The notes under the pieces were generated by a model. That model ran no database searches. It was not told the origin of the DNA and worked only from the letters and a program-made list of their open reading frames with translations. A stretch of DNA of 61,208 bases from Leisingera daeponensis (GTDB lineage Bacteria > Pseudomonadota > Alphaproteobacteria > Rhodobacterales > Rhodobacteraceae), in assembly GCF_019801465.1 (NCBI RefSeq), contig NZ_JAHVJA010000017.1, forward strand, positions 1 to 61,208, read 5' to 3'. The translations under genes were made by a program, and so were the position numbers. Positions 1 through 61,208 of the stretch are shown piece after piece; within the stretch, counting starts at the first letter, position 1; every line of letters begins with the position of its first letter.

Positions 1-308
1 AGGGTTTTCTTGCGGGTGCGGAAGGCGATGAAATAGGCAATCGGATAGGCCAGCGCCACCGTCGCCATGGTCACCGCGCCGGCAATCGCGATCGAGCGCA
101 GCATCAGATGCCGCACCAGAGGATCGGTCGCCGCCTCCAGGTAGTTCGCCCAGGTCAGCGTCCGGTCAATCTCGACATAGGTCTGCGTCCAGAAACTGTA
201 GGCCACCAGTATCCCCAGCGGCGCAGCAACCAATACGCCAACATAAAGCGACGCAGGAGCACTGAGCAAATAACCTTTGCCAGCCTCGGTTCTGAGAAAT
301 CCGGCCAT
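1..308 (-). CDS. potB: Polyamine-type ABC transporter permease, PotB-like (partial, 5' end only)
   Basis: Reading leftwards from an ATG at 306-308 gives an open frame of about 102 codons that runs off the window edge. After a short basic N-terminus it has a hydrophobic segment (about residues 12-37) and then a periplasmic stretch with WANYLEAATDPLV and a second membrane segment ending in AYPIAYFIAF. This N-terminal layout is typical of spermidine/putrescine permeases of the PotB family, which form the membrane channel with PotC and are energised by PotA. A TetR gene lies divergently and two operator-like palindromes sit in the shared 240-bp promoter region. Agmatinase nearby fits a polyamine theme. 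The C-terminal EAA loop is outside the window, so the substrate is inferred. Confidence 0.8.
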   Translation of the reverse strand, partial: MAGFLRTEAGKGYLLSAPASLYVGVLVAAPLGILVAYSFWTQTYVEIDRTLTWANYLEAATDPLVRHLMLRSIAIAGAVTMATVALAYPIAYFIAFRTRKKT

Positions 309-356
309 GTCTTTCCGTTGTTTGCAGGGTTTGCGTGCAGTTTCGCCGCCCCAAAA

Positions 357-438
357 ATGGACAAGCGTCCATCAAAATCTGAGGGCTGATAGGGGGCGCT
401 GTCAACAGCTTTCTAAAATAAATGTACAAACGTCCATT
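357..438. promoter_or_regulatory. Two TetR-type operator palindromes between potB and the TetR gene
   Basis: Site 1 (357-372) is a perfect palindrome, ATGGAC-N4-GTCCAT. Site 2 (421-438) is AATGTAC-N4-GTCCATT, with one mismatch between arms. The centres are 65 bp apart, close to six helical turns. They lie between the divergent potB-like gene and the BetI-like regulator, so dual repression of both units is the simplest reading. This is inferred from position and symmetry. Confidence 0.6.
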
Positions 439-548
439 TTATCTGGAGAAACCCGGGCATCTGTGCCTAAACTGGGCAGCCGACGTTGTTTGCGACGGGC
501 AGGTGAACGGCGCAACAACGGCGTCAATGATCAGGACACTGAAGGCAG

Positions 549-1220
549 ATGGCCGGGAAACGGGAACAGAACCGCGAACAAAACCGCCAAGCGCTGATTG
601 GCGCGGTGCTGGATTCGGTGGCAGAAAAGGGGATATCCGAGACGTCCGTCAGCGAGATCATCCAGCGCGCGGGTTTGTCTCGCGGGATGATCCACCTGCA
701 TTTCGGCGGCAAGGACAACCTGGTTCAGGCGGCGGCGCATCATTCTTCCGAAGCATATTACGACGGGCTGGAGACGCTCTTGCAGACTGCGGGTGACAGC
801 CCGCAGGAGCGGGTTGAAATGATTGTGCGCGGCGACCTAAGCGAACGCGTGCTGAACCAACGGAATGTCAGCATCTGGTATGCTTTCCGCGGTGAAGCCA
901 GGAACCGCAAGGCCATCGCCGAATACTCAGACACCCGCGACGGACGGCTGCGGGGCATGATCCACAACGCCTTTGCCCGGATCGTGCGGGAGGCTGGAAC
1001 GCCGGATGCTTCCGGCGCGGCCCGCGATGCCACCCATGGCACCCTGGCACTGCTTGAAGGCATGTGGACCGACTTTCTACTGCATCCCGACCGTTTCGAC
1101 CGGGAGGAGGCCGCTCGAATCGTTTTCCGCTTCCTGGCAGCAATGTTCCCGGCGCATTTCTCGCTCGCTGGCGCGATTCGGCCAAAGCAAGGGAAGCGGG
1201 GCTGCAATAGCAGCCCCTGA
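549..1220 (+). CDS. TetR-family transcriptional regulator, BetI-like
   Basis: The 223-residue product has an N-terminal TetR DNA-binding domain at about residues 10-60 (ALIGAVLDSVAEKG, then the helix-turn-helix TSVSEIIQRAGLSRGMIHLHF). The C-terminal half resembles the BetI/AcrR-C ligand domain (QRNVSIWYAFRGEAR), which in BetI responds to choline. It is divergent from a PotB-like polyamine permease and probably controls that operon and itself through the two palindromes at 357-438. The frame is slightly longer than usual, with a Gly/Lys-rich tail. The ATG at 549 is preceded by AAGGCAG at suitable spacing. The ligand is unknown; the context suggests a polyamine or quaternary amine. Confidence 0.85.
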   Translation: MAGKREQNREQNRQALIGAVLDSVAEKGISETSVSEIIQRAGLSRGMIHLHFGGKDNLVQAAAHHSSEAYYDGLETLLQTAGDSPQERVEMIVRGDLSERVLNQRNVSIWYAFRGEARNRKAIAEYSDTRDGRLRGMIHNAFARIVREAGTPDASGAARDATHGTLALLEGMWTDFLLHPDRFDREEAARIVFRFLAAMFPAHFSLAGAIRPKQGKRGCNSSP

Positions 1221-1267
1221 TTTTAGGCCTCCTGGAAACATCTTGATGCGACGCCTTGCCGGTGGCC

Positions 1268-2254
1268 TCAACGCTGGCCGGAGGGGCCGGCGGCGTATAG
1301 GCAGAGCAGATCGTTTGCGATAGTGGCCGCGGCGATGGCAGTTATTTCGGAGATGTCATAGGCTGGGGCGACTTCGACCACATCCATGCCCACGACATCG
1401 GTGCCCGCCAGTCCGCGGATGATTTCCTGGGCCTGAAATGGCGAGAGGCCGCCGATCACCGGGGTGCCGGTGCCGGGAGCAGAGGCCGGTTCAAGCGCGT
1501 CAATGTCGAAGGTCACATAAGTTTTGTGATCTCCGACGATGCCGCGGATCTTTCTTGCCACCGCTTCCGGCCCGGTTTTCTGGACCTCGATGGCATCGAT
1601 GATGTTCATGCCCAGCGGGTCGGGGTTGTGGGTGCGGATGCCGACCTGAACTGAGCGGGCCGGGTCCACCAGCCCTTCGCGGACGGCGTGCCACAGCATG
1701 GTGCCATGGTCGATGCGGCCTTCCTCATCCGCCCAGGTGTCGGAATGAGCGTCGAACTGGATCAGACTCAGCGGCCCGTGCTTTTCTACATGCGCCTGCA
1801 GCAGCGGATAAGTGATGAAATGATCGCCGCCGATTGACAGCAGTGCTGTGTCCGTCGCCAGAATTTCCCGCGCAGCCCGGGCGATCTCGCCTGGCACCTT
1901 GTGCGGGTAGCCGTAGTCAAACTCGCAATCGCCGTAGTCAACGACCCGCAGGACCTCATAGGGATCCGCCTCCCACGGCCAGGGTTTGGACCATGCAATG
2001 TGGCTGGAGCCGGAGCGCACCGCCCGCGGCCCAAGCCGCGTGCCGGAGCGGCTGGACACCGAAAGGTCGAAGGGCACTCCCATCACCGCCACGTCAACTC
2101 CGCTGAGGTCGCGGGCATAGCGGCGGCGCATGAAGCTGAGCGCGCCGGCATAGCTCGCTTCTGCTACCACGCCGCGGTCGCTTTTGCGGGTGAAGGCCAG
2201 ATCGCCCTGCACGGGGTTTACGCTGGAAGAATCGGTCACCTGGGTCTCCGTCAT
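1268..2254 (-). CDS. speB: Agmatinase / ureohydrolase family protein
   Basis: The 328-residue product belongs to the arginase/agmatinase/formiminoglutamase family, binuclear manganese hydrolases that cleave urea from guanidino compounds (agmatine to putrescine for SpeB). Metal ligands are visible in order: GGDH with His145, FDAHSDTW with Asp168, His170 and Asp172, and TFDIDAL with Asp250 and Asp252. The open frame extends far upstream opposite the LuxR-type gene, but homology begins at the ATG at 2254 (MTETQV), which I take as the start. It is divergent from a LuxR-type regulator with an AT-rich palindrome between them. Related enzymes act on guanidinobutyrate or guanidinopropionate, so the exact substrate is open; the nearby polyamine transporter favours agmatine. 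Confidence 0.85.
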   Translation of the reverse strand: MTETQVTDSSSVNPVQGDLAFTRKSDRGVVAEASYAGALSFMRRRYARDLSGVDVAVMGVPFDLSVSSRSGTRLGPRAVRSGSSHIAWSKPWPWEADPYEVLRVVDYGDCEFDYGYPHKVPGEIARAAREILATDTALLSIGGDHFITYPLLQAHVEKHGPLSLIQFDAHSDTWADEEGRIDHGTMLWHAVREGLVDPARSVQVGIRTHNPDPLGMNIIDAIEVQKTGPEAVARKIRGIVGDHKTYVTFDIDALEPASAPGTGTPVIGGLSPFQAQEIIRGLAGTDVVGMDVVEVAPAYDISEITAIAAATIANDLLCLYAAGPSGQR

Positions 2255-2311
2255 GTTGAAAATTTTCTTGGACCCAGTTTGATTTCCGCGCTTATGCCGG
2301 TAAACTTGGCC

Positions 2312-2327
2312 AAAGATATATATCTTT
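2312..2327. promoter_or_regulatory. Perfect 16-bp AT-rich palindrome, candidate LuxR-type operator
   Basis: AAAGATATATATCTTT is self-complementary over its full length. It sits in the 84-bp gap between the divergent agmatinase and LuxR-type genes, just ahead of the regulator start. A LuxR-type dimer would bind such a dyad; the link to this regulator is inferred from position. Confidence 0.5.
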
Positions 2328-2338
2328 AGGTATAAAAA

Positions 2339-3136
2339 TTGGACGAAACCCCCTTCTCTCCGCTGCCCGCTGGCTGGGCAAAGGCGATGGCAACGCTGGC
2401 GGAAACCATCGCGACGGAGCGGTTCCCCGGCGCATTTCGGCAGATCCTGTCGCTGTGCTGCAACTTCGACTCCATGGTCATCTCCTACTATGCCGGCGCG
2501 CAGCCGCCGGTGCCGCTTTATCAGGATCTGGATGAGCTGCAGGCAGCAATCACAGTGGAGTTCTATGCCAGCGGGCCCTATCTGCTGGACCCTCTCTATC
2601 AGGCCTGCCGCAACGGCTGCACGCCTGGCGCGTACCGGCTGATGGAACTGGCACCCGAGGCTTTCTACCGCTCCGAATACTACCGCGCTTTCTACCGCAA
2701 GATCAGTATCAGTGACGAAATCGGTATTCTGGTTCAGGACGGGACAGAGCGCTGGTTCATCGTGTCGCTGGCCCGTTTTGCGCGCCAGCAGCGGTTTGCG
2801 GCCGCAGACAGCGAGCGGCTGAATGCGGTGTTCGGAATGATCTCCGCCGCGATCCGGCGCCAATGGGGGAAGGCTGATGCGGCTGCGGAAGGTTTCCAGC
2901 AGGCAGACTGGGAGGACCGGATGCAGACCTTCGGCACCGGTGTCCTCAGCCCGCGGGAGCGCGAGGTGGTGCAACTGATCCTGCAAGGGCATTCCACCCC
3001 CTCCGCTGCCGCGTATCTTGGGATTGCCGAGGGCACCGTAAAGGTTCACCGCCATCACGCTTATTCCAAGCTGGGCATCGCTTCGCAGGCAGAGTTGTTT
3101 TCCATGGCCACACGGCATCTGGCGGGCGCAGGGTAG
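2339..3136 (+). CDS. LuxR-family transcriptional regulator
   Basis: The 265-residue product has a C-terminal LuxR/GerE helix-turn-helix at about residues 202-255, with LSPREREVVQLILQGHSTPS and GIAEGTVKVHRHHAYSKLGI. The N-terminal 180 residues are a sensor region without the Trp/Tyr/Asp pattern of a typical acyl-homoserine-lactone pocket, so I would not call it a quorum sensor. The frame opens at a TTG at 2339 only two codons after a stop; the first ATG is at 2387, so the start is uncertain within 48 bp. It is divergent from agmatinase, which it most likely controls. Confidence 0.8.
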   Translation: MDETPFSPLPAGWAKAMATLAETIATERFPGAFRQILSLCCNFDSMVISYYAGAQPPVPLYQDLDELQAAITVEFYASGPYLLDPLYQACRNGCTPGAYRLMELAPEAFYRSEYYRAFYRKISISDEIGILVQDGTERWFIVSLARFARQQRFAAADSERLNAVFGMISAAIRRQWGKADAAAEGFQQADWEDRMQTFGTGVLSPREREVVQLILQGHSTPSAAAYLGIAEGTVKVHRHHAYSKLGIASQAELFSMATRHLAGAG

Positions 3137-3326
3137 CGCTCGCCAACCCGCAGGGCCCCGAAGCGGGTCAATATTTCTTTGGAAATTCGCAGGTTTTCGG
3201 TCAAATCTTCCGTTTTTCGGTCATTTTGACGGTTGCTTGTTGACTAAATCCACATTTTCGCAAATGTTAAACGGCGAAACGGTCACCGGGCTGCCCCGAC
3301 CAGACCTCAAGACGGAGGCCGAAGCC

Positions 3327-4100
3327 GTGCCCCAGACAGATGACATCACCGCCCATGCCTTGCTGATCGCTGAACTCGCATCGGAAACTGTTCGCGGTTT
3401 TTTCCGCGGCCGGCTGGGTGTTGAGTTCAAGGAAGACGAAAGCCCAGTCACCCAGGCCGACAAAGCCGTCGAGGCCGAGGTGCGTGCCTATCTGGAACAG
3501 AATTTTCCGGGACATGGAATTCTGGGTGAGGAGCACGGATTTGCGGGCACGGATCGCGATGATGTCTGGATCATCGACCCGATTGACGGCACCCGTTCCT
3601 TCCTCTCGGGACACCCGTTATTTGGGTTCCTTTTGGGATTTCTGCAAGGCGGTCAACCGCAGCTGGGGGTGATCGGAATGCCGACCCTCGGAGAGACTTT
3701 CCTTGGTTTGCGCGGTCAAGGGGCAACGCTGAATGACAAGCCTATCCATGTGTCGGGTCAGACCAGGCTGGATCAGTCGGTCCTCTATGTGAACGAAGGC
3801 GACAAGATCCACCGCGACCACCCCGGCCTGTTCGCCCGGCTGATGCGGGCGGGCCAGACCCGGCGCTTTTCTTACGACTGTTATCCGCATGCTCTGCTGG
3901 CGGCGGGCCATGTGGACGCGGTGGTTGACTATGACCTGCAGCCCTATGATTATCTGCCGGTTTCCGTGGTGGTGGAGGCCGCAGGCGGGGTAATCACCGA
4001 TTGGCAGGGCAAGCCGCTGGGGCTAGAATCGGATGGCCGGGTGGCCGCCGCCGCGACACCGCGGCTGCACACCGAACTACTGGCGCTGATCAAGGGATAA
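3327..4100 (+). CDS. Inositol-monophosphatase family phosphatase (histidinol-phosphatase-like)
   Basis: The product is a Mg-dependent sugar/alcohol phosphatase of the IMPase superfamily. GEEHG (67-71) and WIIDPIDGTRSF (81-92) supply the metal-binding acidic residues. The C-terminal motif is LQPYDYLPVSVVVEAAGG instead of the WDxAAG motif of true inositol monophosphatases. That form resembles the HisN group of histidinol-phosphate phosphatases, the likeliest function. I chose the GTG at 3327 because GGAGG (3314-3318) lies 8 bp upstream; this gives the family-normal 257 residues, while the frame itself opens at a TTG at 3237. The Na/Pi cotransporter gene follows after 4 bp, so phosphate release and phosphate transport may be co-expressed. 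Confidence 0.8.
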   Translation: MPQTDDITAHALLIAELASETVRGFFRGRLGVEFKEDESPVTQADKAVEAEVRAYLEQNFPGHGILGEEHGFAGTDRDDVWIIDPIDGTRSFLSGHPLFGFLLGFLQGGQPQLGVIGMPTLGETFLGLRGQGATLNDKPIHVSGQTRLDQSVLYVNEGDKIHRDHPGLFARLMRAGQTRRFSYDCYPHALLAAGHVDAVVDYDLQPYDYLPVSVVVEAAGGVITDWQGKPLGLESDGRVAAAATPRLHTELLALIKG

Positions 4101-4104
4101 ACCC

Positions 4105-5796
4105 ATGGCGATACTGACTTTTCTGATCAGCCTTGCAGGCGCGACAATGCTGCTGCTGTATGCGGTGCGGATGGTGCGGACGGGGATTGAGCGCAGCTAC
4201 GGCGCCTCGTTCCAGCGGCTGTTGACCGGACGGCAAAGCCATCTGCAGGCCGGAATGATGGGACTGATCCTGGCGATCGTGCTGCAAAGCTCGGCAGCGG
4301 TGGCGTTGCTGACGTCGGGTTTTGCGGCCAGCGGATACCTCGCCTTTCCGACAGGGCTGGCGATCGTGCTGGGCGGCGATCTTGGCTCGGCGCTGATCAT
4401 CCAGATCCTGTCGTTCGAGCTCGACTGGCTGGTTCCGGTGCTGCTGGCCGTAGGCGGCTACCTGTTCGTCAAGACCGAGGCCAAAAAGGCGCGGCAGCTC
4501 GGTCGGATCCTGATGGGGGTGGCATTTATCCTTATATCGCTGCGCTTTCTGCGTGAGGCAATGGACCCGATCCGCGACAGCGCCTTTCTGCCCGCGGTCG
4601 CAGGCTACCTGGCGCGCGACTATATCACCGCCTTTCTGGTCGGGGGGGCGCTGGCCTTTGTGATGCATTCCTCGGTGGCGGCAATCCTGATGTGTGTGAC
4701 ACTGGTGCAGATTGGCGCCATCCCCTTTGCCGCGGGCCTTTCGCTGGTGCTTGGGGCAAATTTCGGCTCAGCCTTCATCCCGGTATGGCTCAGCCGCGGT
4801 ATGGACCTGCAGGCACGGCGCATCCCCTATGCCAACCTCGCCCTGCGCGGGAGCTGGGCGGTGATATGCCTGTTCGGTGCCAACCTGGCATTGCGCCAGG
4901 GCTGGCTCGGCGATCCGCAGGGCGGCCAGATGCTGGTGAATGCACATCTGGCTTTCAACGCCTCGCTCCTGTTACTGGCCTTGCCGGTCTGCACCCCGCT
5001 GCAGGGGGTGTTTGAACGGGCCTTCCCCGATCCGCCGCAGCCGGACGCAGCCCAGCCCGGCAAGCCCGTCAGCGCGCTGGAGCAGGGCAGCTATGGCTCA
5101 CCTGCGCAGGCGGTTGCCAACCTCAAGCGCGAGCTGCTGCGCATGGCCGACCAGGTCGGAGCCATGTTCCGGCCCGTGCTGGAGCTGTATCAGGGCGGCA
5201 GCCGGGAACAGATCAAGGCCGTGCAGCGGATGGACGATGAGGTCAACGCCTGCCTCTCCGGTATCCGTCAGTATGTGGCGGCGATCCCAGAAGAAGCCTT
5301 CAGCAAAACCCAGCTGAAAACTGCCCGCGGCCTGATGGAGTACGCCATCCGGCTGGAGACTGCAGGCGATGTGGTGGCACGCCGGCTGACGGTGCTGGCA
5401 GGGGAGCTGAACAAGAAGGGCCTGAGTTTTTCAAGGGACGGATGGCTGGAGATCACCCGAATGCATGAGGCCATCCTGGCAAGCATGCAGTTGGCTTCCA
5501 ACGTACTGATCTCCGACGATCTTGAAAGTGCGCGGCTGTTGAGCCTGGAGAAGACCGAGCTGAAACGGATGGAGCATGACAGCCGCAAGCGCCACCTGAA
5601 GCGGTTGCAGAACGGTGCGCAGGAGAGTTTCGAGACCTCTGACATCCATCTGGAGACGTTGCGTGCGCTGCGAGAATTCAACAGCCACATCGCCGCAGTG
5701 GCCTATCCCGTGCTCTACCAGAACGGACAGCTGCTGGAGACCCGGCTGATCGAGGAGATGCCCGGCAGGGATGAGGACGAAGCCGCCGCCCGCTGA
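4105..5796 (+). CDS. Na/Pi cotransporter family protein with PhoU-like C-terminus
   Basis: The 563-residue product has an N-terminal membrane half (about residues 1-310) with the duplicated family repeats GLILAIVLQSSAAVALLTSG and ALAFVMHSSVAAILMCVTLV; the QSS and HSS signatures are the substrate and sodium sites in the SLC34/NptA family. The C-terminal half (about 340-560) is a helical PhoU-like domain, the usual architecture of bacterial YjbB/NptA-type proteins. It probably exchanges phosphate with sodium across the inner membrane. It starts 4 bp after the phosphatase gene with AAGGGA upstream, so the two form a unit. Confidence 0.88.
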   Translation: MAILTFLISLAGATMLLLYAVRMVRTGIERSYGASFQRLLTGRQSHLQAGMMGLILAIVLQSSAAVALLTSGFAASGYLAFPTGLAIVLGGDLGSALIIQILSFELDWLVPVLLAVGGYLFVKTEAKKARQLGRILMGVAFILISLRFLREAMDPIRDSAFLPAVAGYLARDYITAFLVGGALAFVMHSSVAAILMCVTLVQIGAIPFAAGLSLVLGANFGSAFIPVWLSRGMDLQARRIPYANLALRGSWAVICLFGANLALRQGWLGDPQGGQMLVNAHLAFNASLLLLALPVCTPLQGVFERAFPDPPQPDAAQPGKPVSALEQGSYGSPAQAVANLKRELLRMADQVGAMFRPVLELYQGGSREQIKAVQRMDDEVNACLSGIRQYVAAIPEEAFSKTQLKTARGLMEYAIRLETAGDVVARRLTVLAGELNKKGLSFSRDGWLEITRMHEAILASMQLASNVLISDDLESARLLSLEKTELKRMEHDSRKRHLKRLQNGAQESFETSDIHLETLRALREFNSHIAAVAYPVLYQNGQLLETRLIEEMPGRDEDEAAAR

Positions 5797-5890
5797 CCGC
5801 GCGGCCCAAACTCCTTGCATAGGAAATCGCTCAGACCTCCCGCGGAAAAAACTTTCCCGCTCCGCAGAAGCGCAAGTGGACCGGGGCTGT

Positions 5891-6694
5891 TCAGAGCAGC
5901 ACGCTGCCGGGCATATCCGGCATATCTTCCTTGGCAGGGGTTTCGAGGTAGTTCCGCACAGTGGGATCGATCCGCGGGCTGCGCACCGGATAGACGCCGC
6001 AGGCGGCAATCGCCTCGCGCGCCGAAACCCTCTCATCCAGCCGCTTCCAGATCGCCCGGGCTGCATAAGGGCGAGGGAAAGGGCGCCAGGCCACCCCCAT
6101 GGTCATGCCGCGCAGGTACTTCAGCTGCTGCCGATGGGCGGAGAACAGGATAGTCTGCGCTACACTGCCTTCATGAGCGCGCTCATGCTCGGTGATGAAC
6201 AGCCGGTTGCCGCGCAGTGTCACCAGCCCCTGATAGCGCGAGATCTGCCGGATGCTCTGCTCCGGATCATGGGCAATTTCCAGGTTGCGTGACAGTATGA
6301 AGCCATCCTTTTCGATGAAGCGTGTCAGCGCGCAGAAGATGCCTTCCCCCCAAGAAGGGGTTCGAAAATAGGCATGGTAGAAGCCGAGGTAACGTTTCAA
6401 ATTGCGGTGTTGGGCCCGGAAAGGTTCCAGAAAACTGTCACTAGGCCCTGCTGGCGTAGTGCTGGCAGCGTCTCTGAGCTGGGCCTCGAATTCTGCTTGC
6501 GGCGCAAACAAGCGCGCTTCCGGGATCTCGAAAAAGCGGGCGATCCGGCGTAGGTTGTGGGCCGCGGGCAGGCTGGAGCCGTTGAGGTACCGGTTGAACT
6601 GCTGGCGGTTGATTCCCACCTCCCGGCAGATCTGGGCAATGCTGCCATGTTCGGCGCACAGCGAGCGCAGGTTTTCGGAAAAATTTTCAGACAC
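5891..6694 (-). CDS. XRE-family helix-turn-helix regulator of the peptide operon
   Basis: The 267-residue product has an N-terminal XRE/Cro-type helix-turn-helix (about residues 5-55: SIAQICREVGINRQQFNRYLNG, then LRRIARFFEI). A roughly 200-residue C-terminal region, which I do not recognise as a named domain, is presumably a sensor. The frame stays open to 6940, but the GTG at 6694, with AAGGAAA about 6 bp upstream, starts the recognisable DNA-binding domain and leaves a normal intergenic region. It is divergent from the oligopeptide ABC operon starting at 6913 and is the obvious candidate regulator. It lacks the ImmA-type metalloprotease motif HExxH. Confidence 0.75.
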   Translation of the reverse strand: MSENFSENLRSLCAEHGSIAQICREVGINRQQFNRYLNGSSLPAAHNLRRIARFFEIPEARLFAPQAEFEAQLRDAASTTPAGPSDSFLEPFRAQHRNLKRYLGFYHAYFRTPSWGEGIFCALTRFIEKDGFILSRNLEIAHDPEQSIRQISRYQGLVTLRGNRLFITEHERAHEGSVAQTILFSAHRQQLKYLRGMTMGVAWRPFPRPYAARAIWKRLDERVSAREAIAACGVYPVRSPRIDPTVRNYLETPAKEDMPDMPGSVLL

Positions 6695-6912
6695 GGCCAG
6701 GTTTCCTTCGCGAAGTGACGCGGTATTGATGCGATCCGCGCTGGTTCGCGCATGTTTGCACAGTTCCGTGATCAGCGAAACAGGCGTTTTTAGAGGACAA
6801 GCCGCCTGGGCTTGGGGAGCCGAAAACCTGTTGACAGGCCCGCCAAGGGCCGGGCTGTCAGGCTTATGAAGGCCGGAGGGGCACGGGCGGATCTGATCCA
6901 AGGGAGGACACA

Positions 6913-8475
6913 ATGAAGATCGAATGGACCAAGACGGCACTGGGGCGCCGCGGATTTCTTAAGGGGGCCACCGCGCTGGGGGCTGCGGCGGCACTGCCGG
7001 TAGGCCTGGGCGGCCGGGCCATGGCCGCAGAGGGCGGCACCGTGCGGGTGCGCTCTTATGGCGACATGCAGAGCATTGACCCGGCATACTCCAAGGGCGT
7101 GATCGACGAAGAAATCCACGCCGCGATCTACAACAAGCTGATCCAGTACAAGCCGGGCCGCGAGTGGGACTGGCAGATGGACGCCGCCGCGATGATCGAG
7201 CAGGGCGACGACACCCACATCAAATTCGCGCTACGGGACGATATCGGCTTCACCAACGGCTTTGGCGCGATGACCGCCGAAGACGTGAAATTCAGCTTTG
7301 AACGGATCGTGGACGAGGCCACCGACAGCCCCAACAAGCCCGATATGGGACCGCTGAGCCATGTCGAAGTGACCGGCGAGCGGGAAGGCACCATCGTGCT
7401 GAAAGAGCCCTTTGCGCCGCTGTGGTCGATCGCGCTGCCCTATATCACCGGCAACATCGTATCGAAAAATGCCTGGGAGGCCGCGGGCGGCAAAGCAACC
7501 ACCGATCCGCTGGCGGAATCCGGCCCCTATCTGCGCGACAGCTGGAGCCCCAAGGAAAAGACCGTGCTCAAGCGCAACCCGGACTGGAAGGGTGAAGCCC
7601 CCGCTTGGGACACCATCGAAATCCTGCCGATTGATGACGAAAACACTGCAGAAATCGCATTTGAGGCCGGCGAACTGGATTTCACCCGCGTGTCACTGGG
7701 CTCTGTCGAGCGTTACCGCGCCGGTGTGCCCAACGGCGGCACTCTGCTTGAATACCCTTCGCTATATTATGCATGGCTCGGCATGAACCTGGACCACCCC
7801 AAGCTCCAGAACAAGAAGCTGCGCCAAGCGATCCAGCACGCGATTGACGTGCCTTCGGTTCTGGAAGCTGCCTATTTCGGTGCCGTGGAGCCATCGACCG
7901 GTATCATCGCGCCAGGCCTGGCAGGCCACCGTCCGCAATCGCTGGTGCCGCCGCAGGCAGACTTCGCCAAAGCAGCGGAACTGCTGGCGGAATCCGGTGA
8001 GACCAACGTCACGCTGAAGCTCGACACGCTGAACAAGACCACCTTCACCACTGCCGCCCAGGTGATCCAGGCCACGCTGGCGCAGATCGGCATCACGGTT
8101 GAGGTCAACGTGCTTGAATCAGGGGCCTTCTGGGCCAGCGCCGACAACGAGGACCTGCAGCTGGTACTGAACCGCTACTCGATGACCCCGGACCCGTATT
8201 ACGCGACCTCCTGGTTCACAACTGAGCAGGTCGGACACTGGAACTGGGAGCAGTTCAGCAACGACGAGTTCGACAAGATCCATGCAGAAGCTTCGCAGCT
8301 GACCGACTTGGCCAAACGGGATGAGATGTACCGGCGCGCGCAGGACCTGATGGAAGAAAGCGGCGCCTACCGGTTCCTCACGCACGAGGCAACGCCGGTG
8401 ATCCATTCGGCTGGCGTGGTGCCGGCACTGCGGCCCGACGGACTGGCACTGCTGCGCTACTTCGGCACGGCCTGA
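6913..8475 (+). CDS. Peptide ABC transporter substrate-binding protein (SBP family 5)
   Basis: The 520-residue periplasmic protein has a twin-arginine signal (RRGFLK at residues 12-17, hydrophobic stretch, cleavage near AMA-AEGG), so it is exported folded through Tat. The mature part is a family 5 (DppA/OppA/NikA) solute-binding protein, with FTNGFGAMTAEDVKFSFERI and LRQAIQHAIDVPSVLEAAY as family landmarks. It binds peptides or related amides and passes them to the two permeases downstream. It is the first gene of a seven-gene operon and is followed by two strong hairpins, consistent with higher expression of the binding protein than of the membrane parts. The actual ligand is unknown. Confidence 0.9.
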   Translation: MKIEWTKTALGRRGFLKGATALGAAAALPVGLGGRAMAAEGGTVRVRSYGDMQSIDPAYSKGVIDEEIHAAIYNKLIQYKPGREWDWQMDAAAMIEQGDDTHIKFALRDDIGFTNGFGAMTAEDVKFSFERIVDEATDSPNKPDMGPLSHVEVTGEREGTIVLKEPFAPLWSIALPYITGNIVSKNAWEAAGGKATTDPLAESGPYLRDSWSPKEKTVLKRNPDWKGEAPAWDTIEILPIDDENTAEIAFEAGELDFTRVSLGSVERYRAGVPNGGTLLEYPSLYYAWLGMNLDHPKLQNKKLRQAIQHAIDVPSVLEAAYFGAVEPSTGIIAPGLAGHRPQSLVPPQADFAKAAELLAESGETNVTLKLDTLNKTTFTTAAQVIQATLAQIGITVEVNVLESGAFWASADNEDLQLVLNRYSMTPDPYYATSWFTTEQVGHWNWEQFSNDEFDKIHAEASQLTDLAKRDEMYRRAQDLMEESGAYRFLTHEATPVIHSAGVVPALRPDGLALLRYFGTA

Positions 8476-8484
8476 CACTCCCCG

Positions 8485-8546
8485 CAGGCCCGGTCCTCCC
8501 CCCGGGCCTGACCTGGCACGGCTGCAGTATGCGGCGCAGCCGTGCC
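8485..8546 (+). terminator. Tandem intercistronic hairpins after the binding-protein gene
   Basis: Two perfect stems lie in the 112-bp gap before the permease gene: CAGGCCCGG paired with CCGGGCCTG (8485-8493 / 8502-8510), and an 11-bp stem GGCACGGCTGC (8515-8525 / 8536-8546) followed by a weak T-rich run. They probably protect the upstream mRNA end or attenuate read-through; full termination is unlikely because the rest of the operon has no other obvious promoter. Confidence 0.6.
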
Positions 8547-8587
8547 GTCTTTCTACCGCACAGCGATTACAAGGGAGCCATGCGGCC

Positions 8588-9526
8588 ATGTTACTTTACG
8601 CAACCCGGCGGTTCGGGCTGGCACTGCTGATCCTGATCGTGGCGGTCACCGTCATGTTCCTGATGATCCGCGCCGTGCCCGGCGATCCGGTCCAGATCAT
8701 GCTGGGCCCGCGCGCCACGCCAGAGCTGCAGGCGCGGCTGACGGCGGAACTGGCGCTGGACCAGCCGATCTGGAAACAGCTGCTGATCTTCTACGGCAAC
8801 CTGATGCAGGGCGATCTGGGAATCGACGTGTTCTCGGGCCGGTCGGTAACAGCAATAGTCTTTGAACAGCTGCCGCATACGCTGGCGCTGATCTTTGCCT
8901 CGATCCTGTGGTCGGCGCTTCTGGGCATCGGGCTGGGCGCCTATGCCGCGGCGCATCCCAATACGCTGATCGACCGTATCGCCGCCGCGCTTTCCGTCAG
9001 CTTCGTCGCCGCGCCTGCCTTTGTGGTCGCTTTGCTTTCGCTGCTAATCTTTGCGGTGCATCTGCAGTGGTTCCCGGCCATCGGCGCCGGCGAAGGGTTC
9101 TGGGGCCGCTTCGACCACCTGGTGCTGCCTGCCTTTGCCATCGGCCTCAGCTGGGTCGGCTATATCGCCCGGCTGGTGCGCGCCTCAATGCTGGAGGTGA
9201 TGGGTGAAAGCCACATCCGCACCGCCCGCGCCTTTGGCATCCATGAGCGCCGGGTGGTGATGGTCTATGCGCTGCGCATCGCCATCCTGCCGGTGGTCAC
9301 GGTGATCGGCGTCGGCATGGGGTTCCTTTTGTCCTCTGCCGTCTTTGCCGAGATCGTCTTTGCCCGCCCGGGCCTGGGCAAGTTAGTGATCGACAGCATC
9401 ACCACCCGCAACTACCCGATCGTGATGGGATCGGTGCTGATCTCGACCGGCCTGTTTGTAGTGTCCACCGCGATGGCTGATCTGATCAACGCCTGGCTCG
9501 ATCCACGTGCCCGCACGGCAGCATAA
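8588..9526 (+). CDS. Peptide ABC transporter permease, DppB-like
   Basis: The 312-residue inner-membrane protein has the DppB/OppB layout: an N-terminal TM helix, then the IRAVPGDPVQIMLGPRATPE segment, and a BPD-type domain with about five further helices. The cytoplasmic coupling loop RTARAFGIHERRVVMVYALR contacts the ATPases. It pairs with the permease that starts 14 bp downstream to form the channel. GGGAGCC precedes the start with fair spacing. Confidence 0.9.
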   Translation: MLLYATRRFGLALLILIVAVTVMFLMIRAVPGDPVQIMLGPRATPELQARLTAELALDQPIWKQLLIFYGNLMQGDLGIDVFSGRSVTAIVFEQLPHTLALIFASILWSALLGIGLGAYAAAHPNTLIDRIAAALSVSFVAAPAFVVALLSLLIFAVHLQWFPAIGAGEGFWGRFDHLVLPAFAIGLSWVGYIARLVRASMLEVMGESHIRTARAFGIHERRVVMVYALRIAILPVVTVIGVGMGFLLSSAVFAEIVFARPGLGKLVIDSITTRNYPIVMGSVLISTGLFVVSTAMADLINAWLDPRARTAA

Positions 9527-9540
9527 GGAGGGTGTGAGAT

Positions 9541-10398
9541 ATGGCAAAATCCCGTTCCGAACTGGGCCAGATCGTCACCGGCGTCGCCCGCGACCCGCTA
9601 GGGCTGATGGGTCTGATCATCGTCGGCACCATCGTGTTCTGCGCAATCTTCGCCTATTGGATCGTGCCCTTCGATCCGGTTAGCATGAACATCAAGGACC
9701 GGCTGCAGGGACCATCATGGACCCATCTTCTGGGCACCGACCAGTTGGGCCGCGATACGTTTTCCCGCGTGATTGCGGGCGGCCAGGTGGCGCTGCAGGT
9801 TGCCCTGCCGGCTGTCTTCGGCGCCATGGCCATTGGCCTGACGCTGGGCATGATCGCTGGCTACGGGCCGAAATGGCTCGATAATCTGCTGATGCTGCTC
9901 TTTGACACCATCCGCTCCTTCCCGACCGTGATGTTCGCGCTGGCCGTGGTCGCGCTGGTGGGGCCAAGCCTGCAGACGGTGGTGTTTGTGGTGATGGCGA
10001 CCTCGATCCCGACCTATGGCCGGGTGGCGCGGACCCAGACGCTGACCTTGCGCAACTCCGAGTTCATCCTGGCCGAACGCTCCATGGGTGCCAGCATGAA
10101 GCGCATTCTGGGCGTGCACATGCTGCCCAATATCGTTGGCGTTCTGGCAGTGCTGGCAGCGATGGACATCCCCACCGTGATCGCGCTGGAGGCGGGGCTG
10201 TCCTTCCTCGGCCTCGGGGTGAAACCGCCGACGCCGAGCTGGGGCGCGCTGTTGAAAGACGGCTACTCGCTGATCCGCCAAACCCCCTGGCTGGTGGTGG
10301 GCGGCGGGCTGCCGATCATCCTGGCAACGCTTGGCTTCACGTTCCTGGGCGAGTCTTTACGCGACGTGGTTGACCCGAAACTGAGGAAACAGCGATGA
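9541..10398 (+). CDS. Peptide ABC transporter permease, DppC-like
   Basis: The 285-residue inner-membrane protein is the second permease of the system. Landmarks are the N-terminal OppC-type helix, LLGTDQLGRDTFSRVIAGGQVAL, the coupling loop LAERSMGASMKRILGVHMLP, and the C-terminal GLSFLGLGVKPPTPSWGALL typical of DppC. An AAGGAGGG ribosome-binding site precedes the ATG. Its stop overlaps the start of the following ATPase by 4 bp, so translation is coupled. Confidence 0.9.
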   Translation: MAKSRSELGQIVTGVARDPLGLMGLIIVGTIVFCAIFAYWIVPFDPVSMNIKDRLQGPSWTHLLGTDQLGRDTFSRVIAGGQVALQVALPAVFGAMAIGLTLGMIAGYGPKWLDNLLMLLFDTIRSFPTVMFALAVVALVGPSLQTVVFVVMATSIPTYGRVARTQTLTLRNSEFILAERSMGASMKRILGVHMLPNIVGVLAVLAAMDIPTVIALEAGLSFLGLGVKPPTPSWGALLKDGYSLIRQTPWLVVGGGLPIILATLGFTFLGESLRDVVDPKLRKQR

Positions 10399-11375
10399 CC
10401 GACACTCTACTGGAAATCGACCGCCTCAGCGTCGACTATGAAACCGCCCGCGGCGACCTGAAGGCCCTGCGCGATATCTCCTTTGACGTCCGCAAAGGCG
10501 AGATTGTCGGCATCGTCGGCGAGTCGGGCTGCGGCAAGTCCACCCTGATCTCCTCGATCTTGCGGCTGACCGCGCCGAATACAAGGTTCCGGCAGGGAGA
10601 GGTGCGGTTCAGAGGCGAAGACCTCCTGCAATTGCCCGAACGCAAGATGCGCGATTTGCGCGGTGCCGATATCTCCATCGTGTTCCAGGACCCGATGCAA
10701 ACCCACAACCCGGTGCTGTCCATCGGCCAGCAGATGCTGGATATCCAGCACCGCTCCAAGGCGTCCAAAGCCGACAAGCGCGCCCGCGCAGCGCAGATGC
10801 TGGGTGCGGTCGGCATCCCCGACCCTGAAGCGCGGCTGGACCAGTTCCCGCATGAGTTCTCCGGCGGCATGCGCCAGCGCATCGCCATCGCCATGGCGCT
10901 GATGTCGGAACCGGACCTGCTGATCGCGGATGAACCGACCACGGCGCTGGATGCCACGCTAGAGGTGCAGATCATCGAGCGCCTGCAAGAGCTGCAGCAA
11001 GAGTTTGACTGCGCCATCCTGTTCATCTCGCACCATCTGGGCGTCATTGCCGAACTCTGCGACCGGGTGGTTGTGATGTATGCGGGCGCCGTGGTCGAAA
11101 GCGGCGAGGTGCGCGAGATCTTCCACGATCCCAAGCACCCCTACACCCGCCGCCTGATCGACTGTGACCCGGGCCACATCAAGGAGCGCGCCCGCGTGCT
11201 GCCAACGATCCCCGGCGAGGTGCCGGATCTGGCCAACCTGCCCGGCGGCTGCATTTTCCGCGACCGCTGCGACCAGGCGATGCCACGCTGCGCGGCTGAG
11301 GTGCCGCCACTCGAACAACTGAAAGACGGCCACCAAGCCGCCTGCTGGCTGAACCACAAGGAGGCCGCAGAATGA
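10395..11375 (+). CDS. Peptide ABC transporter ATPase, DppD-like
   Basis: The 326-residue ATPase has Walker A GESGCGKST, a Q-loop in VFQDPMQTHNP, a signature FSGGMRQR, Walker B DLLIADEPTTALD and a switch His in FISHHLG. The C-terminal OppD/F extension CIFRDRCDQAMPRC includes the cysteine cluster usual for this subfamily. It energises the two permeases together with the next gene, with which it overlaps by 4 bp. Confidence 0.92.
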   Translation: MTDTLLEIDRLSVDYETARGDLKALRDISFDVRKGEIVGIVGESGCGKSTLISSILRLTAPNTRFRQGEVRFRGEDLLQLPERKMRDLRGADISIVFQDPMQTHNPVLSIGQQMLDIQHRSKASKADKRARAAQMLGAVGIPDPEARLDQFPHEFSGGMRQRIAIAMALMSEPDLLIADEPTTALDATLEVQIIERLQELQQEFDCAILFISHHLGVIAELCDRVVVMYAGAVVESGEVREIFHDPKHPYTRRLIDCDPGHIKERARVLPTIPGEVPDLANLPGGCIFRDRCDQAMPRCAAEVPPLEQLKDGHQAACWLNHKEAAE

Positions 11376-12295
11376 GCCTGCTGGATGTGAAAGACCTGAA
11401 AACCAGCTACGGCCCGGTCAACGTGCTGGCCGGTGTCAGCTTCACCGTGGAGCAGGGCGAGACCTATGCGCTGGTGGGTGAGAGCGGCTCCGGCAAGACC
11501 ACGGTGATCCGCGCAATCGCAGGGCTGGCCCCGGCGCAGGAAGGCTCGGTCAAATTCGAAGGCCGGGAGATCCGCGGTGCCTCGGAACGCGAGCTGCGCC
11601 CGCTGCGCAAAGACATCGCAATGATGTTCCAGGATCCTGTCGGCAGCCTGTCGCCGCGCCTGACGATCCGCAGCCTGATCACCGAACCCTACCGCATCCA
11701 GGGTATGAAGGAGCGCGATCTGGATGCCGAGGCCAAACGCCTTCTGGAGATGGTGAACCTGCCTGCGCATTTCGCCGACCGCTACCCGTATCAACTGTCG
11801 GGCGGTCAAGCGCGGCGGGTGGGCGTGGCCCGGGCGCTGGCACTGGAGCCGAAGCTGATCCTGGCGGATGAGCCCACCGCGGGCCTCGACGTGTCGGTGC
11901 AGGGGGAGCTTCTGAACCTGATGAACGACCTGCGCGAACGGCTGGGGCTGGCGATGGTGATCATCACCCACAACCTGAACGTCGTGCGCCACGTGGCCGA
12001 CCGGATGGGCATCATGTACCTGGGCCGCCTGGTCGAGGAAGGCACCACCGAGGCGATCTTCAAGGAGCCGCGCCATCCCTATACCCGCTGCCTGTTGTCG
12101 GCGAACCCGGAACCCGATCCCGACGCCCGGCTGGAACGCATCGCCCTGAAAGGCGAACCGCCCAGCCTGCTGCGCCGCCCCAAAGGCTGCGAGTTCCGCG
12201 AGCGCTGCCCATTCGCGCAGGAGATCTGCATTCAAACCCCGCAATGGGAGGTCGCAAACGGCCACGGGTTGCGCTGCCTGGCGCCCTTGAGCTGA
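11372..12295 (+). CDS. Peptide ABC transporter ATPase, DppF-like
   Basis: The 307-residue second ATPase has Walker A GESGSGKTT, signature LSGGQARR, Walker B LILADEPTAGLD, H-switch IITHNLN, and the OppD/F C-terminal motif CEFRERCPFAQEIC. The signature LSGGQARRVG departs slightly from the common LSGGQRQRV. It forms a heterodimer with the upstream ATPase. The amidohydrolase starts about 40 bp downstream, so the catabolic genes are in the same transcript. Confidence 0.92.
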   Translation: MSLLDVKDLKTSYGPVNVLAGVSFTVEQGETYALVGESGSGKTTVIRAIAGLAPAQEGSVKFEGREIRGASERELRPLRKDIAMMFQDPVGSLSPRLTIRSLITEPYRIQGMKERDLDAEAKRLLEMVNLPAHFADRYPYQLSGGQARRVGVARALALEPKLILADEPTAGLDVSVQGELLNLMNDLRERLGLAMVIITHNLNVVRHVADRMGIMYLGRLVEEGTTEAIFKEPRHPYTRCLLSANPEPDPDARLERIALKGEPPSLLRRPKGCEFRERCPFAQEICIQTPQWEVANGHGLRCLAPLS

Positions 12296-12333
12296 CGGCC
12301 CTCTGCCTGAAACCCCTAAACATCCGAAAGACC

Positions 12334-13959
12334 ATGACAAGCACATTGTATTTCAACGGCGTTGTCCTGACGATGGACGCGGCCGATTCCTGCGCCCAGG
12401 CGGTGCTGACCGAAGGCGAGATCATCCGCGCTGTAGGCCTCGAGGCCGACCTGCGCGCGCGGATGCCCGCGGGCACGCGGGAGGTGGATTTGCATGGCCA
12501 GACCCTGATCCCCGCCTTCATCGACCCGCACGGGCATTTTCCCGATCCCGGCTTCATCCGGCTGTTCCGGGTGAACCTCGCCTCCGCCCCCAGCGGCGAT
12601 TGCCCGGACATCCCCACTGCGCTGGACCGGCTGCGGGCCAAGGCGGCGAATACCCCAGCGGGAGACTGGGTGATGGGGGTGCTTTTCGACAATACCGCCA
12701 TCGCCGAAGGCCGGATGCCGACGCGGGAAGAGCTGGACAGCGTCTCCGCGGACCATCCCGTCTGGGTGATCCACGCCTCCGGCCACAATGGAGCGGCGAA
12801 CTCGCTGGCCTTGGCGCGGCATGGGGTAAACCGGGACACGCCGGACCCCATTGGCGGGCGTTTCGGGCGGGACCCGGAAACCGGAGCGCTGACCGGGCTG
12901 ATCGAAGGCCTGTCGGCAATGGGCGAGTTGGGCGATACTGATTTTCTGATCGACAGGGAGAGGTTCTGGGCCGGCTTCGACAGTTGCCGGGACGAGTACC
13001 TGGCTTATGGAGTCACTTATGCTCAGAATGCTTGGGCGACGCGGAAGATGCTGGAGCACTTCGCTTCTCTGCCCGCGGACCAGGACCCGGGCTACGATCT
13101 GATGCTGCTACCGATCGGCGGGCTGGAACCAGCGTTGACCGAAGGGCCTGATGCGCTCGACTGGCCCCGCAACCCGCATTTCACCCTAGGGCCCCGCAAG
13201 CTGTTCACCGACGGGGCGTTTCAGTTGCAGACAGCCTTCCTCAGCGCGCCCTATCACAAGCCCGCGGATCCGGCGCATCCCTGCGGAATGCCGTATGCCG
13301 ATGCCGCCGAACACCGCGCGGAAGTCATGAAGCTGCATAGCCTGGGCTATCAAATCCACTGTCACTGCAACGGCGACGCAGGCGCGCAGATGTTCATCGA
13401 CGCGGTGGCGGCAGCGCTGGAAGCCATCCCGCGCGCCGATCACCGCCACACCATCATCCACGGGCAAGCCTTGCGTGATGACCAGCTGCAGCAGATGGCA
13501 GACCTTGGGATGACCGTCAGTTTCTTCCCTGCCCATGTCCACTTCTGGGGCGACCGCCACTACGACACCTTTCTGGGTCCGGAGAGGGCGGAGCGGATTT
13601 CGCCCTGCGCCTCAGCCGAACGCTTCGGCGTGCGTTACACCATCCACAATGACGCCTCTGTCACGCCGACCCGGCCGATCCACCTGGCACATTGCGCGGT
13701 GAACCGTCTGACTGCCAGCGGTCGGCGACTGGGTGAGGCGCAGCGGGTCAGTGCGCTGTCGGCGCTGCGGGCCCAGACCATAGATGCCGCCTGGCAAGTA
13801 TTTCAGGAGAACACCCGCGGCTCCATCGAGCCTGGCAAACTGGCGGATTTTGCAGTGCTGAACCGTAATCCGCTGCCAGACCCGGAAGCCATCGAAACCA
13901 CAAAGGTCACCCGCACCATACGCCGCGGGCAGACCGTCTGGGCGCAGGAACACAAATGA
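12334..13959 (+). CDS. Amidohydrolase family protein (YtcJ-like)
   Basis: The product has about 541 residues. The frame opens earlier (12244), but the ATG at 12334 begins the conserved N-terminal beta-sandwich (STLYFNGVVLTMDAADSCAQ). The metal-site motif FIDPHGHF gives HxH; further ligands are plausible in HCHCNGDAG and the HTIIHGQAL histidines, and the C-terminus returns to the composite domain (PGKLADFAVLNRNP). YtcJ-like enzymes are metal hydrolases of amides or related bonds with poorly defined substrates. Its place in a peptide ABC operon suggests it hydrolyses the imported compound in the cytoplasm. It overlaps the M81 gene by 4 bp. Confidence 0.82.
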   Translation: MTSTLYFNGVVLTMDAADSCAQAVLTEGEIIRAVGLEADLRARMPAGTREVDLHGQTLIPAFIDPHGHFPDPGFIRLFRVNLASAPSGDCPDIPTALDRLRAKAANTPAGDWVMGVLFDNTAIAEGRMPTREELDSVSADHPVWVIHASGHNGAANSLALARHGVNRDTPDPIGGRFGRDPETGALTGLIEGLSAMGELGDTDFLIDRERFWAGFDSCRDEYLAYGVTYAQNAWATRKMLEHFASLPADQDPGYDLMLLPIGGLEPALTEGPDALDWPRNPHFTLGPRKLFTDGAFQLQTAFLSAPYHKPADPAHPCGMPYADAAEHRAEVMKLHSLGYQIHCHCNGDAGAQMFIDAVAAALEAIPRADHRHTIIHGQALRDDQLQQMADLGMTVSFFPAHVHFWGDRHYDTFLGPERAERISPCASAERFGVRYTIHNDASVTPTRPIHLAHCAVNRLTASGRRLGEAQRVSALSALRAQTIDAAWQVFQENTRGSIEPGKLADFAVLNRNPLPDPEAIETTKVTRTIRRGQTVWAQEHK

Positions 13960-15455
13960 TGCGAGCCTATCCGCGGATCGCCATTGCGGGCTTCCAGCAC
14001 GAAACCAACTGTTTCGGCACCACCAAGGCAGGGCTGACGGAATTCGAGATGGCGGATTCCTGGCCCGCCATGCTGCAAGGTGAAGAAGTAATTACTGAGA
14101 CCCGCGGCATGAACCTGCCCATCGCGGGCTTCGCCAACGCGGCAAAAGAAGCCGGGATGGAGCTGGTACCCATCCTGTGGTGTGCCGCGGAGCCGTCAGC
14201 GCATGTGACAGACCATGCCTTTGACGCGATTTGCGGCAAGATCCTGGACGGGCTGGGCGCCGCCTGGCCGGTCGACGGGATTTTTCTCGATCTTCACGGG
14301 GCAATGGTGACAGAAAGCCACGCAGACGGTGAAGGCGAACTGCTGCGGCGTCTGCGCGCCTGGGCAGGGCCGGAGCTGCCCATCTTAGTCAGCCTGGACC
14401 TGCACGCCAATATTTCTGAAGATTTGGTGGATCTGGCGGACTACATCGCGATCTACCGCACCTATCCGCATCTGGATATGGCGGAAACCGGCGAACGCTG
14501 CGTGCCCGTGCTGCAGCACCTGCTGGCCGGCGAAAGGTTGCACAAGGTGTTCCGGCAGATGGATTATTTGATCCCGCTGCATGCGCAATACACCAGTGCC
14601 ACACCGGGACGGGATCTGTATGCCGTGCTGCCCCGGCTGGAGGAAGCCGGTGTGCTGGCCGATATCGCGCTTGGCTTTACTGCCGCGGATCTTCCGGACA
14701 CAAGGCCCTCCTGCGTGGCCTATGCCCGGACCGCCGTGGCCGCCGCGCAGGCGGCGGACCATATCGCCAGCCTGTTTGCTCGGCTGGAAGCGCAATCGGC
14801 CCACCCGATGCTGTCGCCTGAGCAAGCGGCTAAAATCGCCTGCCAACCGCGGGCGGCCATGCCTGTGGTGTTGGCGGATGTGCAGGACAATCCCGGCGCT
14901 GGCGGCACCTCTGACACCACCGGGCTTTTGGCCGCATTGGCTGATGCCGGGGCGCAGAACGTCCTGATGGGGCTGTTCCACGATCCGGAAACCGCCGCGG
15001 CGGCGCGTAAGGCCGGGCAGGGCGGTCTGTTCCGAACGGCCCTTGGCGGGCGTTCGGGTGTTGCGGGAGATAAACCGTTTGAGGCAAATTTCGAGGTGTT
15101 GGCGCTTGGCGATGGCATTTGCCGCTACAGCGGAGAAATGTACGGAGGCGGGGTGGCGGCTCTGGGTCCCACAGCGGCATTGCGGCTGACAGGTGCTGAG
15201 GCTGACATCAGCCTGGTTGTGACCAGCATCCGAAACCAGTGCCTCGACCTGGCGCATTTCACCCATATCGGGCTGAAGCCCGAGACGTTCGATACAATCT
15301 GCGTGAAAAGCACCGCCCACTTCCGCGCCGCTTTTGAGCCAATTGCCAGCGCGGTTTATCCGGTAGCGGCCCCCGGAGTTTTTCCCTGCGATCTGGGCAG
15401 ATTTCCCTATAAGAACCTGCACCCGGACGTCAGAACCGCCCCTGCAAAGGGCTGA
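13956..15455 (+). CDS. M81 family metallopeptidase (MlrC/microcystinase C-like)
   Basis: The 499-residue product opens with IAIAGFQHETNCFG, the M81 N-terminal signature carrying a zinc-binding His/Glu pair. It continues with FLDLHGAMVTESHADGEGE and VSLDLHANIS, which hold further metal ligands, and a C-terminal MlrC domain (VVTSIRNQCLDLAHF). MlrC in Sphingomonas cleaves linearised microcystin fragments; most homologues are of unknown substrate and sit next to peptide ABC transporters, as here. It is the last gene of the operon, followed by a strong terminator. Confidence 0.85.
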   Translation: MMRAYPRIAIAGFQHETNCFGTTKAGLTEFEMADSWPAMLQGEEVITETRGMNLPIAGFANAAKEAGMELVPILWCAAEPSAHVTDHAFDAICGKILDGLGAAWPVDGIFLDLHGAMVTESHADGEGELLRRLRAWAGPELPILVSLDLHANISEDLVDLADYIAIYRTYPHLDMAETGERCVPVLQHLLAGERLHKVFRQMDYLIPLHAQYTSATPGRDLYAVLPRLEEAGVLADIALGFTAADLPDTRPSCVAYARTAVAAAQAADHIASLFARLEAQSAHPMLSPEQAAKIACQPRAAMPVVLADVQDNPGAGGTSDTTGLLAALADAGAQNVLMGLFHDPETAAAARKAGQGGLFRTALGGRSGVAGDKPFEANFEVLALGDGICRYSGEMYGGGVAALGPTAALRLTGAEADISLVVTSIRNQCLDLAHFTHIGLKPETFDTICVKSTAHFRAAFEPIASAVYPVAAPGVFPCDLGRFPYKNLHPDVRTAPAKG

Positions 15456-15478
15456 TACTCGGCACAGAAGCTGGTTTT

Positions 15479-15510
15479 GCAGGCGGCCGAGGGAAGCCGC
15501 CTGCGCTTTT
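15479..15510 (+). terminator. Rho-independent terminator of the peptide operon
   Basis: A perfect 9-bp GC-rich stem (GCAGGCGGC 15479-15487 with GCCGCCTGC 15496-15504) is followed by GCTTTT. It lies 23 bp after the M81 stop codon and closes the plus-strand operon before the convergent UspA gene. Confidence 0.75.
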
Positions 15511-15512
15511 AA

Positions 15513-16016
15513 TCAGTCTTCGCCGCCACTGTTCTTGTAAGGCACCACCAGCGTCGGGATCTGCGACCGGCGCAGGACTCGCTTTGCCACGGTGCCCAGA
15601 AAGGTGTGGGAAAAACCGTGGTCATGAGCACCCAGAACAATCAGATCGCAGCAGAGTTCCTTCGAGCGGCGCAGGATCACCTCCGCCGGGTGGCCGTCGG
15701 TTACCTCAATCGAAGTGACTTGATCGCGGATTTTTGCGTCATCGCCATCGAAAGCCGCCCAGAACCGCGCCTGCCGCTCTGCCAGCACTTGTTTCACCAT
15801 TTCATGCCGCCGCTTGGCCGCCGTCTTGCGGGTCTCGTCGTTCAGCACAAACATTTCAAAGGTGATGCGCGCATCCTCGGAAATCGGCTCGTTCACGTGC
15901 AGCACATGAATTTCCGCACCAGTCGCATGTGCCAGGCTGGCGGCATGCCGCAGCGCCAGCGTGGAGTTATGCGACAGGTCGGTGGCAAACAGGATGCTGG
16001 TGATCATCGGCTTCAT
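15513..16016 (-). CDS. Universal stress protein (UspA family), TRAP-associated
   Basis: The 167-residue single-domain UspA protein has N-terminal SILFATDLSHNSTLALRHAASLA and a C-terminal nucleotide-binding loop with spaced glycines (GAHDHGFSHTFLGTVAKRVLRRSQIPTLVV). It is the last gene of a dctP-dctQ-dctM-usp operon, 17 bp after the large permease gene. In the TeaABCD ectoine transporter of Halomonas the equivalent UspA protein (TeaD) binds ATP and modulates transport, so a regulatory role on this TRAP system is likely. Confidence 0.88.
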   Translation of the reverse strand: MKPMITSILFATDLSHNSTLALRHAASLAHATGAEIHVLHVNEPISEDARITFEMFVLNDETRKTAAKRRHEMVKQVLAERQARFWAAFDGDDAKIRDQVTSIEVTDGHPAEVILRRSKELCCDLIVLGAHDHGFSHTFLGTVAKRVLRRSQIPTLVVPYKNSGGED

Positions 16017-16033
16017 GCTAGTCCCCCTTCAGA

Positions 16034-17374
16034 TTAATAGCCGAACAGCCGCGGCAGCCACAGCGACAGCTCCGGAAAGAAGGCGATGATGAAAATCGCG
16101 ATGGTGTTGACCGCCGCAAAGGGCAGGGCGCGCAGCGAGATCGTCTCGATCGAGATGTTCGAGATGCCTGAGGCGATAAACAGGTTCTCACCCAGCGGCG
16201 GCGTCTGGAAGCCGATGCCGAGGGTGCAGACCATCACCACGCCGAAGTGGATCGGGTCGATGCCCACTGAATAGGCCACAGGCAGCATCACCGGCACCAG
16301 GATCAGGATGGTGGCCAGTGTTTCCATGAACATGCCGACAAACAGCAGGAAGAAGATGATCAGCGCCCAGATCACGTAAAGGTTCTGGGTGAAGCTCAGC
16401 ATGCTGTCCGCAATCAGCGCCGGGATCTGGTTTTCCACCAGCAGACGTCCGAAAACGGTAGCCGTGAACAGGATCAGCAGCACCCGGCCGGTCAGCCATG
16501 TCGTGGCTTCCAGAGACTGGAACAGCGATGACCAGGTCAGCTCACGGTAGATGAAAACGCCAACCGCCAAGGTATAGAAGATTGCCACGATGGCTGCCTC
16601 GGTCGGGGTGAAGAAGCCGGTGTAGATACCGCCCAGGATCACCAATGGTGCCATTAGCGACCAGAAGCCGCGGTACATCTCGCAACCTACATTGCGGATC
16701 GACCAGCCGTCGGCAGAACCTTTGTAGCCGCGCTTCTTGGACATGAAGAAGTTCAGGATCAGCAGGCTGGCGGCGATCAGGAAGGCAGGCACAAAGCCTG
16801 CGATGAACAGTTTCGAGATCGACACCGACTGGAAGGTGCCGAATTTCTCGACCGCTTCAGGCGGGGCGGTAAAGCCGAGCGCGGCAATACCGAAGATCAC
16901 CATCGGGATCGACGGCGGAATGATGATGCCGAGGCCGCCGGAAGAAGCGGTCACAGCAGAGGCATAACCTTTCTCATAACCGCGGTTGATCATGGCCGGG
17001 ATCATCAGCATCCCCACGGCCGCTGTGGTGGCCGGACCGGAGCCGGAAATGGCGCCGAAGAACAGGCAGGCCATCACGGTGGCGGCGGAAATCCCGCCGG
17101 TGAACGGCCCCGCCAGACTTTCGGCCACGTTGATCAGGCGTTTCGATATCCCGGCGGCCTCCATCAGCGCACCCGCGAGGATGAAGGCAGGCAGCGCCAT
17201 CAGCGGGAAGGAGCCGACAGAGGTAAAGGCGATCTGCACGAATTTAATCGGGTTTTCGTCGAGATAGAGGAACGACAGCAGCGACGACACCCCCAGCGCA
17301 ACGGTAATGGGAGCGCCCAGTAAAAGCAGCAGCAGGAAGGATCCGAACAGGATCGTGACGATTTCGGTTTCCAT
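16034..17374 (-). CDS. dctM: TRAP transporter large permease, DctM-like
   Basis: The 446-residue protein has about twelve hydrophobic segments across its length. It is the ion-coupled transport subunit of tripartite ATP-independent periplasmic transporters. Typical DctM stretches are MALPAFILAGALMEAAGISKRL near the N-terminus, ASSGGLGIIIPPSIPMVIFG in the middle and TLGIGFQTPPLGENLFIASG near the C-terminus. It follows dctQ by 17 bp and moves the solute delivered by DctP using a sodium gradient. Confidence 0.93.
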   Translation of the reverse strand: METEIVTILFGSFLLLLLLGAPITVALGVSSLLSFLYLDENPIKFVQIAFTSVGSFPLMALPAFILAGALMEAAGISKRLINVAESLAGPFTGGISAATVMACLFFGAISGSGPATTAAVGMLMIPAMINRGYEKGYASAVTASSGGLGIIIPPSIPMVIFGIAALGFTAPPEAVEKFGTFQSVSISKLFIAGFVPAFLIAASLLILNFFMSKKRGYKGSADGWSIRNVGCEMYRGFWSLMAPLVILGGIYTGFFTPTEAAIVAIFYTLAVGVFIYRELTWSSLFQSLEATTWLTGRVLLILFTATVFGRLLVENQIPALIADSMLSFTQNLYVIWALIIFFLLFVGMFMETLATILILVPVMLPVAYSVGIDPIHFGVVMVCTLGIGFQTPPLGENLFIASGISNISIETISLRALPFAAVNTIAIFIIAFFPELSLWLPRLFGY

Positions 17375-17391
17375 GGTTCTGTCCCTCGCGA

Positions 17392-17928
17392 TTACATGCG
17401 GTTGTCCGCGCCAGCAGCACCCTTGATTTCATCAAGGTCGATCTGGTCGGGATCGTGAATATCTTCGCCAAGAATCAGCTTGCGGTAATTCACCTGCAGA
17501 ATGCGGATCGTCATCAGGGCAAAAGCGATGGGCAGCACCATGTAGATGTATTTCATCTCGACGCCCAAGGTCTGCGATTTCCAGAACTTGTTCATCTTGT
17601 TGAAGACGAAATCGGTAGCTAGCCACAGGAAATAACAGTTGAAGAACAGCCAGAAGAGGTCTGCGAAGGCCTCAATATACTTGATCCAGCCCTCGGGCAG
17701 GAACTTGAACTGGAAAGTGACCCTGTTGTGCGCGCCTTTCAGCGCCGCGTACGAAGCGCCGAAGTAGACGAACCAGACGAACATGTAGACCGACAGCTCC
17801 TCGATCCAGGAAAACGAATGGCCGAACACCTCGCGCGAGACGATCTGCACAAACAGCAGAACGACAAAGCCGGATAACAAAAGGCGGCAGATATAGCTTT
17901 CAATATTGTCCAGGAATTTCCAGAACAT
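17392..17928 (-). CDS. dctQ: TRAP transporter small permease, DctQ-like
   Basis: The 178-residue protein has four hydrophobic segments and the DctQ-family pattern SWIEELSVYMFVWFVYFGASYA in the middle, with a charged tail after the last helix. It is the accessory membrane subunit of the TRAP transporter. A GGAGGAG site precedes the ATG. A 26-bp palindrome separates it from dctP. Confidence 0.9.
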   Translation of the reverse strand: MFWKFLDNIESYICRLLLSGFVVLLFVQIVSREVFGHSFSWIEELSVYMFVWFVYFGASYAALKGAHNRVTFQFKFLPEGWIKYIEAFADLFWLFFNCYFLWLATDFVFNKMNKFWKSQTLGVEMKYIYMVLPIAFALMTIRILQVNYRKLILGEDIHDPDQIDLDEIKGAAGADNRM

Positions 17929-17947
17929 GACGTACTCCTCCCCTGCG

Positions 17948-17973
17948 CGAAGCAGCGCCGCGGCGCTGCTTCG
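17948..17973 (-). terminator. Perfect 26-bp palindrome between dctP and dctQ
   Basis: The arms CGAAGCAGCGCC and GGCGCTGCTTCG give an almost loop-free dyad, so the RNA folds to a strong hairpin on either strand. On the minus strand it follows the dctP stop and precedes the dctQ ribosome-binding site, with no T-run. An mRNA-stabilising or attenuating role that raises DctP over DctQM is the best reading. Confidence 0.65.
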
Positions 17974-18000
17974 TCGTTTTCAGATTGTCAGGCCAGGGGC

Positions 18001-19014
18001 TTACTGGACCGGATCGCGGCCAATGGCGGACAGCACAGCATTCAGCTTCTCAACGCCTCCGATGGAGTCGTAGAACTTCGGCCACACAGCTTCGGTTGCC
18101 AGCTGAATGAATTCCGCCTCGCCATTTTCGGGGTCAACTATCTTCATACCCTTGGCAACGAGCTCTTCCTTGATCGCAGCTTCAGAGTCGCGCAGGAACT
18201 GAGCCGACTTCAACGTCGCTTCTTTGCCCGCTTCGAGTATGATCTGCTGGTCTTCTTCCGACAGGTTCTGGAACACGGCCTCTGACACGATCAGCGGCTC
18301 GATCGAGAAGATGTAGCGCAGGTTGGTGACGTGGTCCTGCACCTCATAGAACTTCATCGCGTTGATGGTCATGTAAGGGTTGTCCTGACCGTCCACCACC
18401 TTGGTCTGTAGACCGGTGAAGGTTTCCGACCATGCCATCGGGGTCGGATTGATTCCCCAGGCCTTGTAGGTCTCGATCATGATCTCGTTCTTGGGAACTC
18501 GGATCACCAGGTCTTGCAGGTCAGCAACCGCTTCGACCGGCTTCTTGGAATTAGTCAGGCGGCGGAACCCGGTGTAGGTCCAAGCGATGATGCGCACGCC
18601 CGCGTCCCGCAGGGTGTTCTCAGTCAGCTCCTGGCCGATTGGCCCTTGAGTCAGGGTTTCCGCGTCCTCCAGCGACAGGATCACGTAAGGCAGGGTAAAT
18701 ACGCCGACAGTCGGGGAGAAGGGGGTGACGTTGTTGATCGCCAGGAGCGACATGTCCAGGGTTCCGATGGCCGCCTCGTTGACGGTGTCCTGCTCAGAAC
18801 CCAGCTGGCCGTTCAGGAACAGGGTTGCGGTATGCTCACCGTTGGATTTGGCTTCCAGTGCCTCGACGAAGAACTTGCCGGTGGCTTCCTGCGGGCTGCC
18901 CGCGCTGTCGCCCACGGCGATCTTGAAGTTCTTGGCGGAAACGGCGCCGGCGGACAGCATTGCTGCGGCGGAAACGGCCGCGGTCAGGGTGCAGACCTTT
19001 TTGAGAAATGACAT
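18001..19014 (-). CDS. dctP: TRAP transporter substrate-binding protein, DctP family
   Basis: The 337-residue periplasmic protein has a Sec signal peptide (basic MSFLKK, hydrophobic core, AVSA-KNF cleavage). The mature domain shows DctP landmarks: the conserved arginine in LVIRVPKNEIM, which binds the ligand carboxylate, and TGLQTKVVDGQDNP. I chose the ATG at 19014, preceded by GGGAGGAAG, over the upstream in-frame start at 19035. The ligand is probably an organic acid; its identity cannot be read from sequence. It is divergent from a LysR regulator. Confidence 0.9.
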   Translation of the reverse strand: MSFLKKVCTLTAAVSAAAMLSAGAVSAKNFKIAVGDSAGSPQEATGKFFVEALEAKSNGEHTATLFLNGQLGSEQDTVNEAAIGTLDMSLLAINNVTPFSPTVGVFTLPYVILSLEDAETLTQGPIGQELTENTLRDAGVRIIAWTYTGFRRLTNSKKPVEAVADLQDLVIRVPKNEIMIETYKAWGINPTPMAWSETFTGLQTKVVDGQDNPYMTINAMKFYEVQDHVTNLRYIFSIEPLIVSEAVFQNLSEEDQQIILEAGKEATLKSAQFLRDSEAAIKEELVAKGMKIVDPENGEAEFIQLATEAVWPKFYDSIGGVEKLNAVLSAIGRDPVQ

Positions 19015-19140
19015 AACTTCCTCCCGTATCGTCATTCTGGGTCCAAGGTCCGGGCCGGCGCACTCTCAACGGCGCATCCGCCAGCCTGTTCCAGCCTTGG
19101 TCTGCGGGAAGCTACATTGCGCTTTGTGTTTCTTGAATGT

Positions 19141-19161
19141 AAACTTTTGAAAGCAAAGTTT
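19141..19161. promoter_or_regulatory. Inverted repeat in the dctP-lysR intergenic region
   Basis: AAACTTT-N7-AAAGTTT is a perfect dyad 20 bp ahead of the LysR start and about 130 bp upstream of dctP. Outer flanks TGT and ACA extend it with a one-base offset. Size and position suit a LysR-type recognition site controlling both genes. Confidence 0.5.
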
Positions 19162-19181
19162 CACATTTAACGAACCTATAA

Positions 19182-20117
19182 ATGGCGCGAAAAACCCACC
19201 TCAAGCATGTTGCCGATGCCGACCTGAAATTGCTCCGGGTGTTCAAGGCAGTGGCCGAAAGCGGCGGCCTGGCCGCGGCGGAAACCGAATTGAACATCGG
19301 CAAATCCACCATATCCAAATACATTTCCGACTTGGAACTGCGGCTGGACCTGAAGCTGTGCAACCGGGGCCCGGCCGGATTTTCGCTGACCGATGAAGGC
19401 AGCAAAGTCCTGAAATCGGCTGACGGGCTTCTCGTGTCGGTTGCAGATTTCCGCGCCGAGGTGAATGAAATCAAGCGGCAGCTGGCAGGCACCCTGCGCA
19501 TTGCACTCTTTGATCAATGCGCCTCGAATCCCGAAGCCTATGTCGCCGGCGCCATCCGCGCCTTCAACAAAGCCGCTCCTGCGGTTGAAATCGACCTGTC
19601 GCTGGAGCCGCCTAATGTGATCGAAACCAATGTGATTGGCGGCAAGATCGACATTGGCATCCTGGCGCTGCACCGGCCCTCCCCCAGCCTGGATTACGCC
19701 CCGCTTTATGGTGAGAACATGTTCCTTTACTGCGGAAAAGGGCACCCCTTCATGAATTGCGACCAATCCGCTCTCAGCCTGGCAGATGTGCGGGCAGCCA
19801 ATTATGCCGGTATCCGGGTGAACTCCCCCAACCTGCATGTTGGCCAGACGCTGGGCTTCCGCCGCGCCGCCAAAGTTCAGAACGAACAGGCGCTGGCGAT
19901 CCTGATCATGTCCGGCAGCTATCTGGGGTTTCTGCCTGACCATCTTGCAGATGAATTTGTGCGCGGCGGGATGATGAAGAAGGTGATGCCCGGCAAAATC
20001 TTCTACCGGAGCCAGTTTGCCGCCGTCACCCGCAAGCGCCCGGCGATGAACCGTACCACCAAGCTGTTCCTCGATACCCTGACCGAGGCCCATACCGGGC
20101 CAGCGCCCGATGCATGA
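19182..20117 (+). CDS. LysR-family transcriptional regulator, probable TRAP operon regulator
   Basis: The 311-residue product has an N-terminal winged helix (about residues 12-70: LLRVFKAVAESGGLAAAETELNIGKSTISKYISDLE, then FSLTDEG) and a LysR substrate-binding domain (LAGTLRIALFD onward). The recognition helix reads GKSTISKYI, where most LysR proteins have xSxVSxxI. It is divergent from dctP, so it presumably senses the transported organic acid and controls the TRAP operon. No clear ribosome-binding site precedes the ATG. Confidence 0.85.
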   Translation: MARKTHLKHVADADLKLLRVFKAVAESGGLAAAETELNIGKSTISKYISDLELRLDLKLCNRGPAGFSLTDEGSKVLKSADGLLVSVADFRAEVNEIKRQLAGTLRIALFDQCASNPEAYVAGAIRAFNKAAPAVEIDLSLEPPNVIETNVIGGKIDIGILALHRPSPSLDYAPLYGENMFLYCGKGHPFMNCDQSALSLADVRAANYAGIRVNSPNLHVGQTLGFRRAAKVQNEQALAILIMSGSYLGFLPDHLADEFVRGGMMKKVMPGKIFYRSQFAAVTRKRPAMNRTTKLFLDTLTEAHTGPAPDA

Positions 20118-20138
20118 CCCCCGCCGTCCCAGGACGAG

Positions 20139-20588
20139 TCAGATGATGTCCAAAGATACCTTGACCCGGTCCATAACAACCGAGGACGTGAAGCGGCTGA
20201 CATTGGATTCATCAAAGAAGTATTCCTGGGTGAAGGCCTCGTATTCCTTGATGTCCTTTACGATGACCATCAGGATGAAATCCGCCTCTCCAGTGGTGTA
20301 ATAGCATTGCTGGACCTGCGGTGCCTTGCGCATCTTGCGCTTGAAGGCATCCAGATGCATCCGGCTTTCCCGCTCCAGCACCACTTGCACAATAACTGTC
20401 ATCTCGCGGCCCAGCTTGGCCGGAGACAGGATCGCGATCTCCCTTTCAATGACACCGGTATCGCGCAGTTTTTTCAACCGCTTCTGTACCGCGGGGGCTG
20501 ACAGGCCGACCTCTTGGCTGATCGCCTCAGCGGTTAGTTGGGCGTTGGCCTGGATCCGCCGCAGGATTTCACGATCTTTTTTGTCCAT
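20139..20588 (-). CDS. Lrp/AsnC-family transcriptional regulator
   Basis: The 149-residue product has an AsnC-type helix-turn-helix (residues 1-60: DREILRRIQANAQLTAEAISQEVGLSAPAVQKRLKKL) followed by the RAM/Lrp ligand domain (VQQCYYTTGEADFILMVIVKDIKEYEAF). Such proteins form octamers and sense amino acids. The start at 20588 is the conserved MDKKDREIL; the open frame continues upstream without homology. No amino-acid gene lies next to it; the opposite-facing neighbour is a chemoreceptor 371 bp away. Confidence 0.9.
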   Translation of the reverse strand: MDKKDREILRRIQANAQLTAEAISQEVGLSAPAVQKRLKKLRDTGVIEREIAILSPAKLGREMTVIVQVVLERESRMHLDAFKRKMRKAPQVQQCYYTTGEADFILMVIVKDIKEYEAFTQEYFFDESNVSRFTSSVVMDRVKVSLDII

Positions 20589-20959
20589 GGCTGATTTTTG
20601 GTCCGGTTCGGTGGGAATGACAACTTGAAAACCTGCCGCCTTCCTGTTTGGCACCTGCTCCGCGGCAGGCCTGCGAATGTAAAATCGCCGAATGTGAGTA
20701 CAAATGCATGTGCCGGTTTGCGTCACCCTTGCACCCGGAAGCACGTCGACGGAGAACATCCGAACCCCTAAAATAAGGAAACCCTTCGCCACCACCGCCA
20801 ACGGAGCGCCAAATTCAAATTTGCGGCATCATTTTCGCGGAATTTCAGAAAACTTCATTTGCGCTGTCCTTGCGGTATACACTTTCTCAGGACTTTCCCG
20901 GTTAAGTCTCCTCAATGCCCGCCGTCACCGGTCATGCCGACCGCAGGAGACTCTGACCA
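20589..20959. other. Intergenic region between Lrp and chemoreceptor genes
   Basis: This 371-bp divergent promoter region holds no convincing gene. It has AT-rich patches (around 20805-20860) of the type bound by Lrp proteins. CAGGAGACT just before 20960 is the chemoreceptor ribosome-binding site. Confidence 0.4.
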
Positions 20960-23209
20960 ATGCCCCGACTGACGAAACTGCCGCTGAAACTGAAACTGCC
21001 GCTGATCATGGTGGCGCTGACCGGTGTTTTTCTCGTCACCGTGTCGCTGCTGGTCTATTCCATGGCAGAACGCAGCATTCGCGAAAACGCCTTTGCCGCA
21101 CAGAAAATCGAGGCCAAATCCGGCGCTCAGGCACTGGCGTTCCTGATCAAGGCTGCACGATCTGATGTGTCCAGCCTTGCGGGCCAGCCAGCGGTGTTCC
21201 GCGCTATCAGTAATTTTGAACGGGTGATCGGCATGGTCGAAGAAGACGACCCCGTTGCCTATCTCAAACAGATATATGCCGCCGGAAACCCCAACGCCGC
21301 AGACAAGCGGGAAGAGCTGACGGATGCAGGTGACGGCTCCTATTACAATCAGTCGCATGTCACCTATCACCCCACCTTCTTGCAAAGCCTGCGCCTCAAC
21401 GGCTATCAGGACCTTTATCTGATCACTCCCGCCGGGCAGGTGGTTTACTCAGTGAAGAAGCAGGACGATTTCCTGACCAGTGTTCAGGAAGCTCCGGACA
21501 GCGGCTTGGCGCAAGTGTTTCAGGCGGCGCTGGAGACAGAGGTGGGGACTGTCGCTGTCGCGGACTTTGCCCCCTATGGCCACAGCCCGGATGCCGTGGC
21601 CTTCATGGCCGCGCCTGTGCTCGCCAAGAACGGCAAAACTGCTGGGGTGATTGCCATCCAGCTGGGCACTGCCGGCGTCGTCCAGGCTTTGACCAGCAAC
21701 CTGTCCGGCGGCACCCATCAGAATATTTTCGTGGTCAGCAGCGACGGCGTTGCCCGCAGCCCGTCCTCGGTCGAGGGCCTGTTCCCGGTGCTGCAGCAGA
21801 TGCCGGACACGCCGCAAATCCAGGCTGTGGCATTGCGCGAAGCGGCCCAGCTCGAGGGTGTGCCCTCCTCTCTGGGGGAACGCGCCATTGCCCAAGTAAT
21901 GCCCCTGGAGCTGCCCGGCCTTGACTGGTCGCTGGTGCTGGAAACCGATGAGCACGCCGCCTTTGCCGTGGTCGGGCGCATCCGCCTGATTGCTGCCGGA
22001 ATGATCGGCGCAGCGCTCCTTGCCGCGATCGGGGTTTCCTGGCTGGCGGCGCGTAGCGTAACCCGTCCGATCCACGCTCTACGCGAAGCAACCAATGCGC
22101 TGGCCGATGCGGACTACAACTTGGAAATTCAGGGCCTCGCCCGTGGCGACGAACTTGGCGACCTTGCCCGCAGCCTCGACACCTTCCGCGGCAAGCTGAA
22201 AGAAGCGGATGAAGCCGCCGCCCGCGAGGTGGTGGCTGCCCGCCACACGGAAGCCGTGGTCGAGAGCATGAGCGCGGCGTTGTCAGAATTGCAGCGCGGC
22301 AACCTGGCCTGCGACATCCAAGCACCGTTCGACGGCCATTATGAAACCCTGCGTGAGAACTTCAACCGCAGCCTGGAGCGGCTGCGAAGCTCCATGGCGG
22401 AGGTCGTCGGCGCCGCTGAAAACGTTGGCCGCTTTTCCGAGGAACAACGCGGTGCCGCTACTGAAATGGCGCATCGGACCGAAAGCCAGGCAGCTACTCT
22501 GGAGGAAACAGCCGGCGCCATCCGCGAACTGACCGGTGGCATCCGCGACACTGCCGACCGGGCGGGACGGATGGACGAAACCATGCGCGGCGCCCGCAGC
22601 GAGGCAGAGCAAAGCACCGATGTGGTGACTTCTGCCGTCGCCGCAATGGACCAGATCCAAGAGGCTTCAGCGGAGATTTCCAAGATTATCAATATGATCG
22701 ATGACATCGCGTTCCAGACCAACCTGCTGGCGCTGAACGCCGGCGTCGAGGCTGCCCGTGCGGGGCCCGCAGGCGCAGGTTTCGCCGTGGTTGCATCCGA
22801 GGTCCGGGCGCTGGCGCAGCGTGCCTCCAACGCCGCCGGGCAGATCAAGGGGCTGACCTCCGCCAGCGAAGAGCATGTGTCCAATGGCGTCGCCATGGTG
22901 GGCCGCGCCGGTGACGCGCTGACCAGCATCATCGATCAGGTCTCGGCCGTATCCGGACTGGTGACCGAGATCGCCGACGGCGTGCGCGCCCAGTCCGAAG
23001 GGCTGGAGAAGATTGACGGCGCGATGCATCAGCTGGACAGCATGACCCAGCAGAATGCCGCCATGTCGGAAGAAGCCGCCGCCGCCAGCCAGTTGCTGCA
23101 GAATGAATCGCAAAGTCTGACAGACATTGTTGGCCGCTTCGACCTGGGCAGCGGATATGTCTCTGCGGGTGCAGGTTTTGCGGCCGAACCGCAGCTGCTG
23201 AGTGCCTGA
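20960..23209 (+). CDS. Methyl-accepting chemotaxis protein
   Basis: The 749-residue receptor has a TM helix at about residues 13-33, a large periplasmic Cache-type sensor to about 340, and a second TM helix at about 345-368 ([20 protein letters not shown]). A HAMP domain with the family motif [18 protein letters not shown] follows, then a second HAMP-like helix pair, and a cytoplasmic signalling domain whose hairpin tip contains [22 protein letters not shown]. The usual tip reads NAAIEAARAGE; here it is [11 protein letters not shown]. No pentapeptide CheR tether is seen at the C-terminus. The ligand is unknown. Confidence 0.9.
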
Positions 23210-23223
23210 GGCCAGAACGCGGG

Positions 23224-23240
23224 CTGAAGCCAGGCTTCAG
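23224..23240. terminator. Hairpin downstream of the chemoreceptor gene
   Basis: CTGAAGCC-A-GGCTTCAG is a perfect dyad 15 bp after the stop. A second imperfect stem (about 23244-23272) follows, with an AT-rich tail. It could serve the convergent chemoreceptor and livF genes; there is no long T-run. Confidence 0.4.
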
Positions 23241-23306
23241 TCCGTCAGCCTGCCGCTTTGGCGGCTGGGCTTATAAATTTAACATAAGTCTCATTACAGG
23301 TCGCAA

Positions 23307-23996
23307 TCACACACCGAGGAAACGGTCCGAAATGCCAGAGGGCAGCTCGGCAATCCGACCCTCCCAAGCGTTGCCGCCCTTATTTAGGATCACCGCCCGG
23401 TCCGCCACGGCTGAAAGTTCCTTGAGCGATTTGTCCACGACCAGGATCGACAACCCAGCCTCGCGTTTCAGTCGGGCTATGGCGGCCCAGATTTCCTGCC
23501 GCACCACCGGCGCCAGGCCTTCAGTCGCCTCGTCCAGAATGAGAAGCCGGGGGTTGGTCATCAAGGCGCGGCCGATGGTCAGCATCTGCTGCTCGCCGCC
23601 CGACAGCGAGCCTGCATTCTGATGGCGCCGCTCCTCCAGCCGGGGAAACAGTTCTGCCACCCGCTGCAGGTCCCAGGGGCCGGGGCGGGCGGCTGCGGTC
23701 AGGTTTTCCTCCACCGTCAGCGGGGCAAAGCAGCGCCGCCCTTCCGGCACCAGCCCGATGCCCAATCGGGCGATTTTATGTGATGGCAGCGCGCGCAGAT
23801 CTTGCCCGTCGAATTGCAGCGCCCCCGCGGAGGCGGGCAGCATGCCGCAGATCGTCTTGATGGTGGTGGATTTGCCCATGCCGTTGCGGCCCATCAGCGC
23901 CACAACCTCTCCCTCGCCGATCTCCAGGTCGACGCCGAACAGCGCTTGCGCCGGACCGTAGAAGGCCTCAACCCCTTGTAATTTAAGCAGGCTCAT
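23307..23996 (-). CDS. livF: Branched-chain amino-acid-type ABC transporter ATPase, LivF
   Basis: The 229-residue ATPase has Walker A GRNGMGKST, signature LSGGEQQM, Walker B LLILDEATEGL and LivF landmarks FYGPAQALFGVDLEI and GLVPEGRRCFAPLTVEENL. The H-switch position reads VVDKSLKEL, with lysine in place of the usual histidine (VEQN or VEHD), as in some LivF-type proteins. It is the last gene of the operon and overlaps livG by 4 bp. Confidence 0.9.
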   Translation of the reverse strand: MSLLKLQGVEAFYGPAQALFGVDLEIGEGEVVALMGRNGMGKSTTIKTICGMLPASAGALQFDGQDLRALPSHKIARLGIGLVPEGRRCFAPLTVEENLTAAARPGPWDLQRVAELFPRLEERRHQNAGSLSGGEQQMLTIGRALMTNPRLLILDEATEGLAPVVRQEIWAAIARLKREAGLSILVVDKSLKELSAVADRAVILNKGGNAWEGRIAELPSGISDRFLGV

Positions 23997-24748
23997 GCGG
24001 CGTCCTCCTCTCCCAGATAGGCGCGGCGCACCTCGGCGTTGGCGCGGATTTCAGCCGCGGTGCCGGTGGCGATGATCCGGCCGTAGACCAGCACGCTGAT
24101 CCGGTCCGCCAGCGCAAAGACCGCGTCCATGTCATGCTCGACCAGCAGGATCGGCGCCTCCTGCCGCAGCCCGTCCAGAAACCCCGTCAGCCGGTGCGAG
24201 CCGTCGGCGCCCAGCCCCGCCATCGGCTCATCCATCAAGAACAGCTTCGGCTTCAGCGTCAGCGCCACCGCAACCTCCAGCTGGCGGCGCTGGCCGTGCG
24301 ACAGATCGGCAGTTCGGCGTCCGGCGGCATCCGCCAGCCCGACCCGCTCCAGCGCGTCGCGGGCAACCGCCAGCAGCGCCGGATCCTTCATCACGTTGCG
24401 GAAAAGGCGGAATACCCGCCCCTGCCCGCCAAGCGCGCCCAAGACCGCGTTCTGCAGAACAGTGTATTCCATCGCCAGCGCCGAGATCTGGAACGTCCGT
24501 CCCAGCCCCATCCGCGCCCGCGCCACCGTGTCCAGGACCGTCACATCACGCCCCAGCAGCTCCACCCGGCCGCTATCCGGCCGGAAGTTACCGGCGATCT
24601 GTTTGATCAGAGTCGACTTCCCGGCCCCGTTCGGCCCGATCAGCGCATGGATCTCCCCCGCCCGCAGATCCAGCGAGACATCGCTGCTGGCCTCCAACGC
24701 GCCAAAGCTCTTGCACAGGTTCTCGGTTCTCAGCACCACCTCAGCCAT
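23993..24748 (-). CDS. livG: Branched-chain amino-acid-type ABC transporter ATPase, LivG
   Basis: The ATPase of about 251 residues begins MAEVVLRTENLCKSFGALEA at the ATG at 24748; the frame extends to 24769 without added homology. Walker A is GPNGAGKST, the signature LSHGQRRQLEVA, Walker B KLFLMDEPMAGLG and the H-switch LVEHDMDAVF. LSHGQ instead of LSGGQ is common in LivG. It overlaps livM by 8 bp. Confidence 0.9.
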   Translation of the reverse strand: MAEVVLRTENLCKSFGALEASSDVSLDLRAGEIHALIGPNGAGKSTLIKQIAGNFRPDSGRVELLGRDVTVLDTVARARMGLGRTFQISALAMEYTVLQNAVLGALGGQGRVFRLFRNVMKDPALLAVARDALERVGLADAAGRRTADLSHGQRRQLEVAVALTLKPKLFLMDEPMAGLGADGSHRLTGFLDGLRQEAPILLVEHDMDAVFALADRISVLVYGRIIATGTAAEIRANAEVRRAYLGEEDAA

Positions 24749-25727
24749 GGGCTTTCTCCCGTCCGGCAATAGCCCCGATCAACCCGCCGCGGGCAAACAG
24801 CACGATCAGCAGCAGCAGAACGCCCAGGAAGATCTGCCAGTAATCGCTGATCCCGCCCAGAAGATGCTCCAGCAGGATATACAGCGCGGCACCCGCTACC
24901 GGGCCGTACAAGCGCCCCACGCCGCCAAGGATCACAAAGATCATGATCTCGCCGCTTGTGTGCCAGCTTAGCATCGTCGGGCTGACAAAGCGGTTCAGAT
25001 CCGCAAACAGCGCCCCCGCCAGCCCGGTTATCGCCCCCGAGATCACAAAGGCCACCATCCGCAGCTTGAAAGGTGTCAGCCCGACCGCCTCGACCCGGTC
25101 CTCGTTCTGCCGCGCCGCCGCCAGCGCCAGACCAAAGGGCGAAGCCGCCAGCCGCGCGGCAAAGAACAGCGCCAGACACAGGATCACATAGGCAATGGCA
25201 AAGAACTGGATCGGGTCCAGCGTATTCAGCCCGGGAAATTCATTGCGCACCCAGATCGACAGGCCGTCCTCGCCGCCATAGGCGCTCCAGCTGATCGCGA
25301 AGTAGTACAGCATTTGCCCAAAGGCGAGGGTGATCATGATGAAATAGACACCCGAGGTGCGCAAGCTGAGCGCCCCGATCACCAGCGCGGCCAGCGCGCT
25401 TAACACAACCGCCACCAGCCAGATCAGCGGCATCTGGTTACTGCCCTCGAACAGAAACGGCCATTGGAACAGAGGCTCATAATTCTGCGCATGGGCCGCC
25501 AGAATGCCCATGGCATAGCCGCCGATCCCGAAAAACGCCGCATGGCCCAGACTGATCAGCCCGCCCAGCCCCAGCGCGATGTTCAGCCCAACCCCGGCCA
25601 GCGCCAGGATCGCCGCCTTGGTCGCCAGCGTGATGATGAACGGTTCGTCCAGGCTCCACGCCGCCAGCGGCACGATCAGCAGAGCCCCGATCATCGCCCA
25701 GTTGAGAAGACTTTCGCGCGTCATCAT
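24741..25727 (-). CDS. livM: Branched-chain amino-acid-type ABC transporter permease, LivM
   Basis: The 328-residue permease has eight to ten hydrophobic segments. LivM motifs visible are LAGVGLNIALGLGGLISLGHAAFFGIGGY near the N-terminus and AVFGLALAAARQNEDRVEAVGL-type coupling sequence in the middle (here SPFGLALAAARQNEDRVEAVG). It pairs with LivH, whose stop it overlaps by 4 bp. Confidence 0.92.
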   Translation of the reverse strand: MMTRESLLNWAMIGALLIVPLAAWSLDEPFIITLATKAAILALAGVGLNIALGLGGLISLGHAAFFGIGGYAMGILAAHAQNYEPLFQWPFLFEGSNQMPLIWLVAVVLSALAALVIGALSLRTSGVYFIMITLAFGQMLYYFAISWSAYGGEDGLSIWVRNEFPGLNTLDPIQFFAIAYVILCLALFFAARLAASPFGLALAAARQNEDRVEAVGLTPFKLRMVAFVISGAITGLAGALFADLNRFVSPTMLSWHTSGEIMIFVILGGVGRLYGPVAGAALYILLEHLLGGISDYWQIFLGVLLLLIVLFARGGLIGAIAGREKAHG

Positions 25728-26644
25728 GCGCTCCCTCCGTACAGGCCCGAGGGGCGCACTAACAGGATCGCCGCCATCAGAATGTAAATCAGCATCGACG
25801 CCAGCGATGCCCCGGCAGAGGCTGCGCTAGCGGGCTCCATGAACAGGACAAACAGCTGCGGCAGGAACACCCCGCCCAGCGTATCCGTCAGCCCCACCAG
25901 CAAGGCGCCTGCCAGCGCTCCTTTGATCGAGCCGATGCCGCCGATGACGATCACCACGAAGGCGAGGATCAGCACCGGCTCGCCCATGCCCACCTGTACC
26001 GACTGGATCGCGCCCACCAGCGCGCCTGCCAGCCCGGCCAGCGCCGCGCCCAGGGCAAAGACCAGCGTGTAAAGTTTCGAAATATCAACGCCAAGCGCGG
26101 CAATCATCTCGCGGTCGGCCTCGCCTGCCCGGATCTGGATGCCGATGCGGGTCTTGGCAATCAGCAAGAACAGCCCGGCTGCGATCGCCAGCCCGATCAG
26201 GATAATGGTCAGCCGGTACAGCGGATACTCAATCCCACCCGGCAAGCTGACCGGCCCCGACAGATAGGCGGGTACGTCCAGAAACAGCGGGAAAGAGCCG
26301 AACAGCCAGCGCGTGCCTTCGGAGAAGATCAGGATCAGCGCGAATGTCGCCAGCACCTGGTCCAGATGGTCGCGCCGGTACAACCGACGGATCACCACCA
26401 GCTCCATCAGCGCGCCGGCCGCCGCGGCCGCGGCAAGGCTGGCAATCAGCGCCAGCAGGAACGATCCCGTCCAGCCCGCCACCGCCGCGGCGGCAAAGGC
26501 GCCGACCATATACAGTGACCCATGGGCGAGGTTGATCAGCCCCATCACCCCAAACACCAGCGTCAGCCCGGCTGCCATCAGGAACAGCATCACGCCAAGC
26601 TGAAGCCCGTTCAGGATCTGCTCCAGAACTAGAATATACGTCAT
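25724..26644 (-). CDS. livH: Branched-chain amino-acid-type ABC transporter permease, LivH
   Basis: The permease of about 306 residues starts at the ATG at 26644 (MTYILVLEQILNGLQLG), the usual LivH N-terminus; the earlier in-frame ATG at 26689 is less likely. Motifs include LVFGVMGLINLAHGSLYMVGAF and the C-terminal AFVVIVIGGIGSIKGALAGALLVGL. Eight or so membrane helices are visible. Confidence 0.92.
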   Translation of the reverse strand: MTYILVLEQILNGLQLGVMLFLMAAGLTLVFGVMGLINLAHGSLYMVGAFAAAAVAGWTGSFLLALIASLAAAAAAGALMELVVIRRLYRRDHLDQVLATFALILIFSEGTRWLFGSFPLFLDVPAYLSGPVSLPGGIEYPLYRLTIILIGLAIAAGLFLLIAKTRIGIQIRAGEADREMIAALGVDISKLYTLVFALGAALAGLAGALVGAIQSVQVGMGEPVLILAFVVIVIGGIGSIKGALAGALLVGLTDTLGGVFLPQLFVLFMEPASAASAGASLASMLIYILMAAILLVRPSGLYGGSA

Positions 26645-26674
26645 CTTGATTGTCCGAGGGGAAGTGAGGCCAGC

Positions 26675-26701
26675 GGCGCAGGCCCGCATGGAGCCTGCGC
26701 C
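26675..26701 (-). terminator. Intercistronic hairpin between the Liv binding-protein gene and livH
   Basis: GGCGCAGGC (26675-26683) pairs with GCCTGCGCC (26693-26701), a perfect 9-bp stem just after the binding-protein stop. No T-run follows on the minus strand, so attenuation or 3' protection of the upstream message is more likely than full termination. Confidence 0.6.
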
Positions 26702-26713
26702 CGTTGGTCTGTC

Positions 26714-27850
26714 TTACATCTTGCACTCAGCCGCGTAGGCGTCGGCGTGGTTTTCCAGGCCGGTGGCAACGATCTTGTTGGTGTAGACATCGCCCTCCTT
26801 GATCACTTCGCGCACATAGATGTTCTGCACCGGGTGGTGGTTGTCGCCGAATTTGAAGTCACCGCGCACAGAGGCGAAATCCGCTTCCTTCAGCGCCGCG
26901 CGGAAGGCGTCCTGATCGGACACCTCGGCCTTGTCCAGCGCGCTGAGGATCAGGTTGGCGGTGTCAAACCCCTGGCTGGCATAAAGCGACGGCAGACGGC
27001 CGTATTTCTCCTGGAAGGCCGCCACGAACTCGGCATTGGCCTCATTGTCCAGGTCCTTGCTCCACTGCGAAGTGTTTTTCACACCCAGCGCCGCATCGCC
27101 CACCGCCTGCAGGATGCCCTGATCGAACGAGAACGCGGGCCCCACCACCGGCAGGTCCACGCCGCTGCCCGCGTATTGTTTCAGGAAGGAAATTCCCATG
27201 CCGCCGGGCAGGAAGAAATAGACAGAATCCGCGCCCGAAGCCCGGATCTGCGCAATTTCCGCCGCATAATCGGTCTGACCCAGCTTGGTGTAGATCTCGC
27301 CCGCCAGCTCGCCCTTGTACATGCGCTTGTAGCCGGTCAGCGCGTCCTGGCCCGCCGGGTAGTTCGGCGCGAGGATAAAGCTGTTCTTCAGGCCCGCGTC
27401 ATTGGCATAGGCGCCCGCGGCCTCGTGCAGGTTGTCGTTCTGCCAGGCCACGTTGAAGTAGTTTTCGTGGCAGCGCTTGCCCGCCAGCGCCGAAGGGCCG
27501 GCATTGGGCGACAGGTAGAACACGCCCTGCGCCGTGGCCGCCGGAATCACCGCCATCGCCAGGTTCGACCAGATGATGCCGGTCATGATGTCGACCTTCT
27601 CGGACTGGATCATCCGGTCGGCGATCTGCACCGCTGCTTCAGGCTTGCGCTGATCGTCCTCGATCACCACTTCGACGCCCTCGCGGCCGTCCTGCTCGAT
27701 CGCCAGCATGAAGCCGTCGCGCACATCCACGCCCAGGCCCGCGCCACCGCCGGACAGGGTGGTGATCATGCCGATCTTGGTCTCTGCCTGCGCTGCGGCC
27801 GCCAGCGCCGGGACGGCGGCCGCCATGGCGAGCATCCGAATGGTCTTCAT
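26714..27850 (-). CDS. Liv-type ABC transporter substrate-binding protein
   Basis: The 378-residue periplasmic protein has a Sec signal (MKTIRMLAMAAAVPALAAAAQA). The mature protein begins ETKIGMITTLSGGGAGLGVDVRDGFMLA, the classical type I Leu/Ile/Val-binding fold entry, and has a ligand loop around YLSPNAGPSALAGKRCHENYF. Homologues in this subgroup bind diverse acids, amides and aromatics, so branched-chain amino acids should not be assumed. It is the first gene of the Liv operon, with GGGAGGAT ahead of the ATG. Confidence 0.88.
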   Translation of the reverse strand: MKTIRMLAMAAAVPALAAAAQAETKIGMITTLSGGGAGLGVDVRDGFMLAIEQDGREGVEVVIEDDQRKPEAAVQIADRMIQSEKVDIMTGIIWSNLAMAVIPAATAQGVFYLSPNAGPSALAGKRCHENYFNVAWQNDNLHEAAGAYANDAGLKNSFILAPNYPAGQDALTGYKRMYKGELAGEIYTKLGQTDYAAEIAQIRASGADSVYFFLPGGMGISFLKQYAGSGVDLPVVGPAFSFDQGILQAVGDAALGVKNTSQWSKDLDNEANAEFVAAFQEKYGRLPSLYASQGFDTANLILSALDKAEVSDQDAFRAALKEADFASVRGDFKFGDNHHPVQNIYVREVIKEGDVYTNKIVATGLENHADAYAAECKM

Positions 27851-28177
27851 AACGTTCTATCCTCCCAGAATGTGCCCCGGGCCTCGGACCCGGGTTCTTG
27901 ATCAAATGCTTGCGACTTTACCGACGTTTACTCAGAAGCCAAGACCGGCGTCAGCCCGCATTTCCCGAGCTGGTCTTGCGCCAGCCTGCAAAATAAGCCT
28001 ACGCAGGCTTGGATTATTATTTCAAGCATAAAATATATGGGGCAATTTTGTTTCCCTAATTGCAGCAGCCGCCTTCCGGCAACCAGTTTCCGGTTGCCAA
28101 CGGCCGCCGCAAACGCATCCTCAAGTGCGTGTTGAGGTCCAAAGAAGTGTGCCAAGCCCTTTACCGGCGAGCGCTGG
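27851..28177. other. Intergenic region upstream of the Liv operon and downstream of a LysR gene
   Basis: No gene is seen in these 327 bp. Hairpins are present: CCCGGG-N7-CCCGGG (27876-27894) in the leader of the binding-protein gene, AAGCCT-ACGC-AGGCTT near 27991-28006 with ATTTT beyond it on the minus strand (a candidate terminator for the minus-strand LysR gene), and GGCAACC-N7-GGTTGCC (28078-28098). An AT-rich stretch at about 28010-28060 may hold the Liv promoter. Confidence 0.45.
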
Positions 28178-29065
28178 TCAGCTCGGGCCGAACCAGCCCG
28201 CCAGATGTTCAATCAGCGCCCGGATCCGCGCCGTAAGATGGCGGCTGGAGGGGTAAACCGCATAGAGCACGGCGGGATCGGTTTCCTGTTGTGCAAAAAG
28301 CACTTGCAGTCTTCCATCCCGCAAGAAAGGAAGCGCCGTGTAATGCGGACAGCGGGCAATCCCGAGACCGCTGACGGCCATGTGCGCGACCGCCCTCGGC
28401 GAATTGGCACGGAAGCTGCCATGGACCGCAACTGCCCTACGTGCCGCGCCTTTGCCAAAGGTCCAGGCGTCCGGCTTAGGCGAGGTCAGCTGCAACAGGC
28501 AGTTGTGGGTCGCCAGCGCCTCCGGCTCCGCCGGGTCACCCTGTGCCGCCAGATAGCTGGGCGCGGCCACCACCACCAGCCGCATGTCGCACAGCTTGCG
28601 CGCCACCAGCGTCGAATCCTTCAAGGCACCGAACCGGACCGCCAGGTCCACTCCCTCCTCCAGGATCGGCAGATGCCGGTCGGACAGCACCAGCTCCACC
28701 ATCACCTTGGGGTGCGCCTGCTGAAACGGCTGCAGCGCCTCCACCAGCTCACGGCTGCCAAAACCAGTGGGCGCAGTGATGCGGATGGGGCCTGCCAGCT
28801 CCTGCTGGCGCAGCTGCACCACGTCCTCCAGCTCGTCGAACTGGTCCAAGAGCGGCAGGCATCGCTCCAGATAGGCGCGGCCGGTATCGGTCAGCGTCAC
28901 CTTGCGAGTTGTGCGGTTCAAGAGCTGTGCGCCCAGCTGCTCCTCCAGCCGGGCGACATATTTGCTGGCCAGCTTGGTGCTGATCCCCAGCTGCCGGGCG
29001 CCGGAGGTAAAGGAGCTTTGCGCCGCCACGGCGGCAAAGGCCCGCATGCAGTCCAGCTTGTCCAT
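28178..29065 (-). CDS. LysR-family transcriptional regulator
   Basis: The product of about 295 residues starts at the ATG at 29065 (MDKLDCMRAFAAVAAQSSFTSGARQL), with GGAGG 7 bp upstream; the frame extends 13 codons further. The winged helix has GISTKLASKYVARLEEQLGAQLLNRTTRKVTLTDTG, a typical group of the LTTR family with the NRTTR wing. The effector domain follows (LAGPIRITAPTGFGSRELVEAL). It is divergent from a glutathione transferase gene, its likely target. Confidence 0.88.
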   Translation of the reverse strand: MDKLDCMRAFAAVAAQSSFTSGARQLGISTKLASKYVARLEEQLGAQLLNRTTRKVTLTDTGRAYLERCLPLLDQFDELEDVVQLRQQELAGPIRITAPTGFGSRELVEALQPFQQAHPKVMVELVLSDRHLPILEEGVDLAVRFGALKDSTLVARKLCDMRLVVVAAPSYLAAQGDPAEPEALATHNCLLQLTSPKPDAWTFGKGAARRAVAVHGSFRANSPRAVAHMAVSGLGIARCPHYTALPFLRDGRLQVLFAQQETDPAVLYAVYPSSRHLTARIRALIEHLAGWFGPS

Positions 29066-29206
29066 CCCAGGGCCTCCAGCAATAGTTATGAACGACGTGT
29101 ACATAATCTTTCCATGTATTGGAATATTATCGCCACGTTTGGCAGGATGTATCTACCGGGTGTCTTCAGAAACCAGCGGCCGATACCGCAGCAAAGGACC
29201 CCAGAC

Positions 29207-29827
29207 ATGGCACATCAGATCCGCATCCACAGCTTCCCCCTCTCCGGCCACGCCCACCGGGTGGAGCTGTTCGCCAGCCTCACCGGCATCGCCCATGAGG
29301 TGTTGAACGTCGACCTCGCCGGCGGTGAACACAAACAGCCGCCCTTCCTGGCGCTGAACCCGGCAGGCCAGGTGCCAGTGATCGAGGACGGTGAGACCGT
29401 CATCAGCGATTCCAACGCCATCCTGATTTACCTGGCCCGCAAATACGCGCCGTCCTGGCTACCCTCCGATCCGGTGCAAGAGGCCGAGGTGCAGAAATTT
29501 CTGACACTTGCAGCGGGTGAGATCGCCTTCGGCCCGGCGGCGGCGCGACTGATCAACGTCTTCAACGCGCCGCTGGATAGCGATTTCTGCGCCTCCGTCG
29601 CGGCCCGCGTGCTGGGCAAGATCGACGCCCATATGGAGGACCGCCGCTTCCTGGTCGGCGACGCCCCCACCATCGCCGACGTGGCCGCCTATTCCTACAT
29701 CGCCCACGCGCCGGAAGGCGGCATCTCGCTGGAGCCTTACCCCAATGTCCGCGCCCTGCTGGCGAATATCGAAGCCTTGAAAGGCTTCAAGCCGATGCCC
29801 GCCACCAAGGCCGGCCTCGCCGCCTGA
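29207..29827 (+). CDS. Glutathione S-transferase family protein
   Basis: The 206-residue protein has an N-terminal thioredoxin-like domain with SGHAHRVELFASL at the glutathione site, the cis-proline in NPAGQVPVIEDG and the ESxAI-like SDSNAILIYLARKY. An alpha-helical C-terminal domain follows (FLVGDAPTIADVAAYSYIAHAPEGG). It conjugates or reduces electrophiles with glutathione in the cytosol. The reading frame continues upstream from 28205, but the homology starts at the ATG at 29207. The PNPOx-like gene is 35 bp downstream in the same direction. Confidence 0.9.
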   Translation: MAHQIRIHSFPLSGHAHRVELFASLTGIAHEVLNVDLAGGEHKQPPFLALNPAGQVPVIEDGETVISDSNAILIYLARKYAPSWLPSDPVQEAEVQKFLTLAAGEIAFGPAAARLINVFNAPLDSDFCASVAARVLGKIDAHMEDRRFLVGDAPTIADVAAYSYIAHAPEGGISLEPYPNVRALLANIEALKGFKPMPATKAGLAA

Positions 29828-29862
29828 TCCCGCGGGCGGCGGTCCAGCTAAAGGAGATTCCC

Positions 29863-30849
29863 ATGCTCGATGACGCAAACAGCCCCTCGCCCTTCCACGC
29901 AGGCGAACAGGAAATGCAGCGCCGCGCGGACAGGCGCGACATGGCAGAAACCCTGGGCCGCCGGATGATCCGCCCCTTCATGCCAGACCAGCACCGGGAG
30001 TTCTTTGCCCAGCTGCCGTTCCTGGCCGCCGGCGCGGTGGACGCGGACGGCTGGCCCTGGGCCAGCCTACTCAGCGGCCCGCCTGGCTTTGTTGTATCGC
30101 CGGACCCGGAACACCTTCAGGTCACGCCAAACAGAGCGGCCGGGGATCCGGTCCAGGCCGCGATCCGCGAAGGCGCACCACTGGGCCTCCTGGGGATCGA
30201 ACTGCACAGCCGCCGCCGCAACCGGCTGAACGGGCGGGTCACTTCAGCAGGCCGCAACGGCTTCACCCTGCGAGTGCACCAGTCCTTTGGCAATTGCCCG
30301 CAGTATATACAGGAGCGCGACCTGATCCCCGCCGATGACGTGCCCGCCGCGCCCCCGCAGGCCTTTGCAGACCTGCCGCCGGAGCACAGCGCGCGGATCG
30401 CACAGGCCGATACGTTCTTTGTCGCCAGCCACATCCCCGCCGCCGAAAACCCGGAACGCGAAGGCGTCGATGTCTCGCACCGCGGCGGGCGGCCCGGTTT
30501 TGTCCGGGTGGCGGGCAACACCCTCACCATCCCGGATTTCCGCGGCAACAACCACTTCAACACGCTGGGAAATTTCCTGCTGAACCCGCGCGCAGGCCTG
30601 GCCTTCCCGGATTTTGAAACCAGCAGCCTTCTGCTGCTGACCGGCACAGTTGACCTGCTGGAAGAAGACCATCCGGACCTGGCAGGCTTTGAAGGCGCGC
30701 AGCGCGGCTGGCAGGTCACCCTGAACAAGGGCCTGTGGCTGGAATCCGCCCTGCCCTGGCGAACCGGCCCCGGCGGGTTTGCCCCGCAAACCCTGCGCAC
30801 GGGCACCTGGGCAGAAGCCGAGGCCCGCGCCGCAGCACCCGGCCCGTAA
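29863..30849 (+). CDS. Pyridoxamine 5'-phosphate oxidase-like flavin-binding protein
   Basis: The 328-residue protein has two split-barrel flavin-binding stretches: FFAQLPFLAAGAVDADGWPWASLLSGPPGFV near residues 47-77, and GGRPGFVRVAGNTLTIPDFRGNNHFNTLGNFLLNPRAGL near residues 206-244. The second matches the FMN-binding part of PNPOx-like proteins. The closest general type is the YddH/general-stress-like or ferredoxin-linked PNPOx group; the reaction is unknown. An AAAGGAG site precedes the ATG. It follows the glutathione transferase, which suggests a detoxification pair under the divergent LysR. Confidence 0.78.
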   Translation: MLDDANSPSPFHAGEQEMQRRADRRDMAETLGRRMIRPFMPDQHREFFAQLPFLAAGAVDADGWPWASLLSGPPGFVVSPDPEHLQVTPNRAAGDPVQAAIREGAPLGLLGIELHSRRRNRLNGRVTSAGRNGFTLRVHQSFGNCPQYIQERDLIPADDVPAAPPQAFADLPPEHSARIAQADTFFVASHIPAAENPEREGVDVSHRGGRPGFVRVAGNTLTIPDFRGNNHFNTLGNFLLNPRAGLAFPDFETSSLLLLTGTVDLLEEDHPDLAGFEGAQRGWQVTLNKGLWLESALPWRTGPGGFAPQTLRTGTWAEAEARAAAPGP

Positions 30850-30880
30850 CGCAGCCCGCGGCAAGCTCCCGCAAATTTCT

Positions 30881-30929
30881 CTGGACAAGACTGTCCAGGA
30901 TCGCCGATGAATTGGACAGAAATGTCCAA
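30881..30929. promoter_or_regulatory. Two perfect TetR-type palindromes upstream of the methylamine-catabolism operon
   Basis: CTGGACA-N4-TGTCCAG (30881-30898) and TTGGACA-N4-TGTCCAA (30912-30929) are each fully symmetric. Their centres are 31 bp apart, three helical turns, so two dimers would bind the same face. They lie 59 bp ahead of the dehydrogenase ATG; the TetR gene at the end of this operon is the natural ligand-sensing partner. Confidence 0.7.
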
Positions 30930-30987
30930 AGTGAAGATTCGGGACTGCTCCCCGAGTGTTCCGCAGCGGCAGACAGGGAGCAAAGCC

Positions 30988-33393
30988 ATGAAGTCGCACT
31001 ATCGTGCCGTTGTCATCGGGGGCGGCGTTGTCGGCGCCTCCGTCCTCTACCACCTGGCGAAATTCGGCTGGACCGATGTCTGCCTGATCGAACGCTCGGT
31101 GCTGACAGCAGGATCCAGCTGGCACGCGGCAGGCGGCTTCCACGCATTGAATGCGGACCCCAACATTGCCAGCTTGCAGGCATATACCATCGACCTTCTG
31201 TCCGAGATCGAACAGGAATCCGGCCAGTCCGTCGGCATGCACATGACCGGCGGCATGACGCTGGCAGGCACCCCGGACCGCTGGGAATGGCTGCAATCGG
31301 CCTACCGAACCTTTCAATCCATCGGCATCGACGACTGCCGCCTGATCACCCCGCAGGAGGCCGGCGAGCTGTGTCCGATCATGTCCACCGAGGGCATCCT
31401 CGGCGGCATGTGGGCCGACCGCGAGGGCTATGTCGACACCACCGGTACCGTGCACGCCTATGCCGGAGCGGCCAAGAAACGCGGCACCGAGGTGATCGAG
31501 CACAACCGGGTGCTGGAACTGCATCAGGTCGCGGACGGCTGGCAGGTTGTGACCGAAAAGGGTACCATCCACGCCGAACATGTGGTCAATGCCGCAGGCC
31601 TCTGGGCCAAACAGGTGGGCCGGATGGCAGGCGTGGAACTGCCGGTCTCACCCTTGAACCACCACTATCTGATCTCCGACACCATCCCGGAGCTGGAACA
31701 GCTCGATTTCGAAGTGCCGATGACCGTCGACCTCGAAGGCTTCACCTATATGCGCCAGGACCAGAAGGGCATCCTCTTGGGCATCTACGAGATCGACCAC
31801 GAGCACTGGATGATGGACGGCGCGCCCTGGGAATACGGGTTCGAGCTGCAGCAGGAAGACCCCGACCGGATCGAGCGCGAACTCACCCTCGGCTTTGAGC
31901 GCTACCCGGCCCTGCAAACAACTGGCGTCAAGACCTGGGTCAACGGCGCCTTCACCTTTGCCCCCGACGGAAACCCGCTGGTCGGCCCGGTGCGCGGCAA
32001 GCCCGGCTACTGGTGCGCCTGCGGCGTGATGGCGGGCTTCCTGCAGGGCGGCGGCGTCGGCAAATCGCTGGCCGAATGGATGATCCATGGCGAGCCGGAG
32101 GCAGACGTCTTTGGCATGGATGTGGCCCGCTTCGGCGATTACGCCCAGAACAAGCGCTTCATCAAGGAAACCACCGGCCAGTTCTACACCCGCCGCTTCG
32201 TGATGACCTACCCGAACGAGCAGCTGCCCGCAGGCCGCCCGCTGAAAAAGGCCCCCGCCTATGACGGCATGACTGCCGCAAGCTGCCGCTGGGGCGCCAG
32301 CTACGGGCTGGAAATCCCGCTTTACTTCGCCCCGTCGGAAGACTTCACCGAAACCCCGACCCTGAAACGCTCTAACGCCTTTGATATCGTCGCGGACGAA
32401 TGCAAGGCGGTGCGCGAGGCCGTGGGCCTGCTGGATATTTCCGCCTTCTCCCGATTCGAGGTCTCAGGCGTCGGCGCCGAGGCCTGGCTCAACCGCATCA
32501 TGGCGTCGAAACTCCCCGCCCCTGGCCGCGCCAAACTGGCGCCGATGCTGTCACCCGAAGGCCAGCTCAAGGGCGACCTCACTGTCTTTAACTGGGGCGA
32601 CGGCATCTGGTGGATCATGGGCAGCTACTACCTGCGCGAATGGCACATGCGCTGGTTCCAGGACCACATGGGCGAGGACGTCGAAGTCCGCGACGTGACC
32701 GACGCTATCACCGGCTTCAGCCTCTCCGGCCCGAACAGCCGCAAGGTGCTGGAAAAGCTGACGGATGGCCCCATCGCAGACCTGCCTTTCATGGGCTGCG
32801 GCACCTTCGACATCGGCATGCTGCGCCTCAAGGTGGGGCGCCTGTCAGTTGCGGGTGAGCTGGGTTATGAGCTCCACTGCACCGCCGCCGAGCACATCAC
32901 CCTGCGAGAAACCCTGCTGGAGGCAGGCGCGAACCTTGGCATCCGCGAAGTCGGTTTCAACGCGCTGCTCAGCCTGCGGCTGGAGAAAAGCTTCGGCATC
33001 TGGAGCGCGGAATTCACCCAAGGCTACTCCGCAGCACAAACCGGCATGGACCGCTGGATCGACTGGGACAAGGACTTCATAGGCCGCGGTGCAGCGCTGA
33101 AGGAACGTGACGCAGGCGGCCCGGAACAAGTCGTGGTGACATTGGAGGTGGACGCCACTGACGCCGATGCCAGCGGCTACGAACCGGTCTGGCAGGGAGA
33201 AACCCGCGTCGGCTTTGTCACTTCCGGCGGTTATGGCCACACCACAGGCAAATCGCTCGCCATGGCAATGGTGGACCGCGACGCCGCGGCAGAAGGTACA
33301 GACCTGACCGTCCACATCGTGGGCCAGGAACGCGCCGCCCGCGTGATTGCGCCCTCCCCCTACGACCCGTCCGGCACAGCGATGAGAGGCTGA
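30988..33393 (+). CDS. FAD-dependent dimethylglycine/sarcosine-type dehydrogenase with GcvT domains
   Basis: The 801-residue protein starts at the ATG at 30988 (GGGAG ahead); the frame opens at 30907 without homology. The N-terminus is a DAO-type FAD domain with the dinucleotide fold VVIGGGVVGASVLYHL at residues 9-24, and SSWHAAGGFHALNADPN, the flavin-attachment region of dimethylglycine and sarcosine dehydrogenases. The C-terminal half (about 430-800) is a GcvT/aminomethyltransferase-like fold for tetrahydrofolate (SGPNSRKVLEKLTDG, GELGYELHC). It oxidatively demethylates an N-methylated amino acid and passes the one-carbon unit to folate. Dimethylglycine is the best substrate guess given the MttB neighbour. 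Confidence 0.87.
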   Translation: MKSHYRAVVIGGGVVGASVLYHLAKFGWTDVCLIERSVLTAGSSWHAAGGFHALNADPNIASLQAYTIDLLSEIEQESGQSVGMHMTGGMTLAGTPDRWEWLQSAYRTFQSIGIDDCRLITPQEAGELCPIMSTEGILGGMWADREGYVDTTGTVHAYAGAAKKRGTEVIEHNRVLELHQVADGWQVVTEKGTIHAEHVVNAAGLWAKQVGRMAGVELPVSPLNHHYLISDTIPELEQLDFEVPMTVDLEGFTYMRQDQKGILLGIYEIDHEHWMMDGAPWEYGFELQQEDPDRIERELTLGFERYPALQTTGVKTWVNGAFTFAPDGNPLVGPVRGKPGYWCACGVMAGFLQGGGVGKSLAEWMIHGEPEADVFGMDVARFGDYAQNKRFIKETTGQFYTRRFVMTYPNEQLPAGRPLKKAPAYDGMTAASCRWGASYGLEIPLYFAPSEDFTETPTLKRSNAFDIVADECKAVREAVGLLDISAFSRFEVSGVGAEAWLNRIMASKLPAPGRAKLAPMLSPEGQLKGDLTVFNWGDGIWWIMGSYYLREWHMRWFQDHMGEDVEVRDVTDAITGFSLSGPNSRKVLEKLTDGPIADLPFMGCGTFDIGMLRLKVGRLSVAGELGYELHCTAAEHITLRETLLEAGANLGIREVGFNALLSLRLEKSFGIWSAEFTQGYSAAQTGMDRWIDWDKDFIGRGAALKERDAGGPEQVVVTLEVDATDADASGYEPVWQGETRVGFVTSGGYGHTTGKSLAMAMVDRDAAAEGTDLTVHIVGQERAARVIAPSPYDPSGTAMRG

Positions 33394-33397
33394 CCCA

Positions 33398-34954
33398 ATG
33401 ACCATCGAAATAGAAGGCAATGCCCGCGGACGCCGGCGGCGGGGACGCGGGGCGGAGGCCGCCCTGGACCCGCAGCGCAAGGTAAACTACCGTCGGCTCA
33501 AGAACCCCTTTCCTCTGATGGAGGTCTTCCCGGCGCATCAGATCGCGGACATGCATGAAACCGCGCTCAAAATGCTGCAGGAACTGGGTATGAAGGTGCT
33601 GCTGCCGGAGGCGCGCCGGATCTACGCCAAGGGCGGCGCCCGTGTCGATGAAGACACCGAAATGGTCTATATCGGCCGCGACATGGTGGAGGCGGCGCTG
33701 GCCACTGCCCCCCGCTCGATCACCTGCCGGGCGGGCAGCCGTGAGCGCGACATCACGCTGGAACTGGGCAGCCTGGTGTTCCAGGCCGGTGCAGGTGCTC
33801 CCAACGCCACCGATCTGGAACGCGGCCGCCGTCCCGGCTCCGCCCGCGACTACCTGGAATACCTGCAGCTCACCCATCACTTCGACGTCTTCCACATGAT
33901 CTCCCCCCAGGTGGAGCCGCAGGACGTCCCCATCCATCTGCGCCATTACTTCACCACTGAGGCGCAGATGACCCGGACCGACAAGTTCCCCTTCATCTTC
34001 TCGCGCGGCACGCCGCAGGTGATGGACTGCTTCGAGATGATCCGCGACTTCCGCGGGGTTTCCGACGCGGAGTTCCGGTCTGAGCCGCGCTGCTACACTA
34101 TCATCAACACCAACAGCCCGCGCACGCTGGATATTCCGATGGCGCAGGGGCTTATTGACTTTGCCCGCCACGGCCAGGTCTCGATCATCACGCCCTTCAC
34201 CCTGATGGGGGCGATGGCCCCGATCACCGTCGCTGGCGCCATCACTCTCAGCCACGCCGAAGTGCTGGCGGCCCTGACCCTCACCCAGCTCACGAACCCC
34301 GGCGCACCGGTGTGTTACGGCACCTTCACCTCCAACGTGGACATGAAATCCGGCGCTCCGGCCTTTGGCACGCCGGCGCATTTTCAGGCGTCATTGGCCG
34401 CAGGTCAGCTGGCACGCTTCCTCGGGCTTCCCTGGCGGTCAGCGGCGGGGTCGGCCTCGAACACCAACGACGTGCAAGCAGCCAATGAGAACCAGATGGG
34501 CCTCTGGGGCTGCCTGATGGCCGGCGCCACCGTGATCATCCACTCAGCCGGCTGGCTGGAGGGCGGGCTTTCGGTCTCCTACGAGAAACTGATCACCGAC
34601 GCCGAAGTCCTCAACATGATTGCCGAGCTTTGCGCAGGCGCCCAGGCCAGAGCAGAGGAAATCGGCTACGACAGCGCCCTGACACAGGTGGAGCCACAGG
34701 GGCATTTCTTTGCCGCCCCCCAGACCATGGACCGCTACAGCACGGAATTCTATGAGCCTGTGGTGCATGACTACGCCAATTTCGGCACCTGGACCGAACA
34801 CGGCAGCATGGACGCCAGCCAGCGCGCCACCCGGGTCTGGAAGGAGATCCTCGCCCGTGATAACCGGCCCGCAACGGATGAAACACGCGCCGTAGACCTT
34901 AAACGCTTCATCGCCAAACGCACCGCAGAAGGCGGCGCCCCGCCGGAGAGCTGA
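33398..34954 (+). CDS. Trimethylamine methyltransferase (MttB) superfamily protein, non-pyrrolysine
   Basis: The 518-residue protein has the MttB-superfamily barrel with ALKMLQELGMKVLLPEARR near the N-terminus, ADRIGMIG-equivalent central segments (TPFTLMGAMAPITVAGAITLSHAEVLAAL) and a C-terminal NFGTWTEHGSMDAS. There is no in-frame amber codon, so the pyrrolysine of archaeal MttB is absent. In this it resembles MtgB, which demethylates glycine betaine to dimethylglycine using a corrinoid protein. No corrinoid protein or reductase gene is adjacent. It follows the dehydrogenase by 4 bp, so betaine to dimethylglycine to sarcosine is an attractive inference, unproven. The N-terminus is Arg-rich. 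Confidence 0.85.
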   Translation: MTIEIEGNARGRRRRGRGAEAALDPQRKVNYRRLKNPFPLMEVFPAHQIADMHETALKMLQELGMKVLLPEARRIYAKGGARVDEDTEMVYIGRDMVEAALATAPRSITCRAGSRERDITLELGSLVFQAGAGAPNATDLERGRRPGSARDYLEYLQLTHHFDVFHMISPQVEPQDVPIHLRHYFTTEAQMTRTDKFPFIFSRGTPQVMDCFEMIRDFRGVSDAEFRSEPRCYTIINTNSPRTLDIPMAQGLIDFARHGQVSIITPFTLMGAMAPITVAGAITLSHAEVLAALTLTQLTNPGAPVCYGTFTSNVDMKSGAPAFGTPAHFQASLAAGQLARFLGLPWRSAAGSASNTNDVQAANENQMGLWGCLMAGATVIIHSAGWLEGGLSVSYEKLITDAEVLNMIAELCAGAQARAEEIGYDSALTQVEPQGHFFAAPQTMDRYSTEFYEPVVHDYANFGTWTEHGSMDASQRATRVWKEILARDNRPATDETRAVDLKRFIAKRTAEGGAPPES

Positions 34955-34955
34955 C

Positions 34956-35627
34956 ATGGCCAAACGCGCCGCCCCGGTGTTGCACCGGGACAACCCGGAC
35001 AAAGAACCCCTCAGCGGACATGTGAAGGTCACGCCGGAGGACTGGCTGAACGTGGCACGCGACCTTCTGATCAGCGAGGGGGTCGCAGGCGTCAAAGTGC
35101 TGGCAATCGGCGAACGGCTCGGCGTCTCGCGCTCCAGCTTCTACTGGTACTTCAAAGGCCGCAATCACCTGCTGGAGGCGCTGCTGGACGATTGGGAGGC
35201 GCGCAACACCGCACCCATCCTCGACCACTGCGAATTGCCCGCCGCCAACATAAGCTGGGCGGTCTGTAATTTCTTCCGCTGTTTTGTCGACCCGGACCTG
35301 TTCGACGCCAGCCTGGACTTCGCGGTCCGCGAATGGTCGCGCCGCGACGGCAAGGTGCGCAACCGGATCGACGCGGCGGATGCGCAGCGGCTGGCTGCGG
35401 TGACGGCGATGTTCGAACGCCACGGCTTTTCCGCCTATGAGGCAGAGGCCCGCGCCCGGATCCTCTATTTCATGCAGTGCGGCTATCACGCGCTGGAGGT
35501 GCGCGAACCGATGCAGGCCCGTACCGCCCGGCTGGAGGGCTATCTGCTGGGCTTCACCGGGGTCGAGCCGGACCCGGAAGCCGTGGCCGCCGCCCGCGCC
35601 TTTGCCGAAGGCAAAATGCTCTACTGA
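34956..35627 (+). CDS. TetR-family transcriptional regulator of the methylamine operon
   Basis: The 223-residue product has a TetR DNA-binding domain at about residues 28-75 (WLNVARDLLISEGVAGVKVLAIGERLGVSRSSFYWYF). The start is preceded by an N-terminal extension rich in charged residues. The C-terminal domain is helical and ligand-binding. It begins directly after the MttB stop and is probably co-transcribed, so it would be autoregulated through the palindromes at 30881-30929. The ligand is likely an N-methylated compound. Confidence 0.85.
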   Translation: MAKRAAPVLHRDNPDKEPLSGHVKVTPEDWLNVARDLLISEGVAGVKVLAIGERLGVSRSSFYWYFKGRNHLLEALLDDWEARNTAPILDHCELPAANISWAVCNFFRCFVDPDLFDASLDFAVREWSRRDGKVRNRIDAADAQRLAAVTAMFERHGFSAYEAEARARILYFMQCGYHALEVREPMQARTARLEGYLLGFTGVEPDPEAVAAARAFAEGKMLY

Positions 35628-35714
35628 TTGGGCTGTGTCCGCCGGTGAATGGCGGGAACAGGCGGCTGACATTATAGTTGGGCCAGAGATGGAAGTCTCC
35701 GACATCTCTTAGCT

Positions 35715-35733
35715 ACGTGCCGTGGCACGTTTT
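35715..35733 (+). terminator. Rho-independent terminator after the TetR gene
   Basis: ACGTGCC-GT-GGCACGT (35715-35730) followed by TTT closes the plus-strand operon between the convergent TetR and pgi genes. The loop of two bases is tight, so the inner pairs probably open. Confidence 0.55.
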
Positions 35734-35804
35734 CCCTGATTGCCGGAACTGCCTGCCATTATTGCCAGCCCAGCCAGCGGAAATCGCGCAATACCAGGGC
35801 CGCA

Positions 35805-37412
35805 TTACGCCGATAATGCCCGGATGAGCCCTCGTGTCGAAGGGTCTTTACCGTCGGCCGGGGCACCTTTGATCATGGGCACAAGGGTGCTGGCGAGTTC
35901 CTTGCCCAGTTCGACACCCCACTGATCGAAGGAATTGATCCCCCAGATAGCGCCTTCGACGAACACCCTGTGCTCATATAGCGCAATAATCTGACCCAGT
36001 GAGTAGGGCGTCAGCAGCGGATAGGCGAGCGTCAATGAAGGGCGATTGCCCGGAAAGGTTCGGAACCCCGCCTGAACGCTCTGCTCCTTGCCCGAAAAAC
36101 CGAGTTCTGCGGCTATTTCCGCAGCCTGCTCCAATGAGCGGCCAAGCATCAACGCTTCGGATTGGGCAAGACAATTCGCTTTCAAAAGGTCGTGATGGTC
36201 CCGCAAACTGGGTTCATGGCTGCGGGCGGCCACCAGAAATTCAGCGGGAATGATTTCGGTTCCTTGATGCAGCAGCTGATAAAACGCATGCTGCCCGTTG
36301 GTTCCCGCTTCGCCCCAGACAACAGGCCCTGAATCGCGCTCCAACAGGTCTCCGCTGATGGAAACGCGCTTGCCGTTACTCTCCATGTCCAGCTGCTGGA
36401 GGTAGGCCGGCAATTTGGCCAGACGCTGGTCATAGGGCAGGATGGCGCGGGTTGAATAGCGGCAGATGTTGCGGTGCCAGATTCCGACAAGCCCCATCAG
36501 AAGCGGCATATTCCGTTGCCCGGGCTCGGTCAGAAAATGGATGTCCATATCCCGCGCTCCCGCCAGGAAATTGCGGAACTCCGCCGGGCCAATGGCTAGC
36601 ATGACCGGCAGTCCCACCGGCCCCCAAAGCGAATACCGGCCGCCTACCCAGTCGGCGAAACCGAAGACCCTTTCGGGGCTGATCCCCATGCCGGCGGTTT
36701 TCTCCAGCGCCGTGGAAACCGCGGCCAGATGTGACGCCGCCGCGCTTCCCAGGCCATTTTTCAGCCAGCTGATCGCGGTTTGAGCATTGGTCATCGTCTC
36801 AATCGTGGTGAAAGTCTTTGACGCGATAATGACCAGCGTCGAGCGGGGGTCGAGCTTGCGCAGCGTGTCGGAGATCTGGGCGCCGTCGACGTTGGAGACG
36901 AAGTGGCAGCGCGGTCCGTTGTGATAGGGGCTCAGCGCCCGGACGGCCATGACCGGCCCGAGGTCGGAGCCGCCGATGCCGATGTTCACTACATCGGTGA
37001 ATGCCCCGCCTCCTGCGGTTGCGATACGGCCCGAGCGGATGCCGTCGGCGAAATCCTCCATCGCCTGCAGGGTTTTACTTATCCCCGGGCGCACGTCCTC
37101 GCCATCAATTACCAGCGGTCCGCCATCGCCGGCACGCAGGGCTGTATGAAGCACCGACCGGTCTTCGGAGCGGTTGATCCGCTCGCCGCGGAACATGGCA
37201 TCGCGTTGACCGGCAACGTCCCGCATCTCGGCCAATTCCAGCAGCAGATCAAACGCCGCACCGTCGATGCTGGTCTTTGAGAAGTCCAGCAGCAGCCCGT
37301 TTGCTTCAACCGAAAACCTGTCAAAGCGCTGCGGGTCGTCGAACAAGGAAATGATCGGCCGCCCTTCTGCCGCGCTGTAGTTCTCCTGCAGCTTGGTCCA
37401 GATATCCATCAT
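35805..37412 (-). CDS. pgi: Glucose-6-phosphate isomerase
   Basis: The 535-residue product is a full-length phosphoglucose isomerase with the signatures NIGIGGSDLGPVMAVRAL, VSNVDGAQISDTL, TMTNAQTAISW and the C-terminal GSFDQWGVELGK-type motif (here NSFDQWGVELGKELA), which includes the catalytic lysine. It interconverts fructose 6-phosphate and glucose 6-phosphate in the cytosol. Here it is the last gene of zwf-edd-eda-pgi, overlapping eda by 4 bp. It feeds fructose 6-phosphate from the polyol pathway back to Zwf. The ATG at 37412 is followed at once by a second ATG. Confidence 0.95.
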   Translation of the reverse strand: MMDIWTKLQENYSAAEGRPIISLFDDPQRFDRFSVEANGLLLDFSKTSIDGAAFDLLLELAEMRDVAGQRDAMFRGERINRSEDRSVLHTALRAGDGGPLVIDGEDVRPGISKTLQAMEDFADGIRSGRIATAGGGAFTDVVNIGIGGSDLGPVMAVRALSPYHNGPRCHFVSNVDGAQISDTLRKLDPRSTLVIIASKTFTTIETMTNAQTAISWLKNGLGSAAASHLAAVSTALEKTAGMGISPERVFGFADWVGGRYSLWGPVGLPVMLAIGPAEFRNFLAGARDMDIHFLTEPGQRNMPLLMGLVGIWHRNICRYSTRAILPYDQRLAKLPAYLQQLDMESNGKRVSISGDLLERDSGPVVWGEAGTNGQHAFYQLLHQGTEIIPAEFLVAARSHEPSLRDHHDLLKANCLAQSEALMLGRSLEQAAEIAAELGFSGKEQSVQAGFRTFPGNRPSLTLAYPLLTPYSLGQIIALYEHRVFVEGAIWGINSFDQWGVELGKELASTLVPMIKGAPADGKDPSTRGLIRALSA

Positions 37413-38062
37413 GCGCTTCCCCCCAGTTGCGCGGCCTGTCTGGCCAGCAATTCAATCCCGTCCCAGTTCCCGGCCGCAATCATATCCTTTGGCGCAACCC
37501 AGCTGCCCCCCGCACACAGCACGTTGCTGAGGGACAGATAATTTTCAGCGTTTGCGGGACTGATACCGCCGGTGGGGCAAAAGGTGATCTGCGGCAGCGG
37601 TGCGCCGATGGCCTTCAAAGCCGGGGCGCCGCCTGACGCCTCCGCAGGAAAAAACTTGAGCATTTCGTAGCCCCGCGCCAGCAACCGCATGGCCTCGGTC
37701 GCGGTGGCCGCGCCCGGCAGCAGCGGCAGCTGTTCCGCCTCGCAGGCGGCCAGGAGTTCATCTGTGGCACCGGGTGAAACCCCGAAGGCCGCTCCGGCGG
37801 CCTTGGCGGCGCGGACATCCTCCGGCGTGATCAGCGTGCCGGCGCCGACATGGCCGCCCGGAACCCCGGACATGGCGCGGATCGCCTCCAGCGCGTCCGG
37901 GGTGCGCAGGGTGACTTCCAGGGCGGGGAGCCCTCCCGCGACCAGCGCTTCGGCCAGCGGGCGGGCCGTGGAAGCATCTTCAATAACCAGCACCGGCACT
38001 ATCGGGGCGAGGCCGCAGAACTCGCGGGTCAGCTGGCTGGCATCTTTGGGTGATAAGGTCAT
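37409..38062 (-). CDS. eda: 2-dehydro-3-deoxy-phosphogluconate aldolase (KDPG aldolase)
   Basis: The 217-residue class I aldolase has the order VPVLVIEDASTARPLAEALVAGGLPALEVTLRT (substrate-binding Glu), GAGTLITPEDV, and MLKFFPAEASGGAPALKA with the Schiff-base lysine in KFFPA. It cleaves KDPG to pyruvate and glyceraldehyde 3-phosphate, the last step of the Entner-Doudoroff route. It starts 3 bp after edd and overlaps pgi. Confidence 0.95.
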   Translation of the reverse strand: MTLSPKDASQLTREFCGLAPIVPVLVIEDASTARPLAEALVAGGLPALEVTLRTPDALEAIRAMSGVPGGHVGAGTLITPEDVRAAKAAGAAFGVSPGATDELLAACEAEQLPLLPGAATATEAMRLLARGYEMLKFFPAEASGGAPALKAIGAPLPQITFCPTGGISPANAENYLSLSNVLCAGGSWVAPKDMIAAGNWDGIELLARQAAQLGGSA

Positions 38063-38065
38063 GGA

Positions 38066-39877
38066 TCAGGCTCCGAAAATGGAGGCGCCGTCCGTTGCGG
38101 CGCTGACAGAGTTACGGAAGGCTGCGAACAGCTCGCGGCCGGTTCCGGATTGATTGGCGGTCAGGTCTGCAGACGCCGCCGGGCGTTCGCGGACACCTTC
38201 GGTCAGGATTTCGAGTGTTCCGGCCATGGCATCCACACATAGGAGGTCGCCGTCCTGCAGGCGGGCAATTGCGCCGCCGTCGACGGCTTCAGGGCTGACA
38301 TGGATCGCCGCAGGCACCTTTCCAGAGGCGCCGGACATGCGGCCATCGGTGACCAGTGCAACCTTCTGGCCGCGGCCCTGCAGGATCGCCAGCAGCGGCG
38401 TCAGGCTGTGCAGCTCAGGCATGCCGTTGGCCTTTGGCCCCTGGAAGCGCACGACCACTATCACATCCCCGGTGAATTCACCGGCTTTGAAAGCGGCTTT
38501 GACTTCGTTCTGATCGGCAAAGACGCGCACCGGCGCCTCGACTACCTGATGTTCAGGCGCCACGGCAGAAACCTTCATGACCGCGGTGCCAAGATTGCCG
38601 GTCAAACGCTTCAGACCGCCGGTCGGCTGGAACGGGTCGTGCGGCGGGCGCAGGATGGCCTCGTTCAGACTGCGGCCCGCACCCTTGCGCCAGGCCAGGA
38701 CGCCATCGTCCAGCACAGGCTCCTGAGTGTAAATCTCCAGCCCCTCGCCTGCCACGGTCATGGTGTCCGGATGCAGCTGCCCGGCTTCCAGCAAGCGGCC
38801 GATCATGTAACCAAGGCCGCCTGCGGCATGGAAATGGTTCACATCCGCAAGCCCGTTGGGATAGACCCGTGCCATTAGCGGGGTGACTTCGGAGAGATCC
38901 GAGAAATCTTGCCAGTCGAGCACGATCCCGCCCGCACGTGCCATGGCCACCAGGTGGATTAGAAGGTTGGTCGAACCGCCAGTGGCATTCAGCCCGACGA
39001 TCCCGTTCACAAAGGCCCTTTCATCAAGAATGCTGCAGACTGGCGTGTAGTGATTGCCAAGCGCACTGAGCGACAAGGCGCGTTTGGCGCCTTCCTGGGT
39101 CAGGGCATCGCGCAGCGCGCTGTCCGGCGGCACGAAGCTGGCGCCTGGCAGGTGCAGCCCCATGAATTCCATCAGCATTTGGTTGGTGTTGGCTGTGCCG
39201 TAAAAGGTGCAGGTGCCCGGCCCGTGATAGGCGGCCATCTCAGCAGCCAGCAGCGTATCCCGTTCAACTTCACCCGCTGCAAACTGCTGGCGGACTTTGG
39301 CCTTTTCGTCATTGGCCAATCCGCTGGTCATGGGCCCCGCGGGCAGGAAGACAGTGGGAAGATGGCCGAAGGCCTGGGCGGCAATGACCAGCCCGGGCAC
39401 GATCTTGTCGCAAACCCCCAGATAGACCGCAGCGTCGAATGTCGCGTGGCTGAGCGCAACTGAGGCCGCCAGCGCAATCACATCGCGGGAAAACAGGCTC
39501 AACTCCATGCCCGCCTCCCCCTGGGTGACGCCATCGCACATGGCAGGCACCCCGCCCGCCACCTGCGCGGTGCCGCCCGCCTCGCGGGCTGCCTGCTTGA
39601 TCAGGGCCGGATAATGTTCAAAGGGCTGATGTGCCGACAGCATGTCGTTATAGGCGGTGACGATGCCGAGGTTGCCTGCCTTGCGCTCGACCAAATGCGC
39701 TTTGTCACCACCCGAAGCGGCGTAGGCATGGGCCTGGCCGCTGCAGGACAGATGCCCCCTGGCAGGGCCCTTTGCCGCGGCGCGCTTCATTTGATCCAGA
39801 TACGCGGCCCGGGTGGTTTCGCTGCGGGCAATGATGCGATCGGTCACGCGCAGAAGAATGTCGTTGAGCTGGCTCAT
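38066..39877 (-). CDS. edd: Phosphogluconate dehydratase
   Basis: The 603-residue enzyme of the IlvD/Edd family dehydrates 6-phosphogluconate to KDPG. Fe-S cluster cysteines are likely those in [26 protein letters not shown] and [11 protein letters not shown]. Landmarks [14 protein letters not shown] and [23 protein letters not shown] are typical of Edd. It is 92 bp after zwf and 3 bp before eda, in one operon. Confidence 0.95.
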
Positions 39878-39969
39878 TGGTGCGCTCCCTTGGGAAAACG
39901 GATTGGCGGGACGTTACAGAGGAGGTGAGGTTTGGCCGGGGCGGGGCTCGTGCAATCCTGATGCATTGC

Positions 39970-41421
39970 TCAACCCCCGATCTCGCGCCACCGCCGGTCC
40001 TCGCGGTGCAGCAGCATCAGGGCGTCCTCGGGGCCAGCCCCTCCCGGATCGTACGGAGACGGGGCAGGCCCGGCGTCTTCCCAAGCGGCAATGATGGGAT
40101 CCGCCCAGGTCCAGGCTGCCTCGACCTCATCGCCGCGCATGAACAGGGTCTGGTCGCCGCGGATCACGTCCATGATCAGACGTTCATAGGCATCTTGGGG
40201 TTCAGCGCGTCCCCCCAGCGCCTCGGCAAAGGTCATGTCCAGCGACACCTCCGCCAGACGGAAACCGCCCGGACCCGGCTCCTTGATCGTGTTGCGCAGG
40301 GTGATGCCTTCATCCGGCTGCAGGCGAATAATCATTGCGTTGCTGCGCCGCCCGTCCATGTCCGGAAAGATCATGTGCGGCGGGTCGCGGAACACCACCG
40401 CAATTTCGGAACAGCGCGCCCGCAGTTTTTTGCCCGTGCGCAGGTAGAACGGCGTGCCCGCCCACCGCCAGTTACCGATATTCACTTTCATGGCGATGAA
40501 GCTTTCGGTGCTGCTGTGCGGGTTGCCGGCATGGTCGCAGTAGCTGCCCGCGCTGCCTTGGGCGCGGTACTGGCCGCGCACGATGTCCGATGGCGCCACC
40601 GGTTCCAGCGCCTCGATCACCTTGACCTTCTCATCGCGCACCGCGTCGGAGGTAAAGCGCGACGGCGGCTCCATCGCGGTCAGACACAAGAGCTGCATCA
40701 GGTGGTTCTGCACCATGTCCCGCATCGCACCGGAGCGGTCGTAATATTCGCCGCGCCCCTCGACGCCGAGGCTTTCGGCCACGGTGATTTGCACATGGTC
40801 CACATGGGTGGAGTTCCACAAAGGCTCCCACAGGGCGTTGGCAAAGCGCAGCGCCATCAGGTTCTGCACGGTTTCTTTGCCCAGATAGTGGTCGATCCGG
40901 TAGATCTGATGCTCGTCGAAGTTGCGGCGCAGATCCGCATTCAAATCCCGCGCCGAAGCCAGATCGTGACCGAAGGGCTTTTCCACCACAACCCGGCTGT
41001 TTGCCGATGCGATGCCCCGGCTTTTCAGATTGGACGCGATGGAGCCGAACAGCGCAGGCGAGACCGAGAGATAGAACGCCTGCACCACATCTGGCCTGAT
41101 TGCCTCGGCAAGTGTGTCCCAATCGTCCTCGCCTCCGGCATCGACACGAACGTACTCCACGCTGGCAAGGAACTTTTCCAGCAGGGCTGACTGTTTGGCC
41201 GCCTGCGGCGCAAATTCCAGCAGGCTGGCATGCACCGCCTCGGTGAACTCCGCCCGGTTCATCGCTGAGCGGGCAGTACCGATGATGCGTGCCCCCTCCG
41301 GCATCTGCCCCACCGCAAACCGGTGAAATAGGCCAGGCAGAATTTTGCGGCGTGCAAGATCGCCGGTGGCACCGAACAGGATCAGGTCAAAGGGATCGAC
41401 GGGGATGACACGGGACACCAT
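39970..41421 (-). CDS. zwf: Glucose-6-phosphate 1-dehydrogenase
   Basis: The 483-residue product has the NADP fold LILFGATGDLARRKI near the N-terminus, the active site RIDHYLGKETVQNLMALRFANALWEP and the substrate loop AGSYCDHAG. It oxidises glucose 6-phosphate to 6-phosphogluconolactone. I chose the ATG at 41421 (MVSRVIPVDPFDLI), although the frame opens at 41472. Its own ribosome-binding site is weak, and a 22-codon ORF with a strong site ends 4 bp upstream, so its translation may be coupled to that ORF. No pgl gene follows, unlike many zwf loci. Confidence 0.94.
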   Translation of the reverse strand: MVSRVIPVDPFDLILFGATGDLARRKILPGLFHRFAVGQMPEGARIIGTARSAMNRAEFTEAVHASLLEFAPQAAKQSALLEKFLASVEYVRVDAGGEDDWDTLAEAIRPDVVQAFYLSVSPALFGSIASNLKSRGIASANSRVVVEKPFGHDLASARDLNADLRRNFDEHQIYRIDHYLGKETVQNLMALRFANALWEPLWNSTHVDHVQITVAESLGVEGRGEYYDRSGAMRDMVQNHLMQLLCLTAMEPPSRFTSDAVRDEKVKVIEALEPVAPSDIVRGQYRAQGSAGSYCDHAGNPHSSTESFIAMKVNIGNWRWAGTPFYLRTGKKLRARCSEIAVVFRDPPHMIFPDMDGRRSNAMIIRLQPDEGITLRNTIKEPGPGGFRLAEVSLDMTFAEALGGRAEPQDAYERLIMDVIRGDQTLFMRGDEVEAAWTWADPIIAAWEDAGPAPSPYDPGGAGPEDALMLLHREDRRWREIGG

Positions 41422-41425
41422 CAGC

Positions 41426-41494
41426 TTAGCCCACCCGCTTGAAGGGCGCCCCGGCCCGCGGCTTGCGGCCAATGGCGGCGAACTGGATGGTCAT
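41426..41494 (-). CDS. Possible 22-codon leader ORF upstream of zwf
   Basis: An ATG at 41494 with CAGGAG 8-9 bp upstream opens a frame encoding MTIQFAAIGRKPRAGAPFKR plus VG and ends with TAA at 41426, 4 bp before the zwf ATG. It is basic at its C-terminus and shows no run of regulatory amino-acid codons. It may be a translational-coupling leader, since zwf itself lacks a good ribosome-binding site. Alternatively it is chance. It is too short to judge by homology. Confidence 0.4.
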   Translation of the reverse strand: MTIQFAAIGRKPRAGAPFKRVG

Positions 41495-41539
41495 GGCGTT
41501 TTCTCCTGACGGCTTTGCTGCGGGTTCATAAATTGAATC

Positions 41540-41562
41540 CTCGTCGGTAGCGCTAACATTTC
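41540..41562. promoter_or_regulatory. LacI-type operator-like dyad upstream of zwf
   Basis: The 8-bp core TAGCGCTA (41548-41555) with central CG, flanked by CGG and ACA, has the form of LacI-family operators. It lies between the fructokinase stop and the zwf leader, and differs from the smo operator (TTTACGCGCGTAAA), so a second LacI-type regulator outside the window would be needed. Confidence 0.4.
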
Positions 41563-41593
41563 TGAGCGAAAAAGAGGACAAGAAAGTGTGCAT

Positions 41594-42520
41594 TTACAGC
41601 TCTCCGGCCCAGGGTGGGTTGGCGCCGGCGCGCGACACGGTAATCGCCGCCACTTTCGCACCCTGCTCCATTGCCTGCTGCAGAACGTCAGGCGGCAAAG
41701 CAGCCAGCTCCGGTTTCGTTAGCCGGCCAAGCTCGGACAGTTTGGCAAGAACGCCCGCATTGAAGGTGTCGCCGGCCCCGACGGTGTCGGATATTTTGGC
41801 CCGAACAGCAGGCACACGCACTTCGCCGCCGTTCGCAAGATACCCGGTCGCCCCTTCGCCGCCGCGGGTCAGGATCAGAGCGGATGGCCCCCGTTCCAGA
41901 AGGATGGACACTTTCTCGCTCAGCGACAGCGGGTCCGGCAGCAGCCAGTTCAGGTCTTCGTCGGAAACCTTCACGATATCCGCCTGCGCCACCATGCGGT
42001 CCAGCCTTGCGCGGTACCTCGCGATGTCCTTGATGAACCTGGGGCGGATGTTCGGGTCAATCATCACTGCGCGATCCGTGGCTTCGCGATCCAGCAGCGC
42101 GGCATAGGCATCGGCGCAAGGCTCAGAGGCCAGGCTGATCCCACCGAAAAACAGGGCCGAGACCTCCTGAGGGAGCTTGGGCATGTCGCCAGACTCAAGC
42201 ATGCGCCCGGCTGAGTTCTCGTCGAAGAAGCAATAGGTGGCATGGCCATCCACCAGGCGGACAAAGGCCAGTGTGGTGGGGCGGCCGGACTGGATCACCA
42301 GCGAAGTGTCAACATGACTGGCCTTCAGCGACTCGGCCAGCTGCCGCCCGAACATGTCGGTAGACAGGCCGGTCAGCATCCCGGCCCGCACCCCAAGCCG
42401 CCCCAACGCAATTGCTGTATTGAACACCGCCCCTCCGGGATGAGGCACAAACCCGTCCGGTCCGTCCCCAGTTGGCGCGGGGACCATGTCAATCAGGGCT
42501 TCTCCGCTGCATAGGATCAT
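41594..42520 (-). CDS. PfkB-family carbohydrate kinase, probable fructokinase
   Basis: The 308-residue ribokinase-fold kinase begins ILCSGEALIDMVPAP and carries PHPGGAVFNTAIALGRLG (PfkB signature 1) and SDTVGAGDTFNAGVLAKL (signature 2, catalytic Asp in GAGD). It overlaps mtlK by 4 bp at the end of the smo operon. It most likely phosphorylates fructose made by SmoS and MtlK to fructose 6-phosphate, which Pgi and Zwf next door consume. 2-keto-3-deoxygluconate kinase is the main alternative from sequence alone, but context argues against it. Confidence 0.87.
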   Translation of the reverse strand: MILCSGEALIDMVPAPTGDGPDGFVPHPGGAVFNTAIALGRLGVRAGMLTGLSTDMFGRQLAESLKASHVDTSLVIQSGRPTTLAFVRLVDGHATYCFFDENSAGRMLESGDMPKLPQEVSALFFGGISLASEPCADAYAALLDREATDRAVMIDPNIRPRFIKDIARYRARLDRMVAQADIVKVSDEDLNWLLPDPLSLSEKVSILLERGPSALILTRGGEGATGYLANGGEVRVPAVRAKISDTVGAGDTFNAGVLAKLSELGRLTKPELAALPPDVLQQAMEQGAKVAAITVSRAGANPPWAGEL

Positions 42521-44052
42521 GTGTCCAAGCTCCCCTGGGCCTGCTCATGCCCGGTATAGGCGCGTAAAGCAGCTTCGCATCCTTCCGACCAGATCAGGCT
42601 GAGCCAGCGCGAAAACTCCACAGCGAACCATTGGTTGCCGGCCAGATCACCGTAGATATCATGCTGTTCGAGCCAGGCTTGCGGACGCAGCCTTGCGGCC
42701 ATTGCAGCCTCAGCCAGCGCTTCCCAATGGGGGTCGTTGGCCTCAATCCCGGTGCTGTCCTCCCGGGTGCCTGCACACATGCGCGCCCAAAGCGCCTCGA
42801 CGAGGCTCAGGCCTGCGATCGGGCCGCCTGCTGCCAGCGCATCCCGCAGAATGGGATGGACAAATCCCGGGTGCCGGGAGGAGCCGTCAAAGGCTACCCG
42901 CCGGACCGTGTCGCGGATGGCGGCGTTGGAAAACCGCCGCTCGATCAGTTCGGCATAGTCTTGCGGGTTCATTCCCGGAACCGCTGCAACGTAAGGGGCA
43001 ATCTCCTCTTGCTGGACCTTTTGGAACAACGCGGCAATCAGCGGATGCTCCATACAATCGGCGATGGTCTCTACCGACAGCATCTCTCCGGCATTGGCCA
43101 AAACCTGGTGGCCCGCATTCAAAATGCGGATTTTCATCACCTCGTAGTCATGCACAGAGGGTGTGAACACTGCCCCGGCCTTATTCCAGTCGGGCCGACC
43201 CGCGCAGAAGTCATCCTCAATCACCCATTGGCGGTAGTTTTCATGGGTGACGGGGACGGCATCTTCGATGCCCAGTTTACGGGCAAGGGCAATTTCGACG
43301 GGACCGGTTGCGGGCACAATGCAGTCGACCATCGAATTCGGGAAACTGCAGGTCTGATCGATCCAATCCGCCAGCTTCGGGTCGGTGAGCCTTGCCAGCG
43401 AGACCACCGCTTGCCGGGTGGCGTTGCCATTGCCGCGGAGGTTGTCGCAACTTTGAACGGTAAATGGGCCGGCTCCGGCATCGCGCCTGGTTTTCAGCGC
43501 AGCTGCAATGGCTCCGAAAACAGTGCAGGGACGGGTTGGATTCTCCACGTCATGACGAATGTCGGGGTGCCGCACATCCAGCCCGCCGGTTGCCGGGTCC
43601 AAGAAATAACCGCCTTCGGTCACGGTCAGCGACACGATACGAATTGCGGGATCGGCCATGGCGCGGATCAGCGCGCCGTTCCCGTCTTCTATCGGCAGGT
43701 AATCGATCATCGATCCAGTGATCTCGGCCGAAACGCTGCCAGGCGCTAGTTCAATCAGGGTGGTCAGGCAATCCTGCGCCAGCAGTTTCTGCCGCATCGC
43801 GGCATCATACGGGCGTACCCCGGCGCCGATGATGGCCCAATCCTTTGCCAGGCCCTTCTGCATCAGCCGGTGCAGATACCAGGCCTGGTGCGCACGGTGG
43901 AAATTGCCGAGGCCGATGTGGATGATCCCCGGCTTCAGTGAGGCGCGGTCGTATCCGGGACCTGCAATACCTTCGGGCAGATCCTTCAGCGCCTCCTGGC
44001 TCAGTTTAACCGGAGTAAGTTGTGCTGTTTCGCGTTCCATCAGCTCATCCAT
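42517..44052 (-). CDS. mtlK: Mannitol 2-dehydrogenase (polyol dehydrogenase family)
   Basis: The 511-residue long-chain polyol dehydrogenase has the N-terminal NAD-binding segment PGIIHIGLGNFHRAHQAWYLHRL and the catalytic pattern K-x4-N-x2-H in MKIRILNAGHQVLANAGE. The central domain entry reads FPNSMVDCIVPAT. It oxidises D-mannitol to fructose with NAD, as MtlK in Rhodobacter sphaeroides. The start is ambiguous: ATG at 44052 (13-bp overlap with smoS) or ATG at 44040 (TGATG overlap, giving MERETAQL). Confidence 0.9.
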   Translation of the reverse strand: MDELMERETAQLTPVKLSQEALKDLPEGIAGPGYDRASLKPGIIHIGLGNFHRAHQAWYLHRLMQKGLAKDWAIIGAGVRPYDAAMRQKLLAQDCLTTLIELAPGSVSAEITGSMIDYLPIEDGNGALIRAMADPAIRIVSLTVTEGGYFLDPATGGLDVRHPDIRHDVENPTRPCTVFGAIAAALKTRRDAGAGPFTVQSCDNLRGNGNATRQAVVSLARLTDPKLADWIDQTCSFPNSMVDCIVPATGPVEIALARKLGIEDAVPVTHENYRQWVIEDDFCAGRPDWNKAGAVFTPSVHDYEVMKIRILNAGHQVLANAGEMLSVETIADCMEHPLIAALFQKVQQEEIAPYVAAVPGMNPQDYAELIERRFSNAAIRDTVRRVAFDGSSRHPGFVHPILRDALAAGGPIAGLSLVEALWARMCAGTREDSTGIEANDPHWEALAEAAMAARLRPQAWLEQHDIYGDLAGNQWFAVEFSRWLSLIWSEGCEAALRAYTGHEQAQGSLDT

Positions 44053-44813
44053 TGTCCACCGTCCACGTTGTAGGTTTGGGCGACGACGTAGCTGGCCTCG
44101 TCAGAAGCCAGAAAAACGGCCATGCCGGTGAGATCGTCCGCCCGCCCCATGCGCCCATAGGGCACCGCCTGCGCCACCTCTTGCTTCTTCTGACCCGGCG
44201 CCTTGCCCTCATATTTTGCAAAGAGCGCATCGACGCCGTCCCAGTGCTCACCCTCCACCACGCCGGGAGAGATGGCGTTCACGTTGATCCCGTGCCGGAT
44301 CAGATTGAGGCCGGCGGATTGGGTCAGGCTGATGATGGCAGCCTTGGTGGCGCAATAGACGGCAACCAGCGGTTCTCCGCGCCGGCCCGCCTGGCTGGCC
44401 ATGTTGATGATCGTGCCGCCCTCGCCGCGTTCAATCATGTGCCGGGCCACTGCCTGCAGAGTGAACAGAGTTCCGGCGACATTGACCGCAAAGGTGCGCT
44501 CATAGTCTTGGCGTGTGATTTCACTAACCGGAGCGGCGGTGAAGACGGCCGCGTTGTTGATCAGGATGTCAATCCGCCCCAGCTCTGAGACCGTTTCGGC
44601 AACGGCCTGTTCGATACTGGTCTGATCGGTGACATCCAGCCGGACGGCAATCGACCCGCCACCCAGTTCCTCAGCTGCTGTCTGCGCGCCGTCGAAATCA
44701 ATATCAGCAATGGCTACACGGGCCCCTTCGCGGACATAAGCCTCCGCGAAGGCGCGGCCGATCCCGCGGGCGCTGCCGGTGATCAGCGCTGTTTTGCCTG
44801 CCAGCCGTTTCAT
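44040..44813 (-). CDS. smoS: Sorbitol dehydrogenase (short-chain dehydrogenase SmoS)
   Basis: The 257-residue SDR has the cofactor motif TGSARGIG (residues 13-20), NNAAVF, the catalytic Ser in [11 protein letters not shown] and the YxxxK in VYCATKAA. The sequence closely follows the Rhodobacter sphaeroides SmoS type, including the C-terminal [11 protein letters not shown]. It oxidises D-glucitol to fructose, and galactitol to tagatose in the known enzyme. It overlaps smoK by 4 bp. Confidence 0.93.
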
Positions 44814-45814
44814 GCGATCCGCAGCCCTTCAGCGTCAAATTTGTGAATCACATCGGCGCGCGGGGTCATGAAGATGCGGTCTCCGTGGCGGAACCCGACT
44901 TCGCCGTCAGCGCGCACGGTGATGGTTTCTGCCAGACCGGTGCCGTGGACGTGAAAGAATGTGTCCGAGCCCAGATGTTCTGAGACGCTGACCACACCCG
45001 ACCAGGTGCCTGCCTCGCCGGACACCTCGATATGCTCGGGACGGATGCCAATGGTGTGGGCGCCGTGTTTAGCGGCTTCTTTGCCCTCGATGAAGTTCAT
45101 CTTGGGTGAGCCGATGAAGCCGGCCACGAACTTATTGCGCGGTGTGTGGTAAAGCTCGAGCGGCGAGCCGACCTGTTCGATCACCCCGGCTTGCAGCACT
45201 ACGATTTTGTCGGCCATGGTCATGGCTTCGACCTGGTCATGGGTCACGTAGATCATCGTGGTTTCCAGCCGTTCATGCAGTTCGGAGATCTCCAGCCGCA
45301 TTCCCACGCGCAGGGCCGCATCAAGGTTCGACAGCGGCTCGTCGAAGAGAAAGGCCGAAGGTTCCCGCACGATGGCGCGCCCGATGGCCACCCGCTGGCG
45401 CTGCCCGCCAGACAGCTGGCCGGGACGGCGGTCCAGGTAATCGGTGAGGTTCAGCGCATTGGCGGCGGCTTCGATGCGGCGGTTCTGTTCTTCAACCGGG
45501 ACCTTGGCCATCTTCATCGGGAAAGCGATGTTCTTGCGCACCGACATATGCGGATAGAGCGCGTAGGACTGAAACACCATCGCCAGGCCGCGCTTGGCGG
45601 GCGGAACATGGGTGGCGTCCTGCTTGTCGATGCGGATCTGGCCGGAGGATACGTCCTCCAAACCGGCGATCAGCCGCAGCAGGGTGGACTTGCCGCATCC
45701 AGAAGGGCCAACGAAGACCGTGAATTCGCCGTCGTCGATGGTCAGGTCCAGGGGTGGGATGACTTGCACGTCGCCAAAGCTTTTGGAGACTTTGTCCAGA
45801 GTAATGCGTCCCAT
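44810..45814 (-). CDS. smoK: Polyol ABC transporter ATPase (MalK-type)
   Basis: The 334-residue ATPase has Walker [14 protein letters not shown]-loop [14 protein letters not shown], signature [19 protein letters not shown], Walker [13 protein letters not shown] and H-switch [10 protein letters not shown]. The C-terminal TOBE/regulatory domain shows GIRPEHIEV. It powers sorbitol/mannitol import through SmoFG. Confidence 0.94.
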
Positions 45815-45826
45815 GATTTCGTCTCC

Positions 45827-46657
45827 TTATTTCACAGCGCCGAAGGTCAGGCCGCTGACAAGTTGCTTCTGGCTGAACCAGCCGAGGATCAGGATCGGGG
45901 CAATGGCCATGGTGGAGGCCGCGCTCAGCTTGGCGTAGAAAAGACCTTCAGGGCTGGAATAGCTGGCGATGAAGGCGGTGAGCGGTGCTGCCGTGGCCGC
46001 AGTCAGGTTGAGCGTCCAGAAGGCTTCGTTCCAGGCCAGGATCACATTCAGCAACAGCGTCGAGGCGATGCCGGGAATGGCCATTGGCGTCAGGATATAC
46101 AGCACCTCTTCGCGCAGGGTGGCACCATCCATCCGGGCCGCTTCGAGGATCTCCCCGGGGATTTCCTTGAAGTAGGTGTAGAGCATCCAAACGATGATCG
46201 GCAGGTTGATCAGCATCAGCACGATCACGAGGCCAATCTTGGTGTCCAGCAAGCCCAGTTTGATGAACAGCAGGTAGATCGGGTAAAGAACGCCAACTGC
46301 TGGCAGCATCTTGGTGGACAGCATCCACAACAGGATGTCTTTGGTCCGCTTCGAGGGCACAAAGGCCATCGACCAGGCGGCGGGCACCGCGATGATGATA
46401 CCCAGGATGGTGGAGCCCCCGGCGATGATGATTGAATTCCACAAGAACCGGCCGTAGTCGGAGCGCTCCTGCACCACCGAGTAGTTCTCCAGCGTCCAGT
46501 CAAAGAACAGGAAGACCGGCGGGTCGCTGATAGCCTGGGCTTCGGTCTTGAAGCTGGTCAGGATGGTCCAGAGGATCGGGAAGAAGATCAAGAGGCCCAC
46601 ACCCCATGCCAGGGCAGTATTCAGGGCTTTGCGTTGCGATGTGATTGCACGTGCCAT
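45827..46657 (-). CDS. smoG: Polyol ABC transporter permease SmoG
   Basis: The 276-residue permease of the MalG type has six hydrophobic segments. The coupling EAA loop is EILEAARMDGATLREEVLYILTPMA. It forms the channel with SmoF. It starts 10 bp after smoF and ends 12 bp before smoK. Confidence 0.93.
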   Translation of the reverse strand: MARAITSQRKALNTALAWGVGLLIFFPILWTILTSFKTEAQAISDPPVFLFFDWTLENYSVVQERSDYGRFLWNSIIIAGGSTILGIIIAVPAAWSMAFVPSKRTKDILLWMLSTKMLPAVGVLYPIYLLFIKLGLLDTKIGLVIVLMLINLPIIVWMLYTYFKEIPGEILEAARMDGATLREEVLYILTPMAIPGIASTLLLNVILAWNEAFWTLNLTAATAAPLTAFIASYSSPEGLFYAKLSAASTMAIAPILILGWFSQKQLVSGLTFGAVK

Positions 46658-46667
46658 GAGGGCCTCC

Positions 46668-47627
46668 TTACGCGTCCAGGTTCTTGCCGACGATGCGCAT
46701 CAGGAAGATGGCAACGATGTTGGCGAGGATGATGGCGTAGACACCGCCGGCCGAGCCGAGCCCGATGTTCTGGCTCTCCAGCACGCGCTGGAAGATCAGG
46801 TAGGTCAGGGTCTTGGTGCCAAAGGCGCCCTGGGTGGTGACAAAGATTTCTGCGAAGATCGAAAGCAGGAAGATCGTCTGGATCAGCACCACCACGGTGA
46901 TGGCGCGCGACAGGTGCGGCAGGGTGATGTAGGCAAAGCGCTTCACCGGCGGCGCGCCGTCCATCTCTGCCGCTTCCAGCTGTTCGCTGTCCAGCGACTG
47001 GATGGCGGTCAGCAGGATCAGCGTTGCGAACGGCAGCCACTGCCAGCTGACGATCAGGATGATCGACTGCGTCGACGCCTCGGTCAGCCAGACCAGCGGC
47101 TCGGCGCCGAAGGCCCGCCATACATGCGCCAGCAGACCGTTGACCGGGTCCATGAACATGTTCTTCCACACCAGCGCCGATACGGTGGGCATCACGAAGA
47201 AGGGCGCGATCACAAGGATGCGGACGACACCGCGGCCCCACATCGGCTGATTGAGCAGGATCGCCAGCAGCACGCCAAGGACCACGGTAATCGCCAGAAC
47301 ACCGCCGACGATCACCAATGTCGCCTGGACGCTGGGCCAGAAGGCACTGGAGGAAACGAAGCGGACGTAGTTGTCAAAGCCGACCCAGCCCAGGTCGCCG
47401 CCCCGCAGCGGCAGGAACTTCTTGAACGAGAAATAGAGCGTCATCGTCAGTGGCACCAGCATCCAGCCCAGAAGCAGGATCACGGCCGGCGCCATCATCA
47501 GCCGGGCTGCGGTGCGGGCGTGTTTCGTGCCGCTCTGGTGGTCCGCCGCAGCGGGCTGGCTTGCCGGCTCGGGTGCGGGCGGGGCCATCGTCAGCCGGTC
47601 CGCGGGTTGGGAGTGTTGCGTTGCCAT
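46668..47627 (-). CDS. smoF: Polyol ABC transporter permease SmoF
   Basis: The permease of about 319 residues is of the MalF type, with an N-terminal Pro/Ala/Gln-rich cytoplasmic stretch, six hydrophobic segments and the EAA-like loop QLEAAEMDGAPPVKRFAYITLPHL. I chose the ATG at 47627, preceded by GGAGGTACACCAA, over the earlier in-frame ATG at 47654. Confidence 0.92.
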   Translation of the reverse strand: MATQHSQPADRLTMAPPAPEPASQPAAADHQSGTKHARTAARLMMAPAVILLLGWMLVPLTMTLYFSFKKFLPLRGGDLGWVGFDNYVRFVSSSAFWPSVQATLVIVGGVLAITVVLGVLLAILLNQPMWGRGVVRILVIAPFFVMPTVSALVWKNMFMDPVNGLLAHVWRAFGAEPLVWLTEASTQSIILIVSWQWLPFATLILLTAIQSLDSEQLEAAEMDGAPPVKRFAYITLPHLSRAITVVVLIQTIFLLSIFAEIFVTTQGAFGTKTLTYLIFQRVLESQNIGLGSAGGVYAIILANIVAIFLMRIVGKNLDA

Positions 47628-47703
47628 TTGGTGTACCTCCTCCGTTGACGGCACGCGTGCCGCCTTGGACGATTATGCGCTCTGGGGGATCGCTGGGGCC
47701 AGA

Positions 47704-47723
47704 GGGCGGCGGCCTGGCCGCCC
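47704..47723 (-). terminator. Intercistronic hairpin between smoE and smoF
   Basis: GGGCGGC-N6-GCCGCCC is a perfect 7-bp stem 20 bp after the smoE stop on the minus strand. It lacks a T-run. It probably stabilises smoE mRNA relative to the downstream genes. Confidence 0.55.
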
Positions 47724-47743
47724 CCGGGTATCCGTGCGGGAGA

Positions 47744-49045
47744 TCAGTAGCCTGCGGCTTCCATCTCGTCGGTGGTCAGTGCCTGAGCCTTGGCCAGGGC
47801 TTCATCGACGCTTTGCTGACCAGCCAGCGCAGCTGCAAATTCCTGGCCTACCTGGCCTGCGATGCCGGCGAATTCGGGGATCGCTGCGAACTGGATGCCG
47901 ACATAGGGAACCGGGTCTACCGTCGGATTGGTGGGGTCGGCCGACAGGATGCTTTCCAGCGTCATCCGGGCAAATGGCACGTCCTTGTAGTTGGGGTCTT
48001 CATACAGGGAGGTGCGCGCACCTGGCGGCACGTTGGCCCAGCCTTCTTTCGCGGCCACCAGCTCAATGTATTCCTTGGAGGTGGCCCACTGTATGAACTC
48101 CTTGGCAGCATCCGTTTTCTGGGTGCCTGCAGGGATACCCAGCGCCCAGGCCCAGAGCCAGTTACCGCGTTTGCCCTTGCCGGTGTCCGGCGCCAGCGCA
48201 AAACCGACCTTGTCGGCGACTGTCGAGTCGTTGGGGTTGGTCACGAAGGACGCCGCCACGGTGGCGTCGATCCACATGCCGCATTTGCCCTGCTGGAACA
48301 GCGACAGGTTCTCGTTGAAGCCGTTGTTCGACGCACCCGGAGGGCCCGCGTCGTTCATCAGGTTCACGTAGAACTCCAGGGTTTCCTTCCACTCCGGCTG
48401 ATCAAACTGGGCTTGCCAGTTCTCGTCGAACCAGCGCGCACCAAAGGCGTTGGCGGTGGCGGTCAAAAAGGCCATGTTCTCGCCCCAGCCGGCCTTGCCG
48501 CGCAGGCAGATGCCATAGATCCCGTTGTCCTTGTCGGTCATGGCGCGGGCGGCCTCGGCGACGAACTCCCAGGTCGGGGCGTCTGGCATCTCAAGGCCCG
48601 CCTTCTCCATCAGGTCGGTCCGGTACATGATCATGGAGCTTTCGCCATAAAACGGCGCGGCATAAAGCGTGCCATCGACGCTTAGGCCGCCGCGCATGGC
48701 CGGCAGGATATCATCGGCGTCATATTCAGCAGGTAAGTCATCCAGCGGCACCAGCCAGCCGTTCTTGCCCCAGATCGGGGTTTCGTACATGCCGATGGTC
48801 ATGATGTCGAACTGGCCGCCCTTGGTGGTGATGTCGGTGGTCACACGCTGGCGCAGCACGTTTTCCTCCAGTGTCACCCATTCGACGTCGTGGCCAGTCT
48901 TCTCGGTGAAATCATCCGTCAGACCCTGCATCCGGATCATGTCGCCATTGTTGACAGTGGCGATAGTGATGGTCTCGGCAGAAGCGTTGCCCGCCGCGAT
49001 CAGTGATATGGCCGTTGCCGCACTCAATGCGTATTTTGCAAACAT
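47744..49045 (-). CDS. smoE: Polyol ABC transporter substrate-binding protein SmoE
   Basis: The 433-residue family 1 solute-binding protein has a Sec signal (MFAKYALSAATAISLIAAGNASA-ETI). Landmarks include DILPAMRGGLSVDGTLYAAPFYGESSMIMYRTDLMEKAGL and WLWAWALGIPAGTQK. It captures sorbitol and mannitol in the periplasm. It is the first gene of the smo operon; a 14-bp perfect palindrome lies 69 bp upstream. Confidence 0.93.
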   Translation of the reverse strand: MFAKYALSAATAISLIAAGNASAETITIATVNNGDMIRMQGLTDDFTEKTGHDVEWVTLEENVLRQRVTTDITTKGGQFDIMTIGMYETPIWGKNGWLVPLDDLPAEYDADDILPAMRGGLSVDGTLYAAPFYGESSMIMYRTDLMEKAGLEMPDAPTWEFVAEAARAMTDKDNGIYGICLRGKAGWGENMAFLTATANAFGARWFDENWQAQFDQPEWKETLEFYVNLMNDAGPPGASNNGFNENLSLFQQGKCGMWIDATVAASFVTNPNDSTVADKVGFALAPDTGKGKRGNWLWAWALGIPAGTQKTDAAKEFIQWATSKEYIELVAAKEGWANVPPGARTSLYEDPNYKDVPFARMTLESILSADPTNPTVDPVPYVGIQFAAIPEFAGIAGQVGQEFAAALAGQQSVDEALAKAQALTTDEMEAAGY

Positions 49046-49113
49046 CCTCTACCTCCCTGTTCAGATGTCGCCTTCAAGGTTACCGGCAGCAGTGCCCCGG
49101 CGTCAATTTATTT

Positions 49114-49127
49114 TTTACGCGCGTAAA
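49114..49127. promoter_or_regulatory. LacI-type operator upstream of smoE
   Basis: TTTACGCGCGTAAA is a perfect 14-bp palindrome with the central CG of LacI-family operators. It lies between the LacI-type gene and smoE, positioned to repress the smo operon. A near copy (50264-50277) is found ahead of the regulator gene. Confidence 0.7.
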
Positions 49128-49157
49128 GTTTTAATGCCTGCCGGGAAGATCAGCGGC

Positions 49158-50189
49158 TTAGGCGGACCCGCGCATGACCAGACGGCCGTCAAACAGGGTC
49201 ACCTCCCGCGAATCGGGCACCTGTCCGGCCTCAATGAGGGCCATCAAGGCCTCGGCGCTTTTGCGGGCAATGGCTTCGTAATCCTGTGACACGGTCGTCA
49301 GCGTCGGGCAGGTGTATCGGGAGAACGGATGGTCATCATGCCCGGCAACCCGCATGCTGCAGTCTTCATCCAGGCCAACCCGTATTCCGGCCTCATAGGC
49401 CGCCGACAGAAAGCCGATCGCCAAGCGGTCATTGCTGCAAAGGATCGTATTGGTAGGCAAGTTCCTGTCGCGCACCACCCGGGTTCCTTCCCGGAAACCG
49501 ATCTCTTCGAATTCCCAGCCTTCTCCTGCGGCCTGAATCAAATGCGGTGTGTGGTTCAGCCGCTCCATGGCCGCAAGATAAGCATGGCGCCGCTTGTAGG
49601 CGTTCGGGTTCGTGGGGGTCTGCATCTCGAAGAATGCGGGCGGCTCTCCCGTTCTGCACAGGTAATCCACAATCAATCCAACACTTTGATCGTTGTTTGA
49701 CCCGACGAATGCGTCCCCCGAAGTCCCGGCACTGGCGTCAAACAGCACCGTGGGGACTTCTTCGCAAAAAGTAGCTATGCGCGCCTGGTCCGACGCCCGG
49801 CCCAGGGGCGCGAGAAGTACTCCGGCAGGCTTCAGCAGCCGCAGGTTCTCCAGGTTTTCGATCTCCTGCTCGGGGCTGCCGTGTGAGCCCAGCAGTACCG
49901 GCCGGTATCCGGTGCCCAGAATGTGCTCCTCGATGTTGCGCGCGATCTCCGCAAAGAACGGGTCAGCCAGGTAGGGAACAATGATCCCGATATTCTTGGT
50001 CAGCCGCCGGTTCTGGTTGATGGCATAGAGGTTGGGCCGGTAATCGTAGCAGTCAAGCGCTGCTTCAATGCGTTGCCGCGTCGACGCCCTCACACTGGAC
50101 GGGTCATTGAAGAATTTCGACAGCGTTGGACGTGAAATGCCGCTGACCGCCGCAAATTCCTCCATGTTTTTGATCTTCTTGTCACCCAT
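49158..50189 (-). CDS. LacI-family transcriptional regulator of the polyol operon
   Basis: The product of about 343 residues has an N-terminal LacI helix-turn-helix (about residues 8-55: MEEFAAVSGISRPTLSKFFNDPSSVRASTRQRIEAAL) and a periplasmic-binding-protein-like effector domain (NIGIIVPYLADPFFAEIARNIE onward). I chose the ATG at 50189 (MGDKKIKN) over the upstream frame opening at 50258. The hinge helix is Arg-rich. It is the natural regulator of smo through TTTACGCGCGTAAA-type sites ahead of both smoE and itself; sorbitol, mannitol or fructose would be the inducer. Confidence 0.88.
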   Translation of the reverse strand: MGDKKIKNMEEFAAVSGISRPTLSKFFNDPSSVRASTRQRIEAALDCYDYRPNLYAINQNRRLTKNIGIIVPYLADPFFAEIARNIEEHILGTGYRPVLLGSHGSPEQEIENLENLRLLKPAGVLLAPLGRASDQARIATFCEEVPTVLFDASAGTSGDAFVGSNNDQSVGLIVDYLCRTGEPPAFFEMQTPTNPNAYKRRHAYLAAMERLNHTPHLIQAAGEGWEFEEIGFREGTRVVRDRNLPTNTILCSNDRLAIGFLSAAYEAGIRVGLDEDCSMRVAGHDDHPFSRYTCPTLTTVSQDYEAIARKSAEALMALIEAGQVPDSREVTLFDGRLVMRGSA

Positions 50190-50263
50190 GAAGTTGCTCG
50201 CTTCGATTGCACAAGATGTGTCCCAGCCAGTGCGGCCGTGCCGCTCCCTTCCAGACACATTAG

Positions 50264-50277
50264 TTGACGCGCGAAAA
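50264..50277. promoter_or_regulatory. Second LacI-type operator, upstream of the regulator gene
   Basis: TTGACGCGCGAAAA matches the smoE operator at 12 of 14 positions and is followed by a similar flank (ACTTTAA versus GTTTTAA). It is 75 bp before the regulator ATG, which suggests autoregulation. Confidence 0.6.
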
Positions 50278-50300
50278 CTTTAACACCCTAATTCGCGGCG

Positions 50301-50975
50301 CTAGCAGCCGGCACGGCGTTCCAGCGGTGTCCCCGGGTCACCTGACGGAACACATGCAGACACCGCCACAAGTTCAGCCGCAAGCTCAAGTACCAGAGCA
50401 TTGACCGCTGACCGCGCCTGATCCTGCGATTTCTTCCCTCGCAGCTTGCGGGCAAGGCCAGACTTGCGGGCGGAGGTGTCCTGCACCAGCAGCAGGAACG
50501 CAATTTCGCGCAGCTGATGCATGGCCAGATCGGCCTCGTCCTGCCCCAGATCCTGTGCAAGTCCTTCCGGCGCGGCGGTGTCCGCCAGCAAACGCTTTAA
50601 AGCGGGCCCGTGCTTTGACGTCTCCGCCCTGGTAATGCAAAGGTCAGTCATCTCCGCCATTCCCGAAAGAAAGACTTCAACCGCCAACCGCGCAGTCTGT
50701 TTGGAATAGCCGGCCTGCCGCTGAACATTGAGATCCCCCCGCGCTGCGTCAAAGGAGATGATCAACCCGTCAGTGGACAGATCCGGCGCCCCCGGGCGCC
50801 CAAAGCGTTGGTGCAGGCTGAGCGCTTCCGCAAAAAGCACCAGCTGCAACAAACCGGCCTGCGAAAGATCGCAGGAGATACGCTGTATGCCGCTGCGCCC
50901 GGCGTGTTTGTAGTTGAGCGCGAGCCGGGCACCGCCGTCTTCCCGCGCTTCAATCGAGAAAATCTTTGCTGGCAT
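50301..50975 (-). CDS. Hypothetical protein, paralogue of the gene at 52433
   Basis: I do not recognise this family. The product of about 224 residues starts at the ATG at 50975 (MPAKIFSIEAREDGGARLAL); an earlier in-frame ATG exists at 50996. It is soluble and helix-rich, with a conserved block EADLAMHQLREIAFLLLVQ and ARKLRGKKSQDQARSAV. It aligns end to end with the product of 52433-53056 at roughly 70 percent identity by eye and has an extra C-terminal tail of about 18 residues. Some DNA similarity between the copies extends upstream of both start codons. The two are oriented back to back around a rearranged segment. No Shine-Dalgarno site is clear. Confidence 0.65.
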   Translation of the reverse strand: MPAKIFSIEAREDGGARLALNYKHAGRSGIQRISCDLSQAGLLQLVLFAEALSLHQRFGRPGAPDLSTDGLIISFDAARGDLNVQRQAGYSKQTARLAVEVFLSGMAEMTDLCITRAETSKHGPALKRLLADTAAPEGLAQDLGQDEADLAMHQLREIAFLLLVQDTSARKSGLARKLRGKKSQDQARSAVNALVLELAAELVAVSACVPSGDPGTPLERRAGC

Positions 50976-51249
50976 GGCGCGAGTTACAGGGAATTCCGCC
51001 GGACTTTCAAGCATGGTGTGCGGCGCCAGCAATGGTGAGCGGCGGGGTGCTCAGTCGCGGCCGTAAATGGCCGGACCCAGCCACCGGGGGCTGCGCAGCT
51101 TGCCGCCCCGGGCCAGACCTGCGCGGTCACTGAGCCGCTGCACGAAACCTGCACAAAAGCCCCCTGAAACCTGCGGAGACGGCGCGGCAAAGCTGCAAGG
51201 GGGGCAGGCATCCTGCCGGGCAAAGAAGACTGCAAGCAGGAGACAGGAC

Positions 51250-51930
51250 ATGAGGCAGGAAATAATCATTCACGGCGTGCCCGACAGCATCAGGCTCGAC
51301 GCCTGGTGGCTGGAGACAACAGCCGGGCCGCCGCAACGGCGGTCTGACAGAGTTCATGGGGCCGGCGCGCTGCTGGCCTCGCTGCGGATGCGCCACGCGA
51401 TCCCCATTCTTGCGTCATTGGTTGCGATTGCCGACTGGCTGTTCTGGGAGCAGCTCCCCGGCATTTCAGTTGCAGTCTTTGCCCTGGTACTCTCGGCGGC
51501 GATCATGGCCATGAAGCCCCGGCGGCCAAGCGCCAGGGAATGGGCGGGAGCGGCCGCCGTCGCACTGCTAAGCAACCTGCCTGCTGCCGTCGAGCTGCAA
51601 TTCCTGTCCTTTATGTTTAGCCTTGGCGGTCTGGCCTGCCTGGCAGCATGGGCGGTTTATGGTCGCGGTGCAAACGCACGCGTGGCACTGCGCATCGCCC
51701 TGCGCCTGCCCACCCTTGGGGCCCCACTGCTGGCCCGTTCTGCCCTTTGCGCCCTGTCCACTGCCGGTCTCGGCCGGGAAATCCGCCGCCAGGCAGCATC
51801 TATGATGCTGCCGCTGCTCATGGGGGCGGTTTCGCTTAACTCCGGCGGGAGTTGGACCTCGGTGAGCGGGGCACCGGACTCCAGAACGGTGCGCTGCGTG
51901 GATGCAACTTTTCTCCCGGCGCTGCTGTAG
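51250..51930 (+). pseudogene. Truncated DUF4173-like membrane protein
   Basis: The ATG at 51250 follows AGGAG and opens a 226-residue frame. Residues 1-195 look like the N-terminal half of a DUF4173-type multi-spanning membrane protein (IIIHGVPDSIRLDAWWLE, IPILASLVAIADWLFWEQLPGISVAVFALVL, then LPLLMGAV). After LMGAV the sequence becomes unlike the family (SLNSGGSWTSVSGAP). From about 51830 it reads antisense to the truncated gene that starts at 51992. The normal protein is about 500 residues, so more than half is missing. The family call is from memory and should be treated as moderate. Confidence 0.55.
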
Positions 51931-51992
51931 ACAAAATAGGCCGCCGCAGGTGCCATGGCTGCGGCCGCCAGGATGGCAAGGTTCTTATTCAT
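51657..51992 (-). pseudogene. Truncated exported or membrane-anchored protein (5' fragment)
   Basis: The 111-residue frame begins MNKNLAILAAAAMAPAAAYF, a signal or anchor segment, followed by VLESGAPLTEVQLPPELSE. That pattern is common ahead of the heme motif in small c-type cytochromes, but no CxxCH is present. After residue 54 the reading frame is just the antisense of the DUF4173-like fragment. The real gene was therefore cut at about 51830. It starts within the stop of the ORF at 51989-52210 (ATGA overlap). Confidence 0.5.
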
Positions 51993-52210
51993 AACGGTCT
52001 CTTTCTTTCATAGGTAAATAAACTGCCGTGAGCCGGGCTCGGGGCGTATTGATGCCGGCCTGCCGCCGCCTGTCCGGACATCCCGCCGGAGCCGGACGCG
52101 AAAGCGCGGATTTCCTGGTAACGGATCCGCACATCCTCGCTTTGCTGGTAAAAGGTAAGCGGTGTATCCGCCCCGGAAATTGCCGCCGCCGCCGAATTTT
52201 TTGCAGGCAT
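51989..52210 (-). CDS. Small hypothetical protein upstream of the truncated exported protein
   Basis: A 73-residue frame with a protein-like stretch (TPLTFYQQSEDVRIRYQEIRAFASGSG) ends in a 4-bp ATGA overlap with the next start, a normal operon arrangement. No family is recognised and the ribosome-binding site is weak. It may be real or a remnant. Confidence 0.35.
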   Translation of the reverse strand: MPAKNSAAAAISGADTPLTFYQQSEDVRIRYQEIRAFASGSGGMSGQAAAGRHQYAPSPAHGSLFTYERKRPL

Positions 52211-52432
52211 GCATTCACAAGACTATCGCTCCAATCAAAGACGGACCAAGCGATTCCCCTTCGCTGAACACCGTATTTCCGCGTGGCCTGAAAGAATCCG
52301 GAATGGCCAAGGGTGCTCTTGCAACACGTCCCTTCCATTTTCTGCCGGACCTTGGGCGCATGATTGCCTAGCACCGCAGAACCTTGTCGGCCGCAGCTTG
52401 AAGGTCCGGCAGCCTTCCATATAACCCGCGCC

Positions 52433-53056
52433 ATGGCTGCAAAGATATTTTCGATGGAGGCGCGGGAGGACGGCGGTGCCCGGCTCGCGCTCAACTACAA
52501 GCACACTGGCCGCAGTGGCATCCAGCGTATTTCCTGCGATCTGCCGCAGGCCGGTCTTTTGCAGCTGGTGCTCTTTGCGGAAGCGCTCAGCCTGCGCAAG
52601 CGCTTCGGAACCCCCATTACATCGGACGTGTCGCTCGATGGGCTTGTGATGTCCTATGACCCGGCCCAGCGGGAGCTCCTTGTCGAGCGGCAGGCCGGTT
52701 ATTCCAGGCAGACAGCAAGCATGCCGGTTGAGGATTTTCACTCCGAGATGGCGGGTATGACCGACATCTGTATTGCCTGGGCCGAGGCGTCAAAACACGG
52801 GCCCGCCCTGAAGCGCCTGCTGTTCGACTGCGCGGCACCGGCTGAACTAAAAAGGCTGCTAGGGCAAAACGAGGCCGATCTGGCCATGCATCAGATGCGG
52901 GAAATCGCCCTTCTGCTGCTGGCACAGGAAGCCTCCGCCCGCGGGTCCGCGCTGGCCCGCAAGTTGCGCGGGAAGAAATCGCAGGATCAAGCCTGGGAGG
53001 CGGTGAGCTGCCTTGTACTGGAGCTTGCCGCTGAACTCGTTCCAGTTTCTGCCTAA
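52433..53056 (+). CDS. Hypothetical protein, paralogue of the gene at 50301
   Basis: The 207-residue product (MAAKIFSMEAREDGGARLAL to ELVPVSA) is of the same unrecognised family as the minus-strand gene at 50301-50975. Shared blocks are RSGIQRISCDL, QAGLLQLVLFAEALSL, EASKHGPALKRLL, and LARKLRGKKSQDQA. The frame opens upstream at a TTG (52364), and the similarity to the paralogue continues a few codons before the ATG (PAAFHITRAM against PAEFPVTRAM), so the true start could be earlier. The two genes flank a rearrangement. Confidence 0.65.
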   Translation: MAAKIFSMEAREDGGARLALNYKHTGRSGIQRISCDLPQAGLLQLVLFAEALSLRKRFGTPITSDVSLDGLVMSYDPAQRELLVERQAGYSRQTASMPVEDFHSEMAGMTDICIAWAEASKHGPALKRLLFDCAAPAELKRLLGQNEADLAMHQMREIALLLLAQEASARGSALARKLRGKKSQDQAWEAVSCLVLELAAELVPVSA

Positions 53057-53183
53057 GCTCGAACAAGGGGGCGCAGTGCTAAACGGATTAAGGCTATGAA
53101 GACTTGCAAGTATCACCGGGAAGCCGTCCAGACACGGCTTTGGGCCGGAACCCCGCATGGGGATCCGGCTGTGTGAGAATGCG

Positions 53184-53209
53184 TCACCGCCCTGTAGGCA
53201 GGGCGGTGA
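53184..53209. repeat. Perfect hairpin at the left end of the IS66 element
   Basis: TCACCGCCCTG (53184-53194) pairs with CAGGGCGGTGA (53199-53209) around a TAGG loop. It lies 8 bp beyond the transposase stop codon and could act as a terminator shielding against outside or inside transcription. Confidence 0.5.
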
Positions 53210-53216
53210 TAGCCTG

Positions 53217-54887
53217 TCAGTCGTCGATCCGGCCGACCGGGCAGTGCCAGGGCATCAGCTGGCCATAGTCCAACTCACCGCGGTTGCGCTCGATTTCCTG
53301 CACCACCCAGTTCAGGTAGCTGCGGGGGTTGACCTTGTTCAGGCGCGCGCTTTCGATGAGCGAATAGTAGGTTGCCCAGACTTCAGCCGCCTCATGGTTC
53401 CCGGCGAAAAGCGAGTTCTTCTTCGTTAGAGCAATGCCGCGGATGCAGCGTTCGACTGCGTTGTTATCGATCTCAAGCCGGCCATCGAACACGAACCGCG
53501 GCAGCCCGTCAAAGGCGTTGAGCGTGTAGTTGATGGCCGTTTTCAGTTTCCCGGTGGCGTCTTCCTGATGTTTCGTCAGGATGGCTTTGAGCTCGGTCAG
53601 GATGGGCAGGGTTTTCTCGAGGCGCAACTGTTCGCGCGCCTCCGGGGGCAGGCCTTTGGCCGCCTTTTCGACAGCATACATTTTGCGGTACATCTGCACG
53701 ACCTTGGCTGCCAGCTTGCTCTTGGTTGCCAGATGGGCTTCGAAGAACTTGCGCCGTGCATGGGCATTGCAGCGCACCGGCATCAGACCGTCATTCTCCC
53801 GGCTGTCTTTAAAGAGACAGTTGTAACCCGAGTAGCCGTCAGTCTGCAGGAAACGGAGCGACGCGCCAGAAAGCAATTCCTCTGCAACTGCGCCGGCACG
53901 GGAATGGGCATAGCGATACACCACAGCAGGCCGGGCTTCCGAGTTCCAATCGCGTTCATCGCGGTTGATCACCCAAAAATACCCGGTGTCGCACTTTCCC
54001 TTTCCAGGCGCCTGAACCTTCACCGGGGTCTCATCCATTTGTGCGGTATGACCAGCAAGCACATGCGCATGAAGCTCGTCCTGGACCGGCACCAGATGTT
54101 TTGCCAAGTGAGCAACAACCTTGTCGATCGTTTGGCGGGCCAGGTTGATGTTGGCGTTCCTGAACCGCCGCTCCAGCCGATAGGGCGGGATATGCTCGAA
54201 AAACTTCTGACATGCAACTTCGGCCGCAAATCCCGGCTCCAGACTACGTCCCTTCATGATGTAGTTTTTGGATTTCGCAGCCACGGGTTTGTTCTCCTTG
54301 CAGATCCCGTGGTTACACGCGCAGGTGTGATATACGTCTTTCACCAGAACCACATGCTCCGGCACGATCCGGAAGCTCCCGGCACGTTCCTCACGCTTGA
54401 TCGTCTTGAGATCATGCCCGCATGTGCCGCAGCTCATATCGTCGGGGAAATGATCAACGGTGATGACCTTGATATCCTTGGGCACTTTGCGCGAGCGCTT
54501 ACCCTTGGGTTTTTCCTTCGGTTCATCGTCAAGGTCATCGTCAAGCGCGAGGCCAAGGTCATCTTCCGCGGGATCGCCGAGGTCTTTTTCCGAGCTCTGC
54601 CCGAAATGCTCCTGGCGCAGCACCGCCAATTGCTCCGTCACCCGGCGCAGATCGCTCTTGAGCGCAGAGATCCGCCGTTTTGCAGACTGGACTTCGCCTT
54701 CAGTCTCGGAGAACAGCGACAGAATGCTGCTGATCCGTGTGCCGATCTCAACCGTGGCTTCCTCAGGGCTGCTGGGAAGCTGGCGAACAGCGCTGAGAAT
54801 GCCGTCGCAAAGAAAGCCAATAGGGCTCAGCTCGCCAGCATCCGTTTCCTGCTGACCCGGCAGCCAGCCGGGCTCTTGAATGGTCAT
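53217..54887 (-). CDS. IS66 family transposase (TnpC)
   Basis: The 556-residue transposase has an N-terminal coiled-coil region (about 60-100), a zinc-finger-like CGTCGHDL near residue 152 and a second cysteine group CACNHGIC. The catalytic DDE residues lie in MDETPVKV, TDGYSGYN and the EIDNNAVERCIRG block. An acidic linker (LALDDDLDDEPKEKPKGK) lies between coiled coil and finger. The frame is intact, so the element may be active. Confidence 0.93.
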   Translation of the reverse strand: MTIQEPGWLPGQQETDAGELSPIGFLCDGILSAVRQLPSSPEEATVEIGTRISSILSLFSETEGEVQSAKRRISALKSDLRRVTEQLAVLRQEHFGQSSEKDLGDPAEDDLGLALDDDLDDEPKEKPKGKRSRKVPKDIKVITVDHFPDDMSCGTCGHDLKTIKREERAGSFRIVPEHVVLVKDVYHTCACNHGICKENKPVAAKSKNYIMKGRSLEPGFAAEVACQKFFEHIPPYRLERRFRNANINLARQTIDKVVAHLAKHLVPVQDELHAHVLAGHTAQMDETPVKVQAPGKGKCDTGYFWVINRDERDWNSEARPAVVYRYAHSRAGAVAEELLSGASLRFLQTDGYSGYNCLFKDSRENDGLMPVRCNAHARRKFFEAHLATKSKLAAKVVQMYRKMYAVEKAAKGLPPEAREQLRLEKTLPILTELKAILTKHQEDATGKLKTAINYTLNAFDGLPRFVFDGRLEIDNNAVERCIRGIALTKKNSLFAGNHEAAEVWATYYSLIESARLNKVNPRSYLNWVVQEIERNRGELDYGQLMPWHCPVGRIDD

Positions 54888-55182
54888 TGCAAATTTTCCT
54901 CATGGGGTATCGGCCTCCGCCCGCCAACCGGACGCAGGGAGTCACACACCGGGGCTGCGCGAAGCTGGCCCCGCTGAGGCACCATTCCGTGAAGACAGGC
55001 AAAGACAGTCCGTCCCGCCCTGCCGTTTACGGTCAGGGCCGGTTCGCTCATCTTTCCATTTGGGGAAGTGTGCCTATTGGGTGAGGAAGGCCGTCGCCCA
55101 CGCAGAAGCCTTGCGACGGATCGCAGGATTTGCTAAGGGACCAGTGTCAACGCTGGCGGGTTTCGGTCTGCCTCGAACGATC

Positions 55183-55214
55183 ACGCCGGAATGCGCCAAC
55201 ATTCCGGTGTTTTC
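55183..55214 (+). terminator. Terminator-like hairpin without an upstream gene
   Basis: ACGCCGGAATG (55183-55193) pairs with CATTCCGGTGT (55200-55210), one G-U pair, loop CGCCAA, followed by TTTCG. It has rho-independent form on the plus strand, yet no plus-strand gene ends nearby, so it may mark a decayed gene or a small RNA. Confidence 0.5.
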
Positions 55215-55836
55215 GTTTCTAAAGAAGTTCAGGTCTTCATTCTGGTCTCTCCTTCTGCTGATCTTCGTGGCGAGGCTGTTTACACCGGTTCGGGCGAAGA
55301 TGGAATAATTTCACTTAAATCAATGCCTTGTGCGAAAATTGGACTGCAGCTTCGATAGTCTCGGAGAACGCACCCGCTGCACACGAAGACATTGTGCTTC
55401 GCTGCAATTCCCCCACAAATTACAGGTCTTGGCGCTCCCTCGCTGCTGTGCAGGAAACTTGCGAAAACGGCTCCACAGCGGATGCCGCCTTCACAAAGTT
55501 TCCGTTTGTACAATGACCAGGGAGCTTCTGGCCCCCAAGATTCCCAGACCGGCGGCCGTTTTTCGGCAGACGATTCGAGAGGTAATAAGCTGTCAGAGGA
55601 ACCGCACGGCTGAACGTGCCCTCACGCTGATCCTGGATGGATCAGCGTATGTGTCCGCAGGCGGCGAGGGTGATATGAGAGATAGTGTTCAGCATCATAG
55701 GCGGAGATTACCCAGCTGCTGCTGCGAAGAGCAATCCGCGCAGTGTGGGGAAAGCCCTTGCCTCAGGAAGATTGTGATATTTTTACAACTTAAGATATTT
55801 ATTTAAGCGCACCCTTCAATCAACAGGTTGTAGAAT

Positions 55837-55895
55837 CCCCTTCCTATAAAGCCCATAGGGCTGTTAGCTAGGAAGGGGCGGCAGGCGAACCGCCC
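55837..55895 (+). ncRNA. Candidate structured RNA with competing hairpins
   Basis: CCCCTTCCTA (55837-55846) pairs perfectly with TAGGAAGGGG (55869-55878); inside the loop GCCC-ATA-GGGC (55851-55861) forms a second stem. GGGCGG (55876-55881), which shares bases with the large stem, can instead pair with CCGCCC (55890-55895). Two mutually exclusive folds are the hallmark of an attenuator or riboregulator. It lies 440 bp before the HerA gene. No known family is recognised. Confidence 0.35.
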
Positions 55896-56205
55896 GGATC
55901 AGGACGGCAATTTTCGTTAAAGAATCTTTGTTGGCCTTCCAGAAAACGCCGTCATTCCCAAAAAAATGTTGACAACTCTGGGCCTGCCTCATTCGAAGTG
56001 AGCGATTTCAGGAATACTGATAAAAGGTGCAGAGGAAATGGACCGACCGCTCTCCATCTTTCGCGCCTCTCGTGGACACAGTTTCCAGTACTAAATTTGG
56101 CACTGCTCCTTAGGGTTTGTCGGACCGTGATGATCGCAGGCGGCGGCATGAAGCCTGGGCCCAAATGGGTCAAACAGCTACAGTTAGCATCCGCCGTTAA
56201 ACCAC

Positions 56206-56379
56206 ATGCGAAAGGATCTTAGGAAACTTTTACTACTTGGCATTGCAGAGCAGGACGACATTGCGGATGATGAGGGGGCTTTGTTTTTCATAGGCACTCT
56301 TTATGAGGGCCAGCCCGCTCGGAGACGACTAGATGCCAGGATTTACAGAACTACGCGATTTCGAGGCGGAGCTCGTTGA
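56206..56379 (+). CDS. Possible 57-residue ORF overlapping the start of the HerA gene
   Basis: The ATG at 56206 opens MRKDLRKLLLLGIAEQDDIA, followed by a stretch of plausible composition (GALFFIGTLYEGQP), and ends at 56379, 47 bp inside the HerA gene in another frame. No ribosome-binding site is obvious. It could be a small first gene of the defence operon, a remnant, or chance. Confidence 0.25.
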   Translation: MRKDLRKLLLLGIAEQDDIADDEGALFFIGTLYEGQPARRRLDARIYRTTRFRGGAR

Positions 56380-58417
56380 AGGAATGGATGTGCCGGGGCA
56401 AGAGACAACAAGTGAAGCGGGTCCGGTGGCCGAGATCGCCAGAAGCTACCAACCTGAACGATCACAGCCAGGACATCACGAAAACCTTCTCGGTTTTATC
56501 CTAAACCTCTCTTACGACGATGTTACCATCGTGACCTGCGATGCGTGGAAACGCAACTGCGGCGGTGTGCCCCGCAACACCCTCGTGGTAGTGCGGCTAG
56601 CCCCGACACGGGTTTCAAGGGCGGAAGGAAAGGCCTGCGACCGCCTGATCATGGTGCGCATCACAGACTCAATCCCGACGCCGATAGATAGCGACATCAA
56701 GCAGACTGTTTTCGAGTTACATAGAAGTCAGGCCAATATCGACCCAATCTCGGACAAGGAATTCCAGTGGTCCGCTCTCAAGGGTCGGATTGTCGGCACC
56801 TTTTACGACAAGGCTGCCGAGGAAGGGCACCTGGAGATTGGCTTCGGCCCAGACGTGGATACCTTCTTCGCGCCACATCTATACGAGGTCTACGTTCCAA
56901 TCCGCGATCATCTCTCGGAGATGCTAAACGCCTTTAGTGAAGCGCCAGATCCGCTCCAGATTGGTACCTTGCGCTACACGGAAACCCCTTCCATCGTGAC
57001 CCAAGGCCATGTCGAAATCAAAATCGATCCTTCTGATTTCACCGGAAAGACTTACGGTCATAGAACGGCGCTTTTCGGTAAAACTCGGTTCGGCAAATCG
57101 AACACGATGAAGGTTGTTGCCGACACAGTTCTCACAGGCGGGAGAGCCGGTCAGATCATCTTCGATCCCTCGGGAGAGTACACGTACTGGAACGAGCAAG
57201 ACGATGGATGTCTCGCGGCACGCTACCCTAAGAAATGCGTCCGCTACAGCTTAAGCCCGATGCCGCGGGAAAGTGACAAACGCTCTGGTCTTCCGGAACC
57301 TTCCTCCCTGAAAGTCGACTTCTATGCCAACCCAGACGTAGGTAAGAGTCTGATTTTTAGTCTTTGGGAAAGCGAGTACGGGAGCAGTATTCCCGACTAC
57401 ATCGCACCAGCCCGCGAGTGGGAGCCTGAGCCTTTAGCATCAGCACCAACACTCGCCAGCGATCAAAGTGGCTACAAGCGTTACTGGCGAACAATGGGGA
57501 TTTGGTACTCCATTCTCGCCGAAGCTGGCTTTCCGCCACCGACCGGAAACATCTGGGTGGATTTCAGGAAGGATGTGAAGGACCAACTTCTTGCCGACGA
57601 ACAGCTAAAGCAGACCATTGAAGGTGCCGATGGCAAAATGAAGAATATGCTGCCTTACCGCGTGGCAGCAAATGTCTGGAAGAGGGTTGCCGAAATACAC
57701 GCGGATGCAAGTGCGTCGGATAGGCGCAAACTGTTCCCTGCGTCCAGCACGACCGGCGACCCTTACTTTGACCCGACCGCAGCGGGCCTTTTGGCCATCT
57801 TGAATGGGGCGGCTCGGGGCGCGTCAGGCCCAAAGAAATTCACCCGTTTCAAGGAATACCACGCGGTGGGCGGGGCCAACGTCTTCACCAAAGTCATAGA
57901 AGAAGCGCACTCCGGAAAGACGGTTTTTTTGGATCTGTCCATGGGCGACGAGAAGGTACGAAAAGCGATCGCCGAGCGGATAGCTCGTTCGCTTCTGGCA
58001 AGTCAGATGCGGCGCTTCAATGAAGGCGCTCTGGGAACTGATATGGTCATCCTCTACTTTGAGGAAGCTCACATCTTGTTCCCGAGTGACGATCGCGGAT
58101 TGGGAGACAACGTCTACAACAAGCTTGCCAAGGAAGGCGCGAAGTTCAATATCTCTCTTGTTTACGCCACGCAGTCGATCTCTACGCTGTCGCCTGACTT
58201 AGTAAAAAATACTGAGAATTTTATCGTCACGCATCTCGACGATGATCGCGAGGTGCGTGAACTTCAGCACAAGCGGGCCTTTCGCGATATAGCAGCCGAT
58301 GTCGAACGGATCACATCGAAGGGGTATGTACGGCTCAAAACGCTTTCGATGCCTTTCGCTTTGCCAGTTCAAATCCGCAAATTCTCCGGAGCACCGGACC
58401 CATCACGGGAAGACTGA
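56333..58417 (+). CDS. herA: HerA-type DNA-translocating ATPase (DUF87 family)
   Basis: The 694-residue P-loop ATPase is of the HerA/FtsK superfamily. An N-terminal beta-rich region (about 40-240, HAS-barrel position) precedes Walker A GKTRFGKS (residues 249-256), where Arg-Phe replaces the usual small residues. The post-Walker DPSGEYT follows. Walker B is MVILYFEEAH (571-580), and the sensor segment reads YATQSISTLSPDLVKNTENF. HerA forms a hexamer that pumps DNA into NurA, whose gene follows after 3 bp. The ATG at 56333 has GGAG 9 bp upstream. Codon use is visibly less GC-rich than in the metabolic region. Confidence 0.88.
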   Translation: MPGFTELRDFEAELVEGMDVPGQETTSEAGPVAEIARSYQPERSQPGHHENLLGFILNLSYDDVTIVTCDAWKRNCGGVPRNTLVVVRLAPTRVSRAEGKACDRLIMVRITDSIPTPIDSDIKQTVFELHRSQANIDPISDKEFQWSALKGRIVGTFYDKAAEEGHLEIGFGPDVDTFFAPHLYEVYVPIRDHLSEMLNAFSEAPDPLQIGTLRYTETPSIVTQGHVEIKIDPSDFTGKTYGHRTALFGKTRFGKSNTMKVVADTVLTGGRAGQIIFDPSGEYTYWNEQDDGCLAARYPKKCVRYSLSPMPRESDKRSGLPEPSSLKVDFYANPDVGKSLIFSLWESEYGSSIPDYIAPAREWEPEPLASAPTLASDQSGYKRYWRTMGIWYSILAEAGFPPPTGNIWVDFRKDVKDQLLADEQLKQTIEGADGKMKNMLPYRVAANVWKRVAEIHADASASDRRKLFPASSTTGDPYFDPTAAGLLAILNGAARGASGPKKFTRFKEYHAVGGANVFTKVIEEAHSGKTVFLDLSMGDEKVRKAIAERIARSLLASQMRRFNEGALGTDMVILYFEEAHILFPSDDRGLGDNVYNKLAKEGAKFNISLVYATQSISTLSPDLVKNTENFIVTHLDDDREVRELQHKRAFRDIAADVERITSKGYVRLKTLSMPFALPVQIRKFSGAPDPSRED

Positions 58418-58420
58418 ACC

Positions 58421-59758
58421 ATGCCCTATCAGAAAAGGGGCGGAGCCGGCTTCGAAGCGGCTTCCAAGATCGCGCACATGGAGATGATTCAGCACCCTGT
58501 TCTCCAGAGCGTGGTGCAAAGCCTACGTGTAGATGATGCGCCACGCACACCTGCGGGAACGGAGCCGACCCTCCGCGTTGATATCGCGCAAGCGCCAGTG
58601 ATCGAGGATATCGTGACCGTAGATGCGGGACTTCAGGTCGTGCCGAACCCGGTGCGCCGAGAGAAGGCCATGTCCTTCATCAACCCTGGGGCTAGCCTGC
58701 TCCGCCTTGCTGATCTTGAGAGGCTCGCGGCCGATCCGATCATGGATCCTCGGGACATGAGTGACATCTTGGGCCGACATACGCTGCGGCCAGCCTACCT
58801 GCCGCTTCGGGGTGTGCGCATGGGGTCGCGCTCAATGAAGGACACGCTTCGGGAGGTTATAAACGCCACTCTGTGCCGGGGTATTACAGATCTCTACGAC
58901 GTGCTCGAGTTTCTCCTCTTCGAGGGGTGGCTGCCGCAGGGAGCGCCCCGCGCAAAGCGGTCCATGAAGTGCCTCGATTGCCGACAGGAGTTTGACTTAC
59001 CGCCGAAGCAGATTTTCGGCTGCCCTCATTGCGCGCACGCGCACTATCTGTCGGACTACCTCGGCCTATTGTCAGATTCAGACAGCGAAGAGTCGCCGGG
59101 CGAAGAGGTGGCGCATGGCTTCATGGGCGTTCTGGAAGTCTTGTGCCTCTTCCGTCTGCCAATGCTCCTGACCAAAGCGAACCGCGACGCGCGGCTTGCC
59201 AACATCCTTTTTATAAAGGACGGGTCTTTGATGCTCCGCGCCGCCGGATTTCGGGTTGTCGACGGAATCCGGCGTTACCTCGATTGGCTACGGGCTAAAG
59301 GTTCTCCGATGCATCTTGTTGGCGTAGAGAAAACCGGGCAAATGACCGAATTCCTTGAGGACTTTTCGCAAGCCGTGCCGCAGCCAGGCGATGTCTTTAT
59401 GCCGCCACGACGCTTTATCAAGGAAGAGATCCAAGGCCGAAGCTATGATCCAGAGGGGTATCGCGACCGGGTTAGCTACGGCACTAGAATTGGGGTCCGA
59501 CTGTCCGAGACCCACGTAGTGGCCCTTCAGACACCTGCTACAACTCTCGCCAATGGCGGGCCCGAAGTCCCAGTCCCTACCGATTTTCCCGAGCTCGAAG
59601 AGATTGTGCGGACGCTATCGAGACTGACAAGCGCGCGCTATCCGAATGCTCTACTACCCCTTGTGCATGCTAACCGACAGGTCAGCCTCGCGAACGGCCG
59701 CTCCTCCAGAATCTTGGAAGAGTACGTGATGTCACTTATGCGGGGCGGCGGGGCTTAA
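58421..59758 (+). CDS. nurA: NurA-like nuclease with a zinc-ribbon insertion
   Basis: The 445-residue protein carries the NurA-type active-site motif KDGSL (Asp267-Gly-Ser269) in a strand context (NILFIKDGSLMLRAAG). A later strand ends in LVGVEKTGQMTEF, matching the NurA pattern in which a second motif with a lysine follows. Before it lies a four-cysteine zinc ribbon, C184-x2-C187 and C201-x2-C204. The N-terminal 180 residues are family-specific. NurA nucleases degrade DNA fed by HerA. It starts 3 bp after the HerA stop, with GGGAAG upstream. The assignment rests on motif plus neighbour; overall similarity is weak. Confidence 0.68.
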   Translation: MPYQKRGGAGFEAASKIAHMEMIQHPVLQSVVQSLRVDDAPRTPAGTEPTLRVDIAQAPVIEDIVTVDAGLQVVPNPVRREKAMSFINPGASLLRLADLERLAADPIMDPRDMSDILGRHTLRPAYLPLRGVRMGSRSMKDTLREVINATLCRGITDLYDVLEFLLFEGWLPQGAPRAKRSMKCLDCRQEFDLPPKQIFGCPHCAHAHYLSDYLGLLSDSDSEESPGEEVAHGFMGVLEVLCLFRLPMLLTKANRDARLANILFIKDGSLMLRAAGFRVVDGIRRYLDWLRAKGSPMHLVGVEKTGQMTEFLEDFSQAVPQPGDVFMPPRRFIKEEIQGRSYDPEGYRDRVSYGTRIGVRLSETHVVALQTPATTLANGGPEVPVPTDFPELEEIVRTLSRLTSARYPNALLPLVHANRQVSLANGRSSRILEEYVMSLMRGGGA

Positions 59759-59774
59759 CAATCGGAGGAGCGGG

Positions 59775-60815
59775 ATGGTGTCTCAAGCCGTGGGCAACCA
59801 AGCACAAATAAAAGAAGGCAAAACGCAATCTGCGGCCGTCGTTCAGGAAGCCTGCAAGCCATTCCTCCGCTGGGCCGGCGGCAAACGATGGCTCGCACGC
59901 AGCCTCGCACCGATACTGAGACGTCATCTTGATACGAGCGGTGGCACCTACATCGAGCCCTTCCTGGGATCGGGTGCGATCTTTTATGCAACAGCTCCGG
60001 CCCGCGCGATCCTAAACGACCTAAATGAAGACCTTGTTTTGGCGCATGCGGCTGTGGCCGACGTGCCTGACTACCTAGTCAAAGCCTTAGCCTCCTTGCC
60101 GGTAGATAGAGAAACCTACAACGCAGTCAGGGAACTCGCACCCAAATCCCCATTTGAGCGTGCCGTGCGAATGATTTGGCTCAATCGCACCTGTTATGGC
60201 GGCATTCACCGGACCAACAAGCAAGGCCAATTTAACACTCCTTATGGAGGAGGCTCTAGGCGCCCGGACGTATTGTGGCGAGAAGGGATCGTTGAGGGAT
60301 GCGCCCAAGTTTTATCCGGAGATATTGACCTTACGGTTGGAGACTTCGAAGCCGCTATCGACCGAGCAGGAGACGGGGATGTTGTCTTCTGTGATCCCAC
60401 TTACTCGAACCCTAATCGCGATCATTTCGACCGCTATGGCCCTTCAGTTTTTTCTTGGGCTGATCAGGTACGACTGTCTTCTGCGTGCCGAAGAGCTCTT
60501 GGCCGAGGTGCTACAGTCATCGTGACCAATGGCGCTTATTCCCAATTGGCCGAGATCTATCCCGATGCTTACCGGATCACCCTAAAGCGAGCGACGAGCA
60601 TGGGGGTGCGTCGGAAAGCTGGAACGGATGACGAGTATCTCTTTATCCTTGATCCGTGGAAACGTCGCCGAAAGTGGGCCGGGTTGGGCGAGATCGAGAA
60701 CCGCCTCAAGCAGGCGGCTGAGGCGAGCCGCGTGTCTGCTCTGAGCGAAGCCCGTCGGCCGAAAGTGCAAGCACCTCGGGCAATTGTTCGACCGATCGAA
60801 CCTGTGCTGGACTAA
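59775..60815 (+). CDS. D12-class (Dam-type) DNA adenine-N6 methyltransferase
   Basis: The 346-residue methyltransferase has the Dam-family order: KPFLRWAGGKRWLARSLAPIL near residue 29, the AdoMet motif EPFLGSGAIFY (F63 to G67), LNDLNEDLV, NRTCYGG-type target-domain start, and motif IV DPTY (D207-Y210), with Thr instead of the usual Pro at position 3. It would methylate adenine at N6 in a short site such as GATC-like sequences; the specificity cannot be read off. A strong GGAGGAG site precedes the ATG, 16 bp after the NurA stop, so it is in the same operon. An extra C-terminal region (about 290-346) is rich in Arg and Ala. Confidence 0.88.
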   Translation: MVSQAVGNQAQIKEGKTQSAAVVQEACKPFLRWAGGKRWLARSLAPILRRHLDTSGGTYIEPFLGSGAIFYATAPARAILNDLNEDLVLAHAAVADVPDYLVKALASLPVDRETYNAVRELAPKSPFERAVRMIWLNRTCYGGIHRTNKQGQFNTPYGGGSRRPDVLWREGIVEGCAQVLSGDIDLTVGDFEAAIDRAGDGDVVFCDPTYSNPNRDHFDRYGPSVFSWADQVRLSSACRRALGRGATVIVTNGAYSQLAEIYPDAYRITLKRATSMGVRRKAGTDDEYLFILDPWKRRRKWAGLGEIENRLKQAAEASRVSALSEARRPKVQAPRAIVRPIEPVLD

Positions 60816-60987
60816 CACCATTTAACGAAGTTGGTTCAGCGACCTAAAGCCCCAGAGTAAAATGGAAAATTCCAAGTCAACGCGCTTACCAAACCTCCGG
60901 CCGCTAATGCTCTCAGCGCACTAAGCTGTTAGGTGTCAGGCAAAACCGACTTTTGTGTCACGTCGCTGACCCAGGTTGCGAGCTGCA

Positions 60988-61007
60988 CACGAAGGCGGAC
61001 CTTCGTG
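60988..61007. repeat. Perfect hairpin downstream of the methyltransferase gene
   Basis: CACGAAGG-CGGA-CCTTCGTG is an 8-bp perfect dyad 170 bp after the operon end, with no T-run on either strand. It may be a transcript end or part of an old mobile-element flank. Confidence 0.4.
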
Positions 61008-61089
61008 GATAGTGCGGAGAATGTCGGGACCGAGCCCATACTGTGAATTTGATTTTCTTGCTGCGTGGGCTCGCAGTAGGGATAATGCG

Positions 61090-61208
61090 TGTGAACAGGC
61101 ATGCAATTTTGACCCCGTAGCGGGGAAATCGGCGTCCAAAAATGACCCCCTTACACTGATGTGAATCATGCCCCCGAGGTTATCGGGGAGCACAGATTGG
61201 GATGTTGG
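61090..61208 (+). mobile_element. Left end of a probable IS21-family element (runs off the window)
   Basis: A TGTG terminus at 61090 is followed by two direct subterminal repeats, GCAATTTTGACCCC (61103-61116) and CCAAAAATGACCCC (61136-61149), the multiple-repeat pattern of IS21-family ends. Two small CCCCG/CGGGG-type hairpins follow (61113-61125 and 61172-61188). An ATG at 61202 begins ML, as many IstA transposases do, but only two codons are inside the window. Confidence 0.6.

Follow-up and report, generated by a model that had tools for sequence, protein, structure and literature searches.

Judged from sequence, three adjacent genes of Leisingera daeponensis probably encode a methylation-guarded, restriction-modification-like defence system, in which a TdpAB-like translocase-nuclease is accompanied by a DNA methyltransferase that replaces the phosphorothioation enzyme. 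We put the probability of this reading at about two in three. In Tdp systems, TdpAB restricts unmarked DNA and TdpC is the phosphorothioation enzyme that makes the mark. The cassette is real and conserved. Its gene content, intact motifs, conserved linkage and the kinship of its motor with TdpA were computed; kinship of the nuclease with TdpB is weaker. From these results we infer that the proteins form a complex, that the mark serves as a self-signal and that the function is defence.

Gene content and setting of the cassette

The window, the whole stretch of 61,208 nucleotides that was analysed, is one entire contig of a 4.89-Mb genome, and the contig ends to the right of the cassette. The cassette consists of three intact open reading frames on the + strand (56333-60815) with intergenic gaps of 3 and 16 bases in the ORF list, which bears out the close packing described in an earlier note on this DNA. 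GC content of the cassette genes is 54-59% compared with 61.5% for the contig. Positions 52150-61038 are 99.5% identical over 8,889 bases to Leisingera sp. JC1 (NZ_LYUZ01000158.1), and the similarity ends at 61038.

The cassette had been described as lying between two insertion elements. This was found on the left, where an IS66-family transposase (53217-54887, - strand; ORF list and family match) provides a mobile context. On the right only a repeated sequence was found, at the contig end (61090-61208, no strand assigned), and no second transposase is visible between the cassette and that end. Self-matching of the genome revealed one 100% copy of the repeat elsewhere and short partial copies at two further places. 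The repeat might be the end of a mobile element.

The ATPase and the nuclease

The first gene (56333-58417, + strand) encodes a TdpA-like HerA/FtsK-type ATPase of 694 aa, assigned by Pfam, PADLOC, alignment and PDB match. It matches DUF87/HerA in Pfam (E = 4.8e-8) and HerA in PADLOC (9.3e-14), which backs its earlier identification as a HerA-type ATPase, presumably a DNA pump. The key motif residues are invariant in the ATPase alignment. We take these motifs to be Walker A (GKTRFGKSN, residues 249-257), EEAH (577-580) and the sensor Q614. In the PDB, each of three queries gave TdpA as its best match by sequence (E = 2.8e-36, 1.3e-17 and 4.3e-27), whereas a canonical HerA structure matched more weakly (4d2i, 2.2e-7 versus 1.3e-17 for TdpA). 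Of the MADS system, PADLOC applied to the three cassette proteins gave only distant hits to the HerA-like Mad8 (9.4e-11) and the methyltransferase Mad2 (6e-4).

The product of the second gene (58421-59758, + strand; 445 aa) is most likely a NurA-type, TdpB-like nuclease, as suggested by family matches, invariant residues and a predicted fold. Scanned alone, it has no nuclease family match in Pfam (E <= 1), PADLOC or NCBIfam. The lack of a PADLOC 2.0.0 hit indicates that this release holds no model for the nuclease, and neither a SIR2 nor a DUF4297 domain was found in it with Pfam or PADLOC. When the nuclease family members were scanned singly, 6/13 matched PF09376 (NurA) at E <= 1, namely L008 (4e-5), L007 (2.6e-4), L006 (3.2e-4), L018 (3.7e-4), L012 (4.3e-4) and L009 (0.04). 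The remaining 7/13, the window, L003, L010, L016, L017, L020 and L021, gave no PF09376 match at this threshold. The Pfam cut-off for NurA is 21 bits; L008 lies above it (23.7), L007 equals it (21.0) and ten other relatives are below it or unmatched. Coverage was limited to the first 56 model positions at most in 4/6 matches, extended over the first 107 in L012 and took in nearly the whole model in L018. Since L018 needs 339 residues to span 245 PF09376 positions, the zinc part lies outside the Pfam NurA model. NCBI annotates 3/5 plasmid relatives of the nuclease as NurA.

D68, E239, D267 and K304, which would correspond to the catalytic residues of NurA, are invariant in 12/12 aligned family members. 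In the alignment a zinc-ribbon insert (codons 183-204, 58967-59032, + strand) separates the first acidic motif from the second. Its cysteines C184, C187 and C201 are invariant in 12/12 members, and C204 is present in at least 90%. We propose that this insert could read the DNA or its mark. A low-confidence structural model of the nuclease matched TdpB best, the partner of TdpA in the same cryo-EM complex. The nuclease fold, which the earlier note had named as a point to check, is thus suggested by mostly weak matches of relatives, by invariant acidic residues and by a low-confidence model; the protein's own sequence remains without a match.

The methyltransferase

The third gene (59775-60815, + strand) encodes a D12 (Dam-type) N6-adenine DNA methyltransferase of 346 aa, as identified with Pfam (MethyltransfD12, 6e-31), NCBIfam (dam, 2.1e-47, above the model cut-off) and the PDB, where the closest solved structure is DpnII methyltransferase 1 (2dpm, 4.3e-37). 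In this respect the cassette resembles type II restriction-modification systems with a D12 enzyme (DpnII/MboI type). It differs from them in its partner genes: where those systems have a type II endonuclease, the cassette has an ATP-driven motor and a NurA-type nuclease.

Motif IV of the enzyme reads DPTY (residues 207-210) in place of DPPY; over the rest of the enzyme the alignment with DpnII methyltransferase 1 and E. coli Dam is good. DPTY is shared by the cassette methyltransferases of the window, L003 and L016; those of L020 and L021 have DPPY. D12 genes were found at E <= 1e-10 in 12/58 genomes of the class, with 14 copies. Among the other copies in the class sample (n=13), a script located the motif in 10 and gave no output for L033, L034 and L040; DPPY was present in 10/10, three of them from one genome. 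The substitution could indicate a weak or inactive enzyme. If marks are swappable, the conserved DPTY methyltransferases would be a specialised sub-form. When the enzyme is aligned with E. coli Dam and DpnII methyltransferase 1, an Arg and a Pro, presumably base contacts, are conserved; other contacts differ, and GATC is not concluded to be the target. The gene had been called a dedicated Dam-type methyltransferase. Its family is confirmed, but the enzyme is exchangeable between loci and carries DPTY instead of DPPY.

Linkage of the three genes

Searches with the nuclease or the ATPase yielded 13 distinct loci, the window and JC1 being counted as one. Nuclease searches gave Leisingera JC1, Ruegeria, five plasmids, one more genome from the bacterial family and three genomes from the class. 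The same five plasmids were recovered with two other nuclease queries, and an ATPase query returned those five plus a fragment. Two viral contigs with the full pair came from the ATPase search alone.

The ATPase and nuclease genes are adjacent in 13/13 loci, and 10/13 have a DNA methyltransferase gene immediately beside the pair. Linkage elsewhere, another check named in the earlier note, was found for the pair in all loci and for a methyltransferase in most. The methyltransferases belong to two unrelated Pfam families and lie before or after the pair. D12 enzymes follow the nuclease in the window, L003 and L016 and precede the ATPase in L020 and L021. N6_N4 enzymes precede the ATPase in L012 and L009 and follow the nuclease in L010, L017 and L018. 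Nor is the linkage a matter of chance: because D12 genes are few per genome of the class, a random neighbour would very rarely be one. The loci lie in Alphaproteobacteria, on a Deferribacter megaplasmid, on a haloarchaeal plasmid and in two viral contigs, besides the methyltransferase-free cyanobacterial plasmids. In Deferribacter the ATPase gene is split by an IS200/IS605-TnpB element.

ATPase and nuclease identities are correlated with r 0.98 over 66 pairs of 12 loci (Deferribacter left out), a value reached by 0/2000 label shuffles. This fits two parts that travel together, and vertical descent alone would also yield a high r. In the nuclease tree, L020 and L021 group with the window, L003 and L016, and L012 groups with the cyanobacteria and L009. 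When placed on this tree, the methyltransferase appears to have changed family or position several times. The deepest split of the ATPase tree is poorly supported (0.24).

The pair might instead be a two-gene HerA-nuclease defence without self-marking, with the methyltransferase kept for another reason such as anti-restriction or operon regulation. SIR2-HerA and DUF4297-HerA are systems of this kind, which are triggered by infection and are not known to use a self-mark. PADLOC includes HerA models of defence systems. A piece of TdpA matched 174 plasmid records, and among the 40 listed, three that were examined carry SIR2-HerA pairs and five are the cassette plasmids. The possible weakness of the DPTY enzyme points the same way, as do the 3/13 loci in which HTH-HerA-NurA genes on cyanobacterial plasmids have no adjacent methyltransferase. 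As the nucleases of these three loci are 89-95% identical, they come close to a single case. We regard this alternative as unlikely, since a methyltransferase lies in the same gene run in 10/13 loci, drawn from two Pfam families and placed in two positions. An AbiTii-family gene follows the pair in one of the cyanobacterial plasmid loci.

Proposed mechanism and comparison with known systems

Under the defence reading, the cassette would act much as a restriction-modification system does, and its methyltransferase would mark host DNA, probably as m6A. The HerA-type ATPase would assemble into a ring-shaped motor, load on DNA and drive it into the NurA-type nuclease for nicking or degradation. 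By analogy with Tdp, pumping would proceed unless the methyl mark is present; the mark would block loading, translocation or cutting so that host DNA is spared, and unmarked phage or plasmid DNA would be destroyed. The repeated recruitment of methyltransferases, from two families and into two positions, argues for a functional need. The restriction-modification-like idea put forward earlier is supported by the conserved linkage of methyltransferase and nuclease (10/13 loci); methyl protection and a defence role are predicted.

By its title, the paper by An et al. (2025, Nat Chem Biol 21:1160) treats Tdp as machinery modulated by DNA phosphorothioation. Structures of the TdpAB complex are deposited as PDB 8wet, 8wfd and 8y1k. 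The cassette resembles Tdp in the sequence of its ATPase, in the low-confidence model of its nuclease, for which TdpB was the best match, and in having DNA modification as part of the system. It differs in its modification enzyme, which is a D12 methyltransferase, in the size of its nuclease (445 aa with a zinc-ribbon insert versus 375) and in the size of its ATPase (694 aa versus 586). The pair is filed as TdpAB-like, and the cassette is not filed as a Tdp system.

Anti-invader systems that combine HerA with other nucleases are in print, and the word NurA is absent from the main texts of both reports as available (PMC10853773, PMC12839542). No description of a HerA-NurA-methyltransferase defence was found in the open-access literature, among the titles, abstract beginnings and passages of the matches listed; Iyer 2004 or An 2025 may contain one.

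In the course of evolution one conserved motor-nuclease engine may have been joined to unrelated self-marks: phosphorothioate (Tdp), D12 adenine methylation in two gene orders, and methylation by two distinct N6_N4-type enzymes. We offer this wider idea tentatively and consider it rather less than an even bet. If the marks are swappable, the engine may not be tied to a single chemical group. It may respond to whichever cognate mark is present by way of a common step, for instance translocation that stalls, and either the motor or the zinc-ribbon insert could be the adaptable reader. Should the defence reading be true, it would describe an ATP-driven, methylation-guarded restriction system found in bacteria, in viral contigs and on an archaeal plasmid. 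By way of one motor-nuclease pair it would also tie immunity based on phosphorothioation to that based on methylation, and how one engine respects different DNA marks would become a testable question.

Distribution and mobile context

The nuclease family is patchy, being present in 1/398 genomes of the phylum, 2/394 of the family and 4/385 of the class, with the own genome counted each time. PF09376 was found in 0/398 phylum genomes at E <= 0.001, and 6/14 control genomes were positive. Canonical NurA would therefore not be usual in the repair of this phylum, a result that speaks only of canonical NurA because most of the cassette nuclease family escapes PF09376 too. These counts bear on whether the pair carries out DNA end-resection for recombination repair, like the HerA-NurA pairs of archaea and Deinococcus. 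The proteins belong to the same superfamilies, and NurA-HerA of D. radiodurans resects ends according to the available text of PMC9960219. Canonical pairs (Sulfolobus, Pyrococcus, Deinococcus) likewise combine a motor with an RNase-H-fold nuclease, to which the mostly weak PF09376 matches in 6/13 members correspond. They differ in being repair pairs, in being without the extra zinc part and in giving the weaker ATPase match. To our knowledge no methyltransferase partner accompanies them. The parallel with archaeal end resection drawn in the earlier note holds for the HerA- and NurA-type identities, but the pair is nearer to TdpAB in the sequence of its ATPase and in the low-confidence model of its nuclease. 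With TdpAB as nearest solved relatives, a patchy distribution, and linkage to methyltransferases and mobile DNA, a repair role is very improbable.

The mobile setting is compatible with another function, donation of DNA by a mobile element. In Thermus ICETh1 a single operon encodes the HerA/FtsK-type ATPase TdtA together with a NurA homologue, a type IIG restriction-methylation enzyme and a putative methylase; donation requires all of these except the methylase, whose effect is minor (available text of PMC5365140 and PMC7767461). Compared by description, this operon of Thermus thermophilus HB27 is like the cassette in that it places, on a mobile element, a NurA homologue next to a HerA/FtsK-type ATPase along with methylating enzymes. 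It differs in its type IIG enzyme, a gene absent from the cassette in the ORF list, in its assignment to DNA donation and in its NurA-like protein of 377 aa. An operon that combines a motor with NurA and methylating enzymes is therefore already in print, but with another function. In a donation module the ATPase would export DNA, the nuclease would prepare the ends and the methylating enzyme would be tied to cutting.

Several loci lie close to integrases, among them the integrase-bearing stretches of L003 and L012, the Calothrix plasmid is typed as mobilizable (MOBV) and the Deferribacter megaplasmid has the mating-pair type MPF_I, all of which would suit such a module. However, 4/5 matched plasmids are typed as non-mobilizable, and no relaxase or pilus gene was noticed by eye in the ORF lists beside the cassettes. 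Two copies sit in viral contigs, one with an S24-type repressor and a lambda-type integrase (L020), the other with a phage terminase and a dUTPase (L021). Furthermore, methyltransferases joined the cassette more than once; in Thermus, by contrast, transfer depends little on the methylase. DNA donation, a main rival, is thus quite unlikely to be the function, and the methylation-guarded defence reading, if true, would in turn offer an alternative interpretation of the Thermus NurA-TdtA operon.

A nuclease search of phage records gave no match. Among viral contigs, a nuclease-profile scan and one single-protein scan gave no match, and two more scans found only their own queries. A gene-order search around G1022 returned G1022 alone (1/16). 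Several matches were discarded. L005 (E 7.5e-4, ~100 residues) was not counted, as the match lies inside an unrelated gene that by eye we take to be type VI secretion-like. L022-L025, 4/6 IMG/VR loci, matched only the last ~150 residues of the ATPase at 28% identity and were dropped, as was a Rubrobacter plasmid match with 13% coverage and no annotated gene. In L022 a gene that looks SIR2-like by eye precedes the ATPase. Directly 3' of the Ruegeria cassette lies a Septu/PDC-M01 pair.

The neighbourhood of the Ruegeria cassette (L003), in which a D12 methyltransferase gene follows the nuclease gene, is likely a defence island. A Septu/PDC-M01 ATPase-HNH pair immediately follows this cassette (L003:12587–14971), and a weak SIR2-like match was found farther along the locus (L003:19198–20088). 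In L018, where an N6_N4-type methyltransferase follows the nuclease, a Vsr-type endonuclease gene (Pfam) and an ORF resembling GIY-YIG by eye are located approximately 7 kb past the cassette (L018:17609–18912); together they are perhaps an additional restriction locus. On the Nostoc plasmid lacking an adjacent methyltransferase, HerA-NurA is directly followed by an AbiTii-family gene (L007:9393–10451).

The methyltransferases of the window, L003 and L016 are related and all possess DPTY rather than DPPY, at residues 207–210 in the window (60393–60404).

Besides the cassette's own HerA, the Leisingera genome encodes another HerA-like protein of 610 aa on contig C2 near 628161. Its gene overlaps the beginning of an apparent reverse transcriptase ORF, judged by eye from an FMDDF motif, and the two (L051:157–3260) may constitute a further defence pair.

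Upstream of the cassette, two oppositely oriented ORFs (50301–51032, minus strand; 52364–53056, plus strand) encode proteins with similar starts. The copy of the 52364–53056 ORF in Leisingera sp. JC1 is 78% identical to window 50371–51012.
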